The notes under the pieces are model-generated. The model was not told where the DNA came from. It saw nothing but the letters and a program-made list of their open reading frames with translations, and made no database searches. From Verrucomicrobiia bacterium (GTDB lineage: Bacteria; Verrucomicrobiota; Verrucomicrobiia; Limisphaerales; Pedosphaeraceae), in NCBI GenBank assembly GCA_036268055.1, contig DATAUW010000041.1:1-64000 (forward strand): DNA of 64,000 bases, given 5' to 3'. Shown piece by piece: positions 1 through 64,000 of this stretch (the stretch's first letter is position 1; each line of letters opens with the position of its first letter). A program made the position numbers and the translations under genes.

Positions 1-140
1 TTACACATTGTCCACGTAAAATTGTATGTTCTGGTTGCGAGACAATCCTTTGCGGAAAACATTTTTTTGCTCTTTTATTGGGTTTTTAACCGATAGTAGA
101 AACATTGATTCGACTGAATAAAAGATGTGTATAATGACAA

Positions 141-175
141 GGGCTGAAAGCCGGGAGTTAATGAGAAGCGGTGGA
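141..175. repeat. hairpin plus conserved 18-bp tail (copy 1)
   Basis: A small hairpin (GGCTGAAAGCC) is followed by TTAATGAGAAGCGGTGGA. The same arrangement, a hairpin with a four-base AAAG/TAAA-type loop and the tail with one base changed, occurs at 32343-32380. I read it as a short interspersed element; no function is visible. Confidence 0.45.
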
Positions 176-206
176 CGAGTGGGTGAGCGTTTGTTCCAAG
201 AGGAAA

Positions 207-304
207 ATTCTTTCGTTGCTGGCGGGACTTGAATCGGAGGCGAACTAAAACCCAGCCATAAATGGCTGGGCTAAGATCTTTCGTCCCTGCGGGACTGCGG
301 CGGC
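207..304. repeat. interspersed repeat with nested hairpins (copy 1)
   Basis: This stretch shares an ordered set of blocks with 2630-2730: TTCTTTCGT, GCTGGCGGGACTTG, a CCAGC/GCTGG hairpin with an AT-rich loop, GGCTAA, then CGTCC-CTGCGGGACT and CGGCG. Spacing and loops differ slightly, as in diverged copies. It lies in the 460-bp gene-free start of the window, where I see no gene. Confidence 0.6.
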
Positions 305-396
305 GTTAGTAGAGCTTTACCGGGGGCAATGTCAAGGGCGCCCATTGGGAAGTTTGGTTGCGATTTTGTCACGCACAAAGAAATGGAAATGCGGGA

Positions 397-415
397 CGGC
401 GCTCATAGAGCGCCG
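397..415. repeat. palindrome downstream of cysK
   Basis: A perfect inverted repeat (CGGCGCTC, three-base loop, GAGCGCCG) lies 46 bp past the cysK stop. It has no T-run, so it is not a classic intrinsic terminator. It looks like the palindromic core of another interspersed repeat, though it could still slow transcription leaving cysK. Confidence 0.4.
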
Positions 416-460
416 CGACAGACGGAGGCATCCTCCGTTTCAAGTAATAGACGCTCTGGC

Positions 461-1444
461 TTATCCGCCGACTTCGGCTTTGGCTTCAGCCGCGAGCGGG
501 GTGCTGAGGTAGCGTTCGCCGGTCGAGCAGGCGATGGTCACGATCAGCTTGCCTTTGTTCTCGGGACGCCTGGCGACTTCGATGGCGGCGACGACGTTTG
601 CGCCGGTGGAGATGCCGACGAGCAAGCCCTCTTCTTTTGCGAGGCGACGGGCCATGGCAAAGGCCTCGTCATTGGTGACTTCGATGCACTCAGTGATTTG
701 CGGGTTGCCCTTGCTGTCTTTGAGGTGAAGATTTTTGGGGATGAAACCGGCGCCCGTGCCCTGGATTTTGTGCGGGCCGGGCTTGAGCGGCTGGCCGGCG
801 AGGGCCTGGGTGATGACGGGAGAATCTTTGGGTTCGACGGCGATGGCTTGGAAAGAAGGTTTGCGTTCTTTGATGACCTCGACGCAGCCGGTGATGGTCC
901 CGCCAGTGCCGACAGCGGAAATCAAAATATCCACCTTGCCATCCGTGTCCGCCCAGATTTCTTCGGCGGTGGTGTGGCGATGGATCGCGGGGTTGGCGGG
1001 ATTTTCAAACTGTTGAGGAATCCAGGAATTCGGAGTTTCCCTGGAAATTTGTTCCGCGCGGGCGATGGCGCCTTTCATGCCTTCGCTGCCGGGAGTGAGA
1101 ACGAGTTTCGCGCCGAGCATGGCGAGCAAGGTGCGGCGTTCGAGTGACATCGTTTCAGGCATGGTCAAAATGATTTTGTAGCCCTTGGCCGCGGCGACGA
1201 AGGCGAGCGCGATGCCGGTATTGCCGCTGGTGGGTTCAATGATCGTAGTGCCCGGCTTCAACACGCCGCGCCGTTCGGCGTCTTCGATCATGGCCATGCC
1301 GATACGGTCTTTGACGCTGCCGAGCGGGTTGAAGAATTCGCATTTGAGGAGCACGGTGGCATCCAGGCCGGCGGTGACTTTGTTGAGCTTAACGAGCGGG
1401 GTGTGGCCTACGGTTTCAACGATGTTATTATAGATGCGTCCCAT
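461..1444 (-). CDS. cysK: cysteine synthase A (O-acetylserine sulfhydrylase)
   Basis: The 327-aa product is a full-length cytosolic PLP enzyme that joins O-acetylserine and sulfide to give cysteine, the last step of sulfate assimilation. The Schiff-base lysine is K45 in the family motif GSVKDRIG. The substrate-binding loop TSGNTG is at residues 72-77, and a glycine-rich phosphate loop (VGTGGTITG) lies near residue 180. The length matches CysK rather than CysM or cystathionine beta-synthase, since there is no C-terminal CBS pair. It is a single gene with no sulfate-assimilation neighbours. The ATG start is supported by the alignment-like opening of the family (residues 1-20). Confidence 0.95.
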
Positions 1445-1658
1445 AAAATTTTTGGTTGAGTGTTTCTTTCTGTTAATTTGATTGAAAGCGTGGAAGTAAT
1501 CTTCTCCAAATGACCAGCCACGGCAAGCATTTTTCTGAAAGGTCGCGGCGCGATATATTGAACGAAATTATTTGAACCTTCTGTTTTGCAGTGGGGATTG
1601 GTCGTCGCTGACGATGAATCAACCCAAGCGAACAATGCGCCGGCAGGTTTTGGGCTGT

Positions 1659-2462
1659 TCAGATTTTTTCGGCCAGAAAAACAATCACTGTCGCGACCGG
1701 GATGAGGAGGACCTGGGCAATGAGGGTTCCCGCCAGTCGGCTGCCGATCATCCATACGACCGCGCGGCGAAACGAAGGTTCGCTGACGCGGCCTTCGACG
1801 ACGTCGTCGGTCATCATGGACATTTGCGGGTCTATGAATACAAACATGAGGACGGTCGCCACGCCGTTCACGACGGATGAAAGGGTGATGGCGGTCATGC
1901 GCAACTCGGGCTTGAGATAACCGGCGTAGAGCGCGGCGACCACGCCGACGGTCCAGACGGCAACGGCGGCGACATTGAGCAGGAGCAACGAGACGGTGAC
2001 GCCCTGCCCCATTCGCAGTTGGGTGACGTTGCCGGAAACGGGAACTTTCATGGAATCTTTCACATAAATGACGCCGCCTCGAAAAAAGCCGTGTAGCAAC
2101 AATGTGGGAATTGAACGGTGGGCTTGAAAATGCAGCACGGCGCGGCTGAAGACGCGTTGAAAGGTCGGAACCAACACGGCGCCGATGGCCGTGGCGAGTG
2201 TCGCCGAAAAAAGCAACCAGCGGAAATCCGCGAGCAGGTTGTGGGAGGCGGCATGGTCGAGGGATTGCTCGACTCGTTTGGCGAGGAAAGTGCCTTGAAA
2301 AGAATTGGAGGTGCGCGAGAGCAGAACGAGCACGTTGAACAGCGCAAAGGACACGGCAATGCGGCGGGTGCGAACGCCCGCGATGCGGACGGAGTAGGCG
2401 AGCGTGCCGATTAAATGAATGATGAACGTGAGGACACAGATCAAAATAAGTTGGCGGTCCAT
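1659..2462 (-). CDS. amj: lipid II flippase Amj family protein
   Basis: The 267-aa product is a polytopic membrane protein with about six to seven hydrophobic segments. Its first 60 residues (IHLIGTLAYSVRIAGVRT, then SFALFNVLVLLSRTSN) match the signature of the Amj/YdaH family. In Bacillus subtilis, Amj is the stress-inducible alternative to MurJ and moves the peptidoglycan precursor lipid II across the inner membrane. The length is close to the family norm of about 270 residues. Function is inferred from the family; no peptidoglycan gene lies beside it, although an M23 hydrolase is 2 kb away. The stop is 215 bp upstream of cysK on the same strand, so the two could share a transcript. Confidence 0.82.
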   Translation of the reverse strand: MDRQLILICVLTFIIHLIGTLAYSVRIAGVRTRRIAVSFALFNVLVLLSRTSNSFQGTFLAKRVEQSLDHAASHNLLADFRWLLFSATLATAIGAVLVPTFQRVFSRAVLHFQAHRSIPTLLLHGFFRGGVIYVKDSMKVPVSGNVTQLRMGQGVTVSLLLLNVAAVAVWTVGVVAALYAGYLKPELRMTAITLSSVVNGVATVLMFVFIDPQMSMMTDDVVEGRVSEPSFRRAVVWMIGSRLAGTLIAQVLLIPVATVIVFLAEKI

Positions 2463-2629
2463 GGGTTGCCTTGAGCTGACGGATTCGCTGCGAGGTCAGG
2501 ATGAGGGAGATGATGGATGGCGTCCATAATATTCAGATTTATCGAGTGAAAGAGTTTTCTCACTAAATGCCTCCATGCTGGCAAACGAGAAGTATCAAGC
2601 GAGTATCAAAGATTTGGTTTCAGGGAGCG

Positions 2630-2730
2630 ATTCTTTCGTCCCGTTGCTGGCGGGACTTGGTTAAGAGGAGACTTTTTCCCAGCAATAAATTGCTGGGCTA
2701 ATATCTGCCGTCCCCTGCGGGACTACGGCG
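2630..2730. repeat. interspersed repeat with nested hairpins (copy 2)
   Basis: This is the second copy of the element at 207-304, with the same block order. It has a CCCAGC/GCTGGG hairpin around AATAAATT and then a CGTCCCC-TGCGGGAC hairpin. It sits just beyond the end of the large RNA locus. The two copies flank cysK and amj in the same orientation. Confidence 0.6.
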
Positions 2731-2796
2731 AGACTTCTCTTACCGCGATTTAGAGTTGCTGGCGTGGCAGGATTTGATTTGAGCTTTCACAATGTT

Positions 2797-2841
2797 AAAA
2801 AAACAAAAAGTCCCCGCCCGATCTTTCGATCAAGCAGGGAC
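2797..2841 (-). terminator. intrinsic terminator of the large RNA locus
   Basis: Read on the minus strand, GTCCCTGC pairs with GCGGGGAC around an inner GATC/GATC stem and a GAAA loop, and is followed by a T-rich tract (TTTTTGTTTTTTT). This fits a Rho-independent terminator for transcription coming from about 3675. Confidence 0.8.
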
Positions 2842-3675
2842 AAATTGGGGATGGGAGTTCGCCGCACTCTCTTTCCCGGGCTGACATTTGGCGCACTTTG
2901 GCTGCCAGCTTCCCGACGCCATTCTCCACGGCAAGCGGAGTTATCGCGGCCTCATAGCAGGGCCGTCCAGCGCTTTACAGTCGCTGAATTTTGAGTGAGG
3001 CCTCTCAGCTCGCTTCGGCTGGCGTTTGCGGACGCCGGCGGGCGAACCAGGTAAAGACACGTTTGTGATTTCGTATCCACGTCTTTACCATTAGCTCCGG
3101 GTCGGCCACCGCTTTTTTCGGTGCGTTGGCCCGGTGCCACGGGTCTGACCTCTTAACTCTCAGGTTGCATTTCGCTCACATGCCAGCGGTGTTTTTTTGA
3201 CATCGCCGACGTTTCGGAAGTTTAACGAGGCTTGCCTGCTCTCGAATTCTTCCCGGGGCGCAGACTCATTTTGTCACGCCTTTCGGCGTTTTTCATTGGC
3301 GCGTTCTTTTGGGGAACGGCCAGAGTTTTGCGCTCCGTGCTGGCGCACAGTAGCAACCATCTACCCTCTGGGTAACTGCGATTCACTCAGGCTCGAAACC
3401 TGCCTGAGCTACTTGACTCGGCTCGGAACGGTTTCTCATCGTTCCTAGCGGCTCAGTTCCTTTTTCGCGTTTACTGGCAGCGCGCGAACGCTGACAGAGG
3501 AACTGGTGAATTCTGCCTCTCCACTTTGCCTTGCGGCTTGGTTGCAGAGGGGTTGGGCCAACCAGCCTGGCTCAACCTTTCCCCAGTCGCCTGGGATTAT
3601 CCTCGAGACTTTCTCCGGTTTTCTTTCGTCCGCCGGGCTCGTCTCGGTTCTTTCAATGAACTGTGAACAGGTTAT
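2797..3675 (-). ncRNA. large structured RNA candidate, about 880 nt, unassigned
   Basis: No convincing reading frame covers this 880-nt interval, yet the minus strand folds into many strong stems and ends at an intrinsic terminator. Examples are CGAGAC/GTCTCG (3641-3646 with 3604-3609), CTCAGGC/GCCTGAG (3402-3408 with 3386-3392) and a nine-pair stem GGTAAAGAC/GTCTTTACC (3050-3058 with 3081-3089), with GNRA-type and UUCG loops between others. The first 410 nt read like a diverged RNase P RNA: GAGAAAGTC early, a CCCAG-GCGA-CTGGG hairpin, GCCAGTAAAC followed by GGAACTGAGCC, and late AATGA with GACAAAA. The normally invariant P4 sequences differ, so I do not assign it. A possible promoter (TTGTTG, 16 bp, TAACCT) lies just upstream. 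The 3' 400 nt are unexplained. Confidence 0.5.
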
Positions 3676-3858
3676 CACTTTTTCTTAATCCAACAATGAA
3701 ATGATATGCACATACTTATTCACCGAAACGGCGCGGTGAGTAAGCGGGGGACAAGTTGATTCATCCAATGTTTACGGGCGCTTTTTGCATTTCACGACCG
3801 GAGTTATTCACCGACAAAAACCTGACGAAAAGCGGGCGGTGAACAACTTGAATCCACG
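3662..3858. promoter_or_regulatory. cluster of DnaA-box-like sites in two inverted repeats
   Basis: Two imperfect inverted repeats are built from TTATTCACC-type 9-mers. The first pairs CTTATTCACCG at 3715-3725 with CGGTGAGTAAG at 3734-3744. The second pairs GTTATTCACCG at 3803-3813 with CGGTGAACAAC at 3837-3847. Each is followed by a related word, TTGATTCATCC at 3756 and TTGAATCCACG at 3848. A further TGTGAACAG lies at 3662. TTATTCACC differs from the DnaA box TTATNCACA at the last base. It could be a DnaA or other repressor site controlling the minus-strand RNA; an origin is possible but unproven. Confidence 0.4.
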
Positions 3859-3892
3859 TTGCGTCAAAAAGCTGGCGAACTTATTGGTACAT

Positions 3893-3917
3893 AAAAAAAC
3901 CGTCCTTGCGGACGGTT
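3893..3917 (-). terminator. intrinsic terminator of the small basic protein gene
   Basis: On the minus strand CCGTCC-GCAA-GGACGG is followed directly by TTTTTTTAT, a textbook Rho-independent terminator. It lies 20 nt past the stop codon of the 38-aa gene at 3937-4053. Confidence 0.88.
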
Positions 3918-3936
3918 CAACGGGATGCGAAATCGC

Positions 3937-4053
3937 TCAGGCTTTCTTGCCCGCGGCCTTGGTTTTGACTTTGGCCTTGGCAGCGTCACCTTTGCGTTTG
4001 ATGTAGGCTGTCCGGCGTTTCCGTTTTTCCGCTTTGTTGTTCTGTTTACCCAT
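3937..4053 (-). CDS. small highly basic protein, 38 aa
   Basis: This short frame encodes 38 residues starting MGKQNNKAEKRKRR and ending KTKAAGKKA, with about 16 Lys/Arg and no acidic stretch. It has a clear ATG, ends 20 nt before a strong intrinsic terminator, and is divergent to the lipoprotein gene at 4105. Those signals make it a real gene despite its size. The composition (basic, unstructured, Lys/Ala-rich tail) suggests an RNA- or ribosome-binding protein, like the small ribosomal extension proteins. I recall similar short MGKQNNK-type proteins in this phylum but cannot name a family. Confidence 0.72.
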   Translation of the reverse strand: MGKQNNKAEKRKRRTAYIKRKGDAAKAKVKTKAAGKKA

Positions 4054-4104
4054 AAGAATGAATCTTTACTTTGTCCGCGCTCTGCGTTTGTTTAGGTGAA
4101 GACT

Positions 4105-4629
4105 ATGATGATTAAATTTATTCGATTCAATACCTATTTGTGGCTCGCGGCGGGCGCGCTGCTGCTGGCCACGGGTTGCAAGACCGGGGACAAGGACAAA
4201 AAACATCCGCTGAGCACGCTGGAATTGCACGCGGAGGTCGGACGGGACAATGGCGGCGATAACGAGATGGTTCCGGTCCTGCGCGAGCATCCGGTTTATG
4301 TGAATGTGGCCAAGGAAACTTTTCTCGACGCGGCGGACATCGTCGAGGCGAACGTGGTGGATGACCTGGGCGGCTTCAAGATCCGCTTGAAGTTCAACTG
4401 GCGCGGGACGCAATTATTGGAGAGCTACAGCACGGCGTATCGCGGGCGGCATATCGCGGTGTTTGCCGTGTGGGGCCCGGCGCGATGGATCGCCGCGCCC
4501 GTGGTGCAGAAACCGATCGCGGATGGGGTGCTGACTTTCACGCCGGATTGCACGCGCGAAGAAGCGGACCGGCTGGTCAAGGGGTTGAACAATGTCGCGG
4601 ATGACATCAAAAAAGAAGAGAAGTTTTGA
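4105..4629 (+). CDS. lipoprotein resembling the SecD first periplasmic subdomain
   Basis: The 174-aa product has a lipoprotein signal ending LLLATGC, so it should be acylated and membrane anchored on the outside of the cytoplasmic membrane. The mature part (VYVNVAKETFLDAADIVEAN, VDDLGGFKIRLKFN, then GVLTFTPDCTREEA) resembles the extracytoplasmic SecD head that precedes its membrane segments. No SecD transmembrane helices follow. The ATG at 4105 was chosen over a GTG nine bases earlier because AGGTGA sits seven bases upstream. The stop overlaps the next gene by four bases, so the two are probably translationally coupled. The export-related role is inferred from resemblance only. Confidence 0.6.
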   Translation: MMIKFIRFNTYLWLAAGALLLATGCKTGDKDKKHPLSTLELHAEVGRDNGGDNEMVPVLREHPVYVNVAKETFLDAADIVEANVVDDLGGFKIRLKFNWRGTQLLESYSTAYRGRHIAVFAVWGPARWIAAPVVQKPIADGVLTFTPDCTREEADRLVKGLNNVADDIKKEEKF

Positions 4630-5642
4630 AATTGCTGACGTTGTGCGGCGCAGCCGCAGTTCTGGTTCTCACGGCGGATTTTTCCGCGCGGGGAGAAATG
4701 TTTCAACTGCCCACGGCGAACCATGCCTTGTTTGAACCGGGCGGCGAGGACCGGATGTTTGCCGGAACGGTCGGCAAGGGCTGGGAGAGCGGGACGTTCG
4801 GGTGCGTCCGCTCGGACGGCTGGCAGGTCCATGAGGGACTGGACATCCGCTGCCTCCAGCGCGACCGGCATGGCGAACCGACTGACCCGGTGATGGCGAC
4901 GGCGGATGGGACCGTGGCGTACATCAACACGCGTCCGTCGCTGTCGAATTATGGCAATTACATTGTGCTGCGGCATCAGATCGAGGGGATGGAGATTTAT
5001 TCGGTGTACGCGCATTTGCAGAGCGTGAAAGCCGGATTGCACAGCGGACAGCCGGTCAAGCAGGGCGAAGTCATCGCGATCATGGGGCGCACGGCGAACA
5101 CGCACGAGGGCATTTCCAAGGACCGCGCGCACGTGCATTTTGAATTGGACACGTTCGTGAACGATCGTTTCAGCGAATGGTACGCGCACGCATTTCCCGG
5201 CCAGCGAAATGATCATGGAATTTGGAATGGGCAGAATCTCAATGGCATTGACCCGCGGCTGATTCTTTTGCAGGAGCATCGCGAGGGGGCGAATTTCAGT
5301 TTGCTGAAATATCTGCGTTCAGAGACGGAACTTTGCCGCGTGGTGGTGCGCAGCACGAATTTTCCCTGGCTCCGGCGTTACGCGCCGTTGATCAAGCGCA
5401 ATCCGGTCGCGGAGAAGGAAGGCGTGGCGGGTTATGAGATGGCGATTGATTTCAATGGCGTGGCGTTCGAGTTGATCCCGCGCGCGAACTCAGAGATCAA
5501 GAGCAAGGCGAAGTTTACTTTGCTTTCGGTGAATGAACCGGAGGAGAAAAAGAATCCGGCGCGGCGGTATGTCGTCAAGCGGGGCAATCGCTGGGAATTG
5601 ACGAGTCATGGGATTGGGCTACTGGAGTTGATCACGTATTGA
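4626..5642 (+). CDS. secreted M23 (LytM-like) metallopeptidase
   Basis: The 338-aa product has an N-terminal signal peptide (KLLTLCGAAAVLVLTADFSA) and a zinc peptidase domain at about residues 65-190. Zinc-site residues are visible as H and D in VHEGLDIRC and the HxH pair in HVHFELD. M23 enzymes cut peptide crosslinks in peptidoglycan. A C-terminal 120-residue extension (ATNFPWLRRYAPLIKR onwards) has no recognised domain. The start is TTG at 4626, overlapping the upstream stop, with a purine-rich AAAAGAAGAGAAG acting as ribosome binding site. The coupling with the SecD-like lipoprotein suggests a joint envelope role. Confidence 0.8.
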   Translation: MKLLTLCGAAAVLVLTADFSARGEMFQLPTANHALFEPGGEDRMFAGTVGKGWESGTFGCVRSDGWQVHEGLDIRCLQRDRHGEPTDPVMATADGTVAYINTRPSLSNYGNYIVLRHQIEGMEIYSVYAHLQSVKAGLHSGQPVKQGEVIAIMGRTANTHEGISKDRAHVHFELDTFVNDRFSEWYAHAFPGQRNDHGIWNGQNLNGIDPRLILLQEHREGANFSLLKYLRSETELCRVVVRSTNFPWLRRYAPLIKRNPVAEKEGVAGYEMAIDFNGVAFELIPRANSEIKSKAKFTLLSVNEPEEKKNPARRYVVKRGNRWELTSHGIGLLELITY

Positions 5643-5704
5643 AGGGCGAGTTGGGTTGATTGGTTTCAATTTTGGATAAGGCTGGAGCGGCAGTCTGGTC
5701 TTGT

Positions 5705-5733
5705 GTTGCTGCGGGTCATAGACCCGCGGTCCG
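5705..5733. repeat. CGGGTC-ATA-GACCCG palindromic repeat (copy 1)
   Basis: TTGCTGCGGGTC, ATA, GACCCGCGGTCCGT forms a hairpin in the 206-bp gap between the M23 peptidase and the pseudopilin gene. Nearly identical copies lie at 44626-44652 (inverted) and 44710-44738. The context words GGCAGTCT upstream and CCTGAC downstream are partly shared, so the mobile unit is larger than the palindrome. Confidence 0.65.
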
Positions 5734-5848
5734 TACGGAAGGAACAAAGCCTGACCGGGCGCGTCTTATGTAAGAGATAATGAACTAGCAATTTTTCGCA
5801 TTTTTGCTAACTTGGGATGACCATTCCATCATCGGTCGCGAGAGATGT

Positions 5849-6739
5849 ATGAAAGCAACCGGACAGCATCGAATATCCGTCGGCACTCCCAGCCGGCGTG
5901 GAGAGGCTGCGCCTTCTTCGGCTTTTACGCTGATCGAACTGCTCGTGGTGATCGCGATTATTGCGATCTTGGCCAGCTTGCTTTTGCCGGCATTGAGCCG
6001 CGCGAAGACGCAGGCGATTAGTCTGGAATGCCTTAATAATCTCAAGCAGCTTGCGGTTTGCTGGCATGGTTATTCCTCGGACAATAGTGATTTGCTGGTG
6101 CCGAATAATTCGGTGATGGGTTTTACCCAAACGAGCAGCAATTCGGACACGACGTCGTCCCTCGCCGCCGGCGCTTCGTGGTGCATGGATCATCCGCGCA
6201 CGGACACGACGCCGATCAACATCATCAATGGGCTGCTGTATCCTTATAATCAAAGCGTGGCGATCTATCATTGCCCGGCGGATAAATCGGTGGTCGAAGA
6301 TGCCAATGGCGTTCCCCTGCCCTCGGGCCAGCTTCGCACACGGAGTTATAATATGAGCCAATCGCTCAACGGCTATCCCGAATTCGACCAGGGATTTCTC
6401 ATGCAGGACATTCCGTGGTTCAAGAAATTCACTGACATCTCCAACCCGAATCCTTCGAGTTGTTTTGTCTTCATTGATGTGCATGAGGACGAAATCATTG
6501 ACGCGCAGTTCGGCATGCCGACCCAACCGGCTTACATCAATCCCAATGAATGGTGGGACATTCCGGCCAATCGCCACAACCAGGGTGCGAATCTCGCTTT
6601 CACGGATGGGCACGTCGAGCATTGGAAATGGGCGTATCCCAAGAATTACCAGGGATGGGACCCGCAGACGGTCGCGCCGACGGAATTGCCGGATTATCGG
6701 CGCGTGCGTTCGGGGATGCGGTTGTCGTTTGGCAACTAA
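5849..6739 (+). CDS. prepilin-type protein with H-X9-DG C-terminal motif
   Basis: The 296-aa product starts with a short basic leader and then the prepilin cleavage/methylation segment [20 protein letters not shown], the hydrophobic helix of type IV pilin-like and type II secretion pseudopilins. Near the C-terminus [12 protein letters not shown] gives the H-X9-DG motif typical of expanded families in Verrucomicrobiota, Planctomycetota and Lentisphaerota. It probably sits in the inner membrane after prepilin peptidase processing, with the globular part outside. I chose the ATG at 5849, preceded by GAGAG, over one 15 codons upstream. No pilus-assembly genes are adjacent, as is usual for these dispersed paralogues. 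Confidence 0.85.
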
Positions 6740-6766
6740 CCGCGCGGTTTTACCTTCGTTACTTCC

Positions 6767-8461
6767 TCAGCTTCCGCGTTTGATCCGATAGAACTGGGCC
6801 GTGGCTGAACTGGTGACGGTTGCTTGAAAATGTCCGGCGCTGGTGCGGGTGATGACCGCGCTTCCAACGGTCGTGTAGCCAGAGTTTGCCATCGCCGAAC
6901 TTTGCAAGCTAAAGGACGTTGGAGAGGCGTCCGAGGGGTCGGTAAAGTTGATCGTCACGGTCGTGCTGTTTAGAATAATGCTCGTTAAGGTAATGGAGGA
7001 GATGACCGCGCCGGGCACAAAAACGGTTTCGACGGCCACAGTAGTGGTTTGATTGGTTCCCGGCGGCGAGAAGACGCGCCATTTGTTATCGCTTGCCGCG
7101 CTGTTGTTGATCGCGCCATACAGATTGCCCGCGCCGTCCCACGCCACGCCGTAATAGAGATTGGTCGAATCCAAATTGTCGAGCACTTGCGTGCCGTTGG
7201 TGATGATGAAGCCGTTCGTGGCGTTCAACACGCGCAATCCGCCGGAGATGCTGAGTGCGACAGCGACATATTTGGGATTGGCGCGCGAGTCGAGAGCGAG
7301 GTCGAAGCCGCCGAGAAAGCTGTCGTCGTTCGCGCCGGATTGCCAGGCAGAGCCGTTGGTGAACGTGCTCATGCCGTCCCAATTCGTGAATTCCAAAACG
7401 CGCGGCGAACTGCTGCCGCTGGTTTCAATATTCTGGCCGACAAAAATATTCGAGCGCTCATCCATCATTGAACCGCCGTTCGCGAACAAATCCAAATCGC
7501 CGCCGACCGCGATTACTTGCTTACCCATCGTGTCGTTTGGATCAGCGACGCCATTGGTGAGTTGCCAGAACCAAAGACCCAAGCCGGGCGAATCATTATC
7601 GCCGAGGAAAATGCGGCCGTTGGGCGTGCCGGCATCGGTGACATCAAATTCACCCCAGCCGAGCGATAAGCCGGTGACGGGATTCGCAGAATAATTATTG
7701 GCGTCGAGCACGACTTGATTGGTTGAAACCATCATGTCCATCGCATACACGACGCCGCGGTCATCCCAGTCGAGCGCGTAAATGCGGTCGTCCTGGCCGT
7801 AGCGAAGGAAATGCGGATTGCCGTTGAAGCCGTCCGTGCCCCATTGGATTCCGGCTTGAAAACCGTTGGTATTCCCCTGCCCTTCGTCAGCGGGGCTGCC
7901 GTCGGCGTTGGCCTTGAGAATGCCGGCCAGATCGCCGGGCAGCGCGGCGGAATCATTTTCCGTGGCGTTGCCGACAAAGACGCGGCCATAATAGACGCTG
8001 TTCGGATTTGTATTCACGGCAATTCCGCGCGGGGAGAAAACGTGGTAGCCGTCGTTGGTGTCCGTGCTGGTTTGGGTCCAATTCGTGAAACCGGTGGCCG
8101 AGGCGGTGATGTTCACGGTGTAGGCCCCGCCGCCCAAAGTTGCGCCGCCGCTGCCGAAACCATCCCAAGTGACCAGATTCGTGCCTTTGCGCGCACCGAC
8201 GGCGCCGGAAGCAATCGGGATGGAACGCACGACGGTGGAACCGGAGAGAATATTGACCGTCACGCCACGAGTCGCGGGCTCGTTCAGAATGTAGCTGATG
8301 GCGACATTGGTTCCCGATCCATTCGTGATGCCGCTCAGGCCGCCATTGAGCTTAATATCGGTGGCATAAACATTTGCGCGGGCCGAGGGCGTAAAAAAAG
8401 CGCCTGCGAAAACGGACGCCAAGGCCGCGCCGATACAAATAATCTGATGATGGAAACGCAT
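6767..8461 (-). CDS. secreted propeller-like protein with FYR-type C-terminus
   Basis: The 564-aa product opens with a signal peptide (basic start, hydrophobic core, cleavage near SARA-NVYA). Residues 30-120 look like a FlgD-type Ig domain (GLSGITNGSGTNVAISYILN, then GTNLVTWDGFGSGGATLGGG). The centre has spaced blade-like segments (YYGRVFVGN, RIYALDWDDRGVVYAMD, NIFVGQNIE, NLYGAI), suggesting a beta-propeller. The last 80 residues end AQFYRIKRGS, the terminal module seen in other secreted proteins of this window. The start at 8461 has AGGAG nine bases upstream; 19 further in-frame codons upstream are unlikely to be used. No enzymatic motif is seen. Confidence 0.72.
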   Translation of the reverse strand: MRFHHQIICIGAALASVFAGAFFTPSARANVYATDIKLNGGLSGITNGSGTNVAISYILNEPATRGVTVNILSGSTVVRSIPIASGAVGARKGTNLVTWDGFGSGGATLGGGAYTVNITASATGFTNWTQTSTDTNDGYHVFSPRGIAVNTNPNSVYYGRVFVGNATENDSAALPGDLAGILKANADGSPADEGQGNTNGFQAGIQWGTDGFNGNPHFLRYGQDDRIYALDWDDRGVVYAMDMMVSTNQVVLDANNYSANPVTGLSLGWGEFDVTDAGTPNGRIFLGDNDSPGLGLWFWQLTNGVADPNDTMGKQVIAVGGDLDLFANGGSMMDERSNIFVGQNIETSGSSSPRVLEFTNWDGMSTFTNGSAWQSGANDDSFLGGFDLALDSRANPKYVAVALSISGGLRVLNATNGFIITNGTQVLDNLDSTNLYYGVAWDGAGNLYGAINNSAASDNKWRVFSPPGTNQTTTVAVETVFVPGAVISSITLTSIILNSTTVTINFTDPSDASPTSFSLQSSAMANSGYTTVGSAVITRTSAGHFQATVTSSATAQFYRIKRGS

Positions 8462-8718
8462 GGTGGATTTTCTCCTACTGTGGCCCGCGAAGATTAAAAT
8501 GTCAAAACTTCGAATCAACGGCGATGGCTGGTTATGTCTCTTTCTATTACGGCGACGAATCGTGATTCATCAGGGAGGTTCTTAGCGCATCGGCCAACGC
8601 CAGTCCAGCAAAAAGGCCTCGCCTCTCCACTTGAGCGCATTTTGATGCGGTTCTTATTGGTCGCGGCAATTTTACAAGCAAACCGGCCCGGCCTGACATC
8701 TCTGCAAAAAACTTTGCG

Positions 8719-8801
8719 CCGTTAAGCGGACTTATCCGAACTTATGCGAACTTATCCGAGCCAAGGCGAACTTAGGCGAACGACTCAGGCGAACTTTTCC
8801 G
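8719..8801. repeat. 10-bp periodic iteron array (CGAACTTATC)n
   Basis: Seven or eight units follow a 10-bp period: CGGACTTATC, CGAACTTATG, CGAACTTATC, CGAGCCAAGG, CGAACTTAGG, a 13-bp variant CGAACGACTCAGG and CGAACTTTTC. The same array, introduced by GTTAAGCG, recurs inverted at 47675-47736. It lies in the 475-bp gap between the propeller-like gene and xseA, which holds no gene. Confidence 0.75.
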
Positions 8802-8854
8802 CCCTAGTCCTAGTGGGCGTCCCTATTCGTCATATCCGCCTCGGTTGTCCTATT

Positions 8855-8933
8855 GAAACTTTTCAAAGAACCGCCCCACAATACTACATTCCCCAAATAC
8901 AATCCACCCTTCCATAGGATACAAATACGCGTC
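8855..8933. repeat. second block of the two-part repeat element
   Basis: This AT-rich stretch contains TTTCAAAGAAC, TCCCCAAATACAATCCACCC and TTCCATAGGATACAAATACG. Its reverse complement occurs at 47479-47551 with about 80 percent identity by eye. It ends four bases before the xseA stop. Together with the iterons it makes a composite element of about 215 bp. Confidence 0.7.
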
Positions 8934-8936
8934 CCT

Positions 8937-10427
8937 TTAAGAACCCTGCCCCGACGCGCCCTCCACTACGCTGCGAATCTCGCCGGACTTGAGGCGGGTG
9001 CGCAATTTTTGGCCGGGCTGAACTTCGGAAGCGGCGCGAATGACTTTGCCGGTGTCCGCGAGTGTGGTGATGGAGTAGCCGCGCGCGAGGACTTGCTCGG
9101 GGCCGAGGAGGCGCAAGCGCGATTCCAGCGTCGCGAGACGCGCACGTTTGTTTTCGATTTGCCAGCGCGCTTGTTCGTGGAGGCGTTTGGCGATGGCGAT
9201 GGTCAATTCGCGTCGCTGGGCGAGAATTTGTTTGGGGCGCAAGCGCAGGAGGCGTTCGGTGAGGGCGCGCGAGGTAAGCGCGCGTTCACGCATACCCTGG
9301 CGGGCACGGCGCGAAATGCTTTCACGCAAATCGTCGAGGCGTTGCGACCATTCTTCAAGGCGGCGGCGTGGATGCACGCGGGCGAGGCGCTGGCCGAGGC
9401 GCGCGAGTTCTTCTTCCTTGTCGAGCAACCGTTGGCCAAGCAACTGGCGCATGCGCTCACCGACGAGTTCGAGAAAACGGCCACTGGCGAAGACGCCTTC
9501 GGTGAGAATCTCGGCGGCGGCACTTGGAGTCGCGGCGCGCAGGTCGGCGACAAAATCGCTAATGGTAAAATCTATTTCGTGGCCGACGGCGGAGATGACC
9601 GGCAGCGCGGATTCAAAAATGGCCCGGGCGACGACTTCTTCGTTGAAGGCCCAGAGGTCTTCGAGGCTTCCGCCGCCGCGGGTGACGAGAATCAAGTCCA
9701 AGTGCGGAGTGCGGAGTGCGGAGTGCGGAATGGGCGGTGGTGGATTTTGTGATTCGGCGTTGAATTGATTCAGCAGGCGGATGGCGGTGGCGATTTCTTC
9801 GGCAGCGCCTTGGCCTTGCACGCGACAGGACGCGATGACAATTTCCAGCGCGGGATTTCGCCGTTTCACGACGTGGAGCACATCGCGAATGGCGGCGCCG
9901 GTGGGCGAGGTCACGATGCCGATGCGCCGGGGAAAACGCGGCAGCGGGCGTTTGCATTCGCTGGCGAACCAGCCATCGGCGTTGAGCTTTTGCTTGAGAC
10001 GCTCGAAGGCGGCTTGCAACGCGCCGACGCCGACCAACTCGACTTGCGAGACGCGCAGTTGATATTGGCCGCGCGGTTCATAGACGGTGAGGTCGCCCTG
10101 GAGAATGACTTTGCGGCCGTCCTGCAAGAGGCCGCGAGTCTCGCGCGCCTCGGTGCGGAACAAGACGCAGTTCAGTTGGGAATCGGCATCCTTGAGCGTG
10201 AAATAAAAATGGCCGGAACTTTGCGCGCGGAAATTGGAAATCTCGCCAGTGACCCAAATCTGGCCGACTTGTTTTTCGAGCAAGCCCTTCACCCGCAGCG
10301 TGAGTTCGCCGACGGACAGGACTTTGCGTGTCGCTTCGGTTGGAAACAACTCGCCGAAATCCCACTGTGATTTGGATGGTTTGGACACGTCAGCGTTTGT
10401 CGTACTTGGCGGCGGCTTCGGGGTCAA
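8937..10427 (-). CDS. xseA: exodeoxyribonuclease VII large subunit
   Basis: The 496-aa product carries the N-terminal OB fold (VGQIWVTGEISNFR, GHFYFTLKD) and the catalytic domain with FPRRIGIVTSPTGAAIRDV, VTRGGGSLEDLWAFNEE and AVGHEIDFTISDFVADLRA. A coiled-coil stretch of about 150 residues follows, then the C-terminal RGYSI segment. With XseB it degrades single-stranded DNA in repair. No xseB is adjacent. Between the AIRLLN helix and the LILVTRGGG strand there are about 18 more residues than in the Escherichia coli protein, including PHSALRTPHLD encoded by a heptamer repeat. The gene start lies inside the 3' end of the upstream HEAT gene (38-bp overlap). Confidence 0.93.
   Translation of the reverse strand: MTPKPPPSTTNADVSKPSKSQWDFGELFPTEATRKVLSVGELTLRVKGLLEKQVGQIWVTGEISNFRAQSSGHFYFTLKDADSQLNCVLFRTEARETRGLLQDGRKVILQGDLTVYEPRGQYQLRVSQVELVGVGALQAAFERLKQKLNADGWFASECKRPLPRFPRRIGIVTSPTGAAIRDVLHVVKRRNPALEIVIASCRVQGQGAAEEIATAIRLLNQFNAESQNPPPPIPHSALRTPHLDLILVTRGGGSLEDLWAFNEEVVARAIFESALPVISAVGHEIDFTISDFVADLRAATPSAAAEILTEGVFASGRFLELVGERMRQLLGQRLLDKEEELARLGQRLARVHPRRRLEEWSQRLDDLRESISRRARQGMRERALTSRALTERLLRLRPKQILAQRRELTIAIAKRLHEQARWQIENKRARLATLESRLRLLGPEQVLARGYSITTLADTGKVIRAASEVQPGQKLRTRLKSGEIRSVVEGASGQGS
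9697..9733. repeat. heptamer tandem repeat inside xseA
   Basis: The plus strand reads (GCGGAGT) three to four times ending GCGGAATG. This is the same 7-bp repeat type as the intergenic run at 12297-12345. Here it is in frame within xseA and adds Ser/Ala/Leu/Arg/Thr/Pro/His residues to the protein. Confidence 0.7.
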
Positions 10428-11406
10428 TTTTTTTTAGTGAGATCAGGGCCTCGCGGCTCTTTTCACCCATGTTGCGTTCGATTACGATTTTCAACATAGG
10501 AACAGCCGATTTTGCCGCTGGCCCAAAATCTCCGAGAGAGCGAACCGCCACATTTCCCCAGAATCTAACGGCAAATATAGCATTGGTAAAGACTGGGATA
10601 GGCGCGGGATCGTTCTTATCTATTTCGTGAAGGTACACGGCTGACATCATTCCCAAGTCCAGGCCGTTTGAAAGCGGCGCGGCATTCAGGCCAGCGTGAA
10701 GCGCCGGAATGCCGTTGGTCAGGCGCGCAATCTGCCAGAGCGCTCGCGCGGATGAAATACGCACCCCCAAGTCCGGATCCTGCAAGGCGCGGTTCAAATC
10801 GGGAATGGCCGAAGCCGCATTGGTTCCCACGTGTTCCAAGAGGCCGGGAGCAGATTCCCGAGTCGAGACATTTGTGTCCACCAGCATTTCTTCAAACAGA
10901 GGAACATATTTTACGTCTATCGGTGCCGGTGTGGCCAGCACCACGCCAATAACGTAATCGCGCGCGCCATTGTTTTTATCGGCGATCATTTCCATCAACT
11001 GGGGAAATATGGGGCGCGGGTCGAGAAGCTCGGTTAGAACCGCCATAGCGGCACCCCAGCGTTCCCGTATTGGGAATGGTTTCCACGCGGGGCGCTGCCA
11101 TTTCAACGGCAGATGGAAGTAACCCCACGCGTAAAATCTATCCTCGACGGTTTCTTTGCGTACTAGGTTCCGAGCCAGGTCCGGCAAAGCATTCGTGCCC
11201 ATCTCGCGAAAGGCCTGGAATGCTGCGGATCGGTTGGTCGTAAAAACTTCCTCCAGCCATTGATCCACGTTTCGCCCTTGATAGACGGGTTGGCGATTTT
11301 TGTGGATGACGGTGGCAATGGCGTAACCCGCGAGAGCGAGAACCAGGACGAGCAGAATTATTTTGAACCTCTTATTCAAACGTGAGCGGTTGGGGACAAC
11401 CGTCAC
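10390..11406 (-). CDS. membrane-anchored HEAT-repeat protein
   Basis: The 338-aa product has one N-terminal transmembrane helix (FKIILLVLVLALAGYAIATV) and then alpha-helical repeats resembling HEAT motifs, such as AASAIPDLNRALQDPDLGVR followed by SSARALWQIA. The rest is probably outside the membrane as a protein-binding scaffold. No catalytic motif is visible. The start is GTG at 11406, overlapping the stop codon of a degraded upstream paralogue fragment as GTGA; a TTG about eight codons on is an alternative. The 3' end overlaps xseA. The partner protein is unknown. Confidence 0.65.
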   Translation of the reverse strand: MTVVPNRSRLNKRFKIILLVLVLALAGYAIATVIHKNRQPVYQGRNVDQWLEEVFTTNRSAAFQAFREMGTNALPDLARNLVRKETVEDRFYAWGYFHLPLKWQRPAWKPFPIRERWGAAMAVLTELLDPRPIFPQLMEMIADKNNGARDYVIGVVLATPAPIDVKYVPLFEEMLVDTNVSTRESAPGLLEHVGTNAASAIPDLNRALQDPDLGVRISSARALWQIARLTNGIPALHAGLNAAPLSNGLDLGMMSAVYLHEIDKNDPAPIPVFTNAIFAVRFWGNVAVRSLGDFGPAAKSAVPMLKIVIERNMGEKSREALISLKKIDPEAAAKYDKR

Positions 11407-11470
11407 TTCTCCATGTACTGCTTGAACTCCGCGGGGTCAATCTTTCTCAGGGCATAATGATCTGTGCGTT
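11403..11470 (-). pseudogene. 3' remnant of a HEAT-repeat paralogue
   Basis: Between the ymdB stop and the HEAT gene, the minus strand encodes RTDHYALRKIDPAEFKQY followed by MEK and a stop. This matches the C-terminus of the neighbouring HEAT protein (EALISLKKIDPEAAAKYDKR). Nothing upstream remains, so a tandem copy was probably deleted down to its last 20-odd codons. The next gene still starts on its stop codon. Confidence 0.6.
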
Positions 11471-11479
11471 GCCAGCCCG

Positions 11480-12262
11480 CTACACCCACGGCTCGGAGAC
11501 GCGCTGGATTTTTTCGGCGTGGCCGGTGTGGGAATTGATTTCGATGATTGCGCCCTGGAGTTTCACATCTTTTTCGGCGACGGCGAAGCGCTGGGGTTGC
11601 AATGTCAAAAAGCGTTTGATGACGGGTTCGATTTCACGGCCGATGATGCTTTCGTGCGGACCGGTGAAGCCGGCGTCGCTCAGAAAGGCGGTGCCGCCGG
11701 GGAAGATTTGTTCGTCGGCGGTTTGGACGTGGGTGTGCGTGCCGATGATGGCGCTGACCTGGCCATCGAGCATGCGGGCCATCGCGGCTTTTTCAGAGGT
11801 GGCCTCGGCGTGGAGATCCATGAAAATGATGTTGGTTTTTTGGCGCAGTTTTTCCACTTCGGCGCGCGCGGCGATGAAGGGGTTTTCGAGAGCGGCCATG
11901 AAGGTGCGGCCTTGCACGTTGAGGATGCCGACGGGCGGCTGGTTGTTGGCTTGATAAATGACGCTGCCCTGGCCGGGGGTGCCGCGCGGGTAATTGAGCG
12001 GACGCAGAAAGCGCGATTCGTTTTGCAGGAGGCCCATGACTTCTTTCTGGTCCCAGAGATGGTCGCCGGTGGTGATGATGTCCACACCGGCGGCGTAAAT
12101 TTCTTCGGCGATTTTGGGCGTGATGCCGGAGCCGCCGGCGGAATTTTCGCCATTGGCGATGACGAGATCGAGTTCGTGCTGGCGTCGCAGGCGGGGCACG
12201 AGGCCGGTAACGGCGCGCCGCCCGGGTTCGCCGACGATGTCGCCGATAAAGAGAATTTTCAC
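11480..12262 (-). CDS. ymdB: YmdB-family metallophosphoesterase
   Basis: The 260-aa product matches the YmdB/TIGR00282 family, whose Bacillus subtilis member hydrolyses 2',3'- and 3',5'-cyclic nucleotides and controls the switch between motility and biofilm. Metal-binding residues are visible in order: FIGDIVGEPGR at the start, ANGENSAGG near residue 36, TTGDHLWDQKE near 66, MDLHAEATSEK near 150, and GTHTHVQTADEQIFPGGTAF near 175. Full length and cytosolic. It lies upstream of the HEAT-protein remnant and could be cotranscribed with the HEAT gene and xseA. Confidence 0.88.
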   Translation of the reverse strand: MKILFIGDIVGEPGRRAVTGLVPRLRRQHELDLVIANGENSAGGSGITPKIAEEIYAAGVDIITTGDHLWDQKEVMGLLQNESRFLRPLNYPRGTPGQGSVIYQANNQPPVGILNVQGRTFMAALENPFIAARAEVEKLRQKTNIIFMDLHAEATSEKAAMARMLDGQVSAIIGTHTHVQTADEQIFPGGTAFLSDAGFTGPHESIIGREIEPVIKRFLTLQPQRFAVAEKDVKLQGAIIEINSHTGHAEKIQRVSEPWV

Positions 12263-12296
12263 GGGTTGAAGTTACTGGCGGGGTGGATGGTGGCAA

Positions 12297-12345
12297 GTTG
12301 GAAGTGTGGAACGCGGAGTGTGGAATGCGGAATGCTCGGAGGCGC
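12297..12345. repeat. intergenic heptamer repeat (GGARTGY)n
   Basis: GGAACGC, GGAGTGT, GGAATGC, GGAATGC run head to tail with a 7-bp period just upstream of ymdB. The xseA insertion at 9697-9733 is of the same type. Such runs are common between genes in this group of bacteria, as far as I recall. Confidence 0.65.
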
Positions 12346-12448
12346 AAATTAATTTTGGGCGCGGTAGTGGCGGGTGGACGCGGCGGATTTATATGGGGCC
12401 CGCGAGTACGTTCGCCCACCCCATATTCCCCATATTGACTGGCCGGGA

Positions 12449-14434
12449 TCAATTTGCCGGCGTGGCCAGCAGGCGGAAGAAGCGGATGGGGTCGGCGGGT
12501 GAAGGGGGCAGTGACGCGGAAGCCGCCGTGCCTTGGCCGGGAACCAATGAACCCAGATTTATCCACGCGCCGCTGGTGAGTGAGGTACGGTACTGCACTT
12601 GATAGTTTTCATTCGTGAGGCCAAACCAGGTTAAGCTCAAGACTGATGGATCGCTGGGCGACGGGCTGATTGACAGTGCGGGCAACTGGGGCAAGGCCTG
12701 GAGCGAAATGTTGCCGAGTTGAAATTGGGCGAAGGCGGAGCCGGGGGTGTTTAGTTGGTACGTAAGATTTAATTTGTCCGTGGCAGCGGCGGGGAGTCCG
12801 GCAAGGATGAGAGTGACCTCGGTGAAACCATTGCTCAATATCGTGGGCGCGTTGAGGTGCGCGACGACGCGACTGCCGAGCAAGACATCCACGGAGCCGC
12901 TGGTGGTCAGCCATTGGTATTCAAATTGTAATTGCACGGCCTCATTCGTTTCGACGACGGACTCGCCCGCGCGGGAATCAAATTGCAACCGGGGATCGGT
13001 CATGGGCGCGACGATGGAGAATGGGCCGTTGGTTGAGGACAGGATGAGGGTGTGAATGTTGTTGGTGAGGCCGAAGGTGAGGATGCCGTTGCCGAAGGTT
13101 TGCCAGTTGTTGGGCGCGTTGGTTCCGGAGTTGGGATTCATCACGGTGAGGCTGCCGCCGGGGCCGTCATTCCCTTCTTTTCCTTCGGGGATGTCGGCGG
13201 TGCCCTGGCCGTCCTGCCCATTCGGCGCGCCTCCGGCGCCGCTTCCGCCAGCGCCGCCCATGGCGGTATCTTCCGGTTGGCCGGCGCCACCCTTGCCGCC
13301 TTTACCGCCGGAAAAATCCATTTTGGCGAAGTTGGTAAAGCCAACCGAAACATTTATCGTTACGTTGCCGCCAAAACCTCCATTGCCCCCTGCTCCGCCC
13401 GGATTTATTTGAAGCGAAGCATCACCGCCATCGCCGCCGTTTCCTCCCCGGCCACCGACGCCGCCTTGCGGATCGGGGCTGCCGTTGCCGCCATCACCGC
13501 CGTTCATGGGCATGCCGAAATCACCACCATCGCCGCCGTCGCCCGCCTTTAATGAAAGCTGGCCTTCGAGATCAACTCCCAAAGCGGTTATGGTCAGGCT
13601 GCCGCCGCCAGCACCGACGCCACCGGTTCCGCCAAATCCAGCCGAGCCACCATTTCCGCCCGCGCCGCCGCCGAATCCGCTGCCACCATCGCCGCCTCTT
13701 CCGCCGGTGCCACTGTCACCACCTTTGCCGCCGCCACCGCCGCCGCCCATGTTATCGAGGGAGATGACGCCGTTCGTGCCCAGAATGAAACTGCCCGCGT
13801 TGGGCAGGGTACCGCCCTGGGCCACGACGCTGATAAATAAAGACGGGACGCCGAGAGATTGCCCGCCGTTGCCACCGACGCCGCCGAACCCGCCGAATCC
13901 AGCGGGCGCGCCTTGAAAACCCCCGACCGCAGGTGGACCATCGGCGCCATTTCCGCCGCCGCCGCCATCGCCGCCATCACCCCCGGTGGCTTGCGGATTG
14001 AAAAGAATGGAACCGTTGACGGTCATGTTCTTCGCAAGGATCGTCAGGCTCGGCGCGTCAGCGAAGGCATTGGTGCCATTGCCGGCGTCGGTGCCGCCAT
14101 CGCCATCGGTGGCGCGGTTGCCGATGACTTCGCCATCGCCGCCGTCATCGCCATCGGTCCCCGACGGCGCGGTGCTGGAAGAGCCGCCGATCATTTGGCC
14201 GTTGATGAGGACGTTGGAACTGACGGTCAAGGAGACCACGCCGGAAATTTTCAGAGTGCCGCCGGTCTCGACGGTGACGGAGGTGAAGGAATAATTGGTG
14301 GAGATACCGGGCAGACCCAGTTGAATGGTCTGACCGCTGGTAACATCGAGTGAAGCGGCGCGGGTTGGACAGACAATCAGCAGCGGGAGGGCAAGGCTAA
14401 ACAGGCTGAAAGCGAGTGAATATGACTTGCTCAT
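12449..14434 (-). CDS. secreted glycine-rich PE-PGRS-like protein
   Basis: The 661-aa product has a signal peptide (SYSLAFSLFSLALPLLIVC, cleavage near TRAA). Residues about 90-430 are dominated by GGxGG triplets such as GGDGGDGGGGGNGADG, like mycobacterial PGRS or repeat-rich adhesins, interrupted by short beta-like stretches (LTITALGVDLEGQLSLKAG, VTINVSVGFTNFAKMDFSGG). The C-terminal 200 residues are non-repetitive and end in the window's shared module (YQVQYRTSLTSGAWINLG, then RFFRLL). Probably an extracellular structural or adhesive protein. The GGN codon repeats make the gene prone to slippage. No export-anchoring motif such as LPXTG or PEP-CTERM is visible. Confidence 0.7.
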   Translation of the reverse strand: MSKSYSLAFSLFSLALPLLIVCPTRAASLDVTSGQTIQLGLPGISTNYSFTSVTVETGGTLKISGVVSLTVSSNVLINGQMIGGSSSTAPSGTDGDDGGDGEVIGNRATDGDGGTDAGNGTNAFADAPSLTILAKNMTVNGSILFNPQATGGDGGDGGGGGNGADGPPAVGGFQGAPAGFGGFGGVGGNGGQSLGVPSLFISVVAQGGTLPNAGSFILGTNGVISLDNMGGGGGGGKGGDSGTGGRGGDGGSGFGGGAGGNGGSAGFGGTGGVGAGGGSLTITALGVDLEGQLSLKAGDGGDGGDFGMPMNGGDGGNGSPDPQGGVGGRGGNGGDGGDASLQINPGGAGGNGGFGGNVTINVSVGFTNFAKMDFSGGKGGKGGAGQPEDTAMGGAGGSGAGGAPNGQDGQGTADIPEGKEGNDGPGGSLTVMNPNSGTNAPNNWQTFGNGILTFGLTNNIHTLILSSTNGPFSIVAPMTDPRLQFDSRAGESVVETNEAVQLQFEYQWLTTSGSVDVLLGSRVVAHLNAPTILSNGFTEVTLILAGLPAAATDKLNLTYQLNTPGSAFAQFQLGNISLQALPQLPALSISPSPSDPSVLSLTWFGLTNENYQVQYRTSLTSGAWINLGSLVPGQGTAASASLPPSPADPIRFFRLLATPAN

Positions 14435-14671
14435 AATGTGGGTTTTCGCGGCGGGAATTGTCTTTCTTATATGGGAGAAAAAGTTGACACGGGGTGGGCG
14501 TTTGTCAATTTGATTATTGTCCAGTTTCCAGCCGCGAATTTATTTCAAGACGTGATTTAATCCTGATTCCTGATCGTAATTTTTTCGCTTATTATTATCG
14601 AAGCAATGGAAACTAAGGGGTTGAAAAAAATTAGAACCAAACCATATTCAACCTGCCCTTCGCCTATCTCT

Positions 14672-15952
14672 ATGAATGTAAAATTCTTAACCCTCTCGCT
14701 TGTCGCGGCAATGGTTTTGTTCAGCGCTTCCGCCGATGATTGGCCGCAGTGGCAGGGGCCAGACCGAAATGCGATGTCCAAGGAAACGGGTTTGCTCAAG
14801 GAATGGACGAAGGACGGGCCAGCGCTGGTTTGGGAGATTAAGGGACTTGGCGGCGGGGATAGCGCGCCGTCGGTCTCGGGCGGGCGGCTTTTCGGGATGA
14901 GTAATCGCGGCGGTTACGAAGTTGTCTGGGCGTTGTCGGAAAAAGATGGCAAGACGCTTTGGACGACTAATCTGGGCCCGGCTTTCAACCAAGATTGGCC
15001 GCAGGGAAAAGAAGGCCCGGGTTGCACGCCCACGGTTGATGGTGATTTGGTGTACGTCGAGGGCCTGGGCGGCAATGTGGATTGTCTGCGCACAAAGGAT
15101 GGTTCGATTGTTTGGCGGGCCAGTCTCACGCAGGATTTTGGCGGTGAAGTGCCCAACTGGAGTTACCGCGAATCGCCACTGGTGGACGGGGACAAGGTGA
15201 TTTTGACGCCGGGTGGCGCGGACGCGACGCTGGTGGCGCTGGACAAGAAGACCGGCAAAACCCTTTGGAAGAGCCAGGTTCCCGGAAATCCCAAAGCGGC
15301 GTATTCCTCGCCCATCGCGATTGACTTTGGCGGGCAGCGTCAATATGTGCAGTTTACTCAGAAGGCGCTCATTGGGGTCGCGGCGTCCGACGGCAAATTT
15401 CTTTGGCGTTATGGCCGGGCGGCTAACGGTTTTGGCGTTAGCTGTTCGACGCCGATTTATCACGATGGCGAAGTGTTTGCGGCGTCGGCTTACGGCGCGG
15501 GCGGCGGGTTGGTGAAGTTGAGCAAGGATACCGACGGCAAGTTCACGGCGGAGGAAATTTATCTCAGCAAGAAAATGCAAAATCATCACGGCGGCATGAT
15601 TCTGCTGGACGGAAGTCTTTACGGAGCCAACGGCGGCAATGAGGGCGGCGCGCTCGTTTGTCTTGATTTTCAAACGGGCAAAGTTTTGTGGGATGAACGT
15701 GACGATGCCGGGCATCGCGCGCCGAAAGGTTCGGTGGCTTACGCGGACGGAAGAATTTATTATCGCACGGAAGCGGGGCCGGTGCTGCTGATTGAGCCGA
15801 GCCCGAAGTCTTATATCGAGCGCGGGCGTTTCGAGCAATCCGACCGCAGCCGATTGCCGGCGTGGTCGCATCCGGTGGTCGCAAACGGCAAACTGTATGT
15901 GCGCGATCAGGATATTTTGTTTTGTTATGATGTGAAGGCGGCGGGGAAATAG
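14672..15952 (+). CDS. exported PQQ-type beta-propeller protein
   Basis: The 426-aa product begins with a signal peptide ([20 protein letters not shown]) followed by [12 protein letters not shown], the typical opening of PQQ-like propeller proteins of Planctomycetota and Verrucomicrobiota. Repeated blade motifs with the pattern G..LW/VW are visible: [50 protein letters not shown]. It lacks the disulfide and calcium-site context of alcohol dehydrogenases, so a structural or ligand-binding periplasmic role is more likely. The start at 14672 gives a clean signal peptide; an in-frame ATG at 14606 would add 22 polar residues. It stands alone. Confidence 0.78.
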
Positions 15953-16162
15953 GGGGAGGAAATTTTTGGTCGGAATTATTTCGGGTGGGTGAATTTTAGA
16001 TGTTCAGGTCTTCTTCAGAGCAAAATGCAAATTAAGGGCCGCCTACTTGCGCGGCCCATCGCGGCAGGTTATCCTAGGGGCAGCTTTCAAGCGCAATCAT
16101 TTGCTCCTTACATTTCCAAACTTGTGACGGCCTTTTTAGGTTTGTCAGGTGCAGGAAAATAA

Positions 16163-17683
16163 ATGGGCGTGGGCTACATCGCTTTCATGAAAACCATCCC
16201 TTTACTCTTCGCGTTAATCGCCCTTGGGAACATAAATGTCAGCGGGCAGCTATCCGTTTCAAACGTGGCGAATGGAAGTATCCAGATTTCCATTCCGTCG
16301 AACACAAACGCCGAATATTTTCTTGAGCGTTCGACTGATCTAAAGGAATGGGAACGAATGGGCGGCATTCTTCCAGGAACTGGCTCGGCTATCACGTGGA
16401 AAGATTCTTCGACCAATAGTTTCTCATTTTATAGGGCGTCAATAAGTCCATTGGTGAACGCGCCTCTTTATGGCATTGACTTCAGCCCTTACCTGGACGG
16501 CCAAAGTCCGGAAACAAATTTCGCCGTTTCACGCAGCCAAATCGAATCGAGAATGCACCCGTTGATTCCGCGAACCGGATGGATTCGTACTTTCAGCATG
16601 GTTGATGGCTTACAGGTTTCCGGCCAGGTGGCCCACCAATTTGGACTCAAAGCGGCGTTGGGAGCGTGGCTTGGCCCCGAAACAACTCCCGCCGGGATTT
16701 CTGCCAACCAGATAAACATCAGCAATTTGATTACGGCAGGTCTGGCAGGTGAAGCGGATTTATTAATCGTAGGAAGCGAAGTTCTGCAAAGAGGAGATCT
16801 TCCGGTGTCGAATTTAGTCGCCTATATCAATCAAGTGCGCGCGGCGGTTCCCGGTGTGCCGGTTGCCACGGCTGATACTTATTCATCCTGGATGTCTTCG
16901 TTCAACTCAGAATTGCTCGATGCCAGTGATGTTCTATTGGTTAACTTTTATCCATTCTGGCAAGGAATCGCGGTCGAAGACGGTGCCTCGACGGTTTACC
17001 AGCAGTATATCAATATGGTTTGGTATGCGGGAAGCAAACCCGTGTGGATTTCAGAGACTGGCTGGCCTTCGGCAGGACAGGCGGTCGGTGATGCCGTTCC
17101 GTCACCACAGAACGCAGCCAAATATTTTTCCGATGTCGTCACCTGGGCCAGATTTTATGGCGTGCCCTTTTTTTACTTTGAAGGCTATGACGAAGGTTGG
17201 AAATCTGACGAGGGTGCGGTGGGGCCAAATTGGGGAATATGGCAAAGTGACGGCACACTCAAACCGGGGATGGAGCCAACTTTTGACAATCGCATTTCGT
17301 CAACTAACTGGAATGCGCCGATTGACGGGGCGGGAATTCCAAGTCTGTCCTTTTCAAATGTTCCGGCGGTTGGCGACATGACCAACCTTTACGTTAGCGG
17401 CACGGCAAGTCACGTTTCACCTTTTAGCGTATTTTTGTGCCTGTACATTCAGGTCAACGGGTCCTGGTATCAAAAACCGTATTACACTGCTCCATACACC
17501 GCGATTAATCCGCAAGGAACGTGGCAGTGCGAGTATGCAACCGGTGGCCAAGATATATATGCGACGAATTTCACCGCATTCCTATTTCCCACAAATTATT
17601 CGCCACCTTTCGTTTTTGGCCAACCTTTACCCGCAGAGCTAAGTAGTAACGCGATCGCTTCGGCAACGGCGTCGAGACTATGA
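16163..17683 (+). CDS. secreted GH17-family beta-1,3-glucanase-like protein
   Basis: The 506-aa product has a signal peptide, an N-terminal 75-residue module of the FYR type (YFLERSTDLKEWERMGGILP, then SFSFYRAS), and a TIM-barrel domain from about 85 to 370. The barrel shows GH17 landmarks: YGIDFSPYLDG, IRTFS, VGSEVLQRGD with the acid/base E206, NFYPFW, and ISETGWPSAG with the nucleophile E298, then FFYFEGYDE and GPNWGIW. GH17 enzymes split or transfer beta-1,3-glucans such as laminarin. A 130-residue C-terminal region is unassigned. AGGAAAA precedes the start; a second ATG eight codons on is possible. Confidence 0.8.
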   Translation: MGVGYIAFMKTIPLLFALIALGNINVSGQLSVSNVANGSIQISIPSNTNAEYFLERSTDLKEWERMGGILPGTGSAITWKDSSTNSFSFYRASISPLVNAPLYGIDFSPYLDGQSPETNFAVSRSQIESRMHPLIPRTGWIRTFSMVDGLQVSGQVAHQFGLKAALGAWLGPETTPAGISANQINISNLITAGLAGEADLLIVGSEVLQRGDLPVSNLVAYINQVRAAVPGVPVATADTYSSWMSSFNSELLDASDVLLVNFYPFWQGIAVEDGASTVYQQYINMVWYAGSKPVWISETGWPSAGQAVGDAVPSPQNAAKYFSDVVTWARFYGVPFFYFEGYDEGWKSDEGAVGPNWGIWQSDGTLKPGMEPTFDNRISSTNWNAPIDGAGIPSLSFSNVPAVGDMTNLYVSGTASHVSPFSVFLCLYIQVNGSWYQKPYYTAPYTAINPQGTWQCEYATGGQDIYATNFTAFLFPTNYSPPFVFGQPLPAELSSNAIASATASRL

Positions 17684-18132
17684 ATTTAGTTGTTCACGGA
17701 TGAATTGGGCCCAGATGGGGTCGGGTTGCCAGATGGCGTGCAGGTCGCGGGTGGCTTCGGTTTCGCTGATGCCCTGGCGTTTCACGCGGTAGAGAAAATG
17801 AAGGCGGAGACGCGCAGGTTCGCGGCGCAGTGGACGAAAACGGGGCGGTCGGCGAAGGCATCCATGATTTGAGTAAAGGCGCGGAAGTCGTGGGGCGTGG
17901 GTGAGGAGAAATCCACGGGGAGGTGGACGTACGCGAGGCCGAGGCGGGTGACGAGGCTGCCTTCTTCGGGGATGGCGTTATCGGAGGTGGGCAAGGCGAG
18001 GTTGATGACGGCGCGGAAACCGGCGTCGCGGATGAGCGGGAGTTGCGCGGGAGTGGGCTGGCCGGAGGTTCCGAGGCGGTCGCCGATCTGCCGGAAGGCG
18101 CGGATGGCTTGAAGAGGCGTGGAATTTTCCAT
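17678..18132 (-). pseudogene. tyrosine-phosphatase-like protein, frameshifted
   Basis: The frame from the ATG at 18132 encodes MENSTPLQAIRAFRQIGDRL and onwards to VFVHCAANLRVSAFIF, then hits a stop after STA at about 17782. In the next frame the protein continues as LYRVKRQGISETEATRDLHA and ends QLNS at 17678. One missing base in the TTTTCTCT run near 17798 explains both parts. The family is a DSP/PTP-like phosphatase in which the usual C-X5-R loop reads HCAANLR, one residue short. The frameshift may be biological or a sequencing error. The 3' end overlaps the convergent GH17 gene by six bases. Confidence 0.7.
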
Positions 18133-18298
18133 GGCGGGAAGATAATGGGGATTTGCGGGGATGAAAATAATTTTGGCGAGTGGAGAAATAGGCGGGAGGG
18201 CGCGACAGATTTTATAATTGCCCGGCCTTTCCTTTTTCGGAGGCTGGTGGTATATCCATGCTTGATGACGCGCATCCAAATTTTGTCCAAGTGTCCGA

Positions 18299-19486
18299 AT
18301 GAATGATACTGCCGCGCAAAGTGCTCCCGGCCTGACGGTCGGCGCGCGTTGTTCAATCACGATTCACGATATCGCTTTTGGCGGGGATGGCGTGGGGCGA
18401 TACGAGGATTTTGTGGTGTTTGTGCCGTTCGTGTTGATCGGCGAAAAGGTGGAGGTGGAGATCACGGAGGTGAAGAAGCGCTTCGCGCGCGCGCGATTGT
18501 TGGAGGTCTTAGCGGGATCGTTGGAGCGAGTGAAGCCGCCGTGCCGATATTTTGGCGATTGTGGCGGGTGCCAATATCAGCATGTGGACTACGCGGCGCA
18601 ACTTCGCCTGAAGCACAAGCAGGTTTCTGATTTGTTCGAACGCATCGGTGGCTTTGACGCGGAAGTGGTGGCGCCGGTCGTGCCGTGCCCGCAACCTTAT
18701 GGCTATCGCAATCGCATCATGATCCGCAGCCAGTGGGATAAATTTAAACAGGGGCTGAACATCGGCTACATTCGCACGGACAATCGGCTGGTCGTGGACA
18801 TCGAGGAATGTTTGATCGCGGAGCCGGCGTTGAACGAACAGATTTTGCACGTGCGCGCGCATCCGCCGCCCAAGGGCGGAATCAAAGTGGTGTTGCGGGT
18901 AAACCCCGAAGGCTGGGAAGTGCCGCGTGATTCTTTTTTTCAAAATAATTTTTTTCTGCTGCCGGGATTGGTGGAGACGGTGCGCGGATTTTTGCGCGAG
19001 GGGAAAAACCGATTTCTGGTGGATACGTATTGCGGGGTGGGATTTTTCGGTATCGAATGCGCGGACCTGGTGGAATCGTTCATCGGTGTGGAACTGGATA
19101 TTCAAGCCATCAAGGCCGCGAAGAACAACGCAGCGAAGCGCAATATTTTAAATGGCGAATTCCTGACGGGTCGCGCGGAACAAATGCTGCCGGAGTTACT
19201 CCAGCGTTTTCCCGCGGAAGCGACGACGGTTGTGCTTGATCCGCCGCGGACGGGTTTGTTGCCGGAAAGTTTGAAATTGCTGCGCCAAGTGCGGCCCGGG
19301 CAGGTCATTTATATTTCCTGCCATCCGGCGACGATGGCGCGGGACTTGAACGCTTTATGCTCCGACGGTGTCTTTAAGTTATTACACGTGATTCCGTTGG
19401 ACATGTTTCCGCAGACTGCGCACGTCGAATGCGTGGCGGATTTGCGCCTGAATCCGGCCAACCCCGGCCCGGCGTGTCTTATTTAG
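18299..19486 (+). CDS. rlmD: 23S rRNA m5U methyltransferase (RumA/RlmD-like)
   Basis: The 395-aa product has an N-terminal TRAM domain (residues 12-70), an iron-sulfur cysteine set at C82, C88 and C91 with a fourth in IEECLIAEP, and a Rossmann methyltransferase domain (VDTYCGVGFFGIECADLV). The catalytic cysteine is in ISCHPATMARDL. Members transfer methyl from SAM to carbon 5 of a uridine in 23S rRNA or tRNA. The exact target cannot be read from sequence; RlmD is the closest guess. It leads a same-strand run into the envelope glycan genes, though 60 bp separate it from the next start. Confidence 0.86.
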   Translation: MNDTAAQSAPGLTVGARCSITIHDIAFGGDGVGRYEDFVVFVPFVLIGEKVEVEITEVKKRFARARLLEVLAGSLERVKPPCRYFGDCGGCQYQHVDYAAQLRLKHKQVSDLFERIGGFDAEVVAPVVPCPQPYGYRNRIMIRSQWDKFKQGLNIGYIRTDNRLVVDIEECLIAEPALNEQILHVRAHPPPKGGIKVVLRVNPEGWEVPRDSFFQNNFFLLPGLVETVRGFLREGKNRFLVDTYCGVGFFGIECADLVESFIGVELDIQAIKAAKNNAAKRNILNGEFLTGRAEQMLPELLQRFPAEATTVVLDPPRTGLLPESLKLLRQVRPGQVIYISCHPATMARDLNALCSDGVFKLLHVIPLDMFPQTAHVECVADLRLNPANPGPACLI

Positions 19487-19546
19487 ACGACATTCTGGGC
19501 TTGCCAATCCAACCACCATGATTTCAACTCTGGCCTTCACATCGAA

Positions 19547-22273
19547 ATGACAAACCAAACCGAAACTCGACAACCGCAGGGAAGATTTTTTGTCACCTCC
19601 AAATGGCCCTGGATTCTGGGCGCGGCGATGTTCGCCGTCTATTTACTGACACTCAATCATTGGGTGACGCCCCGAGGCCTGACGGAAATCGCGGACGTAG
19701 CTGGGTGGAGTTACGGTCATGATATTTACAGCCCGGTCACATTTATTGTGCTGTGTCCCTTCCGCTGGCTGCCTGCGCAAATCATACCGCCAGCGCTTAA
19801 TCTTTTTTCCGCAATCCTCGCGGCGCTCATCCTGTGGCAACTCGCCCGCTCAGTTTCATTGCTTCCACATGATCGCACCGATGACCAGCGCCAGCGCGAG
19901 CAGAGTGAATATTCCATTTTGACCATCAGCACGGCCTGGGCGCCGCCGCTTTTCGCCGTGCTCGTATGCGGTTTCCAAATGACCTTTTGGGAACACGCCA
20001 CGCAGGCGACCGGCGAGATGATTGACCTGTTCATGTTTAGTTATGTGATCCGCTGCCTTTTGGAATATCGCGTCACCCAGCGAGAATTCTGGCTCATAAA
20101 ATTCGCACTGGTCTATGGGCTCGGCATGGCGAACAACGTCGCAATGGTCGCATTTTTTCCAGCGTTTCTGGCGGCGGTGATCTGGATAAAGGGGACAAGT
20201 GCTTTTAATCCCGGCTTCATGTCGCGGACTCTGTTATTCGGGCTTTTGGGTTTCTCTTTAATTTTTTTCCCCTCGATTTACACCAGCCTTTCGCAAACGC
20301 TTCATGCTGATTTTGGGGAGACCATGCGGACAATGTTCGCAAGCGACAAACGGTTTCTACTGCACTTCCCGCGCAGTGTGATTTTGCTGATGTCTCTTAC
20401 GTCAATTTTACCTGTATTCGTAATCGGTATCCGATGGTCATCCTATTTCGGTGATAACAGTCCGGTGGGAATCCTTCTGGCCAAATCGGGGTTTCACGTT
20501 GTCCATGGCGTGTTCCTCATCGTCTGCCTTTGGGTCATGCTCGACTGCCCCATCAGTCCGCGCGTGCTCGGCTTCGGCCTGCCATTTCTCGCTCTTTATT
20601 ATCTGACGGCCTTGAGCATCGGTTATTTTATCGGGTACTTCCTGTTAATTTTCGGCACAAAAATTCCACGATCGCGCCGTTCGTTGAATCCCTTGCTGCA
20701 ATTCACCAATAATTGTGTACTGCTGGTCATGTGGGTAGCGATTCTCACCACTCCGGCTATCCTTATCTACCGTAATTTTTCTGTACTAAAGGAAGACAAA
20801 GTTCAATTCCATTGGTACCAGGACTATTTCAACCAAATTGATGGCTCGCTTCCGCCGTCGGGCGCAGTGGTGCTCAGTGATGACACGTTTCGGCTTTATT
20901 ATTTGGAAGCGGCGGCTTCTCGCAGAGGCCAGAACTCCAGCCACCTGTTCGTTGACACTAAATCGCTTGTCACCTATCCCCGCTACCTTTCATTTCTAGC
21001 CGAACGGAATCCCAGCTATCAAATTTCCACCACCTGGACGAATATCCCTCCCCTTGCACCGTCAATTCTTGGCTCGATCCAAATACTCGACCACCTTTCT
21101 CAAGCTCACGAATTATATTATATCCATCCCAGCTTCGGTTATTTTTTCGAACATTTTTATCTGCAACCTCAGGGACCGGTTTATCGCTTAAAAGTGTATC
21201 CCGAAAATTCGTGGGACGCCCCGCCGATGACTCCAGCCCAAATCGCTGAAAACGAAACTTTCTGGCAGAAAACTTACGCGGACCTGCTGCCCCCGATAGC
21301 GGCAACCATGACCAATTTAACCGCAAAAATCCAGCCGGAATGGTGGGGTGATTTTCTTACTTTGGCCCACATCAGACCCGAACCCAACCGTTTCGCGTTG
21401 TTGCTCGGGTCTTACTATTCACGCGGCTTGAATACCTGGGGCGTGGAAATTGAGTGTGCCGGCAAGCTGGATGAAGCCGCTAAAAATTTCGATTGCGCGC
21501 TTGAAGTAAACCCTTTGAATGTTTGCGCCAAACTTAATCAACTGTTCAACAAGAGCCTCAAGGCCGGTGAGAAACAATCCATTCAACCGCCGAAAGACAT
21601 TGAAGAACGGCTGGGCGGACGCAGAGGAGATCTGCTCAACGCCAACGGCCCGATTGACGAGCCGAATTTTCGCGTGGACTTCGCGAGCTTTCTCGCCGAC
21701 GGCGGAAACTTTCGCCAGGCAGTCCAGCAGTTGGAACGCGCCAGCCAGGTAGCCCCGGATAACTTTCGTCCGCGGCTCGAATTGGCCCAGTTGCTGGTTT
21801 ACATCCAAACTTACACGAATGGCTTATCTCATTTGCTGCCCTACGAACATGGCTTTGACGAAGCGCTGCAATATACGGACGATATTCTCAAAGTTGCTCC
21901 CACCCAGCCGATCGCGCTTTTCCTGAAAGGTGTCGCGCTCATCCAGCTTCAGCAGTATGACAATGCCATCGTGCCCCTGAGTAAACTGCTCACCACAGAA
22001 ACTAATAATTACGCCGCCCGCCTTAACCGCGCGATCGCCTATTATAAAATAAATAATTTGGACGCCGCCAAAGCCGATTACACCGTTATCACCAAGGTTT
22101 CTCCCAAGGCCTATCAGGTTTATTACGGCCTCGGAGAAATCGCCTACCAGCAAAAGGACAAGGCCGGCGCCATCAAAAATTACGAGCTTTACCTGAGCAA
22201 CGCTCCGACGAACACCACTGAATCCGCATCAGTCGCTGAGCGCTTGAAAGAATTGAAATCCAGCGCGCCCTGA
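19547..22273 (+). CDS. DUF2723-like membrane protein with C-terminal TPR repeats
   Basis: The 908-aa product combines about 9-11 membrane helices in the first 420 residues with a soluble middle part and TPR-like repeats from about 620 to the end (LDEAAKNFDCALEVNPLNVC, ALFLKGVALIQLQQYDNAIV, AIKNYELYLSNAPTN). The membrane half resembles DUF2723/PMT-type glycosyltransferases, with an early acidic loop (RGLTEIADVAGWSYGHDIYS) where the catalytic Asp of that superfamily would be. Such proteins add sugars from polyprenyl carriers to proteins or lipids. It is followed after three bases by a GT4 gene and then a WecA-like gene, which supports an envelope glycan role. Confidence 0.7.
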   Translation: MTNQTETRQPQGRFFVTSKWPWILGAAMFAVYLLTLNHWVTPRGLTEIADVAGWSYGHDIYSPVTFIVLCPFRWLPAQIIPPALNLFSAILAALILWQLARSVSLLPHDRTDDQRQREQSEYSILTISTAWAPPLFAVLVCGFQMTFWEHATQATGEMIDLFMFSYVIRCLLEYRVTQREFWLIKFALVYGLGMANNVAMVAFFPAFLAAVIWIKGTSAFNPGFMSRTLLFGLLGFSLIFFPSIYTSLSQTLHADFGETMRTMFASDKRFLLHFPRSVILLMSLTSILPVFVIGIRWSSYFGDNSPVGILLAKSGFHVVHGVFLIVCLWVMLDCPISPRVLGFGLPFLALYYLTALSIGYFIGYFLLIFGTKIPRSRRSLNPLLQFTNNCVLLVMWVAILTTPAILIYRNFSVLKEDKVQFHWYQDYFNQIDGSLPPSGAVVLSDDTFRLYYLEAAASRRGQNSSHLFVDTKSLVTYPRYLSFLAERNPSYQISTTWTNIPPLAPSILGSIQILDHLSQAHELYYIHPSFGYFFEHFYLQPQGPVYRLKVYPENSWDAPPMTPAQIAENETFWQKTYADLLPPIAATMTNLTAKIQPEWWGDFLTLAHIRPEPNRFALLLGSYYSRGLNTWGVEIECAGKLDEAAKNFDCALEVNPLNVCAKLNQLFNKSLKAGEKQSIQPPKDIEERLGGRRGDLLNANGPIDEPNFRVDFASFLADGGNFRQAVQQLERASQVAPDNFRPRLELAQLLVYIQTYTNGLSHLLPYEHGFDEALQYTDDILKVAPTQPIALFLKGVALIQLQQYDNAIVPLSKLLTTETNNYAARLNRAIAYYKINNLDAAKADYTVITKVSPKAYQVYYGLGEIAYQQKDKAGAIKNYELYLSNAPTNTTESASVAERLKELKSSAP

Positions 22274-22276
22274 CGC

Positions 22277-23437
22277 ATGCGCGTCACGCACGTCATCACC
22301 CGGCTCATCGTTGGCGGCGCGCAGGAAAATACCATCGCCTCCGTCCTTGGGCTTCGCGAAAAACCAGGCATGGATGTGCGCCTTATCTCCGGCGCGGACA
22401 CCGGCCCGGAAGGTTCACTCGCCTCCGCCTTTGACCGCATACCTTCCGCGCTAACTTTCGTGCCCGAATTAGTGCGGCCGGTTCATCCGGTGAAGGATTT
22501 GCAGGCGCTGGGCAAGCTGGCAAAAATATTTCGCGAACAGCGTCCCGATATTGTCCACACGCACAGCGGCAAGGCGGGAGTGCTGGGCCGCCTCGCGGCG
22601 CATCGGGCCGGTGTCCCCGTTATCATCCACACCATTCACGGGCCGTCGTTCGGCGCGTTTCAATCCGCGCTGGCGAATCTTATTTTTCTCGAAGCCGAAC
22701 GGCGCGCTGGAAAAATCACCACCCATTTTGTCACGGTCGCGGATGCGATGACTCGGCAATACCTGGCGGCAGGCATCGGCCGGCCGGAACAATATACGAA
22801 AATTTTTAGCGGCTTTCCGCTCTCGCCTTTTTTGTCGGCTGACAACGATCCGAAATTGCGCGCCCGCTACGGCCTTACGCCAAAAAATATCGTCATCGGA
22901 AAAATCGCGCGCCTGTTCAAGTTGAAAGGCCACGACGATCTGTTCCGCATCGCTCCTGAACTCGTCCGCGCGCATCCGCAAGTTCGTTTCCTGCTGGTTG
23001 GCGATGGTTCCTGGCGCATGCATTTTGAACAACAGGCCCGCGCCCTGGGCCTCGAAAAACATTTTATTTTCACCGGCCTTGTGCCGCCCGCCGAAGTGCC
23101 GCGACTGGTGGGTATCATGGACATCGTTGTGCATTTATCCTTGCGCGAAGGACTCGCTCGCGCATTGCCGCAGGCGCTTGCCGCGGGCAAACCCATAGTC
23201 GCTTACGATTGCGACGGCGCGCGCGAAGTATGCCGCGATAACGAAACCGGATTTCTCGTTCGCCCCGGTGATTTGACCACGTTGCGCGAACGACTGGGAA
23301 GGCTCGTGGCCGACGCCGCGTTGCGCGAAAAATTCGGACGCTGTGGCCAGGAATTTGTTCGCGAACACTTTCCTGTGGAAAAGATGGTGGACGATTTATT
23401 CGCGCTTTACTTGAAGCTGTCCCCTGCGCGTAAATAA
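22277..23437 (+). CDS. GT4-family glycosyltransferase
   Basis: The 386-aa product has the two-Rossmann GT-B fold of family 4: an N-terminal acceptor domain (HVITRLIVGGAQENTI, HTHSGKAGVLGRLAAHRAGV) and a C-terminal nucleotide-sugar domain (IGKIARLFKLKGHDDL, LLVGDGSWR, then the E-X7-E region in SLREGLARALPQALAAGKPI). It is cytosolic or peripheral on the membrane and uses an activated sugar to extend a lipid-linked or polysaccharide glycan. It starts three bases after the TPR membrane gene and ends six before the WecA-like gene, so the three form one operon. The substrate is not predictable. Confidence 0.88.
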   Translation: MRVTHVITRLIVGGAQENTIASVLGLREKPGMDVRLISGADTGPEGSLASAFDRIPSALTFVPELVRPVHPVKDLQALGKLAKIFREQRPDIVHTHSGKAGVLGRLAAHRAGVPVIIHTIHGPSFGAFQSALANLIFLEAERRAGKITTHFVTVADAMTRQYLAAGIGRPEQYTKIFSGFPLSPFLSADNDPKLRARYGLTPKNIVIGKIARLFKLKGHDDLFRIAPELVRAHPQVRFLLVGDGSWRMHFEQQARALGLEKHFIFTGLVPPAEVPRLVGIMDIVVHLSLREGLARALPQALAAGKPIVAYDCDGAREVCRDNETGFLVRPGDLTTLRERLGRLVADAALREKFGRCGQEFVREHFPVEKMVDDLFALYLKLSPARK

Positions 23438-23443
23438 AGGAAC

Positions 23444-24439
23444 GTGATTTTTCCTTTCAATGTTTATCTTGCTGCGCTGGTGGCCGCGTTCGCCGTATCG
23501 CTGCTGGCGCTGCCCGGATGCCGCGCGTTGTGCCGCCGCATTGGGCTGTTGGATGATCCCGGCCATCGCAAAATTCACGCCACGCCCATTCCTCTCGCCG
23601 GCGGGTTCGCGGTGCTCATCGGCATGGTAATTCCGCTTCTGCTCGGCGCAGCGATGGTGCATTGGAATTTGCCCAAACTGCATCACGGCGATGGACTGCT
23701 GGAACATGGTCTTGTCAAACGAGGCTGGGAATTGATCGCCATCATCATTGGAGCATTTATCATCGTCCTCACCGGCGGACTCGACGATAAATACGAACTG
23801 CGTCCCGCCGTAAAGTTTGCCGGCCAATTTTTCGCCGCAGTTCTAATCGCAAAAGCGAACGTCCGCATCACTCTGTTCGTTCACAGCGATATTTTCAGTT
23901 ACGCCATCACCATTCTTTGGATTCTCACCGTGATCAATGCCTTCAATTTCATGGACAACATGAACGGCCTCTGCGCGGGACTGGGTGCGATCAGCGCCTG
24001 GACTTTCGCATTGATCGCCGGGATGGATGGTCAATATCTCGTGACGATTCTCGCGCTCCTGACGAGCGGGGCATTGCTCGGATTTCTGCCCTACAATTTT
24101 CCGCGCGCCAGCGCGTTTCTCGGCGATACCGGCAGCCATCTCGTCGGTTACCTCCTCGCGGTCATGGCCATCCTTCCGCATTTTTACACCGCGCAACATC
24201 CGCGTCATTTCACGGTGCTCATTCCCCTGCTCATCCTTGCCGTGCCGCTGGGCGATCTCGTGTGGGTGGTGATTTTGCGCTGGCGCATCGGCCAGCCCTT
24301 TTATCAGGGCGACAACAATCATCTGTCGCATCGCCTGGTAAAACGCGGCTGGAGCAAACCCAACGCCGTGCTCATTATCTGGCTGCTTGCCGCTGTCTGC
24401 GGCGGAGTGGCCGTCGCGCTAATGCTTGTTCCCGGATAA
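23444..24439 (+). CDS. WecA/MraY-family polyprenyl-phosphate sugar-1-phosphate transferase
   Basis: The 331-aa polytopic membrane protein carries the family's metal and substrate motifs: GLLDDPGHRKIH near residue 32, GGLDDKYELRP near 110, NAFNFMDNMNGLCAG near 165 and FLGDTGSHLVGYLL near 227. It moves a HexNAc-1-phosphate from a UDP-sugar onto undecaprenyl phosphate, the first step of O-antigen, teichoic acid or exopolysaccharide assembly. MraY itself is less likely because the gene is not in a mur cluster. The start is GTG with AAAGGA upstream. The 3' end overlaps the convergent ClC gene by 21 bp. Confidence 0.88.
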   Translation: MIFPFNVYLAALVAAFAVSLLALPGCRALCRRIGLLDDPGHRKIHATPIPLAGGFAVLIGMVIPLLLGAAMVHWNLPKLHHGDGLLEHGLVKRGWELIAIIIGAFIIVLTGGLDDKYELRPAVKFAGQFFAAVLIAKANVRITLFVHSDIFSYAITILWILTVINAFNFMDNMNGLCAGLGAISAWTFALIAGMDGQYLVTILALLTSGALLGFLPYNFPRASAFLGDTGSHLVGYLLAVMAILPHFYTAQHPRHFTVLIPLLILAVPLGDLVWVVILRWRIGQPFYQGDNNHLSHRLVKRGWSKPNAVLIIWLLAAVCGGVAVALMLVPG

Positions 24440-26380
24440 TTCCGCCGGTGGCTGCGTTTGCGCGCCTTTGGTCGCGATGGCTTCAGACAAAAGCCCCAGC
24501 GCCTCCGCGCGCAAGACCGCGCCCACCAGCCGGTTTTCCGTTCGCGAATTGACCACGGGAATATTTCGCAATTCACTCGAGAGTAGCACCGGCAGCGTAT
24601 CGAGCAATAATTGATCGGGCGTGATCGTGAGCGGCGGCGGGCGCATCACGTCGTAGGCGATGACTGCGCTCATTTCCTCACCTGCCGAGAGATATTCTTT
24701 TAAGTCTTGCAACGCGACGACGCCAATCAATTTATAGCCGCTGTCCACCACGGGCAAAAAATTATTCGGGCTGGTAAGAAAACGCTCGCCGATCTGTTGC
24801 AGGGTGGCCGTCTCGCGAATTGGCGGCACCGGCGTGTGCATGAGGTCGGCCACGGTTTGCTCTGTTGCCGAACCGGGCCGAAGATTTTCCCGGTCCATGA
24901 GCAAGCCTTTTTTGCGTAACGGCGCCGTGTAAATCGAATCTGTGTGAATGCGCCGCGCGACCAAAGTTGAAATCACGCATGCCAGCATCAACGGCGGCAT
25001 CACTGAATAGTTCAATGAAATTTCAAACACCATGATCATCGCCAGCAATGGTGAACGCGTGGTGGCCGCAAGCATGCTGCCCATGCCCACCAATGCGAAT
25101 GCGCCCGTCGGCAGTTCGCTTCCCAGTCCCAGCCGATGCAACGCCGTGCCGGTGATCGAGCCTACTGCCGCGCCGAGAAACAATGTTGGTGTGAAGACAC
25201 CGCCCACCGCGCCTGAACCCACCGCCGCGAGTGTTGCGAGCAATTTGGCAAAATACAGCGCCAGCAAACCGATCAGCGGATACGCGTATTCCAAAAATCG
25301 CTCGTGCAATATTTTATTGGTGACGCCGTAACCGTTGCCCCACACATCGGGATAACCGAGTGTGATCAATCCCACGATTAATCCGCCAATCATCAACCGC
25401 ACATAAATCGGCACCGGAATTTTTTTGAACCCGGCTTGTGACCAATCGAGCATGCGCAGAAAAACCGCGCCCATGATTCCAGTGAGCGCGCCCAGCACCA
25501 GGAACCACGGCAGCTTGGTCAGGCTGTTGAAATCGAACGGCGGCACGTCGTACCACGGTTGCAATCCAAAAAAGCTTCGCGAAACCATCGCCGCGATGAC
25601 CGAGGAAAACACCAGCGGCGCGAACAGGCTCATCGAAAAATTTCCCAGCACAATCAGCGACGCAAAAACCGCGCCCGTGATCGGCGCATTGTACGCCGCC
25701 GCGATTCCCGACGCCGCGCCGCACGCCGTCAGCAGGCGCAGGCGATACGGTTGCCAATGCGCAAACTGTCCCCACTTCGACGCAAACGTCGCGGAAAGCT
25801 GCGTGATCGCGCCTTCGCGTCCGATGGATGCGCCGCTACCGATGCTGATCAGTGAGGAGATGGCCTGCACAATGCCCGTGCGCGCGGGCAGCCGACCATC
25901 GCTCGTCGTCACCACTTCAAGAATATTGGTTGAGCCTTGCTTGCCCACGAGTCGCAAGCCCCAATACAACACCACTCCTGCGACCAATCCGCCAATCATC
26001 GGAACCAGCAATCGGATTGGATAACTGCTGCTCGCGGCGAGTTCGACCGGATCGCCCGTGCGCTGAAGAAAAAGCAACTGCGAGAGATCAATGCATTTGT
26101 GAAAAACCAGATTGACCAGTCCGCCGATCACGCCCACGCCGCCGGCGAGCACCAAATGAAATGCCTCCTCGCTGAAGCGCAATTTTTCGCGGATGCGCAA
26201 GGCACGCTGCCAATGCTTGCGGGCCAGCGCCCGGAGCGTCGTGATCAACTGCTCGATTTTACCCTTGCCAGCCTGCACTGGTTTAATATGCCCGCAGTTG
26301 ATTCCTTTTACGAGTCGCGATTTCATTTGCCTCGCGATGGCCAACACCGCCGCCTTGCAAATCGCCGCCTCGTCAGCCAA
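24419..26380 (-). CDS. ClC-type chloride channel/transporter with CBS pair
   Basis: The 653-aa product has a ClC membrane domain (about residues 75-505) with the selectivity motifs GSGASIGREGAITQL, where E of GREG is the gating glutamate, and GSGAVGGVFTPTLFLGAA. Two cytosolic CBS domains follow (VADLMHTPVPPIRETATLQQ, then AYDVMRPPPLTITPDQLL). CBS pairs usually bind adenine nucleotides and regulate gating. Whether it is a channel or a chloride/proton exchanger cannot be settled. Its start is 10 bp from the divergent metG start; a Met at residue 19 is an alternative that would open a wider gap. Confidence 0.9.
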   Translation of the reverse strand: MADEAAICKAAVLAIARQMKSRLVKGINCGHIKPVQAGKGKIEQLITTLRALARKHWQRALRIREKLRFSEEAFHLVLAGGVGVIGGLVNLVFHKCIDLSQLLFLQRTGDPVELAASSSYPIRLLVPMIGGLVAGVVLYWGLRLVGKQGSTNILEVVTTSDGRLPARTGIVQAISSLISIGSGASIGREGAITQLSATFASKWGQFAHWQPYRLRLLTACGAASGIAAAYNAPITGAVFASLIVLGNFSMSLFAPLVFSSVIAAMVSRSFFGLQPWYDVPPFDFNSLTKLPWFLVLGALTGIMGAVFLRMLDWSQAGFKKIPVPIYVRLMIGGLIVGLITLGYPDVWGNGYGVTNKILHERFLEYAYPLIGLLALYFAKLLATLAAVGSGAVGGVFTPTLFLGAAVGSITGTALHRLGLGSELPTGAFALVGMGSMLAATTRSPLLAMIMVFEISLNYSVMPPLMLACVISTLVARRIHTDSIYTAPLRKKGLLMDRENLRPGSATEQTVADLMHTPVPPIRETATLQQIGERFLTSPNNFLPVVDSGYKLIGVVALQDLKEYLSAGEEMSAVIAYDVMRPPPLTITPDQLLLDTLPVLLSSELRNIPVVNSRTENRLVGAVLRAEALGLLSEAIATKGAQTQPPAELSGNKH

Positions 26381-26390
26381 AGTAGCGGGA

Positions 26391-27953
26391 ATGGATAAGC
26401 GTTTTTACATCACGACTGCGATTGATTACGTCAATGGCGAACCGCACCTCGGCCATGCGTACGAGAAAATTGTGTCGGACGTCATCGCGCGGTCACAGCG
26501 CAGTTTCGGGCAGGATGTTTTTTTTCTTACTGGTCTGGATGAACACGGGCAAAAAGTTCAGCAAGCCGCGCTGGCGCAAGGAAAGAGTCCTCAGGCTTAC
26601 TGCGACGAACTGTTTAGCATTTGGAAAAATTTTCCAACCAAACTGGAATTGACGAATGATGATTTCGTCCGCACCACCGAGCCGCGCCACAAAAAATTTG
26701 TCCAAGCGATCCTGTCCAAACTCAACGAGCGCGGACATTTTTATAAGGCCGCCTATAAAGGTTATTATTCAACGAAGGAAGAAACTTTTTTGACGGAGAA
26801 AGACCGTTTGCCCGATGGCTCGTTTCCCGCGAATTACGGCCAGGTAACCGAGTTGCTCGAAGAGAATTATTATTTCAAACTCAAAGACCAGCAAGCGTGG
26901 CTCATTGAATATATCGAATCGAACCCGAATTTTATCCAGCCGGATTATCGCCGCAATGAAGTGCTTGGCTTCCTCAAAAATAATGCGCTCGAAGACCTCT
27001 GCATCTCCCGGCCAGTGAATCGCCTGAACTGGGGCATCCCCATTCCGTTCGATGCCAATTTCGTCACCTACGTGTGGTTCGACGCACTGGTGAATTATAT
27101 CAGCGTTGCCGCCGCGCAGGGTGATCCGCTCGTGAATGCCGCCGCCGGAACTGTTTCCGAATCGCCGAATGCCGCTCAACTCTGGCCCGCCGATATTCAC
27201 GTCATCGGCAAAGACATTTTGAAATTTCACGCCGTCTATTGGCCGATCATGCTCAAAGCGATGGGCCTTCCCTTACCTAAGCAAATTCTCACGCACGGCT
27301 GGTGGCAAAAAGATGGCGAGAAAATAAGCAAGAGCACCGGCAACGTCGTAGATCCCATCGCCGTGATTGACGAATGGGGGCTGGATGCGTTTCGTTTTTA
27401 TCTGGTGCGCGAATTGGCGATCGGCCCCGATGGAAATTGGACCGATGCCGGTTTTCAAGCGCGTTATCAGGCCGAGCTTGCCAACGGCCTCGGCAATCTC
27501 GTGAACCGTTCGCTTTCGATGCTCAAGCGTTATCGCAATGGCGTCGTTCCCCAGCGTTCTGATGAACTCAGCGCCGAAGCCGCCAAAATCATCGCTGAAA
27601 CTCGCGCGCATCTGGAACAAAATCAATTGCAAGCCGCGCTCGTTTCGATCTGGTCGCTGGTCAACCGCGCCAATCAATACGTGGACCAGACTGCGCCGTT
27701 CAAACTGGCGAAAGATCCTTCGCGCGCGCAACGGCTCGACGAGGTGCTCTACAATCTCGCGGAAAGTTGCCGCATCCTCGCGGTGCTGCTCTGGCCGTTT
27801 TTGCCGGGAACGTCCTCGAAAATTTATGCGCAACTGGGCTTGAGCGGCGCGCCGGAAAAATTTTCCGCGGCGGCCTGGGGCGGACTTCCCGCCGGCCACG
27901 CTATCGGCGAACCCGCGGCGCTATTCCCGCGCAAAGACAAGCCGCCGGCCTAA
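26391..27953 (+). CDS. metG: methionyl-tRNA synthetase
   Basis: The 520-aa product charges tRNA-Met. It opens MDKRFYITTAIDYVNGEP with the HIGH-type motif HLGH at residues 19-22, has WFDALVNYISV and HVIGKDILKFHAVYWP in the catalytic core, the KMSKS-type motif KISKST near residue 310, and an alpha-helical anticodon domain. At 520 residues it lacks the C-terminal tRNA-binding extension of the Escherichia coli enzyme. The zinc knuckle cysteines of class 1 MetG are not seen in the connecting peptide (TEKDRLPDGSFP), consistent with the short type. The start at 26391 matches the family; in-frame sequence upstream is antisense to the ClC gene. Confidence 0.94.
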   Translation: MDKRFYITTAIDYVNGEPHLGHAYEKIVSDVIARSQRSFGQDVFFLTGLDEHGQKVQQAALAQGKSPQAYCDELFSIWKNFPTKLELTNDDFVRTTEPRHKKFVQAILSKLNERGHFYKAAYKGYYSTKEETFLTEKDRLPDGSFPANYGQVTELLEENYYFKLKDQQAWLIEYIESNPNFIQPDYRRNEVLGFLKNNALEDLCISRPVNRLNWGIPIPFDANFVTYVWFDALVNYISVAAAQGDPLVNAAAGTVSESPNAAQLWPADIHVIGKDILKFHAVYWPIMLKAMGLPLPKQILTHGWWQKDGEKISKSTGNVVDPIAVIDEWGLDAFRFYLVRELAIGPDGNWTDAGFQARYQAELANGLGNLVNRSLSMLKRYRNGVVPQRSDELSAEAAKIIAETRAHLEQNQLQAALVSIWSLVNRANQYVDQTAPFKLAKDPSRAQRLDEVLYNLAESCRILAVLLWPFLPGTSSKIYAQLGLSGAPEKFSAAAWGGLPAGHAIGEPAALFPRKDKPPA

Positions 27954-27991
27954 CCAACATGGACTGGATGGGCACGCAAGGAAGCGATACC

Positions 27992-28906
27992 ATGAAACCG
28001 CAGTTGCGCCGCAAGATTGCTTTTGGGCTGCGAGGATTTCTGTCGCTATTCCTCCTCGCGCAAGCCGCCCGCGCGCAGGTTCTCGCGTTACCGCCTCGCC
28101 CGGCCGATGCGCTCACCGGAAGCGTGTTTGCGCAGAGTCTCACCAATCTTGCCCGGCCAGAGCGCGAGGAAAAAATTTACCAGCAGATCGCGCTGGGAAA
28201 CGTGCCCGATTTTCTACGGCTGCTTTGCCCGGTTCAGGTTGAGATGAGCGAAAACGGAAAAACCAACTCGGCGATTTTTTATGTGACGCCGGACTACCTC
28301 GCCGTGGGTTGTGATACGAATTATTTTTTTACACCACTTACGCCCATCACGGCCCAGCGAGTTGCCGACCTGGCCCATTGCTCGCTGCCCACCCGTAAAA
28401 TGGTGGACATGATTTACTCCAACGCGGTGGTCAAGCTTGCGCCGTTCCCAATTCTGCCGAATGCAGCGATGACGACCGTTCCCATTTTCATCGAGCATAA
28501 TTATGCAATCGCGAATCAGCGTGAGGCTTCTCTGCCGGAACATCCGCTCGGCGCGTTGGTTGCGGGCGACAAAAAGGACGTAGTCATTTCGGCAAAACTT
28601 GCCGGCACATCCGGCAAGGTCGCCATCTACGGCTGGCATAAGCTGGACGGCCACGCGATCCAGCCATTATATCTTGGCCACACGGAAACCTGGGCCGATT
28701 ACAGTCACGGAATTCGGCTCGTCCAAATGGAGATGACCGTAAATGGCAAGCAAACAACTGTCGCAACAACGCTCGCGGACCCGGCTTTATGCGAATTGTT
28801 GAGCGACGAAGGCCCGATCGGCACACCGCGCTATCCGACAACCTTCAAGCCGGTTCCCGTCGTTGCCAGCGCCACCGGAAGCGACACCAACCATGAAGCC
28901 AAATAA
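27992..28906 (+). CDS. exported protein of unknown function
   Basis: The 304-aa product has a signal peptide (LRRKIAFGLRGFLSLFLLAQ, cleavage near ARA-QVLA). The mature part includes YVTPDYLAVGCDTNYFFTPL, RKMVDMIYSNAVVKLAP and IYGWHKLDGHAIQPLYLGH. I do not recognise a family or a catalytic motif, though the spaced Asp, Tyr and His residues look conserved-domain-like. The ATG at 27992 has AGGAAG eight bases upstream. Its end overlaps the next lipoprotein gene by 14 bp, so the pair is coupled and probably acts together. Confidence 0.7.
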   Translation: MKPQLRRKIAFGLRGFLSLFLLAQAARAQVLALPPRPADALTGSVFAQSLTNLARPEREEKIYQQIALGNVPDFLRLLCPVQVEMSENGKTNSAIFYVTPDYLAVGCDTNYFFTPLTPITAQRVADLAHCSLPTRKMVDMIYSNAVVKLAPFPILPNAAMTTVPIFIEHNYAIANQREASLPEHPLGALVAGDKKDVVISAKLAGTSGKVAIYGWHKLDGHAIQPLYLGHTETWADYSHGIRLVQMEMTVNGKQTTVATTLADPALCELLSDEGPIGTPRYPTTFKPVPVVASATGSDTNHEAK

Positions 28907-29924
28907 ATCTCGCGATATATTTTGGCCTGGCATCCTGTGGTTGAGTCTGTTCGCTTTTTTTCTGAGCGGCTGCCAGAGTGCGCCGGTGATGCGAGCAGTC
29001 ACCCTGCCCGGCTTTCAACCCGCGCCGTTTGATGAGCAGACGATTTCCTACGTGTTTGAGCCGGAGACGAAAGTTTATATTGATGCGCCACAACATTTCC
29101 CCGCGAACCGCAAAGTGAAATTGATTTTTTACGCGCTGCCCAACGGCAACACGACGGAACAGACCATCGGCAAACTCACCGGCACAAACGACGATGGACA
29201 TTTCGACATTCAACACATCGGGGCGCAAACGCGATTCCTCCGGCGAGTCTATTCCAACGAGGCCATCGTTGTCGTTTATCTCGAATCGAATCAGCGAAGC
29301 TGGCCTGCGTGGCGCAAAAAACATGCGCTGCAACCCAACCTGGTTTTGCAACTCGTGGATGAAGTCAAAAAACGCTTCAGCAATTTCAATGTGCGGGTGA
29401 CCTTGAGCGCTCACAGCGGTGGCGGCAGCGAAATCTTTGGCTTCATCAACGCTGAACAACACATCCCCGACGACGTCGAACGCATCGCTTTTCTGGACGC
29501 CAATTATGCCTACAACGAGTCGTTGCATCACAAAGAGAAATTGATCGAGTGGTTGCGCGATTCAAACCGCCATTATCTAAGCGTGCTGGCGTACAACGAC
29601 GCGGTCGCGCTGCTCAATGGGACTAATTTTGTCTCCGCCACCGGCGGGACGTGGGGTCGCACCCACGCGATGTTGAAGGATTTAGGCAGTGAATTGAAAT
29701 TTACTTCCCAAACCAATGCCGCGACTGGAATTGAAACCTATGCCGCATTGAACGGCCGCGTGGAATTTCTGCTCAAGGAAAATCCTGATCAAAAAATCTT
29801 TCACACCGTGCAAGTCGAGCGCAACGGTTTCATTCAAAGCCTGCTTTCCGGCACGCCGCATGAAGGCCAGGACTACATTTATTTCGGAGATCGCGCTTAC
29901 ACCAACTGGATCGCAACCAACTAA
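28893..29924 (+). CDS. lipoprotein with alpha/beta-hydrolase-like core
   Basis: The 343-aa product has a lipoprotein signal ending FFLSGC, so it is membrane anchored. The mature part reads KVKLIFYALPNGNTTEQTIG, then RVTLSAHSGGGSEIFGFI, a G-X-S-X-G-like nucleophile elbow in which the first Gly is Ala, and RIAFLDANYAYN, a likely acidic position, with H in HTVQVERNGF. This order suggests a secreted esterase or amidase of the alpha/beta hydrolase fold. The family is not certain. It is translationally coupled to the upstream exported protein and is followed 11 bp later by a secreted lectin-like protein. Confidence 0.65.
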   Translation: MKPNKSRDIFWPGILWLSLFAFFLSGCQSAPVMRAVTLPGFQPAPFDEQTISYVFEPETKVYIDAPQHFPANRKVKLIFYALPNGNTTEQTIGKLTGTNDDGHFDIQHIGAQTRFLRRVYSNEAIVVVYLESNQRSWPAWRKKHALQPNLVLQLVDEVKKRFSNFNVRVTLSAHSGGGSEIFGFINAEQHIPDDVERIAFLDANYAYNESLHHKEKLIEWLRDSNRHYLSVLAYNDAVALLNGTNFVSATGGTWGRTHAMLKDLGSELKFTSQTNAATGIETYAALNGRVEFLLKENPDQKIFHTVQVERNGFIQSLLSGTPHEGQDYIYFGDRAYTNWIATN

Positions 29925-29935
29925 CTCATACCATC

Positions 29936-31006
29936 ATGAACCAGCAATCCCTGTTTAAAAAAATAAAGGCCGCCGCGTTGTTTGCGTTCCTGGCAGGCGC
30001 GCTTGCGTCGGCGCACGCCGCGGACGTTTTCTTTTCCGACGGTTTTGAAAATTACACTCTCGGTCCGCTGGATGCCGACCTCGCGGTGAGTTCGGGTGGC
30101 GTGAATAATTTCACCAATGGCGCTCCCTACGTGCGCGGCGCTTTTTTCAATCCGTGGTGGGGCAGCGAGCCACCGAACTTGATCGTGGTGGGCGCGGAGA
30201 ATGGCGTGACGCCGCACAGCGGGAGCCAGATGGTTCGCGGCGCTTCCACTAATTTTATGACCGTTAGCCAGGACTTGTATAATATTGCCTACCGCGAAAA
30301 TCTCGGCACGCCTTTCCGGGGAAACCTGGTGCTCGATTGGTGGTTCTACGACCCCATCGGCGCAGGCACGGGTGCGGTCAATTATCAGGATTCGATCTCA
30401 CTGGTTTACTATCCCGATTTGCCAACGAACGCCGATTACACAGATCCATTCTTTTTCGGCGCGGGAGGCGCGAGTCAATTTGCGCTGGGCGCCGCCAAAG
30501 ACCAAAATGGAGGTTTCAACCCAGCCAAATACCAGGCGGAAGTCGCCACCGGCAGCGGCTACGATGGCACCGGTCCCGGCCTCGGCTGGTTCAACACAGC
30601 CACGACGCGCAGCGTGGGCTGGCACCATGCGCGCATCACGATTTCCGCCGTCCTGCCGACGGGCGGTGCGTTTGTTTTCTTTTATATTGATGATCTTTCC
30701 CATGCGACGATGAGCACCAGCGCTCCAGTGGGCGTGGGTGTAAACGCGATTCAAATGGATGCGGGTTTCGGCACTACCACCGGTTACTATGATGATGTTA
30801 CTTTTGACCTCTCGCAACACGCGCAATTAACCATGACAAGGTCGAAGACAAATATTGTCCTTCGCTGGCCGGCGGGTTGGGTGCTCCAAAGCGCAGCGAA
30901 CGCGGTGGACACGAATTTTACCGACGTGCCGAGCGCTGCTAGTCCCTACACCAACAATTATTCCGTCGTCACGCACTTATACCGGTTGCGTTCGGCGAAC
31001 CCTTGA
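29936..31006 (+). CDS. secreted lectin-like protein with FYR-type C-terminus
   Basis: The 356-aa product has a signal peptide cleaved near AHA-ADVFF and opens FFSDGFENYTLGPLDA, the usual start of concanavalin-like (LamG/CBM-type) jelly-roll domains in Verrucomicrobiota. Strand-like blocks such as NLVLDWWFYDP, WHHARITISAVLPTGGAFVF and GYYDDVTFDL support a beta sandwich of about 270 residues. The last 70 residues form the shared terminal module and end HLYRLRSANP. A carbohydrate-binding or surface role is inferred. It follows the lipoprotein gene by 11 bp, so it probably belongs to the same transcript. Confidence 0.68.
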   Translation: MNQQSLFKKIKAAALFAFLAGALASAHAADVFFSDGFENYTLGPLDADLAVSSGGVNNFTNGAPYVRGAFFNPWWGSEPPNLIVVGAENGVTPHSGSQMVRGASTNFMTVSQDLYNIAYRENLGTPFRGNLVLDWWFYDPIGAGTGAVNYQDSISLVYYPDLPTNADYTDPFFFGAGGASQFALGAAKDQNGGFNPAKYQAEVATGSGYDGTGPGLGWFNTATTRSVGWHHARITISAVLPTGGAFVFFYIDDLSHATMSTSAPVGVGVNAIQMDAGFGTTTGYYDDVTFDLSQHAQLTMTRSKTNIVLRWPAGWVLQSAANAVDTNFTDVPSAASPYTNNYSVVTHLYRLRSANP

Positions 31007-31085
31007 ACGATTTTGAAATCGTATCGCGCGGCTGAATTCCCGCTTGCACTGGGGGCCGCTGCTCGTTATTCCTTTCCGGCTAAAT

Positions 31086-32261
31086 ATGAATTATAAGATT
31101 TCACATCGCGCCGCGTCGCTCACGGCGTCGCTCACGCTGGCGATTGATGCCAAGGCCAAACAAATGAAGGCCGAGGGCGTGGACGTGGTCGGCTTTGGCG
31201 CCGGCGAACCGGATTTTGACACTCCGCAGCATATCAAGGATGCGTGTGCGAAAGCGCTCGCGGATGGTTTCACCAAATACACTCCGGCGGCGGGCATACC
31301 CGAATTGCGCCAGGCGGTCGCGGACAAATTCAAGCGCGATAACGGCCTCACGTATAAGCCATCGCAAGTGATCATTTCCTGCGGCGGCAAACATTCCTGT
31401 TACAACGTCATCCTCGCCACCTGCGAAGAAGGCGATGAGGTCATCATCCCCGCGCCGTATTGGCTGAGTTATCCCGAAATGGTGAAGCTCGCGGGAGCCA
31501 TGCCGGTGATCATCGAGACGAGCGACCAGACGGAATTCAAAGTCACGCCGGCGCAACTGCGCGCGGCGATCACTCCGCGGACGCGTCTCTTCGTGCTGAA
31601 CACGCCGAGCAATCCGACGGGCTCCCTCTACACGCGCGATGAGATCAAGGCGCTCGGAGATATCTGTGTCGAAAAAGGCGTGCTCATCATGAGCGACGAG
31701 ATTTATGAGAAGCTCGTTTATGACGGCGCGGAACACGTGAGCGTGGCGAGCTTTTCGCAGGCGCATTATGAACACACGATCGTCGTGCACGGATTTGCGA
31801 AGGCGTGGTCCATGACGGGTTGGCGTCTTGGTTTTCTTGCGGCGCCGGAACCCATCGCCAAGGCGATTGACGCGATTCAAGGTCATAGCACGAGCAATCC
31901 GACTTCATTCGCGCAGAAGGGCGGCGTCGCGGCGTTGAACGGCTCGCAGGAGCATTTGAAACTGTGGCTGGCAGAGTTTGACAAGCGCCGCACCTACGCG
32001 CACAAGCGTTTCAACAGCATGCCGGGGATCACTTGCGTCAATGCAAAGGGCGCGTTCTATTTGTTTCCAAACATCTCGAAGCTCGGACTCAAGTCCACGG
32101 ACTTCTGCGCGAAATTGTTGGAGCAGGAAAAAGTCGCGGCGGTTCCGGGAATTGCCTTCGGCGCGGATGATTACTTGCGCATCAGCTATGCGACGAGCAT
32201 GGCGAATATCGAAAAAGGGTTGGACCGCATCGAGAAATTTGCCAAAGCGCTGGCGAAGTAA
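31086..32261 (+). CDS. aspartate aminotransferase, class I/II (subgroup Ib)
   Basis: The 391-aa PLP enzyme shows the fold-type I landmarks: GFGAGEPDFDTPQHIKDA, the NTPSNPTG loop, SDEIYEKLVY, and the Schiff-base lysine in HGFAKAWSMTGWRLG, followed by the Arg in DYLRISYATS that binds the substrate carboxylate. It most resembles Thermus-type aspartate aminotransferases that interconvert aspartate and 2-oxoglutarate with oxaloacetate and glutamate; prephenate activity is possible. The ATG at 31086 is chosen because MNYKISHRAASLTASLTLAI is the family start; 14 in-frame codons upstream are non-homologous. It stands alone before a hairpin region. Confidence 0.9.
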   Translation: MNYKISHRAASLTASLTLAIDAKAKQMKAEGVDVVGFGAGEPDFDTPQHIKDACAKALADGFTKYTPAAGIPELRQAVADKFKRDNGLTYKPSQVIISCGGKHSCYNVILATCEEGDEVIIPAPYWLSYPEMVKLAGAMPVIIETSDQTEFKVTPAQLRAAITPRTRLFVLNTPSNPTGSLYTRDEIKALGDICVEKGVLIMSDEIYEKLVYDGAEHVSVASFSQAHYEHTIVVHGFAKAWSMTGWRLGFLAAPEPIAKAIDAIQGHSTSNPTSFAQKGGVAALNGSQEHLKLWLAEFDKRRTYAHKRFNSMPGITCVNAKGAFYLFPNISKLGLKSTDFCAKLLEQEKVAAVPGIAFGADDYLRISYATSMANIEKGLDRIEKFAKALAK

Positions 32262-32298
32262 ATTAAGTTCTGGTTCTCGTGATAACGTGGTGGAAAAA

Positions 32299-32320
32299 CG
32301 AAACTGTTAAAACAGTTTCG
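32299..32320. terminator. bidirectional hairpin between convergent genes
   Basis: CGAAACTG, TTAAAA, CAGTTTCG forms an eight-pair stem between the convergent aminotransferase and proS genes. It lacks a long T-run on either side, so it is only a possible terminator. Confidence 0.4.
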
Positions 32321-32342
32321 CCTCTTCTCTTGCATTATACCC

Positions 32343-32380
32343 CCCCCAGCTAAAGCTGGGGGTTAATGAGAAACGGTGGA
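32343..32380. repeat. hairpin plus conserved 18-bp tail (copy 2)
   Basis: CCCCCAGC, TAAA, GCTGGGGG is followed by TTAATGAGAAACGGTGGA, matching the element at 141-175. It sits 14 bp past the proS stop and may also help end proS transcription. Confidence 0.5.
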
Positions 32381-32393
32381 AAGTTTGAATGCC

Positions 32394-34103
32394 TTAGACG
32401 GCCAATTCCAATATCTTCGCGACGGCTTCTTCGACTTTCACTGGCGTTAGTGCACCGCCGCGGAGCTTCAATTCCACTTCGCCTTTGGCGAGAGATTTTT
32501 CGCCGATGCCGAGACGGATGGGAAAGCCGACGAGTTCGGAATCTTTAAACTTCACACCGGGACGTTCATCGCGGTCATCAAGAATTACGTCCACGCCTTT
32601 CGCGGTAAGCTCAGCATAAATCTTTTCAGCGAGCGTCATCACCGGACCGCCAGCGGCGACGCTCAGCGGCGTGATACATACACGATACGGCGCGACACTC
32701 AACGGCCAGATAATCCCGTCCTTGTCGTTCGATTGCTCAATGACCGCCTGCAACGTGCGGGTGACGCCGATGCCGTAACAACCCATCACGGCGGGTTGTT
32801 GTTTGCCGGCCTCGTCGAGGAACAATGCTTCGAGTTTCTCGCTGTATTTGGTGCCGAGCTTGAAAACGTGCCCAACTTCAATAGCCCGGCGAATTTTCAG
32901 CGGTTGTCCCGAGACGGTGCATAATTCACCGACCTGCACGGTACGCAAGTCAGCCCATTCGGTGGCCTTGATATCGCGGTCAATCGTAATGTTGCGAAGA
33001 TGGAAACCATCTTCATTCGCGCCAGTCGTCATGCCGGATGCGCCACGAAGGACTTCATCGGCGATGATCCGCTGGCCGCTCACATTGACCGCGCCCAAAC
33101 TGCCGGGATGCGCGCCGAGCGCGGCGAAGATTTCCTCGGGCGTCGCTGGACGAAATTGCGCGGTGCCGAGATGCGCGACAAACTTGGCTTCGTTCAACTG
33201 ATCGTCGCCGCGCATGAGCGCGATGACCAATTTGCTTTCGACCATATAAATAAGCGTCTTGATTTGCGCGTGCGCGGCGACGTTGTGCGGCGCGGCAGCG
33301 AGCGCTTCGATGGTGAGGACCCCGGGCGTGGCAAATTTTTCGGGAGCGGCAGCGGCGGGAGTTTTGGGCGTCGCAGTCAACGGTCCCTGGCTGGTGGCTT
33401 TTTCAAGGTTCGCGGCGTATTTGCCGGACTCGCAATAAACCACTTCATTCTCGCCTGTCTCGGCGGGAACCATGAATTCGTGGGAGAATTTTCCGCCCAT
33501 CACGCCGGTGTCAGCCTCAACCGCAATGGCCTTCAACCCGCAGCGTTGGAAGATGCGTGTGTAAGCGTCGTACATCTTTTGGTAGCTAAGTTGCGCGAGT
33601 TCGTCGGTGGCGTCGAAGCTGTAGGCGTCCTTCATGATGAACTCCTTCGCGCGCATCAAACCGAAACGCGGACGCACCTCGTCGCGAAACTTTGTCTGAA
33701 TCTGATAAAAATTTTTCGGCAACTGGCGATACGAATTGATTTCTCCGGCGACGAGCGTCGTGATGACTTCCTCGTGCGTCGGCCCGAGAATCCATTCGCG
33801 CTTGTCGTGGTCGCGCGCCTTGAAAAGAACGGCGCTTGCGGTTTCGTAACGGCCGCTTTTGCGCCAGATTTCGGGCGGCTGCAACGCGGGCATCAGCAAT
33901 TCCAACGCGCCGGCACGATTCATTTCTTCGCGGACGATTTGCTCGACTTTGCGCAAGGCCCGCAAACCGAGCGGCATGAAAGTGTAGAGGCCCGCCGTGA
34001 GTTTGCGCACCAATCCGGCGCGCAACAGAAGCTTGTGCGACGTGATCTCCGCCTCGGCAGGAGTTTCTTTGAGTGTCGGAATGAGGGTCTGGGTCCAGCG
34101 CAT
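32394..34103 (-). CDS. proS: prolyl-tRNA synthetase, bacterial type
   Basis: The 569-aa class II enzyme attaches proline to tRNA-Pro. It shows the start MRWTQTLIPTLKETPAEAEI, motif 2 around FYQIQTKFRDEVRPRFGLMR, the inserted editing domain that hydrolyses Ala-tRNA-Pro (about residues 225-400), motif 3 in GCYGIGVTRTLQAVIEQ, and a C-terminal anticodon domain. The length matches ProS type 1 (about 570). A Pro/Ala-rich run (ATPKTPAAAAPEKFATP) lies at the start of the insertion. It is a single gene; a 420-bp gap upstream separates it from the small RNA locus. Confidence 0.95.
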   Translation of the reverse strand: MRWTQTLIPTLKETPAEAEITSHKLLLRAGLVRKLTAGLYTFMPLGLRALRKVEQIVREEMNRAGALELLMPALQPPEIWRKSGRYETASAVLFKARDHDKREWILGPTHEEVITTLVAGEINSYRQLPKNFYQIQTKFRDEVRPRFGLMRAKEFIMKDAYSFDATDELAQLSYQKMYDAYTRIFQRCGLKAIAVEADTGVMGGKFSHEFMVPAETGENEVVYCESGKYAANLEKATSQGPLTATPKTPAAAAPEKFATPGVLTIEALAAAPHNVAAHAQIKTLIYMVESKLVIALMRGDDQLNEAKFVAHLGTAQFRPATPEEIFAALGAHPGSLGAVNVSGQRIIADEVLRGASGMTTGANEDGFHLRNITIDRDIKATEWADLRTVQVGELCTVSGQPLKIRRAIEVGHVFKLGTKYSEKLEALFLDEAGKQQPAVMGCYGIGVTRTLQAVIEQSNDKDGIIWPLSVAPYRVCITPLSVAAGGPVMTLAEKIYAELTAKGVDVILDDRDERPGVKFKDSELVGFPIRLGIGEKSLAKGEVELKLRGGALTPVKVEEAVAKILELAV

Positions 34104-34260
34104 ATTAAATGTTCAATGTTCGGTTTAAATCGAGGGGTTACGATAGTGAAGGGAACGCCGCGCGACAAGCCTTGTTGAAGCCGAGGTTGAACCGCGGAGA
34201 CGCGGAAGCGCGGAGGTTGAAACTAAAAGGAGAAATTTGAGAAACCGGCGGTGAATTAGT

Positions 34261-34269
34261 TGTGAATAA
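34261..34269 (-). promoter_or_regulatory. perfect DnaA-box match
   Basis: The minus strand reads TTATTCACA, a full match to the TTATNCACA box. It is 8 bp upstream of the small RNA promoter, with a related CTAATTCACC 2 bp further on. It could regulate that RNA. Confidence 0.35.
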
Positions 34270-34276
34270 GTTTCGG

Positions 34277-34304
34277 TTGATAACCACCGTGAAAGTGCTA
34301 AATA
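34277..34304 (+). promoter_or_regulatory. sigma-70-type promoter of the small RNA
   Basis: TTGATA at 34277-34282 and TAAATA at 34299-34304 are separated by 16 bp. Transcription would begin near 34310, at the start of the long-range stem of the downstream RNA. Confidence 0.6.
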
Positions 34305-34309
34305 AAAAA

Positions 34310-34444
34310 GCAGCAGAGCAATGAGTCTGTAGTCCAAATACCGGGTTTGAGAACTTCGTCCGGGGCCAGGACTTGCCGCAAGGCAAAATTCCCGTTCGCG
34401 GGACGGCCTATCTCGTTAGACCATTGCTTTGCGCTTTTTTTTTT
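34310..34444 (+). ncRNA. small structured RNA, about 125-135 nt, possibly 6S-like
   Basis: The ends pair over a long range: GCA, AGCAATG and TCT on the 5' side match AGA, CATTGCT and TGC on the 3' side. Inside, GGCC pairs with GGCC around two clean hairpins, TTGCC-GCAA-GGCAA and CCCG-TTCG-CGGG. Ten Ts (34435-34444) end the unit, and a good promoter precedes it. No reading frame explains this conservation of pairing. A closing stem with an unpaired region and a structured apex recalls 6S RNA, which regulates RNA polymerase, but I cannot match sequence motifs. Because the stem is symmetric and T-rich flanks exist on both sides, the opposite strand is not fully excluded. Confidence 0.6.
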
Positions 34445-34522
34445 ACCGATTCGATTTGCCCAAATTCCTTCCTTTTTCTCAAGCCGTTTGACCTGCGCAC
34501 GAACGCGGAATAGTTTGTCCTC

Positions 34523-35302
34523 ATGCAATTAGATGAAGTGCAGAAGGCGGCGCAGGAGCAATTTGCCAAACAGAGCCATCGTTACGGCCAGGGCCACATT
34601 TTGGAAAATGTGGAGGACGTGCGAAAAGCCGTCACCGAAATTTCACTGCCAGCCAGGGCTCGGGTGCTGGACGTCGCCACTGGCGGCGGCCACACGGGAA
34701 TTTTTCTCGCGAGTCTTGGGCATGACGTGACGCTCGCGGACATTGCCCAGCCCATGCTGGATCGCGCTGCCAAGGCGGCGACCGAACGGGGATTCAATGT
34801 CGGCACGCAGTTGCATGCCGCGGAAAAATTTCCCAATGCCGATGGCGAATTCGATCTGGTCACTTGCCGGGTCGCGGCGCATCACTTTAGTTCGCCGGAA
34901 GATTTCATTCGCGAGACGGCGCGCGTGTTGAAACGAGGCGGTTATTTTTTATTGATTGATGGTTCGGTGGCGGATGACGAAGCGGAAGCCGAGGAATGGC
35001 TGCATGCGGTGGAGAAATTTCGCGATCCGAGTCATCACCGATTTTTGACGCCGCGCGCGTGGAGCAAAATATGCGAAGCAAAGGGCCTCACGATTCAAAG
35101 CGTGGCGATGAATCCGTTCAAGCAGCCGGATTTGAATTGGTATTTTGAAACGGCGGCGACTTCGCCGAGAAATCGCGAACGCGTTTTGGAGTTGATCACG
35201 AACGCGCCCGAGTCCGCGCGAAGACTTTTTCGCCTCGGTGGGGAGGACGGAAAAATTGTCTGGTGGTGGCAGCGCTTGACGTTAATTGCGCGAAAAAATT
35301 AA
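34523..35302 (+). CDS. class I SAM-dependent methyltransferase (UbiE-like)
   Basis: The 259-aa product has the SAM-binding loop in RVLDVATGGGHTGIFLAS (motif I), D in VTLADIAQPML (motif II), and FDLVTCRVAAHHF followed by RVLKRGGYFLLIDG (motifs IV-V). These match methyltransferase family 11 (UbiE/COQ5-like) small-molecule enzymes. The substrate is not predictable. C-terminal residues 170-259 are an extension typical of this subgroup. It lies 78 bp after the small RNA terminator and 92 bp before proA, without an evident operon partner. No clear ribosome binding site precedes the ATG. Confidence 0.85.
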   Translation: MQLDEVQKAAQEQFAKQSHRYGQGHILENVEDVRKAVTEISLPARARVLDVATGGGHTGIFLASLGHDVTLADIAQPMLDRAAKAATERGFNVGTQLHAAEKFPNADGEFDLVTCRVAAHHFSSPEDFIRETARVLKRGGYFLLIDGSVADDEAEAEEWLHAVEKFRDPSHHRFLTPRAWSKICEAKGLTIQSVAMNPFKQPDLNWYFETAATSPRNRERVLELITNAPESARRLFRLGGEDGKIVWWWQRLTLIARKN

Positions 35303-35394
35303 TCCACGTTTAGAACCACGACCAACTTTGCGGGGAGCGTGACGTCGAAAATTTTCCCCCTTTTACTTTGCGAGTTTTAGATTACTTTGGCGGC

Positions 35395-36687
35395 GTGACG
35401 ATTCGGGAACAAATGATTGATCTCGCCAAAAAGGCGAAGGCGGCGTCGCGTGAACTGGCCAAACTCACGACCGCCGAGAAGAATGCCTGCCTGCTCGCGA
35501 TGGCGGACGCCCTAATTGCGGGCACGGATACCATCCAGGCTGCCAATGCCAAAGACATGGCTGGTGGCACGGAGGGCGGTCTTTCCTCGGCGATGCTGGA
35601 TCGTCTCAAGCTGGATGACAAACGCATCGCGGGAATGGCGAAAGGCTTGCGCGAAGTCGCGGCGCTGCCCGATCCGGTGGGGCGCATCCTCGACAGCCGC
35701 ACGCGGCCCAACGGGCTCAAGCTGCAAAAAATTTCCACGCCCATCGGTGTCGTCGTGATCATTTACGAATCACGGCCCAACGTGACCGCCGATGCCGCGA
35801 GCCTTTGCTTTAAATCCGGCAACGCGACCATTTTGCGCGGCGGCAAGGAAGCGATTCATTCCAACCAGGCCATCGCGCAGGTGATGTTGAGCGCGGCGAA
35901 AAAACAATTTCTTAATTTTCCCGTGGACGCCATCCAGGTTGTGCAGACGACCGAGCGCGAGGCGATCAAGGAATTGCTTTCGCTCACGCAATACGTTGAT
36001 CTTTGCATGCCGCGCGGTGGCGAGGGATTGATTCGCGCGGTTGCGGAAAATTCCAAGGTGCCGGTCATCAAACATTACAAGGGCGTGTGCCATATCTATG
36101 TGGATGGCGAGGCGGATTTCAAAATGGCCGAGGAGATCACGATGAACGCGAAGGTGCAGCGGCCCGCTGTTTGCAATGCCGCGGAAACTTTGCTCGTGGA
36201 CCGAAAAATCGCGCCGACGTTTTTGCCGTTGGTTGCGGCAAAACTGGTCGAGAGCAAAGTGGAGTTGCGCGCGGATGAGGAGAGCGAGCGCTTGATCGCC
36301 GAGGCCGCGCCGCATTTTAAATCCGCGCCCAATTTAAAGCGCGCGAGTGATGAGGATTTTTTCACCGAGTATAACGATTATGTTTTGAATGTGCGCGTGG
36401 TGGATGGCGTGAACCAGGCGATTGAGCATATCAATCATTATGGCTCAGCGCATTCAGACAGCATCGTGACCCGCGATGAAAAGCATGCGAAGCAATTTCT
36501 CGCCGAGGTGGATTCGGCCACGGTGTATTGGAACGCCTCGACGCGTTTCACCGACGGCGGCGAATTCGGCATGGGCGCGGAGATAGGCATCAGCACCGAT
36601 AAAATCGGCGCGCGCGGGCCGATGGGTTTGGAGGAATTGACGACTTACAAGTGGGTAGGAATTGGGACGGGGCAGTTGCGCGGTTGA
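35395..36687 (+). CDS. proA: gamma-glutamyl phosphate reductase
   Basis: The 430-aa enzyme reduces gamma-glutamyl phosphate to glutamate semialdehyde, the second step of proline synthesis. It shows PIGVVVIIYESRPNVTADAA, LCFKSGNATILRGGKEA, the catalytic cysteine near residue 260 in QRPAVCNAAETLL, and the C-terminal FTDGGEFGMGAEIGISTDK. I chose GTG at 35395, which gives the family-like TIREQMIDLAKKAKAASREL; an ATG six codons later is possible, and a TTG nine codons upstream less so. proB is not adjacent. Proline synthesis and proS occur within 3 kb of each other, which may be coincidence. Confidence 0.94.
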   Translation: MTIREQMIDLAKKAKAASRELAKLTTAEKNACLLAMADALIAGTDTIQAANAKDMAGGTEGGLSSAMLDRLKLDDKRIAGMAKGLREVAALPDPVGRILDSRTRPNGLKLQKISTPIGVVVIIYESRPNVTADAASLCFKSGNATILRGGKEAIHSNQAIAQVMLSAAKKQFLNFPVDAIQVVQTTEREAIKELLSLTQYVDLCMPRGGEGLIRAVAENSKVPVIKHYKGVCHIYVDGEADFKMAEEITMNAKVQRPAVCNAAETLLVDRKIAPTFLPLVAAKLVESKVELRADEESERLIAEAAPHFKSAPNLKRASDEDFFTEYNDYVLNVRVVDGVNQAIEHINHYGSAHSDSIVTRDEKHAKQFLAEVDSATVYWNASTRFTDGGEFGMGAEIGISTDKIGARGPMGLEELTTYKWVGIGTGQLRG

Positions 36688-36709
36688 AAAAATTCAGAAG
36701 GAAATATTT

Positions 36710-38044
36710 GTGACCACAGCCATCACGCCGGTTCCCGAGACGGATTCTGATCGCGCGAATTTTGTCCGCAGCAATCTGCCGAAAGAAGGACTTTTTTCCG
36801 GGCACGACTGGCGCGTGTCCCCTGCCCCGCTGCATCTCGGCACAGAGATGGCCAAAGACCTGGCGACGCTCGGTCGCGTGTTGCTGCAATTCAACAAGGC
36901 GGTGAACCGGCTTTATCGCTTGAGTATCGAAGGAAAGCAACCCGCGTGGGTCGCGGCGTGGCTCGATCAGGGCAAACCGGCGGAGTTGATCGAATTGCAA
37001 CGCGATTCGGTGATGAAGAACGAATGGCCGCGCGTGATCCGGCCGGATCTTTTGATCACGGAACATGGACTGAGCGTGACCGAGTTGGACAGCGTGCCCG
37101 GAGGCATCGGCCTGACTGCGTGGCTGAACCAGACGTATTCGCAAATGGGATTTTCGGTGCTCGGCGGTGCGCGCGGAATGTTGGATGGATTCGCCAGTAT
37201 TTTTGGCGACGCGCCGAAAGTGGACATCGTGGTTTCCGAGGAAGCGAAAACTTATGCGCCCGAGATGGCGTGGGTCGCCGCGCAGCTGGGCGAAGAACGC
37301 TTCAAAGTGCGCGATGCTAATTTTACCGATTTCAGCGACGGAAACGCGGCGTATCGGTTTTTTGAGTTGTTCGACGTGCCGAACGTGGCGAACGCGCATG
37401 AGCTTTTCAGTCGCGCTCGCAACAAACAACTTCGCCTGACGCCGCCGCCAAAAACTATTTTCGAAGAGAAATTACTTTTCGCGCTTTTGTGGAATCGCAA
37501 CCTGCGGGATTTTTGGCGGCAGGAATTGGGCGAAGGTTTTTTTGCGCGCATGCTCAAGCTCGTGCCGTATAGCTGGCTGGTGGATTCCTCGCCGCTGCCG
37601 CCGCACGGGGCGATTCCTGAATTGAATCTTACGGATTGGAACCAGCTCAAGACCCTTTCGCAGCGCGAACGCGAATTGATTTTGAAAGTGTCGGGCTTTT
37701 CACCGAAGGCATGGGGCGCGCGGGGGGTTTATTTGGGGAACGATCTTTCGCACGCCGAATGGTCGGCGGCGGTGGACGAGGCGCTGCAAAGTTTTCCAAC
37801 GTCGCCATATATATTACAGCGTTACCAAAAACCGAGCCTGGTGGATTTTCAATGGTTCGATTTTGCGAAACAGGAAATCGTGAAGATGCCGGGCCGCGTG
37901 CGGCTATGTCCCTATTATTTTGTTTCAGGCGATGGCGATGCCGCTCGCGCCAATCTCGGCGGCGTGCTAGCAACGGTTTGCCTCGCCGACAAAAAAATCA
38001 TTCACGGCATGACCGAGGCGGTGTTTGCGCCGGGCGCGGAATAA
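36710..38044 (+). CDS. uncharacterised protein, possibly ATP-grasp related
   Basis: The 444-aa product has no signal peptide or membrane helix. Notable segments are LLITEHGLSVTELDSVPGGI near residue 112, KVDIVVSEEAKTYAPEMAWV near 170, and ELILKVSGFSPKAWGARGVY near 325 followed by YILQRYQKPSLVDFQWFDFA. The order, with a lysine-bearing strand, glycine-rich loop and an E-L-D-S-V-P-G-G patch, recalls circularly permuted ATP-grasp ligases of the glutathionylspermidine-synthase type. That is a guess from shape, not a family match. GTG at 36710 has GAAGGAAAT seven bases upstream. It follows proA by 22 bp and is likely cotranscribed. Confidence 0.55.
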   Translation: MTTAITPVPETDSDRANFVRSNLPKEGLFSGHDWRVSPAPLHLGTEMAKDLATLGRVLLQFNKAVNRLYRLSIEGKQPAWVAAWLDQGKPAELIELQRDSVMKNEWPRVIRPDLLITEHGLSVTELDSVPGGIGLTAWLNQTYSQMGFSVLGGARGMLDGFASIFGDAPKVDIVVSEEAKTYAPEMAWVAAQLGEERFKVRDANFTDFSDGNAAYRFFELFDVPNVANAHELFSRARNKQLRLTPPPKTIFEEKLLFALLWNRNLRDFWRQELGEGFFARMLKLVPYSWLVDSSPLPPHGAIPELNLTDWNQLKTLSQRERELILKVSGFSPKAWGARGVYLGNDLSHAEWSAAVDEALQSFPTSPYILQRYQKPSLVDFQWFDFAKQEIVKMPGRVRLCPYYFVSGDGDAARANLGGVLATVCLADKKIIHGMTEAVFAPGAE

Positions 38045-38110
38045 TAATGAGTCCGAGCATCCAACGCCAAAAGGTCTTGAAAACGGTCAATACGGTGGGA
38101 TAGTTTTGCC

Positions 38111-38368
38111 ATGAGTGCGACCATTGTGAGGAAGAAAAACCAGACCACCCTGCCAGCGGACGTGCTGGCCGCCGCCAACATCCAAGCGCGGGACCAGGTA
38201 GAATGGCGTTTTGAGGACGGCGAGATTCGCGGGGTCAAGCTCATCCCGAAAAAAAATGAAGCCCCGCGCCTCACGGTGGTCAAGCGGAAAGGACGCCACA
38301 TGTTGTCCGGCAAATTAAGCCGCGAGCAAATTCTAGCGGCTATTCGAGCCGATCGTGAAGGTAAATGA
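38111..38368 (+). CDS. AbrB/MazE-type antitoxin
   Basis: The 85-aa product begins SATIVRKKNQTTLPADVLAA, the swapped-hairpin DNA-binding fold of SpoVT/AbrB antitoxins, followed by a helical C-terminal tail (SREQILAAIRADREGK) that would clasp the toxin. Its stop overlaps the start of the PIN toxin as ATGA, the usual type II toxin-antitoxin layout. It is expected to repress its own promoter with the toxin as corepressor. This is the plus-strand partner of the module on the other side of the initiator tRNA. Confidence 0.85.
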   Translation: MSATIVRKKNQTTLPADVLAAANIQARDQVEWRFEDGEIRGVKLIPKKNEAPRLTVVKRKGRHMLSGKLSREQILAAIRADREGK

Positions 38369-38757
38369 AAGCCTATTGGGATTCGTCGGCACTGATAACC
38401 GCCGTCAGAGATGATGCCACCAGAGATCGTCTCCAGTTTGAACGAGGTTTTTCGAGGCGGCACGCGCTGGCGGAAATGTTTTCGGCGCTCACGGGCAAGG
38501 CTCATCTCAAGTTGGACGCCTCCAAAGCGGCGCTATTGGTTAAGGAAATTGCCGCCGATCTGGACTTCATTGACCTTTCCACGGCTGATATTCTTCGAGC
38601 AATGGCGGATGCGCAGAGGCTGGGTGTTCGCGGGGGAGGAATTCATGATTTGCTTCATGCCCGGGCGGCGCTGAAATCCGGCGCTGCAGAATTTCTCACA
38701 ATGGACAAAAACGATTTTTTACATCTGGTGCCAGGGATGTCCATCAAGCAGGTTTAG
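38365..38757 (+). CDS. PIN-domain toxin (VapC-like)
   Basis: The 130-aa product has the acidic PIN nuclease residues in order: D6 in KAYWDSSALITAV, E near 37 in HALAEMFSAL, D near 94 in GGIHDLLHARAA and D near 112 in FLTMDKNDF. VapC toxins cleave RNA, in several bacteria the anticodon stem-loop of initiator tRNA-Met. The gene is coupled to the antitoxin by a four-base overlap. It lies 186 bp before the tRNA-fMet gene on the same strand. All four catalytic positions are present, so it is probably active when freed. Confidence 0.85.
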   Translation: MKAYWDSSALITAVRDDATRDRLQFERGFSRRHALAEMFSALTGKAHLKLDASKAALLVKEIAADLDFIDLSTADILRAMADAQRLGVRGGGIHDLLHARAALKSGAAEFLTMDKNDFLHLVPGMSIKQV

Positions 38758-38942
38758 TGGATAGATATTTATGGACGCTTTCAGAATAATTTCTGAGAAG
38801 CATTAATGCGTGGAAACTGCCAGCGAGAGCGTACGAACGGTGTATAATAGGTCCGCCGCTTGGCTTGAAGTTCGATAAAATTATTTTTTTAGAGAAAGAC
38901 CTTGCATCGGCGGTGGATTGAAGTAACTTGTCCTACCTTGAT

Positions 38943-39019
<77 letters not shown>

Positions 39020-39140
39020 ATTTCTTCCTTACCCCCGCCTGTTGCCCAAAGAACCTGCAACAGCAATTCTCGACAAACTGGATCAGTGTATCCGTGAATT
39101 ATCTTAGTCTCTCCATTCAGTGGATTGCCCAAAAATTGTT

Positions 39141-39517
39141 TTAGGATACCAGTTCTGCGGACGGATGTTTAAGCTGTCCGTCGAGCGTGGCGAGTTTGAA
39201 ACCATGTTTTGAAGCCAAATCAGCCAGATAATGATCCGTCACCTGGCCGGAAGTCCGGGGACGACTGTTCAAAGCAGGGAGATCATCGGGGATTCTGTCC
39301 GCTTTGGTTTGAATGGCAAATTGGTTCAGTCCGGTTCGAGCATCTTTCATCGCAAAATTAAAAGCCCGGCGATGTGCGCTGATACGAAGAAACCCAAGCT
39401 CGGAGATGGGCACAAAACAAGGTCTTTTTGTCCCAGCCAAGTTTTGGCTTTAGCATGATCCGGATGCTGAGTCCAAATCGCCGCGAGCAAGACGTTCACG
39501 TCCAGGAGATATTTCAT
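39141..39517 (-). pseudogene. PIN-domain toxin (VapC), frameshifted
   Basis: The ATG at 39517 opens MKYLLDVNVLLAAIWTQHPD and runs in frame to KDLVLCP, then leaves frame near 39408. The next frame continues ISELGFLRISAHRRAFNF to GQVTDHYLADLASKHGFKLA, TLDGQLKHP and a stop at 39141. Together they form a normal 124-aa PIN toxin with D6, the Glu of ISELGF and two later Asp residues. A single missing base in the CCC run accounts for the break. It overlaps its antitoxin as ATGA. Either the toxin is inactivated or this is a sequencing error. Confidence 0.8.
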
Positions 39518-39759
39518 GGAAATTCCGCCAAAAGTTCTTTTACAGCTTCTATCTTCACCGGCACGTCCGATTCTCCCACGGTATAACGCCCGCGTTTGAC
39601 GAACTTAACTTTGGCCGGGCGAGATTCCGGCTGCTCTACCGGTTTTACCAGCGTAAGTGTAAAATGTCCTTCCGAGGCGCTTTCAAAGACAAAGACCTGC
39701 CCGGGCTTGGCTCCCGGCAACTGGACTCGCCGGCGGTTATCAGCTTTCACCGTAATCAT
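39514..39759 (-). CDS. antitoxin of the frameshifted VapC module
   Basis: The 81-aa product opens MITVKADNRRRVQLPGAKPG, resembling the AbrB-like DNA-binding hairpin of VapB/MazE antitoxins, and ends in a helix (PVKIEAVKELLAEFP) that would bind the toxin. I use the ATG at 39759; an in-frame start six codons earlier is less like the family. Its stop overlaps the toxin start. With the toxin broken, the antitoxin could remain as a stand-alone regulator or could cross-neutralise the intact module 0.8 kb away. Confidence 0.75.
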   Translation of the reverse strand: MITVKADNRRRVQLPGAKPGQVFVFESASEGHFTLTLVKPVEQPESRPAKVKFVKRGRYTVGESDVPVKIEAVKELLAEFP

Positions 39760-40008
39760 ACGAGGATTATCCCACATTTTTAGCCTGAATCAAAATGTTT
39801 TGCATGTGGCGCTGATTCGCTAAACGTAGCGCGCCACAATAGGTGTTGTGGAAAGCAAAAACGCCATCCATCAGCACTGGGTTAACACACCTGTGCCGGA
39901 CACGACTAAAAACAACCTCGTTTTTGCGGCTATTTGCTTCGTGCATCACGATTTCGATACCCCGCTTTGGGGGAATGACAGGGCTCGGGAATTTGTTGAT
40001 GATTTTTG

Positions 40009-42225
40009 ATGCCTTTAAATTTAATGCCCGCCCTGCCCGCGATGTGCCGGCAGAATTTTTTTAATTTTAAACCGCGATTCGTTCGCAGCGTTGCCGCCGT
40101 ATTGTTGTTTGCGATGCCGGCATTGCCGGGTTTTGCGCGAGAGCAGACGGATGTTCGCGAATCGCTCGATGCCTGCAACGTGACGTGGAATGAACCGGGG
40201 CCGACTTCGGCGGAATCCATGCCGCTGGGCAATGGCGACATCGGTCTGAATGTGTGGGTCGAGCCGAGTGGTGATCTGCTTTTCTACATCGGCAAAAGTG
40301 ATTCGTGGGATGAAGATGTGCGGTCGGATCACGGCTTGATGAAGCTGGGAAAAATTCGCGTGTCGGCAAAACCCAATATGTTTGCCGCAGGCGCAAAATT
40401 TTCGCAGATGCTCAAGTTGCAGGATGGCGAGATTCAAGTGGATGAAGGCTCGGGCACTGAGGCGATTCATTTTCGCGTTTGGGTGGATGCGAATCATCCA
40501 GCGATTCATGTTGAAGCCAAAAGTGACGGGCAGCCGGTCTCGCTGGCGGTGGCGTTGGAAGATTGGCGACTGTCGCAGAGGAATCCGGATGTCATTCTGC
40601 CGAATCAGACTAACCAGATTGTCTGGTATCATCGGAATGGTTTATCGGCTCAGCATGTTAGCAACTTAACTTTTGGCGGAGTGATTGAGGGCAAAGGCTT
40701 TGTCAGCACGAATGCCGCGATGCTCGAATCGTCTTCGCCCGCGAAAACTCAAGTGGTGTCCGTTTATCCGTTGACCGCAGCGACAGCTACGCCGGATGAA
40801 TGGGTGTCGAAGGCCGAGGCGCAGGCGAAGCAACTTGAATCGGTGAAATTGGAGCGCGCGCGCGCTGAGCATCAAAAATGGTGGTCACAATTCTGGCATC
40901 GCAGTTGGATATTTGTCAGTGGCGATCATCATGCTGATGAGGTAAGCCACGCATATATTCTTCAACGATTCGTCACGGCGTGCGCCGGGCGCGGGGCGTA
41001 TCCGATCAAGTTCAACGGCTCGCTGTTCGTGGTGGATGATCCCGCGTTGCCGCAAGGCAATGGCCGCGCGCCGCGCGCGGTGACGGCGGACTATCGCACC
41101 TGGGGCGGGCAATATTGGTTTCAAAATACGCGGGCGATGTATTGGCCGTGCCTGGAGGCGGGCGATTTTGAGATGATGCTGCCGCTGTTCAAAATGTATT
41201 CGGCTATGCTGCCCGCGAATGCGGCGCAGGTTCGCGAATATTATCATCACGGCGGCGCGTACTTCGCCGAGACGGCGCCGTTCTGGGGCGGGTTGCGGTA
41301 TTGGGGGCCGGAAGTGAAGGAGGATTGGACCGGGCATTATTTCACGCCGATCCTCGAATTGAGCATGATGATGTTTGATTATTATGAGTTCACCGGCGAC
41401 AAAAAATTCGCGAAGGAAATGCTGGTTCCGGTGGCGTCGGCTGGCGTGCAATTTTTTAATGAACATTTTGGCCGTGACGACCAGGGTAAAATCCTTTTGG
41501 ACCCGGATAACGCGATTGAGATGTATTGGAAAGTCCACGATCCCGCGCCAGACATCGCTGGTTTGCGAGCGATTCTGCCGCGCCTGATTGCGCTGCCGGA
41601 TGATCTGGTCACGGCATCCAATCGGGTTGCGTGGCAGAAAATGTTGGGTGAAATTCCGGAATTGCCCGTCGGAACTCGCGATGGAAAAACCGCCCTGCTC
41701 CCTTACACCGGCCCGCAAACTGCGCGGTTTCGCAACGGTGAAAACCCGGAGCTATATGCGGTTTATCCTTTTCGGCTTTATGGAATCGGCGAACCGGATT
41801 TGAACCTGGCGATTGATACTTTTAACACGCGCCGGATGACGCAGATGGGCTGCTGGGTGCAGGACCCGATCCAAGCGGCGATGCTCGGCCTCACGGATGT
41901 CGCGCGAAAATATACGACGTATGATTTGACCAACAAGGAACCGCGCCTGAAGTTTCCGGTTTTTTGGGCCAAGAAAAATGATTACGCGCCGGACGAAGAC
42001 GATGGCGGCAATGGCCAACATGCGTTGCAGGAAATGTTGATGCTCACGCAGGGCAGCAAAATATTTCTGCTGCCCGCATGGCCGCAGGGTTGGGATGCCG
42101 ATTTCAAATTAAACGCCCCGTTCGAGACCACGGTCGAGGGACGCGTTCAGAATGGAAAAGTCGTCAATCTCGTAGTCACTCCCAAAAAACGCGCGGCGGA
42201 TGTGGTGGATATGTCGGCGCATTAA
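40009..42225 (+). CDS. secreted GH95-like (DUF5703) carbohydrate-active protein
   Basis: The 738-aa product has an N-terminal signal segment (FVRSVAAVLLFAMPALPGFA). The first 280 residues form a beta-sandwich (SAESMPLGNGDIGLNVWVEP, FYIGKSDSWDED), the remainder an (alpha/alpha)6-barrel (WGGQYWFQNTRAMYWPCLEA, FWGGLRYWGPEVKEDWTGHY, NGQHALQEMLMLTQG). This layout matches the DUF5703 group related to GH95 alpha-L-fucosidases. Substrate is unknown; fucose- or galactose-containing plant or algal glycans are typical for relatives. An acid near EMYWKVHDPAPD could be catalytic, but I cannot assign it. It starts a likely operon with the following esterase (20 bp gap). Confidence 0.75.
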   Translation: MPLNLMPALPAMCRQNFFNFKPRFVRSVAAVLLFAMPALPGFAREQTDVRESLDACNVTWNEPGPTSAESMPLGNGDIGLNVWVEPSGDLLFYIGKSDSWDEDVRSDHGLMKLGKIRVSAKPNMFAAGAKFSQMLKLQDGEIQVDEGSGTEAIHFRVWVDANHPAIHVEAKSDGQPVSLAVALEDWRLSQRNPDVILPNQTNQIVWYHRNGLSAQHVSNLTFGGVIEGKGFVSTNAAMLESSSPAKTQVVSVYPLTAATATPDEWVSKAEAQAKQLESVKLERARAEHQKWWSQFWHRSWIFVSGDHHADEVSHAYILQRFVTACAGRGAYPIKFNGSLFVVDDPALPQGNGRAPRAVTADYRTWGGQYWFQNTRAMYWPCLEAGDFEMMLPLFKMYSAMLPANAAQVREYYHHGGAYFAETAPFWGGLRYWGPEVKEDWTGHYFTPILELSMMMFDYYEFTGDKKFAKEMLVPVASAGVQFFNEHFGRDDQGKILLDPDNAIEMYWKVHDPAPDIAGLRAILPRLIALPDDLVTASNRVAWQKMLGEIPELPVGTRDGKTALLPYTGPQTARFRNGENPELYAVYPFRLYGIGEPDLNLAIDTFNTRRMTQMGCWVQDPIQAAMLGLTDVARKYTTYDLTNKEPRLKFPVFWAKKNDYAPDEDDGGNGQHALQEMLMLTQGSKIFLLPAWPQGWDADFKLNAPFETTVEGRVQNGKVVNLVVTPKKRAADVVDMSAH

Positions 42226-42245
42226 CACTCAAAAGACATATACCG

Positions 42246-43127
42246 ATGAACTACGAAATTATTAATTCAAACTGTTTAATGGGCCGCCGTCGTTTTACAA
42301 ATTTGATTCGCGCCAGTTTTGTATTTGCGTTGATGATGATGGCCTCCTTCGTGCGCGCGGATGATGAGCGCGTGACCAAAGACCTCGTTTATAGCACGGT
42401 GAATGGACGCAAGTTATTGCTGGATTTCTATCGTCCTGCGACGCCGCCGCCCGCGGATGGGTATCCGTTGATCATCAGCATTCACGGCGGAGCGTGGGCA
42501 GGCGCGGACCGCCACAACGATTTGATATTGCGCAAGCTCACCAATAGCGGTTACGCGCTGGCCAGTATTGATTATCGCGTCAGCGGCGAGGCGAAATATC
42601 CGGCGCAAATTGATGACTGCCGGGAAGCCGTGCGCTGGCTGGTGGCCAATGCCGCGTCACTGCACGTCAACACGAATAAATTTGTCGCCACGGGCATTTC
42701 CGCCGGTGGACATCTTTCGTTGCTGCTGGGTCTTTCACAGCCGCACGGAGATCGGACAATCAAGGCGGTTTGCGCGCTTTATGGGCCCGCGGATTTGGTC
42801 GAAATACTTCCGCCTGACATGCGCGACAAAAAGTCCAACGCTGTCGCCGCGTTGCTTGGCGGTTCAGTCACGGAAAAGCTGGCGCTCGCTCGCGAAGCCA
42901 GTCCGATCACTTATGTCAGCAAGGACTCGATTCCGATTCTGCTGTATCACGGAGAACAGGATAAACTCGTGCCTGTCGCCCAGAGCATTGCGCTGAATGC
43001 GGCGATGAAGGCAGCGGGAGCGCAATCAACGCTCGTCATTTATAAAGACAAAGGCCACGCCTTTGGGCTGGACGATCAAGCCCTGGCGCAAGTGAAAGAG
43101 TTTTACGACCGTTGCCTGAAAGATTAA
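42246..43127 (+). CDS. secreted BD-FAE-like esterase/lipase
   Basis: The 293-aa product has a signal region (FTNLIRASFVFALMMMASFV, cleavage near RA-DDERV) and an alpha/beta-hydrolase fold. The oxyanion loop is IISIHGGAWAG, the nucleophile S152 lies in GISAGGHLSLL, the acid is D in HGEQDKLVP and the histidine is in DKGHAFGLD. Such enzymes remove acetyl or feruloyl groups from plant polysaccharides. Its place right after the GH95-like gene fits debranching of the same substrate. An in-frame start 56 codons upstream lies inside the preceding gene and would spoil the signal peptide. It meets the convergent permease gene with no gap. Confidence 0.82.
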   Translation: MNYEIINSNCLMGRRRFTNLIRASFVFALMMMASFVRADDERVTKDLVYSTVNGRKLLLDFYRPATPPPADGYPLIISIHGGAWAGADRHNDLILRKLTNSGYALASIDYRVSGEAKYPAQIDDCREAVRWLVANAASLHVNTNKFVATGISAGGHLSLLLGLSQPHGDRTIKAVCALYGPADLVEILPPDMRDKKSNAVAALLGGSVTEKLALAREASPITYVSKDSIPILLYHGEQDKLVPVAQSIALNAAMKAAGAQSTLVIYKDKGHAFGLDDQALAQVKEFYDRCLKD

Positions 43128-44534
43128 TTACGCTTCCGTTCTTTTTTGGAAAGGCCAGGTGCCGGAAATTGCGGACCAAATCAGGAACGCGACGATTCCG
43201 ACAATCAAAGCTCCGGTGCTGTAGAGCATCTGATTTTCTCCGGAAGTCACAAAAAGAAAAATCCATCCGGCAAGGGCCAGCAAGGCAGGCAGCGGATACA
43301 GCCACATCTTGAACGGACGTTCACTGGCGGGTTTGATTTTGCGCAGCCGCATCACCGCAAAGATTTGGCCGATGAATTGCACGAGAATGCGCATGGTTAC
43401 GAGCGTATCAATCACGACTTGCAAAGGGTAAAAACTCGCGGCGATGGATAACACGCCGATGAGCAGCAGGGAGAAGTGCGGAAATTGTTTTGTGCGATGG
43501 AGTTTTCCAAAAATCCGGAAGAAGCCGCCGTCCTGTGCCGCCGCGAAGGGAATGCGCGAGTATCCGAGCATCAAGGCGAATACGGAAGCAAAGCTCGTCC
43601 AGAGCACCATGACCGTAAAAATCAAGGCGGCTTTTGAACCGTAAAGTTTTTCGATAAAGATGGAAGCGATTGGCGGCGCATCCGCGTTGGGATCTTTAAG
43701 CGCAAATTCGCGCCACGAAATCACGCCGTTGATCGAGAGATTCATCGCAATATAGATGACAGCAACAGCAAACAGGCTGATAAGAATGGAGCGTGGAATG
43801 ACCTTGCCGGGATTTTTAACTTCATCACCCAAATAGCAAACGTCGTAATAACCAAGATAATCGTAAATGCCAATCCGAGCGGCTGCGCCAATGCCAAAAA
43901 CAAAACCCATGCTGAAATCAAACGCCTTCGGCGGAAAATCGAATGCAATGCGGGGATTGAAATGGCCCGCGCCACCGAAGATGACCACGCCCGTGGTCAA
44001 CAAAACACCGATCCAAAGCGCAACGGTGATTTTTCCAATGGAATTAATTTTGCGATACAGCAAGGCGATGGCGACGACGCCCAGCGCCGCCGTAATGAGT
44101 TTTAATCGCAGGTCCAACTGCGCATCGCCGGCGACCGGCCAAAAATAATGCAGGTATTGTTTGAAGCCGATGAAGCCGGTGCCGATTTCCAACGGGCCGC
44201 TGATGATGAATTGCCAGATGAAAAGAAACGCCATCAGGCGTCCCCAGGTTTCGCGGCCAAAACCTTCGCGCAAATAAACGTAGGAACCGCCCGAACCGGG
44301 CATGGCCGCGCCGAGTTCCGCCCACACCAAGCCATCGGGAATCGCGATGAGCAAACCGACGATCCAGCCGAGCATCGCCTGGGGACCGCCGCCATTGATC
44401 GCGCCCATCAGTGCAGGAATCGTGATGAACGGCCCGACGCCGACCATGTTCGACATGTTGAGCGCGGTGGATTGGAGCAGACCGAATCGGCGTTGAAGGT
44501 GGGGAGATTCGGCGGCAGAAGGTTGGTTTGCCAT
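43128..44534 (-). CDS. APC-family amino acid permease
   Basis: The 468-aa product has about 12 membrane helices and the APC landmark helix-1 region NMSNMVGVGPFITIPALMGA, then LVWAELGAAMPGSGGSYVYL on helix 3. Middle segments include FSMGFVFGIGAAARIGIYDY, where GIG/A repeats line the path in this superfamily. It probably imports an amino acid or amine with a proton or sodium. Loss of charged residues in the core means the substrate cannot be predicted. It is convergent with the esterase and divergent from the GH2 gene. Confidence 0.86.
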   Translation of the reverse strand: MANQPSAAESPHLQRRFGLLQSTALNMSNMVGVGPFITIPALMGAINGGGPQAMLGWIVGLLIAIPDGLVWAELGAAMPGSGGSYVYLREGFGRETWGRLMAFLFIWQFIISGPLEIGTGFIGFKQYLHYFWPVAGDAQLDLRLKLITAALGVVAIALLYRKINSIGKITVALWIGVLLTTGVVIFGGAGHFNPRIAFDFPPKAFDFSMGFVFGIGAAARIGIYDYLGYYDVCYLGDEVKNPGKVIPRSILISLFAVAVIYIAMNLSINGVISWREFALKDPNADAPPIASIFIEKLYGSKAALIFTVMVLWTSFASVFALMLGYSRIPFAAAQDGGFFRIFGKLHRTKQFPHFSLLLIGVLSIAASFYPLQVVIDTLVTMRILVQFIGQIFAVMRLRKIKPASERPFKMWLYPLPALLALAGWIFLFVTSGENQMLYSTGALIVGIVAFLIWSAISGTWPFQKRTEA

Positions 44535-44625
44535 GCGCGGATTTTGTATGCGATGCGAAGGCGCGCGGAAAGTTTAAAGTTATGAAGGGCGATGACCGGT
44601 AGTGGAGTGGAAAGCAATTCCTGGC

Positions 44626-44652
44626 GGACCGCGGGTCTGTGACCCGCAGCAA
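44626..44652 (-). repeat. CGGGTC palindromic repeat (copy 2, inverted)
   Basis: Reverse-complement copy of the element at 5705-5733, with TG/CA changes in the loop. Paired with the direct copy at 44710 it makes a 113-bp inverted repeat between the permease and the GH2 gene. Confidence 0.65.
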
Positions 44653-44709
44653 GGTTCATGCGGTCAAACCGGTCTTGAATCAGCCTGACGCGGCAATCTT
44701 AATTGTGAA

Positions 44710-44738
44710 TTGCTGCGGGTCATAGACCCGCGGTCCGT
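44710..44738 (+). repeat. CGGGTC palindromic repeat (copy 3)
   Basis: Identical over 29 bp to the copy at 5705-5733. It lies 56 bp before the start of the GH2 gene, so it may overlap its promoter region. Confidence 0.65.
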
Positions 44739-44794
44739 TGGGAAGCGAAGGTGCTTGCGGGAATAATAATTATAATATTAGCTAACGCGCGCGT

Positions 44795-47404
44795 ATGAGA
44801 AAAACTTTTTCCCTGCCGAGCCTCACGCTGGCCATGATTTTCCTGCTCAGCCATGCCGCATGCGCCGTGGATGGCTGGCCTTCAGACAATGACCATATTG
44901 TTTACCTGCGCGATGGCTGGACGGTATCGCCAAGCTCATCCGACACCAATGCCTCGCCCGATAGCCTGCCCGCTGGCGGACATCCGGCTTCCGTGCCGGA
45001 AACTGTGCTGGCTTCGCTCGTGGGTGACGGGGTTTACACAGATATTTTTACCGGCACGAATCTCGCAAAAATCCCCATGGAACCTTTTGAGAAGCCGTGG
45101 TGGTATCGCAAAGAAATTGACGTCACCGCCGACCAGGCGGCGGAAGGCGCGACGCTTATTTTTGAAGGCATTAATTATCGCGCGAACATCTGGCTCAATG
45201 GTCAAAAACTGGCGGGCGAAGATACTATTTTCGGCGCGTTTCGCATTTTTAAATTGGATGTCACCGGCCATTTGAAGGCGGGGAAAAACCGGCTCGCAGT
45301 GGAAGTATTTCCGCCGAAAAGCGGCGATTTCACGATGGGTTTTGTGGATTGGAATCCCAAGCCGCCGGACAAAAACATGGGTTTGTTTCGCCCGGTCAAA
45401 TTACATTTTTATAATACCGTTTCGGTGGACAATGTATTTGTTGAAAGCAAAATTGATCACGCGAATTGGCGGACCGCGGCGTTGACCGTGCGGGCGGATG
45501 TCATGAACCATTCGGATAAATTGGTTCAGGCCGTGTTGAAAGGCGAAGTGGACGGGCGGCATTTTAGAGAATTGGTATCGCTGCGGCCAAAGGAAGAAAA
45601 GTCAGTGACTTTGACCACGCAGGAACATCGGGAACTTTTATTTGACGACGCACATCTCTGGTGGCCATGGGAATTGGGTGAGCCGAATCTTTATACGTTG
45701 AATTTAAATTGCGATGCGAATGGTGCCGTGTGCGACGAGACGAGCACGCGTTTTGGCATTCGCGAAGTTTCGGATTACGTCAATGCGGATGGCTATCGCG
45801 CTTACAAGGTAAACGGCAAACGTGTTTTGATTCGCGGAGGCGGTTGGGCGGATGAATTGCTGCTGCGCGAGAGCGAAACCAACCTGACCGCGCAGGTGCA
45901 TTACACACGCGACATGAATCTCAACACGATTCGACTCGAAGGTATTTGGGGCAGCAGCCAGCGGCTTTACGATCTGGCCGATGAAAATGGTTTGCTGGTG
46001 ATGGTAGGCTGGAGTTGCCAATGGGAATGGGGAAATTATTTTGGCGGCAAGGAAAATCCCAAATACGGCGGCTTCACCACCGAGGCGGAGATGACGCTCG
46101 GGACGAATTATCTTCATGACCAGGTTTATTGGCTGCGCAATCATCCGTCCATTTACGTCTGGGTGCTCGGCAGTGACAAACTGCCGCGACCGGATATGGA
46201 GCGGCGTTATGATTCCATGCTTGCGGTGATTGATCCGACGCGCCCGACGTTGAAAAGCTGCGGCGGCGGCACGAGCGATGTGAGCGGGCCTTCGCGCGTG
46301 AAGATGGAAGGTCCTTATGATTATGTGACGCCGGATTATTGGTATCTCGACGACAAACACGGCGGCGCGTACGGCTTCAACACCGAGACCGGTCCCGGCC
46401 CGCAACCACCGCCGCTGGAAAGTCTCAAGCGCATGTTTCCGGGCGACGAACTTTGGCCGATCAACAGCGCGTGGAATTTTCATTGCGGACGCGGTGAATT
46501 CGGCAACATGAAACGCTACCTGAAAGCGTTCGATGCGCGTTATGGCAAGGCCGATACGGTTGAGGATTTCGCCGCGCGCAGCCAGGCCGCGAATTACGAA
46601 GCGATTCGCCCGATGTATGAGGCGTTTTCCGCGAACCTGCCGAAGACCACAGGCATCATTCAATGGATGCTCAATCCGTCGTGGCCGAAATTATACTGGC
46701 AGCTTTACGATTATTATATGGTTCCGGGTGGCGCGTATTTCGGCGCGAAGAAGGGCGCGGCGCCGATTGCGGCGATTTATAATTACGGCGACGGCGGGGT
46801 TTATCTCGCGAACCAGGTGGATGCCGAGCAAGGCGAAATGCAAATGACGATCAACGTCTATGATTTGGAATCGAAAAAGGTTTTCTCTACCAACATCACG
46901 GCGGAGTGTCCCGTGTTCGGCGCTAGGAAACTTTTGGATCTGCACACGGTGAAATTGCCCACGCCGGTGTATTTTCTGGAATTGCAGGTCACCAATAGCG
47001 CCGGAAAAGATGCGGCGGATAATTTTTATTGGTTGTCGGCCAAGCCGGATTTGCTGGATGAGAAAAAGAGCGAGTGGTACGTGACGCCGAATACGTCATT
47101 CGCGGATTTTACGGCTTTGAATCGGTTGCCCAAAGCGCATGTGGACTCCACGGTTTATTTTACTCCGACTGCGGGCGGTATGGATGCGGAAGTCACGCTC
47201 GCGAACACGGACAGTCATCTGGCGTTTTTTGTGGAGATGTCGGTCGTGGGGGCGGTGTCGTATGAAATACTCACGCCGGTGGTGTGGACGGATAATTACG
47301 TTTCCTTGCCGCCGGGCGTGAAACGGGTTTATCGGGCGCATATTCCTTCGGTCGCGCTGGGAGAGAGACCAGAATTGCGGTTGGAAGGCTGGAATTTGCG
47401 GTAG
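44795..47404 (+). CDS. GH2 exo-beta-D-glucosaminidase-like enzyme
   Basis: The 869-aa product has a signal peptide (PSLTLAMIFLLSHAACAV) and the modular GH2 layout: sugar-binding sandwich (WWYRKEIDVTADQAA, IFEGINYRANIWLNG), Ig-like domain, and a TIM barrel beginning KVNGKRVLIRGGGWADELLL. The barrel carries YVWVLGSDKLP with D461 and FNTETGPG with E531. In exo-beta-D-glucosaminidases of the CsxA type the acid is an Asp in GSD rather than the usual Glu of NE, so chitosan oligosaccharides are the best guess. A C-terminal extension of about 300 residues forms beta domains. Other GH2 activities such as mannosidase are possible. Confidence 0.8.
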   Translation: MRKTFSLPSLTLAMIFLLSHAACAVDGWPSDNDHIVYLRDGWTVSPSSSDTNASPDSLPAGGHPASVPETVLASLVGDGVYTDIFTGTNLAKIPMEPFEKPWWYRKEIDVTADQAAEGATLIFEGINYRANIWLNGQKLAGEDTIFGAFRIFKLDVTGHLKAGKNRLAVEVFPPKSGDFTMGFVDWNPKPPDKNMGLFRPVKLHFYNTVSVDNVFVESKIDHANWRTAALTVRADVMNHSDKLVQAVLKGEVDGRHFRELVSLRPKEEKSVTLTTQEHRELLFDDAHLWWPWELGEPNLYTLNLNCDANGAVCDETSTRFGIREVSDYVNADGYRAYKVNGKRVLIRGGGWADELLLRESETNLTAQVHYTRDMNLNTIRLEGIWGSSQRLYDLADENGLLVMVGWSCQWEWGNYFGGKENPKYGGFTTEAEMTLGTNYLHDQVYWLRNHPSIYVWVLGSDKLPRPDMERRYDSMLAVIDPTRPTLKSCGGGTSDVSGPSRVKMEGPYDYVTPDYWYLDDKHGGAYGFNTETGPGPQPPPLESLKRMFPGDELWPINSAWNFHCGRGEFGNMKRYLKAFDARYGKADTVEDFAARSQAANYEAIRPMYEAFSANLPKTTGIIQWMLNPSWPKLYWQLYDYYMVPGGAYFGAKKGAAPIAAIYNYGDGGVYLANQVDAEQGEMQMTINVYDLESKKVFSTNITAECPVFGARKLLDLHTVKLPTPVYFLELQVTNSAGKDAADNFYWLSAKPDLLDEKKSEWYVTPNTSFADFTALNRLPKAHVDSTVYFTPTAGGMDAEVTLANTDSHLAFFVEMSVVGAVSYEILTPVVWTDNYVSLPPGVKRVYRAHIPSVALGERPELRLEGWNLR

Positions 47405-47478
47405 GCAAGCAAAACCGGGGAGCAACCGGACATTGTTCGCGATGATAGCCAAGGTGGAAACGCCTGCGGTTTTGAAGA

Positions 47479-47551
47479 GCGCATTTGTATCCTATGGAAG
47501 GGTGGATTGTATTGGGGAAATGTGGCATGGTGGGGGACAGTTCTTTGAAAA
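47479..47551 (-). repeat. second block of the two-part repeat element (inverted copy)
   Basis: GCATTTGTATCCTATGGAAG, GGTGGATTGTATTGGGGAAA and AGTTCTTTGAAAA match, in reverse complement, the block at 8855-8933. It lies 75 bp after the GH2 stop. The 653-bp gap from 47405 to 48057 holds this block, the iterons and a possible small frame. Confidence 0.7.
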
Positions 47552-47674
47552 TGGAGCTGATAGTTGACATGGAGCCGGGTTGGGTGACCAAGGTTTTCTG
47601 AAGGGCGAGATGGATAAAAAACGCCATTGAAGTGTTTTAAGCGAGCCAAAAAGGCTGGGTCAGTTGAAATTTGG

Positions 47675-47736
47675 TTCGGAAAAGTTCGCCTGAGTTCGCG
47701 TTGGCTCGGATAAGTTCGGATAAGTTCGCTTAACGG
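47675..47736 (-). repeat. 10-bp iteron array (inverted copy)
   Basis: On the minus strand, GTTAAGCGAACTTATC, CGAACTTATC, CGAGCCAACG, CGAACTCAGG, CGAACTTTTC repeats every 10 bp, matching the array at 8719-8801. It is 123 bp from its companion block here and 53 bp in the other copy, so the centre of the element is variable. Confidence 0.72.
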
Positions 47737-47920
47737 AGGAAAAAAAATTATTGAGTGAATGGCCTGTGCCTTACCGGCTTGCCAATAAAATCGCTTCCCG
47801 TGGCGTCTTTGCTCGAACGGGTTAGCGACATTCCAAGAGCCGTTAGGCCATGGACCGATACCCCAAATGCGAGCGTTAAAACTTGATTTTAAGGGCAATT
47901 CTGCGAGGATTGCTCCTTAC

Positions 47921-48061
47921 ATGACTTACCGGCGCGACGAATCTAAGGAATCCAACTCACAGGCTATTCATCCGGATGGAGTGGGTATCTTTTCCAAAGA
48001 CGTTTCGCAATTACTTGGAAGCTGGGCGGCAATGGCACGAGACCAGCTAAGTCACCAATGA
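47921..48061 (+). CDS. possible 46-aa frame overlapping the subtilase start
   Basis: This small frame encodes MTYRRDESKESNSQAIHPDG followed by VGIFSKDVSQLLGSWAAMAR, and its stop overlaps the subtilase ATG as ATGA. That overlap would allow coupling. There is no good ribosome binding site, and I recognise no family. An upstream in-frame ATG at 47867 would make 64 residues. It may be a chance frame or the leader of the protease transcript. Confidence 0.25.
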   Translation: MTYRRDESKESNSQAIHPDGVGIFSKDVSQLLGSWAAMARDQLSHQ

Positions 48062-51000
48062 TGAGCCGTTTAGAAATCGTCAAGGGAGGCGTAAAGGGGT
48101 TCAACTGGCGAATGATTTACCTGGTTGTAACTCTGCTGATTGCGTTGATGCATCAAGACGCATTGGCGAGCTTAAACGTCGTTGCGACCAACGCGCCGAT
48201 GCACAAGATTCAGGTCAGCGATCCGGCGGCGGCCAAACAAATCGAGGCATCCGGCGGACACCTGCTGGCTGATTATGGCAGCTACAAATTATACGAGACA
48301 CCCATGCTGACCTCGAAGCTTCTTTCCAGCCGACGCGCCGAATTGCGCGATCGCTATAATTTGATTCTCCTGAATGCCGGCCATCTCGACACGACGAGTC
48401 CACAGATGAAGGCTGCGCGCCGAAGCGCCGGTTTTTTTACGGGCAAGCACCTGCATCTCGTCCAGTTTGTCGGGCCGGTGCAACCATCCTGGCGAAATGA
48501 ATTACTTGCTGCCGGGGTGCAAATCATTTCCTACATTCCCGAAAATACTTATCTCGTTTATGGCGATGCGGCCAGTCTTGCGCGCGTGCAAAATTTTGCC
48601 AGCACTACGCCGCACGTGCAGTGGAATGGCAGTTATCTCGACGACTATAAAATTCATCCGATGGCGCGTGACGTGGACAAGCAGGGTCATCCGCGAAATA
48701 TCGGCACCGATCTTTTTGAAATCCAACTCGTCGCTGACGACGCTGCCAACACAAACACTTTGAACCTGCTCAATCAGTTGAAATCAGAACCCTTCAAACG
48801 CAACAGCCGCGTGGCGCAATATTTGAATATCATCGCGCGGCTCGATGCGAAGCAGTTGAAACAGATCGCGGCCCAGCCGGACGTGGTCGCGATACTGCCG
48901 TATTTCAAGCCGCAAAAACTGGGCGAGCGGGCGGACCAGATTATAGCGGCCAATCTCACCGGCACGGTTCCCAGTGCACCGGGATATTTATCGTGGCTCG
49001 CCGGACTCGGTTTCACACAGGCGCAATTCACCGCTTCGGGACTGGTCGTGGACATTTCCGATAGCGGCGTGGATAACGGCACGACTTTGCCGACCCACTT
49101 TGGCCTTTATACTTCGGGCGACGAAACCAATCTCAGCCGAGTCGTTTATGCGCGGTATGAAACGAACGCCAGCTACGACGATAATTCTCTCGAAGGCTGC
49201 GATGGCCACGGCACGATCAACGCGCATATCATTGCCGGCTATGATGATTTTCCCGATTTTCCTTTTGCCGACACTAATGGATTTCACTACGGCCTTGGCG
49301 TCTGCCCGTTCGTCAACATTGGTTCCTCGGTCATCTTCGATTCGGCGGACATGGATAATTTTTATTTTCCGAACTACAACAATCTTCAATCGGAGGCTTA
49401 TCACGATGGCGTTCGCATCAGTAATAATAGTTGGGGCGGGCGAAATTCCGAGGGCGTTTACGATTCTGATTGCCAGAATTATGATGCGCTCGTTCGCGAC
49501 GCCCAGCCGACCAATTCCACTTACCCGGCCGATGGCAATCAGCCGATGGTGATCGTCTTCGCGGCGGGTAATGACGGCCCGATGGCCCAAAGCATGGACT
49601 CGCCCAGCACGGCAAAAAATGTGATTACCGTCGGCGCGGCGGAAGGCGTGCAGGCATTCGGTGGCGCTGACCACAGCAATATTCCTGATTCCCAGGCGGA
49701 CAGCGCGAATGACATTGCGGTGTTTTCCAGCCGCGGCCCCTGCGCGGATGGACGTTTCAAACCGGATCTGGTCGCTCCCGGGACGCACATCAGCGGCGGG
49801 CTTATTCAGGCGACCAATGACCTGGTGAATTTTCCCGATGGCGATGCCGATGCTTGCTTTCAGGGCGCGGATGTTTCCGGCGGCCCGAACGGTTCCATTT
49901 TCTGGCCGAGCGGCCAGCAATTTTATACGGCGTCATCGGGCACGAGCCATTCCACGCCGGTCGTCTCCGGTGGATGCGCGCTGGTGATGCAGTATTTTTT
50001 GAACAGCTTCACCAATCTGCCGAGCCCCGCGATGGTCAAAGCTTATTTGATGAACTCCGCGCGTTATCTCAATGGCGACGGCGCCAATGACACCCTGCCC
50101 TCGCAAAGCCAGGGCATGGGCGAAATGAATCTTGGCCAGGCGTTCGACGGCACGCCGCGAATTTTGCGCGATCAACTTCCACAAGACCTTTTCACCAACA
50201 GCGGCCAGATCCGCACCGTCACCGGCACGATCGTGGATACGAACAAACCTTTCTGCATCACGCTCGCATGGACCGATGCTCCCGGCACACTGACGGGAAA
50301 TGCCTATAACAATAACCTCGACCTGAGCGTGACCGTCGGCACGAACACGTATAAGGGGAATGTCTTCAACGGCGCGTATTCCGCCACGGGTGGAGCCGCC
50401 GACGGCCAAAATAATGTCGAAAGCGTTTTTCTTCCGCCCGGCACGTCGGGAAATTTCAACCTGACCGTCGCCGCCACGAGCATCAATTCGATCGGCGTTC
50501 CCAATACAAACGACGCCGTGAACCAGGATTTCGCGCTTGTCGTTTATAATGCCCAGGCGGTTTCTCTGCCGATCGTGATACCGGACGGCACCAGCCTCGA
50601 ATCGGAAACTTGCACGAATGGCGCGATTGACCCTGGCGAGACGGTGACCGTCAATTTCACTTTGCAAAATATCGGCACGGCAAATTTCAGCAACCTGGTT
50701 GCCACGCTGGAGGCCAACACCAATATCACCGGCGTGAGCGCGCCGCAAAGTTATGGTGCGCTGGATGCCGCCGGTCTGCTGGTCAGTGAGGCTTTTACTT
50801 TTACCGCGAACGGCGCATGCGGTGACACCATCAACGCGACATTGCAGTTGCAGGATGAGGGCGTGAATGTGGGGACGATTACTTTTCCCTTGTCGCTCGG
50901 CAAATTGACTTTTGCGCCGACGTTGATGGAGAATTTTGACGAGTTGGCCACGCCCAATCTTCCGCCGGGTTGGACCAGTTCGGCCACGAATGCGGAAGCG

Positions 51001-51732
51001 CCGTGGGTCAGTTCCACGAACCTGTTCGATACTGCGCCCAACGCGCTTTTCGTCGGCGAACCTGACATGCCGGGCTTGAGCGAACTTGACATGCCGGTCA
51101 TCCATATCCAGACGGCGTCTGCCCAGCTTACGTTCATGAACGATTATGATTTCGAAGCATTCCCGACGAATGATCCCTCGCCAACGATGGCATTCGACGG
51201 CGGTGTGCTGGAGATCAGCGTGGATGGCAGACCCTATGCGGACATCCTCGCGGGTGGCGGCAGTTTCGTTACGGGCGGTTACAATTCCACAATCACCAAC
51301 AATGACGCAAACCCACTCAATAATCGCGCCGTATGGGGCGGCAGTTCGGGCGGCTTTATTCAGACGGTGGTAAATCTTCCCGCGAATGTGGCCGGGCACG
51401 ACGTCCAACTGCGCTGGCTTTTCGGAACGGACATGGGCAATGCCTATGGCGGTACGGGATGGTACATTGACACGGTCACGATGATTGATGGTTATTTTAC
51501 CTGCTGCACTCCTTTGGTTGCGCCCACGATTTCCAATCCGCAATTCGACGGCACGAACGTGACCTTCACTTTTCAAACCGTGCCCGGGCAGACTTATTCG
51601 GTGCAGTTTAAGAATGATTTAAACGATTCTTTCTGGACAACTTTTCAATCCGTCACCGGCGACGGCACGATGCAGCAAATCTCCGACACGCCCGGCTTGC
51701 CGCAGCGATTCTATCGCGTGAGTTCGCCTTGA
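48058..51732 (+). CDS. large secreted subtilase (S8) protease
   Basis: The 1224-aa product has a signal anchor (MIYLVVTLLIALMHQDALAS), a pro-region of about 260 residues, and an S8 catalytic domain. The triad is D335 in DISDSGVDNGT, H384 in CDGHGTINAHIIAG and S630 in SSGTSHSTPVVSGG; the oxyanion Asn is likely in VFAAGNDGP. Long insertions separate the triad, as in kumamolisin-unrelated S8A proteases of this phylum. After it come a proprotein-convertase-like beta sandwich (TGTIVDTNKPFCITLAWTDA), an Ig-like domain, a CBM/MAM-like domain and the shared terminal module ending RFYRVSSP. It degrades extracellular protein. It meets the convergent ABC operon after two bases. Confidence 0.88.
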   Translation: MMSRLEIVKGGVKGFNWRMIYLVVTLLIALMHQDALASLNVVATNAPMHKIQVSDPAAAKQIEASGGHLLADYGSYKLYETPMLTSKLLSSRRAELRDRYNLILLNAGHLDTTSPQMKAARRSAGFFTGKHLHLVQFVGPVQPSWRNELLAAGVQIISYIPENTYLVYGDAASLARVQNFASTTPHVQWNGSYLDDYKIHPMARDVDKQGHPRNIGTDLFEIQLVADDAANTNTLNLLNQLKSEPFKRNSRVAQYLNIIARLDAKQLKQIAAQPDVVAILPYFKPQKLGERADQIIAANLTGTVPSAPGYLSWLAGLGFTQAQFTASGLVVDISDSGVDNGTTLPTHFGLYTSGDETNLSRVVYARYETNASYDDNSLEGCDGHGTINAHIIAGYDDFPDFPFADTNGFHYGLGVCPFVNIGSSVIFDSADMDNFYFPNYNNLQSEAYHDGVRISNNSWGGRNSEGVYDSDCQNYDALVRDAQPTNSTYPADGNQPMVIVFAAGNDGPMAQSMDSPSTAKNVITVGAAEGVQAFGGADHSNIPDSQADSANDIAVFSSRGPCADGRFKPDLVAPGTHISGGLIQATNDLVNFPDGDADACFQGADVSGGPNGSIFWPSGQQFYTASSGTSHSTPVVSGGCALVMQYFLNSFTNLPSPAMVKAYLMNSARYLNGDGANDTLPSQSQGMGEMNLGQAFDGTPRILRDQLPQDLFTNSGQIRTVTGTIVDTNKPFCITLAWTDAPGTLTGNAYNNNLDLSVTVGTNTYKGNVFNGAYSATGGAADGQNNVESVFLPPGTSGNFNLTVAATSINSIGVPNTNDAVNQDFALVVYNAQAVSLPIVIPDGTSLESETCTNGAIDPGETVTVNFTLQNIGTANFSNLVATLEANTNITGVSAPQSYGALDAAGLLVSEAFTFTANGACGDTINATLQLQDEGVNVGTITFPLSLGKLTFAPTLMENFDELATPNLPPGWTSSATNAEAPWVSSTNLFDTAPNALFVGEPDMPGLSELDMPVIHIQTASAQLTFMNDYDFEAFPTNDPSPTMAFDGGVLEISVDGRPYADILAGGGSFVTGGYNSTITNNDANPLNNRAVWGGSSGGFIQTVVNLPANVAGHDVQLRWLFGTDMGNAYGGTGWYIDTVTMIDGYFTCCTPLVAPTISNPQFDGTNVTFTFQTVPGQTYSVQFKNDLNDSFWTTFQSVTGDGTMQQISDTPGLPQRFYRVSSP

Positions 51733-51734
51733 GA

Positions 51735-53354
51735 TCAGCTTCGGATGACCGGCGGGACATTCGGCAAAGGCACGAGTGATTGCCGGTTGGTGCGATACCC
51801 CGGAATCGCCGTCTCGCGAAATTCCTTCGTTAATCTTTCGCGCCCCAGCAAAATAAAAAAGAGATCGAAGAAGACATTCGGTATGCAGAACAGCATTACC
51901 GGAAAAATGGCGCCGAACAGGATCGTCCAGGCCGGCGCGAAGGCCGGTTTTTTGGTCGTCAATCCCATCCACATTCCCAGCCATCCAATTGCGAAAATAT
52001 CCGCCACCAATATCAAAAGTTTGTATCCCATGAGGACCGCATTGATAAATGACGCGGGAATGGCTCCATTGAACAAATTGCCGTTCGAGAATCCCGTGCC
52101 GATTCTCATGAATCCCGCTACACTCCGGGTATCAGTCATCTGCAATATCAGAACGAACAAATAAGCGCCGCAAAAAACCAACACGGGCCCCAGCATGACC
52201 CGCCGAAACGCAAGCCATTGTCCGCGGATGATATCACGGGCTGTCAAGGGCGTGCTCAGGATCAATTCCAGTGAACCATTGCGCCGGGCATCCGCAAAAA
52301 AACGGCATGCCTCGGTAGCTGCGAAGACTTTCAATACAAAAGCGAGCGCCAAAAAAAAGAAAAGCGAGCCTCGAAGGACTGCCTCGTCCGCCTTCATATA
52401 GAAAAGAGAAAATGCGAACACGGCTGCAACTACAGCAATCGCCCAAATCCGCCAGCGAACCCCTCCCTCTCTCGCCGCCAGCCAAACCAGAGGACTTTGA
52501 TCGAGCAAATGCGCGCGCTGGATGTTTCGCCGCGCACTCGCTCCTGCGCTGCGTGACACAGTAATGAATTTCGCCCTGCGCTCTTTGACCGGCCTGTCCT
52601 GCCACACCCGCGGCACCAGCCACGTCGTAACCGCGAGCATGCCCCACGCAAATAAATTCGAACTCGCCAGACACGCGCCGTAAGAAAATAAATTCGTATG
52701 TCCCAGCGCGCAGGCGAAAGGAAAGTAGGGGCTGAAGGAAATCGCGTAAACCCATGTCCGCGAAATGGGCAAAACTGATAACAACAAACCCAGCAATGGC
52801 AAACCGACCGTTGCCAGAATCAGCAGGCTCGTGGTATTCGCCGCCGCGCGATTAGCCTTGCGTGAGCACGCCGAAACCAGCATGCCCATTGTCAGTGAGA
52901 AAAATAACGCGTTCACCAGCGCGAGGGCCATACGCCAAAATTCCGCGCCAGTCACGCCGCCAAGCAACAGCGGCAGCCCGGTCACCGGCAGCACCGCGAC
53001 CAAGCCGTACAGGGCGTTGAGTCCGACGGTGATGAATTTTCCCGAGACGATGTCATAACTTTTCAAGTCGGTGAGAAACAACAGTCCGAGTGTGCCTTCG
53101 CGTTTTTCCTGACTGATGCAATCGGACGCCAAAAAAACTCCCGCGAGCAGCGACAGTCCAAATGCGTAAAATGTCAGAATGGAAAAAAGCGCCCGTCCCA
53201 TCCCGGGCGAAGCCGACCCCGAGATTTCATTGCCCACCAAAAACAAAAAACTCAGCGCGAGCGCGAAGGAAGTCGTCCACAGCCGCACGCGGTATGTTCC
53301 CTTGCGGCGGGTGGCGAGGCTCAATTCCCTTTCTACAATGGGCAGAAATACCAT
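51735..53354 (-). CDS. ABC-2-type transporter permease (copy 3)
   Basis: The 539-aa product starts VFLPIVERELSLATRRKGTY, the same opening as the two genes upstream. About 12 membrane helices are present, with the conserved cytosolic segment CISQEKREGTLGLLFLTDLK after the second helix and a second half opening RRNGSLELILSTPLTARDII. Each half looks like an ABC-2 permease unit, so one chain could build the whole pore. It is the last gene of the five-gene operon (3-bp gap to copy 2). Substrate unknown; relatives export lipids, polysaccharide or lipoprotein. Confidence 0.8.
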   Translation of the reverse strand: MVFLPIVERELSLATRRKGTYRVRLWTTSFALALSFLFLVGNEISGSASPGMGRALFSILTFYAFGLSLLAGVFLASDCISQEKREGTLGLLFLTDLKSYDIVSGKFITVGLNALYGLVAVLPVTGLPLLLGGVTGAEFWRMALALVNALFFSLTMGMLVSACSRKANRAAANTTSLLILATVGLPLLGLLLSVLPISRTWVYAISFSPYFPFACALGHTNLFSYGACLASSNLFAWGMLAVTTWLVPRVWQDRPVKERRAKFITVSRSAGASARRNIQRAHLLDQSPLVWLAAREGGVRWRIWAIAVVAAVFAFSLFYMKADEAVLRGSLFFFLALAFVLKVFAATEACRFFADARRNGSLELILSTPLTARDIIRGQWLAFRRVMLGPVLVFCGAYLFVLILQMTDTRSVAGFMRIGTGFSNGNLFNGAIPASFINAVLMGYKLLILVADIFAIGWLGMWMGLTTKKPAFAPAWTILFGAIFPVMLFCIPNVFFDLFFILLGRERLTKEFRETAIPGYRTNRQSLVPLPNVPPVIRS

Positions 53355-53357
53355 GAC

Positions 53358-55010
53358 TCATTCGGGAGGCAGACTGGCCGGCTCAACGGTTTCAGGAACG
53401 TCACCGCGCAAGCGGCTCCAAATCGAAACCGGCGGCGTGTAGCGCTGCACCGCGCGCGTGCGAAATTCATCGTGTAATTTCCCCCACGATTCAAATCCCA
53501 TTTTTAAATCCACCCCTAATCCGACGACCATATAAATCACCAAAAATAAAAGCCATTCTTCACTTCTGCCAACTTGTGAAAATATAAGCAAAGAAATGAT
53601 GATCAATACCCAAGGGAAAAGGAGCATCCATCGTAACACGATGCCTGTCGTGCGATTGGGATTTTTTGTCGTGAGGCTCACCCACATGGCCATCGCGCTC
53701 ATCGCGTACAAATCCGCGAAAAGCATTACCGTGATTCCAATGGCGTAACACACCGAGCCCACGGTTTCGTCTGCACCCGGTGATTCCTGCTGAATGCCTG
53801 CCAGCAGCAACAATCCTTCGGTCACGAGAATCGTTATCACCGGCCAGAGAAACTGCCGCCGCAACGCGAGCATTTGTCCGCGCAAAATATCCGGCACGGT
53901 GAGCGTGGTCGAAAGCAGCAATTCGAGCGCGCCACTTTTACGGTCTTGTCCCAGCCGGTATCCCGCTTCGGACGTCACCCAGATTTTGAGCGTCGTATTC
54001 AAGACGACCGCTGTCAGAAAAAAACCATAGACGCTGGTCCAATCACGCCCGCCCGCTGCCGCGCCCCACAGCCAGAGACCCGCGTAGCCGATCAACACCA
54101 GCCAGATCAGCGCGTGCTTGAATCGCCCCCGCCCCGCCAGCCAGGAAAACGCGTTGCTATCCAACTGTTGTGTGCGCACCGCGTGTCGCTCGGCGCCGTT
54201 GAGGTCGTTGACGCCAAGGGAATTTTTGCGCGAGCTGGCGGCTTTGTCCTGCCATGAGCGCGGCACGATGAAACTTGCCAACGCCAGCATCAGCCAGCAC
54301 GTTCCTTGCGTAATGGCGACGGACAGCCAAAAATCGTCCTTGCTCGTTTTATAGACTATATCCGGCGCATAAACCATCGCGGAATCCGGTGTGCCGATCT
54401 CGAAAAAATGATTGAGTCTTGGCCAGGCGTTGCCACGACTGGTCCATCCTTGAAACAATGGAAAACCAAAAGCGAATATTCCCAGCAGCACCAGCGTCGC
54501 GCTCATCGCCTTCCGCGGATATTTGCTGATGGAAGAAACGAACATTCCGGCGCAAAGCGAAAACAGGCAGGTGTTCGCCAGTACCAGCGCCGTGCGCCAA
54601 AATTCGCCTTGCGTCACGCCGCCCATCAAAAGCGGAATCGCCAGCACCGGAAAGATTGAAACCAAACCATAGAAACGGTTGAGCGAAGTCGCAAACAATT
54701 TGCCGATGACCACGTCGTAACCCTTCAAGTCCGTAAGAAATAGCAAGCCCAGCGTGCCTTCGCGTTTTTCCTCGCTGATGCAATCGGCCGTGGCCGTGCC
54801 CGCGCAAAACGCATAAATGAACGCCAGCCAGGAAAGCGTTTGAAAAATATTTCTCCCTTGCTGCTCCGGCCCGGTCGAGCCCGGCGAATCGTTATACACG
54901 AACATCCCTAGGCCGATGGCGATCAGCGCGGCGATTGTGCGCGAAAAGTAAGTGAATCGCCGGCGGGAGGCGAGTCGCAATTCGCGCTCGACGATGGGCA
55001 GAAACGTCAT
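53358..55010 (-). CDS. ABC-2-type transporter permease (copy 2)
   Basis: The 550-aa product starts MTFLPIVERELRLASRRRFT and contains CISEEKREGTLGLLFLTDLK, with the second-half repeat DRKSGALELLLSTTLTVPDI. The fold and length match the flanking copies, but sequence between motifs is well diverged, so the three are not recent duplicates. It sits 7 bp after copy 1 in the same operon and shares the ATPase encoded upstream. Confidence 0.82.
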   Translation of the reverse strand: MTFLPIVERELRLASRRRFTYFSRTIAALIAIGLGMFVYNDSPGSTGPEQQGRNIFQTLSWLAFIYAFCAGTATADCISEEKREGTLGLLFLTDLKGYDVVIGKLFATSLNRFYGLVSIFPVLAIPLLMGGVTQGEFWRTALVLANTCLFSLCAGMFVSSISKYPRKAMSATLVLLGIFAFGFPLFQGWTSRGNAWPRLNHFFEIGTPDSAMVYAPDIVYKTSKDDFWLSVAITQGTCWLMLALASFIVPRSWQDKAASSRKNSLGVNDLNGAERHAVRTQQLDSNAFSWLAGRGRFKHALIWLVLIGYAGLWLWGAAAGGRDWTSVYGFFLTAVVLNTTLKIWVTSEAGYRLGQDRKSGALELLLSTTLTVPDILRGQMLALRRQFLWPVITILVTEGLLLLAGIQQESPGADETVGSVCYAIGITVMLFADLYAMSAMAMWVSLTTKNPNRTTGIVLRWMLLFPWVLIIISLLIFSQVGRSEEWLLFLVIYMVVGLGVDLKMGFESWGKLHDEFRTRAVQRYTPPVSIWSRLRGDVPETVEPASLPPE

Positions 55011-55017
55011 GGGAAGC

Positions 55018-56679
55018 TCACGTGATGATGGGCGGCGCCACGGTAATGGGCGCCGTTCTCGAAGACAGCTGCGGACGATGAATCATGGTTTCGTTTCCCC
55101 GCGCCACTCGTTCGGCAAAACGGGTCAACAGTTGATTACGCGCCCACCAGATGAGGAAAATATTTTTCACCAATTCAAAGATCCCGGCGAATACCACGCC
55201 GATCCAAAAGGGCAATCTGGCCCGGCCCGCTGACATCATTCCAAATACCATGATAAACATCTGGATCAAATATGGCAAAACGACAACGAAACAAACCGTC
55301 TTCAATATCGCCATGGAGGCTTTGCGCGAAGTCACGCCCATCCACATGCCGAACCAGGCCATGGCGAGGAAATCGCCCGCAAGGGTTACAAGGCCGCAAA
55401 TACCACTGATGATCCAGTACGTGTCCAATGGCGTGGATGGGGGCGTTAACAAATGCCGGGCATTTGAAATTTCATGAACCAGACTCACAACTTGCATCGC
55501 CAGAATCACGAGCACGGGCAGCCAGAAATTTCGGCAGATGGCTTTCCATTGGGCGAAAACGATTTGGCGGGGCTTCACTGGCGTGACCAGAATCAATTCC
55601 AGCGCGCCGTTGCGGCTGCTCTCCACAAAAAAGCGGCAGGCTTGCGATGCGACCCATAGCATTATGACGACCACGAGCAGCGCGTGGGCGGATGACAATG
55701 CGTTATAAGCTTTCTGGGAATCCCATATATATAAGTCCATGCCCATCCAAAGGGCCGCGATCAGCACCGCCAGCCAGATCAGCCGCGCCATCCAGAGGTC
55801 GCGCAACGCAAGCCATAAAATAGAATCCCGCGAAAGCGTTTTGCGACGGAATGCCAACCGCGCCTTGCGTCCGCCGTAGCGCCACCATTGAATCATGGAT
55901 CGGCGCGGCCCTTTCGCAGAAGCGGTTTTTTCCTGCCACGCCCGTGGAATGCAAATCGCTGCCGCTGCCAAAAAGATCCATGCCAATAAATTTTGCAATC
56001 CAAGATACGACCAAAAACTTCCTTTCAAATCCCCCGCATGTTCGAAAAGAAATCCTGGACTGAGGACGCTCGTGATCGGTTTGAATTTTGTGTCGTCCCA
56101 ATGCGTCAGTCCCAGGTCCAGCCACGGCAAGCCAACGAGCAGCGCGAGATTGATGAACAGCGTCGCGTTCATCGTCTTCATCACTTCGCGGCTGATGGAA
56201 CTGGCAAAGATTCCAACCGCGAGAGAAAGAAAAAGCGTGTTGCAAATTACCAGGAGCGAGCGAGCGAATTCCGTTCCGGTGACGCCGCCGACCAGCAAAG
56301 GCAGCGCGAGAATCGGCAGTGCCGCCAACAGGCTGTAAAATGCCTGGAGTGAGTGCGACATCAGTTTGCCCAGCACCACGTCGTAACCATGCAAATCAGT
56401 GAGAAAAAGCAAACCCAACGTGCCTTCGCGTTTTTCTTCGCTTAACGAATCCGAGGTAAAAAATACTCCCGTCGAACAAACAAAAATGAAGGCGATCCAT
56501 CTGAGTGTGCTGAATTGCGCCTGCCCCGGGCTTCCGAATGGCGACGACATCGTAAACAGCACCAGCGTCATCACGAACATCAGCAACATGAACGCGGCCG
56601 CGATCACCCGCAGCCAATAGCTCATCTGCCGGCGCGCGGCGATCCGCAATTCGCGTTCAACTATGGGCAGAAAGGTCAT
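55018..56679 (-). CDS. ABC-2-type transporter permease (copy 1)
   Basis: The 553-aa product starts MTFLPIVERELRIAARRQMS, with SLSEEKREGTLGLLFLTDLH and a second-half motif SRNGALELILVTPVKPRQIV. About 12 membrane segments are predicted by eye. The start at 56679 gives the shared family N-terminus; 36 in-frame codons upstream have no counterpart in the other copies and overlap the ATPase gene. It lies 64 bp after the ATPase stop. Confidence 0.82.
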   Translation of the reverse strand: MTFLPIVERELRIAARRQMSYWLRVIAAAFMLLMFVMTLVLFTMSSPFGSPGQAQFSTLRWIAFIFVCSTGVFFTSDSLSEEKREGTLGLLFLTDLHGYDVVLGKLMSHSLQAFYSLLAALPILALPLLVGGVTGTEFARSLLVICNTLFLSLAVGIFASSISREVMKTMNATLFINLALLVGLPWLDLGLTHWDDTKFKPITSVLSPGFLFEHAGDLKGSFWSYLGLQNLLAWIFLAAAAICIPRAWQEKTASAKGPRRSMIQWWRYGGRKARLAFRRKTLSRDSILWLALRDLWMARLIWLAVLIAALWMGMDLYIWDSQKAYNALSSAHALLVVVIMLWVASQACRFFVESSRNGALELILVTPVKPRQIVFAQWKAICRNFWLPVLVILAMQVVSLVHEISNARHLLTPPSTPLDTYWIISGICGLVTLAGDFLAMAWFGMWMGVTSRKASMAILKTVCFVVVLPYLIQMFIMVFGMMSAGRARLPFWIGVVFAGIFELVKNIFLIWWARNQLLTRFAERVARGNETMIHRPQLSSRTAPITVAPPIIT

Positions 56680-56743
56680 GTAAAATTTGTCCACTGGTGG
56701 GCGGCATGCCAACGGTTCCCACGGAAAACCAGGCTGGAACTTG

Positions 56744-57703
56744 TCACTGAGTTTCGCCGCGCGTGACGCGCAGGAAAACTTCCTCAAGGCCTAGCTCGTC
56801 TTCCTGCAACGCGGTAAGGCGCAGCCCCGCGCGAATCAGCATGTCGGCGACAAAGCTATGGTCAGTGTCATGATTCACCATCATGACTTTGATGCGGCCA
56901 TCCACCGGCGTGACTTCGGCAACTTCGGGGCGGGTCTTCAATAATTCCACGGCCCGATCAGTTTCGGCGGCGACTTTCACCCAGACAATCAAACCCGCCG
57001 CCATCTGATCGCGAACGCCTTGCACCGGACCGCTGTAAATCAATTTGCCCTTTTCGATGATGGCGACGCGATTGCACAACGTCTGCAACTCACTGAGAAT
57101 GTGCGATGAAATGATGATCGTTTTTCCGAGGCGCTGGAGTTCCTGAAGAATCGCCATCATTTCAATGCGCGCGCGCGGGTCGAGACCGCTTGCCGGCTCA
57201 TCCAGCAAGAGCAGTTGCGGATCGTGAATCAATACGCGCGCCAATCCCAGGCGTTGCTGCATGCCGCGGCTCAAAGCGCCGATCAATGCGCCTTTTTTTT
57301 CGCTGAGGCCAACCAGTTCAAGCACGTCGTTGACCGTCTTCTCGCGTTGCGCCGTCGGAATTTTGTAACACGCGCCGAAGAAATCCAGATATTCCGTGAC
57401 CTCCATGTCTTTATACACGCCAAAAAAATCGGGCATATAACCGATGACATGACGGACGGCGTCGGCGTCATTGACGACATCATGGCCAAGGACTTTGGCC
57501 TGGCCCGACGACGGCGCCAGAAAGGTGGCGAGGATGCGAAGCGTGGTGGTCTTGCCCGCGCCATTGGAACCAATGAAACCGAAGAGATCGCCGCGATTGA
57601 CGGTCAGGTCGAGCGAACTGAGCGCGGTCATGGAGCCGTAGGTGCGCGAGAGGCCAATGGTGTGCACAGCGGGCAACGGAGGGGCAGAGGCAGCAGCGTT
57701 CAT
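56744..57703 (-). CDS. ABC transporter ATP-binding protein
   Basis: The 319-aa ATPase has Walker A in GSNGAGKTTTLRIL, the signature LSRGMQQRLGLARVLIHDP, Walker B in LLLLDEPASGLDP and the switch His in IIISSHILSEL. The C-terminal 90 residues (VAEVTPVDGRIKVMMVNHDT) resemble the regulatory tail of DrrA/NatA-type exporters. It would energise the three permeases downstream. It lies 9 bp after the 722-aa membrane protein gene in the same operon. The N-terminal proline/alanine run is usual. Confidence 0.92.
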   Translation of the reverse strand: MNAAASAPPLPAVHTIGLSRTYGSMTALSSLDLTVNRGDLFGFIGSNGAGKTTTLRILATFLAPSSGQAKVLGHDVVNDADAVRHVIGYMPDFFGVYKDMEVTEYLDFFGACYKIPTAQREKTVNDVLELVGLSEKKGALIGALSRGMQQRLGLARVLIHDPQLLLLDEPASGLDPRARIEMMAILQELQRLGKTIIISSHILSELQTLCNRVAIIEKGKLIYSGPVQGVRDQMAAGLIVWVKVAAETDRAVELLKTRPEVAEVTPVDGRIKVMMVNHDTDHSFVADMLIRAGLRLTALQEDELGLEEVFLRVTRGETQ

Positions 57704-57712
57704 AATATTAAA

Positions 57713-59881
57713 TCATTGCGCGGATCCGGCGTTGATGGGAACGGAAATGCGCCAGAGCGTGTTCTTTTGGCTGCGGCGCGCCGAAAATTGGTTGAGCGGC
57801 GGGATGGGAGAATAGTTGGCGTCCCACGCGAGCAGCACGGCATTGCCTTGAGTGAGCAGCGCTGAAAGGTCGAGCCCCGGCGGACAGAGAAACCGCTCTC
57901 CGGATGTCCGCGAGAGGAACGAAACCGCCTCGGTGCTGTCCGGCAAATCCGTGATGTGCCCGCCATTGCCGCCGAAAGCGCGCTGGCGTGATTGCGCGGC
58001 GTTCATGAAATTTCCCGCCTGGCCGGAAACGAAATTGCCAATCGGCATTCCTTGTCCGGCCGAAATATGAATCGTCCTAGCTTGGCCCGCCGGAAGATTG
58101 CCAACGTCAATGATGTGATCGCCAACCGCCAACTTTGCATTCGATAAATCGCGATCGCGTAAATTATTTATGACAACCGTGGAATCGGAGCCGTTTGATG
58201 TGACGCTCAACTTGAGTGGCAGATCTTCGTGCTGCCACCAATCGCTTTCAAAAAGCTGGCTGGTCCAGACTGGCACGGAAATATCGGCGCGAAAATTATC
58301 ACCCATTTGCAGAACGTCGGAACGCTCGCTCCCCTCTCCGCCGCCGACGAAACTGCTTTGAAACTCATCGCGGAATGTCGAAAAATGCTCCTGCGTTGCA
58401 ACGCGATAGTTGGCATTCACCGGCGAATAAATTGAAGCGTAGCTGTGCCCGCGCAATTCCGCGCCGTCGCCGTTTACCAGCACATCCACGATGTGAAGCT
58501 CGTTCCATTCCGTTTCACCGGCGCGCAATTTGTAGCCGATGAAATAGATCAGCAGCGAGAAAAACACGACGTAACACGGAAAAGTGACCCATGTCAGCAT
58601 CGGTCGTTTGATGCGCTTGAGCCAGTATTGATCGAGCGGCCCGATGACGACGAGATAGACGATCAGCAACAGCAGCAGCCATTCGACGGGCAATTTCCGC
58701 ACCTGTTTGCTGTCAATCATGGCGCCGAACACACCGTCAATGCTCCAGCCACCGCGCGAGTTGATCATATTTTTTCCCGAGTTATCGCCGAAATAAAGAT
58801 CGGGCGAAACCTCGGTGATCCTGGACCAGAATGACGGCAAATTATTCCAGATGCTGAAGGGCTTGCGTTCGGGACTGAACATCAGAGCTGTCACGCGCCC
58901 GCGACCCTGATGCGAAACCAAAATCAAGGGCGTGCCGTCGGCGGAAACCAATTCCTTGCCGCCGCGGATGGCGCCGACTGCGACCTGCAACGGTGAACTC
59001 TCGAACGCCGTGTCTTCGCGAACATCCGAATAGGGATTGAAGTCCGTCGGAATATTTCTGCCAAGCGGATGCAAGCTCGGCGGCAGCGGTGAGTCATGCA
59101 GCCATTTTTCCAGTTCGGGATGATTCTGCACCGAGCGCATGCCGGTCAAATCGCACGGCACGAGTTGTCGCAGCCACGGCACGGCATTGACGTCGGTGAT
59201 TGCCTCGATGCCGATGATGAGATGTCCTCCCAGGTTCAGCCACGCCTCCAATGCGGCGACCTGTTGGTCGTTCAGTTCAGTGGCTTTTTCTGAATTGAGG
59301 TAAATAACATTCATCCCCTCCAGCGAAATCGGGTTGTCGGGAAAAATCGCGGTTTGCAGACGCGCGGTGGCCGGTTGAAGCTCGGCATCGCCAACATGCA
59401 CCGCCCGCAATTCAGGAATGCCCGTGGCCGTGCGCGCCATCGCGCCGACGAGAGTGGCGCCGCTGCCTAAAGCGCGGCGAGGTTGTTTGCCAGACTGATC
59501 GGCATGAACCCGGCCGCGTTCATCCAGCAGGCGCACGTCCCAAGTGCTTTGATAACGCGCTGAGGAAAAAACCGGGATCACTACTCGTTTGAGCGTGCCC
59601 GTGGGCAATTCCACGACGAGCCGGTGTGTTTGGTTTTCATTGAATCGGCCGGCGGAAACTTCGACCACGCCGGTAAAGGCCGGCCCGTCATTTTTGATTT
59701 CGCAAACCACCGGAAACCAGCTTGCCTCGGGAACCAGTTCATCGTAGCCGAGAAATACGTCAAATTGAATCGCAGCTCGCGCGGCGGTCGCATGCAAAAT
59801 CAAAAGCGCAAATATCAGTAAAAAAAAACGCAGCGCAGCCACAATTGCAAACGGGCGGAACGATGTCCTTGGTTTCACCAT
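57713..59881 (-). CDS. membrane protein with GATase-like extracytoplasmic domain
   Basis: The 722-aa product has a signal segment (ALRFFLLIFALLILHATAAR), a beta-rich region (WFPVVCEIKNDGPAFTGVVE), then an alpha/beta part with ALEAWLNLGGHLIIGIEAIT and LILVSHQGRGRVTALMFSPE that recalls the class I glutamine-amidotransferase-like domain of GldG-type and DUF4350 proteins. Two helices follow (LPVEWLLLLLIVYLVVIGPL, FPCYVVFFSLLIYFIGYKLR) and a C-terminal soluble domain. It heads the operon and probably partners the ABC exporter from the outer face. It has no recognised catalytic residues, so a binding role is more likely. Confidence 0.72.
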   Translation of the reverse strand: MVKPRTSFRPFAIVAALRFFLLIFALLILHATAARAAIQFDVFLGYDELVPEASWFPVVCEIKNDGPAFTGVVEVSAGRFNENQTHRLVVELPTGTLKRVVIPVFSSARYQSTWDVRLLDERGRVHADQSGKQPRRALGSGATLVGAMARTATGIPELRAVHVGDAELQPATARLQTAIFPDNPISLEGMNVIYLNSEKATELNDQQVAALEAWLNLGGHLIIGIEAITDVNAVPWLRQLVPCDLTGMRSVQNHPELEKWLHDSPLPPSLHPLGRNIPTDFNPYSDVREDTAFESSPLQVAVGAIRGGKELVSADGTPLILVSHQGRGRVTALMFSPERKPFSIWNNLPSFWSRITEVSPDLYFGDNSGKNMINSRGGWSIDGVFGAMIDSKQVRKLPVEWLLLLLIVYLVVIGPLDQYWLKRIKRPMLTWVTFPCYVVFFSLLIYFIGYKLRAGETEWNELHIVDVLVNGDGAELRGHSYASIYSPVNANYRVATQEHFSTFRDEFQSSFVGGGEGSERSDVLQMGDNFRADISVPVWTSQLFESDWWQHEDLPLKLSVTSNGSDSTVVINNLRDRDLSNAKLAVGDHIIDVGNLPAGQARTIHISAGQGMPIGNFVSGQAGNFMNAAQSRQRAFGGNGGHITDLPDSTEAVSFLSRTSGERFLCPPGLDLSALLTQGNAVLLAWDANYSPIPPLNQFSARRSQKNTLWRISVPINAGSAQ

Positions 59882-60048
59882 TTTAATATGAGTGATCTGA
59901 TTCCCTCTCTTTATAAGCAGACCATTTTCGTTTAGCAATGTTCATTTGAACATCGCAAAAAATTTGCGGCTGCCTGCCTCCTGCCACGAACATGACACAG
60001 CGCTGCGAGAAAAGCAATTCCGCAACTGCGCCCACCAGAATTTTGCGC

Positions 60049-63000
60049 CTACTTCGCCATGGCAATGTCCATCGTCTCTTCGCGTTTGTGCGGCGCGTCT
60101 TCAGCCGACTCGACTTGCGTTCCCGCCACCGGCGGCACAAGGGGGGTGGACTTCAGGTCGAGCGTCGGTTCGTCAGCCTTGTGGAATTTCACGCTCACGA
60201 TTTTGCTGATGCCATGCTCTTCCATCGTCACACCGTAAAGCACGTCGGCCATGCCGATGGTGCGTTTGTTGTGCGTGATGATGATGAATTGCGAATGCGA
60301 AAGAAAGCGTTGCAGCACGCGCACGAAACGATTGATGTTCGATTCATCAAGCGGCGCGTCCAATTCGTCGAGCACGCAGAACGGACTTGGCTTGACCTGG
60401 TAAATGGAAAACAACAGCGCCACCGCGGTCATGGTTTGTTCGCCGCCCGAGAGCAACGAAATCGTCTGAAGCTGTTTACCGGGCGGACGTGCGACAATAT
60501 CAATCCCACTTTCGAGCGCATCGCCTTCACCCACGAGGATCAGGTCCGCCTTGCCGCCGCCAAACACTTCGGTGAACATCGCGCGGAAATTATCGCGAAT
60601 TTTCTCGAACGTCTCGGTGAACATCTGGCGGGTCTGCGAATTGATGCGATTGATCACGTCAAGTAACTGCGTCTTGGCATTGACGAGATCGTCGTGTTGC
60701 GTCGTGAGAAATGTGTGACGCTGCTCGGTTTCTTCGTACTCCTCGATCGCCACCAGATTCACAGGCCCCATTTCATCAATGCGCTTTTGCAGCGCCGCGA
60801 CTTGTTCAGTCACCGCGTTCCAATCCGTCGCCCCGCCACTCGCCGCCATCTCCTCGGGCGTCAGGGTCTGTACTTTCGCCGGACCTTCGTCGGCATACGT
60901 GATCGTGATGCACTCGCTCCGAATGTCATCGAGATTAAGGTGATATTTTTGCTGAATGCGTTCGCGGAGGTTTTGGACACTCATCGTTTTTTGCGCCAAT
61001 TCGATTTCGATCGTGCCGCGTTGCTGCTGGCATTCGGTGAGCCGGCGACGTTGTTCGCGCAAGGCATCCTCACGCGCCGAAATATCCACTTCTTGCATCT
61101 CTTTTTCGCCAAGCAACGCCGCCGCCTGCGTGTTCACCTGCTCGCGTTCGTGCTGCAACGATTCGATCTGGCGATGTGAATCCTGGATTTCCGATTCCGC
61201 CTGGGTTTTGCGATTGAGAAATCCCGAGACTTCCGAACGCCGTTGCGTGACAAGCTGCGCCAATTCGCGTAAACGCTGTTCGAGCGTTTGTTGCTGGTGG
61301 CGGAACGATGCGCAAATCTGCTCTTCCGAAGCCACGGCAACTTTCGTTTCGGTCAGCGTCGTGGTCGCGGCGTCGCGCTGCTGGCGCAAATTTTCGAGCG
61401 TCGCGGTAATGCCCGCCACCTCTTGCTGAAGACTCAACTCGCGCGCTTCAAGTCCTCCGGCTTGCTGGGCGAGCGTGGCGCGTTTGCGAGTACCCTCGTC
61501 CTCCTGCGACGCGAGACTCTGGATTTCGTAAACGACCGTGTCAATTTTTTGATGCAGCAACCGCTGGGAATTTTGCAGCGCATTGAACTCGCCCTGATGC
61601 GTCGCGATGGCGACTTCCTGCTGGCGCAATTCCGTCTGCGCCTGTTGCAAGCCCGCTTGCAACAAAGTTTGTTCGCTTAATAACACGCCCTTGTTGCGGC
61701 TCAGTTCGCTCACCTGCTCTTGCGCTTGCGCGAGTTGCGCCTGTAATTCGGTGATTTGATTTTTGCGGCCAAGAATCGAACCCGGCGCTTTTCCCGAGCC
61801 ATTGCTCGACCCGCCGGTATAAACTCCATGGCGCGTAAGAATCTCGCCCGAGTGTGTGACGTAATCGAATTGGCCATTGCTCTCCTGCCATGCGGCCGTG
61901 GCCGTTTGCAGATCGGCAACCACCAAAGTGCGGCCGAGCAAACTCTCGAGTAGCGGTTGAACCGATGCCTCCGATTCCACGACGCTCAACGCCGTCGGAT
62001 AGTTCGTGTTCGGAAGAGCAATATTTTCGCTCGTCCCTCGCAGCGACAACGCCGCGATGCTCGCGCGGCCTTTTTTATTCGCGCTCAGGTCGGAAAGAAT
62101 GTGGCGGGCAGCTTCGGGTTGCTCCGTGATGACCAGTTGCAGGTGATGACCCAGCGCCGTTTCGATGGCGGTAATATATTGGTCGGGCACACGGATTTTG
62201 TCCGCCAATGAACCCAGCACATGTTCGGCATTTTTGAGCGCGGCGAGCGTACCCGCGCTGAAGCCTTCGTGCTCGGATTGTAATTGCTCAAGCACGTTGA
62301 GACGCGAGCGCTTTTCCGCCTGCCGCTGCAACTGGGCGTCCAACTGCTGTGTCAACTGCGCCAGTTCCGCTTGAATCTCGCGCAATCGCGCCTGACGTTC
62401 CTCAACCGTGCCACGCTGGGTTTGGACATTGAGCTTTTGCGTTTCGACATTCGCCGCGAATTGATGCAAGCGCACTTCCAACTGGCCGCGCTCCTCTTCA
62501 AGCTGGATTTTTTCGGCGGAAAGTTTTTCAAGCCGCACGACGTTCCCCTGCTTCTGCAAATCAAGCGCGTTGATCTCGTTGCGTGCGCGGGTCAGTTGTT
62601 GCGCGTGAGAAAAGGCTTCCGCCTGTGCCTTGCGCTGGTTCTCCTGCAACTGGCGCAATTCATTTTCAATAGCCTGAACCGCGTCGCGTTTAGCTTGCAA
62701 TGCGGCGCGATTCTGTTCGAGCGCGGCGGTGGACGCGGTTAGGCGCTCGCTCAACGCAGCCAATTCCTGTTCCGCGGCGCTGTGGCGCTCCTCGGCCTGG
62801 GTGATGTCGCCGAGAGCCTTCGTGTTTTGCGATGCCAATTCGCGCAGGCGTTCCTCGTTGAATTGCACCCGGCTTTCCTGCCGCTCCACCTGCCCCTTGA
62901 GTTCAAGGCCGCGCTGCTGCATTTCGTTGATGCGATGTTCCAGCACGGATAATTGTTCGCGCAACGCAGCGATTTCATCTTCGCCTTGCAGCACGGCGGC

Positions 63001-63795
63001 GGAACTTTGCTCGATTTCGGTGCGCAACTTTTCGGCGGATGTCTGACGATCCGTGATCTCGGATTGAAAAACATCGAACTGATGCCGCGCAAGCTGCGTG
63101 TCGAGGTGTTGCAACTCAAGCATGAATTGTTTATAGCGCCGCGCCTTGCCCGCCTGGCGTTGCAACGAGCCGATCTGCCGCTTCACTTCGCGAATCAAGT
63201 CGGCGACGCGCAAAAGATTTTGCTCGGTGTATTCGAGTTTGCGCAGCGATTCTTTTTTTTGCGCCTTGAACTTCGTGATGCCCGCCGCTTCCTCAAAAAT
63301 CATCCGGCGATCTTCAGGTTTGCTGGAAAGAATTTGCGTGATGTTCCCCTGCGCCATGATGCTGTAGCTCGTGCGCCCGACGCCCGTGCCCATGAAAAGC
63401 TGCTGCACGTCTTTGAGACGGCAAGGAGTCTTATTGATGAAATACTCGCTGCCACCGTCGCGAAAGACCCGGCGCGTGATCGTAACTTCGTTATAGGCCA
63501 CTTCGACGCCCGCCGCGCTAAGATGTTCCTCGTCCACACCGCCGATGGTCAGCGAAACTTCGGCCATGCCGAGCGGTTTCCGCCCGTCGGTTCCGTTAAA
63601 AATCACGTCCGCCATTTCGCCACCGCGCAAGGCCTTGGCCGACTGTTCGCCCAGTACCCAGCGGATGGCGTCGGACACATTCGACTTGCCGCAACCGTTG
63701 GGCCCGACAATGGCCGTGACGCCCGGTTGGAAATTCAGGCTCGTTTTATTTGCGAACGATTTGAAGCCTAAAACCGTTAAATTCTTGAGATACAT
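60049..63795 (-). CDS. smc: chromosome segregation SMC ATPase
   Basis: The 1248-aa product begins MYLKNLTVLGFKSFANKTSL with Walker A in GPNGCGKSN, then a long coiled coil, a hinge near residues 500-650 (FSAGTLAALKNAEHVLGSLA, LGHHLQLVITEQPEA), a returning coiled coil, and the C-terminal head with signature LSGGEQTMTAVALLFSIYQV and Walker B FCVLDELDAPLD. SMC dimers with ScpAB organise and segregate the chromosome. The start at 63795 gives the exact family N-terminus; 18 codons upstream are hydrophobic and unlike it. scpA/scpB are not in the window. Confidence 0.96.
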   Translation of the reverse strand: MYLKNLTVLGFKSFANKTSLNFQPGVTAIVGPNGCGKSNVSDAIRWVLGEQSAKALRGGEMADVIFNGTDGRKPLGMAEVSLTIGGVDEEHLSAAGVEVAYNEVTITRRVFRDGGSEYFINKTPCRLKDVQQLFMGTGVGRTSYSIMAQGNITQILSSKPEDRRMIFEEAAGITKFKAQKKESLRKLEYTEQNLLRVADLIREVKRQIGSLQRQAGKARRYKQFMLELQHLDTQLARHQFDVFQSEITDRQTSAEKLRTEIEQSSAAVLQGEDEIAALREQLSVLEHRINEMQQRGLELKGQVERQESRVQFNEERLRELASQNTKALGDITQAEERHSAAEQELAALSERLTASTAALEQNRAALQAKRDAVQAIENELRQLQENQRKAQAEAFSHAQQLTRARNEINALDLQKQGNVVRLEKLSAEKIQLEEERGQLEVRLHQFAANVETQKLNVQTQRGTVEERQARLREIQAELAQLTQQLDAQLQRQAEKRSRLNVLEQLQSEHEGFSAGTLAALKNAEHVLGSLADKIRVPDQYITAIETALGHHLQLVITEQPEAARHILSDLSANKKGRASIAALSLRGTSENIALPNTNYPTALSVVESEASVQPLLESLLGRTLVVADLQTATAAWQESNGQFDYVTHSGEILTRHGVYTGGSSNGSGKAPGSILGRKNQITELQAQLAQAQEQVSELSRNKGVLLSEQTLLQAGLQQAQTELRQQEVAIATHQGEFNALQNSQRLLHQKIDTVVYEIQSLASQEDEGTRKRATLAQQAGGLEARELSLQQEVAGITATLENLRQQRDAATTTLTETKVAVASEEQICASFRHQQQTLEQRLRELAQLVTQRRSEVSGFLNRKTQAESEIQDSHRQIESLQHEREQVNTQAAALLGEKEMQEVDISAREDALREQRRRLTECQQQRGTIEIELAQKTMSVQNLRERIQQKYHLNLDDIRSECITITYADEGPAKVQTLTPEEMAASGGATDWNAVTEQVAALQKRIDEMGPVNLVAIEEYEETEQRHTFLTTQHDDLVNAKTQLLDVINRINSQTRQMFTETFEKIRDNFRAMFTEVFGGGKADLILVGEGDALESGIDIVARPPGKQLQTISLLSGGEQTMTAVALLFSIYQVKPSPFCVLDELDAPLDESNINRFVRVLQRFLSHSQFIIITHNKRTIGMADVLYGVTMEEHGISKIVSVKFHKADEPTLDLKSTPLVPPVAGTQVESAEDAPHKREETMDIAMAK

Positions 63796-63863
63796 GATTT
63801 TCCATTTAATTGAGCAAATAAATGGCAGAAGTAAAGTAAAAACCACCATATACAGGGGGATAG

Positions 63864-63872
63864 TTATTCACA
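63864..63872 (+). promoter_or_regulatory. perfect DnaA-box match upstream of smc
   Basis: TTATTCACA lies about 70 bp upstream of the smc start codon, in its likely promoter region. A related GGTGAGATAC lies 15 bp further on. A single box is weak evidence for DnaA control. Confidence 0.3.
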
Positions 63873-64000
63873 GGGCACAACTAATGGTGAGATACTAAAA
63901 TCGCGGTTTTTGGCAAAAATAGCCGTTTTTGAGTAAATTCTGGTTCAAATGCTTTGACCGCCGTGACCGCATGCGCCAGCCTTCTTTCCGTGCGGACCGC

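Follow-up and report, generated by a model that had tools for sequence, protein, structure and literature searches.

A MISL RNA gene in a Verrucomicrobiia bacterium: extended ends, added pseudoknots and a DnaA-box-like array suggesting replication-linked control

Introduction

Near the beginning of contig DATAUW010000041.1 of a Verrucomicrobiia bacterium (Pedosphaeraceae, assembly GCA_036268055.1), the minus strand carries an unusual density of strong hairpins. The window analysed here comprises the first 64,000 nucleotides of this contig. A sequence-only reading had described positions 2797-3675 as one large structured RNA locus, either a very diverged and extended RNase P RNA or a new large RNA. 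We ask here which RNA this is, where it starts and ends, how it folds and what might control its expression.

Identity of the RNA

A cmscan search identifies the locus as a MISL RNA (RF03079). The match scores 584.5 bits (E 6.6e-177) against a gathering score of 274.6, and spans the model from end to end (Table 1). Most of the model's base pairs are standard in the window copy, with a minority that are non-standard in the alignment, and the 5.1 Mb source genome contains a single copy. The window locus is a full-length MISL RNA gene and an ordinary member of a known Rfam family. The 3' 400 nt, which the sequence-only reading had considered unexplained by any family, are the second half of MISL, and the Infernal search that it had proposed returned a high-scoring, full-length match to a known family, the outcome that it had itself named as making the locus ordinary.

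The broader features of that description hold. The locus appears free of protein genes, with open frames of at most 83 amino acids on the minus strand of 2797-3675, and the 868-nt RNA from 3664 to 2797 has a folding energy of -343.5 kcal/mol, compared with a mean of -297.0 kcal/mol for 20 dinucleotide shuffles, none of which was as low (z -5.6). The locus thus encodes a single large structured RNA, about 870 nt long, that has its own terminator, a 14-pair stem (2841-2810) followed by T residues. The motifs quoted in favour of RNase P RNA are also present on the minus strand, in an order superficially like that of the RNase P landmarks, and the two RNAs are alike in their size class of complex folded RNA, but a diverged RNase P RNA is as good as excluded, because a permissive Rfam scan of 2600-3800 (E up to 10) matched no RNase P family, the true RNase P RNA gene of the same genome (RF00010, 224 bits) lies separately at contig position 66332-66721, 2.3 kb beyond the window end, and the MISL match is full-length. 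AGUCUC, which had been taken for a P4 strand, forms the 3' strand of a covarying leader hairpin (P2), in which it pairs locally with GAGAC. The same permissive scan of 2600-3800 returned no match to tmRNA, 6S, OLE, GOLLD or ROOL.

Distribution of the family

MISL RNAs occur in at least 31 of 387 Verrucomicrobiota genomes (28 above the family cut-off), a lower bound because stricter filters were used. A pattern of 20 specified bases, taken from the most conserved block of the RNA, matches at least 119 stretches of genome_contigs and one 2.3-kb contig in a viral collection; Verrucomicrobiota are named in 80 of 80 titles among the matches listed, and the family HMM matched all 120 pattern-found stretches. 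The window copy resembles the family in its full-length match, intergenic site and phylum, and differs from the printed Rfam model in a 5' extension of two hairpins, in pseudoknots and in a DnaA-box-like array upstream.

The family reportedly first came from a 2017 survey of candidate RNAs. In the open-access text that could be searched, the term 'MISL RNA' appears only in the Ribonanza preprint (PMC10925082), where it serves as an example molecule, and RF03079 appears in no paper; no MISL function was found described there. The large ornate bacterial RNAs OLE, GOLLD and ROOL (PMC12286853) are, like MISL, long and highly structured RNA genes.

Ends of the transcript

An alignment of relatives places the start of the RNA about 55 nt before the Rfam model and adds two hairpins, termed P1 and P2. 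Judged from these relatives, the transcript would begin at 3664 and end at 2797. A sigma-70 consensus scan of 2700-3950 detected no promoter; the candidate core promoter TTGTTG-16-TAACCT was placed by lining up the window with TTGAC-type promoters read by eye in distant relatives. The plausible promoter of the earlier description is accordingly weaker than claimed, with a negative scan on one side and this putative site on the other.

Table 1. Features of the MISL locus and its upstream region (window positions)
Feature	Position	Strand	Basis
Predicted MISL transcript, 5' hairpin to terminator tail	2797..3664	-	conserved 5' element; covarying terminator stem in 91 relatives
MISL RNA core, RF03079, model 1-751 of 751	2854..3602	-	cmscan
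Intrinsic terminator stem, T-rich tail after	2810..2841	-	14 pairs; stem covaries in relatives
Putative core promoter TTGTTG-16-TAACCT	3669..3696	-	position only
5' hairpin P1, GUUC-AUUGAAA-GAAC	3647..3661	-	outside Rfam model; 96.0% of cells paired, 75 leaders
Leader hairpin P2, 3646-3641 with 3609-3604	3604..3646	-	outside Rfam model; covariation
Candidate partner of P1 loop (pseudoknot with 3655-3651)	3507..3511	-	variable pair 3652/3510
PKa, hairpin loop 3487-3483 with 3469-3465	3465..3487	-	double changes 18 vs at most 3 slid
PKh, pairs with hairpin loop 3566-3561	3339..3344	-	91.9% of cells paired; double changes 12 vs at most 1 slid
PKb 5' strand, pairs with 3168-3163	3353..3358	-	97.1% of cells paired; double changes 31 vs at most 4 slid
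PKb 3' strand	3163..3168	-	as PKb 5' strand
Extra helix Hc, 3326-3323 with 3267-3264	3264..3326	-	double changes 31 vs up to 12 slid
PKd, hairpin loop pairing with 3180-3176	3064..3068	-	96.0% of cells paired; double changes 17 vs at most 2 slid
PKe, hairpin loop 2958-2954 with 2922-2918	2918..2958	-	96.9% of cells paired; double changes 13 vs at most 1 slid
DnaA-box-like ATATGCACA, about -56	3704..3712	+	class filled in 38/90 loci
DnaA-box-like TTATTCACC, about -67	3716..3724	+	class filled in 21/90 loci
DnaA-box-like TTATTCACC, about -155	3804..3812	+	class filled in 15/90 loci
Weak DnaA-box-like TTACTCACC	3735..3743	-	2 mismatches
Weak DnaA-box-like TTGTTCACC	3838..3846	-	2 mismatches

Pseudoknots and leader structure

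Covariation was examined in an alignment of 91 of 95 MISL sequences (effective number 58), in which double compensatory changes were counted on the tree and compared with those of the same pairing slid in register. A helix of the Rfam structure, taken as a control, shows 44 such changes against 2 when slid, and the secondary structure comprises helices that covary in the 91 relatives. Beyond the Rfam structure line, five pseudoknots (PKa, PKb, PKd, PKe and PKh) and one further helix (Hc) are supported by compensatory changes. Hc is the least clean of the added helices because of its slid maximum of 12, and the changes that break PKd are nearly as numerous as in its controls (14 against a slid mean of 15.8). 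Pair-type counts for PKa, PKe, Hc, P2 and the P1-loop pairing are not clearly above shuffles, but the numbers of cells changed on both sides and the covariation scores of these pairings did exceed them. Pseudoknots cannot be represented in covariance models, so some of them may already be shown in the Rfam seed or in the paper that founded MISL, and other added features may also be known from that paper.

The leader was aligned separately in 75 sequences, kept by length, end and distinctness. P1 has the family form GUUC-NUUGANA-GAAC, which is nearly invariant and hence beyond covariation testing. P2 shows changes on both sides at six of six pairs, with 83.8% of cells paired; the alignment of 91 sequences supports it less cleanly (24 double changes, slid maximum 15). 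Taken as a whole, the leader structure has 142 cells with changes on both sides where shuffles give 52.4, and its covariation score of 0.360 compares with a highest slid value of 0.118. The P1 loop may also pair with an internal segment at 3511-3507. Here the pair 3652/3510 varies (TA 38, AT 32, CG 6 and TG 4 of 91 sequences), while the remainder scarcely varies or is mismatched at the end; on the tree this pairing has 6 double changes against at most 2 slid, and 16 breaking changes against a slid mean of 12.8.

An array of DnaA-box-like sites upstream of MISL

The region upstream of MISL contains 9-mers close to TTAT[CT]CACA. We counted 73 of these boxes in 6,900 bp upstream of the first 30 loci (28 of which contain them), compared with 3 in 24,000 bp of flanking sequence. 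The same rule applied to 65 independent loci gave 140 boxes in 14,950 bp, compared with 19 boxes in their flanks (136,233 bp); 58 loci had at least one box, and resampled sequence for this set yielded a mean of 4.1 boxes and a largest count of 9. The independent set was drawn from 120 stretches, of which 88 had a complete 5' end and 420 nt of upstream sequence; removal of near-duplicates left 65, four of them without an anchor and one, L157, with a misplaced anchor. Controls were first-order resamplings, in 100 rounds for the 30-locus set and 30 rounds for the 65-locus set. A motif-free count agrees, the commonest upstream 8-mer, TTATTCAC, being present in 72 of 95 loci and in 2 of 805 control windows.

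Box positions relative to P1 recur, at about -56, -67, -85, -96, -118, -154 and -187. Position classes were assigned in 90 of the 95 loci, the other five having no usable anchor; the -85 class is filled in 43 of the 90 and the -56 class in 38. This recurrence is owed partly to shared ancestry. With any letter allowed at position 5 of the box, one or more boxes are present at 84 of 90 loci and two or more at 76. In the window, the array consists of three 9-mers with one mismatch and two with two mismatches, and two of the four exact TTATTCACM strings in the entire 64 kb lie upstream of MISL.

At genome scale, clusters of three boxes in 250 bp coincide with MISL in four of seven sampled genomes (G018, G274, G091 and G319), and in 676 kb sampled from G018 the MISL cluster is the sole one. 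No such cluster is found at MISL in G099 and G122, and in G128 one lies about 4 kb beyond it. Close pairs of exact boxes occur at MISL in three of nine genomes (G091, G271 and G274); away from MISL, G128 has two such pairs and G000 one.

Nine of the 95 loci are box-less (7 of 65 and 2 of 30). Four of these (L016, L139, L167 and L174) fall, together with L216, which has one box, in a separate MISL clade; the others are L011, L145, L146 and L189, which lie outside it, and L221, which is absent from the tree. The genomes of L174 and L016 each carry another MISL, and one assembly holds both L125, with three boxes, and L174, with none. It is possible that this clade represents a paralogue with different control.

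Candidate factors binding the array

The recurring placement of DnaA-box-like sites upstream of the promoter points to DnaA as the likely regulator of MISL transcription. The source genome encodes a DnaA with the DNA-binding domain (Bac_DnaA_C, E 1.1e-28), and similar 9-mers lie near dnaA in all eight genomes read, in a count made without a formal control; by coordinates they lie upstream of the gene in seven genomes and inside dnaA in G319. The region of L295 and other dnaA regions contain TTATTCACA or TTGTTCACA beside dnaA, often as two copies about 270-300 bp apart. The canonical DnaA box is TTATCCACA; in DnaA boxes any letter may stand at position 5, and A or C usually occupies position 9. 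Among 257 boxes at MISL, position 5 is T in 200, G in 28, C in 22 and A in 7, and position 9 is likewise mostly A or C.

A different transcription factor with a DnaA-box-like site could occupy the same array, in which case MISL would be a conditionally expressed RNA unlinked to replication. The commonest 9-mer at MISL, TTATTCACC, ends in CACC and outnumbers the canonical forms; the letters flanking the boxes also recur, for example AAGTTATT in 40 of 95 loci, and the inferred origin of G018 has no box cluster against which the MISL box could be calibrated. The ending of the commonest 9-mer and the clusterless G018 origin leave room for such a factor. Against it stand the letters at positions 5 and 9, which follow the rule for DnaA boxes, and the similar 9-mers beside dnaA, and we regard this alternative as unlikely, although it is the strongest of those considered.

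The array might instead be a DnaA reservoir of the datA or DARS kind, or an origin, with MISL as a passenger. This reading draws on G091, G271 and G274, where all close exact box pairs of the genome sit at MISL. It is opposed by the spacing between boxes and the MISL 5' end, which recurs in distant families, by an inconstant distance from MISL to dnaA, between about 0.16 and 2.2 Mb in single-contig genomes, and by GC skew. In profiles of 12 genomes, taken in 5-kb bins, the skew does not change sign in a sustained way at MISL; the set includes four genomes that are noisy near zero (G274, G122, G128 and G023) and one with just 3.6 kb on one side of MISL (G000), and in G091 the skew shifts from about -0.2 to almost zero roughly 10 kb past MISL. 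In all three genomes sampled for its chromosomal place (G018, G099 and G091), MISL falls within the terminus half, at roughly 81-87% of the distance that separates the skew minimum from the far point, a placement that assumes the usual sign of the skew. Coding-strand bias gave no clear support for this sign, and the strand of rpoB/rpoC in G091 agrees with it, in a region of weak skew. In G018 and G099, about 1 Mb or more separates dnaA itself from the skew minimum. A location of MISL at the replication origin is rejected on the 12 skew profiles and the position of all three placed copies away from the minimum, and the chance that the array is a reservoir or origin appears slim.

The 5' element and boxA

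A further reading takes the conserved 5' element, GUUCNUUGANAGAAC, as a boxA, at which a NusB/NusE complex would carry polymerase through a long structured RNA as in rRNA operons. Similar strings do occur in rRNA leaders of the same genomes: GTTCTTTGAAAG is present in both the rrn leader and the MISL of G158 and G119, and in G319 the rrn leader string GATCTTTCACAG stands against GATCTTTGACAG at MISL; the rrn leader of the source genome has GCTCTTTGAAAA. In G158 and G119 the MISL element shares 12 of its 13 letters with the rrn boxA-like string; in the source genome it shares 9 of 13. These leaders were located with a 16S rRNA pattern, which found the gene in 9 of 19 genomes and was used in place of a covariance search that succeeded in 1 of 8; ten leaders were reduced to eight, as L312 had 105 nt upstream and L310 was a chance match in a protein gene, and a second rrn copy of G319 was examined apart from the ten. 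Position 5 distinguishes the two sets, being T in all eight readable rrn leaders and C or A in 73 of 90 MISL elements, and the P1 stem, possibly together with the pairing between its loop and 3511-3507, accounts for the 5' element. The loop pairing and the letters at position 5 lower the weight of boxA; the conserved letters are largely owed to P1 and its loop pairing, and boxA is disfavoured as an improbable reading of the MISL 5' element.

Neighbouring genes

Genes within 3.5 kb on each side of MISL (1.5 kb for the first 30 loci) were surveyed in the 95 loci, and the counts are lower bounds. In Opitutales-type loci, a HrpB-type helicase is encoded upstream in at least 37 of 95 and TypA/BipA downstream in at least 23 of 95. 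In loci of the window type, the corresponding neighbours are a lipoprotein-like gene (at least 17 of 95) and an M23 peptidase (at least 15 of 95). Names were checked on one example each, with Pfam for the window genes, of which that at 4096-4626 has a SecDF P1-head domain, and with Pfam and NCBIfam for partial stretches of L010, whose best matches, HrpB and TypA, score below curated cut-offs, as fragments would be expected to. No single neighbour gene is common to all clades among the 95 loci, from which we consider that MISL probably acts in trans.

Several other features adjoin the window copy. Downstream, the gene at 1659-2462 (minus strand) matches Amj, 'Alternate to MurJ' (PF10997, E 7.4e-97), and between it and MISL lies an Acido-Lenti-1 element (RF01687), which occurs twice in the window, at 251-296 and 2678-2724 (both plus strand). 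Genome-wide, Acido-Lenti-1 has at least 118 matches (150 of 1333 candidates were scored), several less than 1 kb from contig ends; given this number and placement, it behaves as a dispersed palindromic repeat and not as single RNA genes. A repeated string in G158, GATCTTTGAGAGAA, occurs nine times on several contigs, several copies being near contig ends. Just upstream of the MISL promoter region, a very basic open frame of 38 amino acids was read by eye at 3937-4053 (minus strand) and is followed by a terminator-like stem at 3918-3897.

Possible role of MISL

MISL is, in our view, probably a free-standing, trans-acting RNA whose transcription is under DnaA control and so coupled to replication or growth. 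Transcription from a promoter of sigma-70 type, immediately upstream of 3664, would yield an RNA about 870 nt long. This RNA would open with the two hairpins outside the Rfam model, fold, on the covariation described above, into a compact and multiply pseudoknotted body, and end in its own terminator. DnaA bound at the recurring upstream sites would control this promoter, and under such control the level of MISL would follow DnaA activity, that is, the replication or growth state of the cell; the RNA would then act in trans. The leading suggestion for its task, made with low confidence, is a stable RNA by which some growth-linked protein machine is bound or sequestered; a ribozyme or antisense role is possible.

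No large structured RNA under DnaA control was found described in the open-access literature searched, and the nearest precedent met there is CcnA of Caulobacter crescentus, a noncoding RNA tied to replication control. CcnA (PMC8959179) is 182 nt long, lies at the origin and is presumably activated by CtrA, whereas MISL is about 870 nt long, is away from the origin and belongs to a different phylum.

What this analysis adds is comparative: the extended ends, the pseudoknots and an upstream DnaA-box-like array suggestive of replication-linked control. Were MISL indeed driven by DnaA, part of this phylum would couple a large pseudoknotted RNA to the initiator of replication, and the RNA would feed back on replication or growth, a prospect that we raise tentatively. 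For an orphan RNA family, the array and the pseudoknotted fold together provide a set of testable claims: the array offers a first testable idea of how MISL may be controlled, through DnaA binding and cell-cycle expression, and the fold is one that can be probed.
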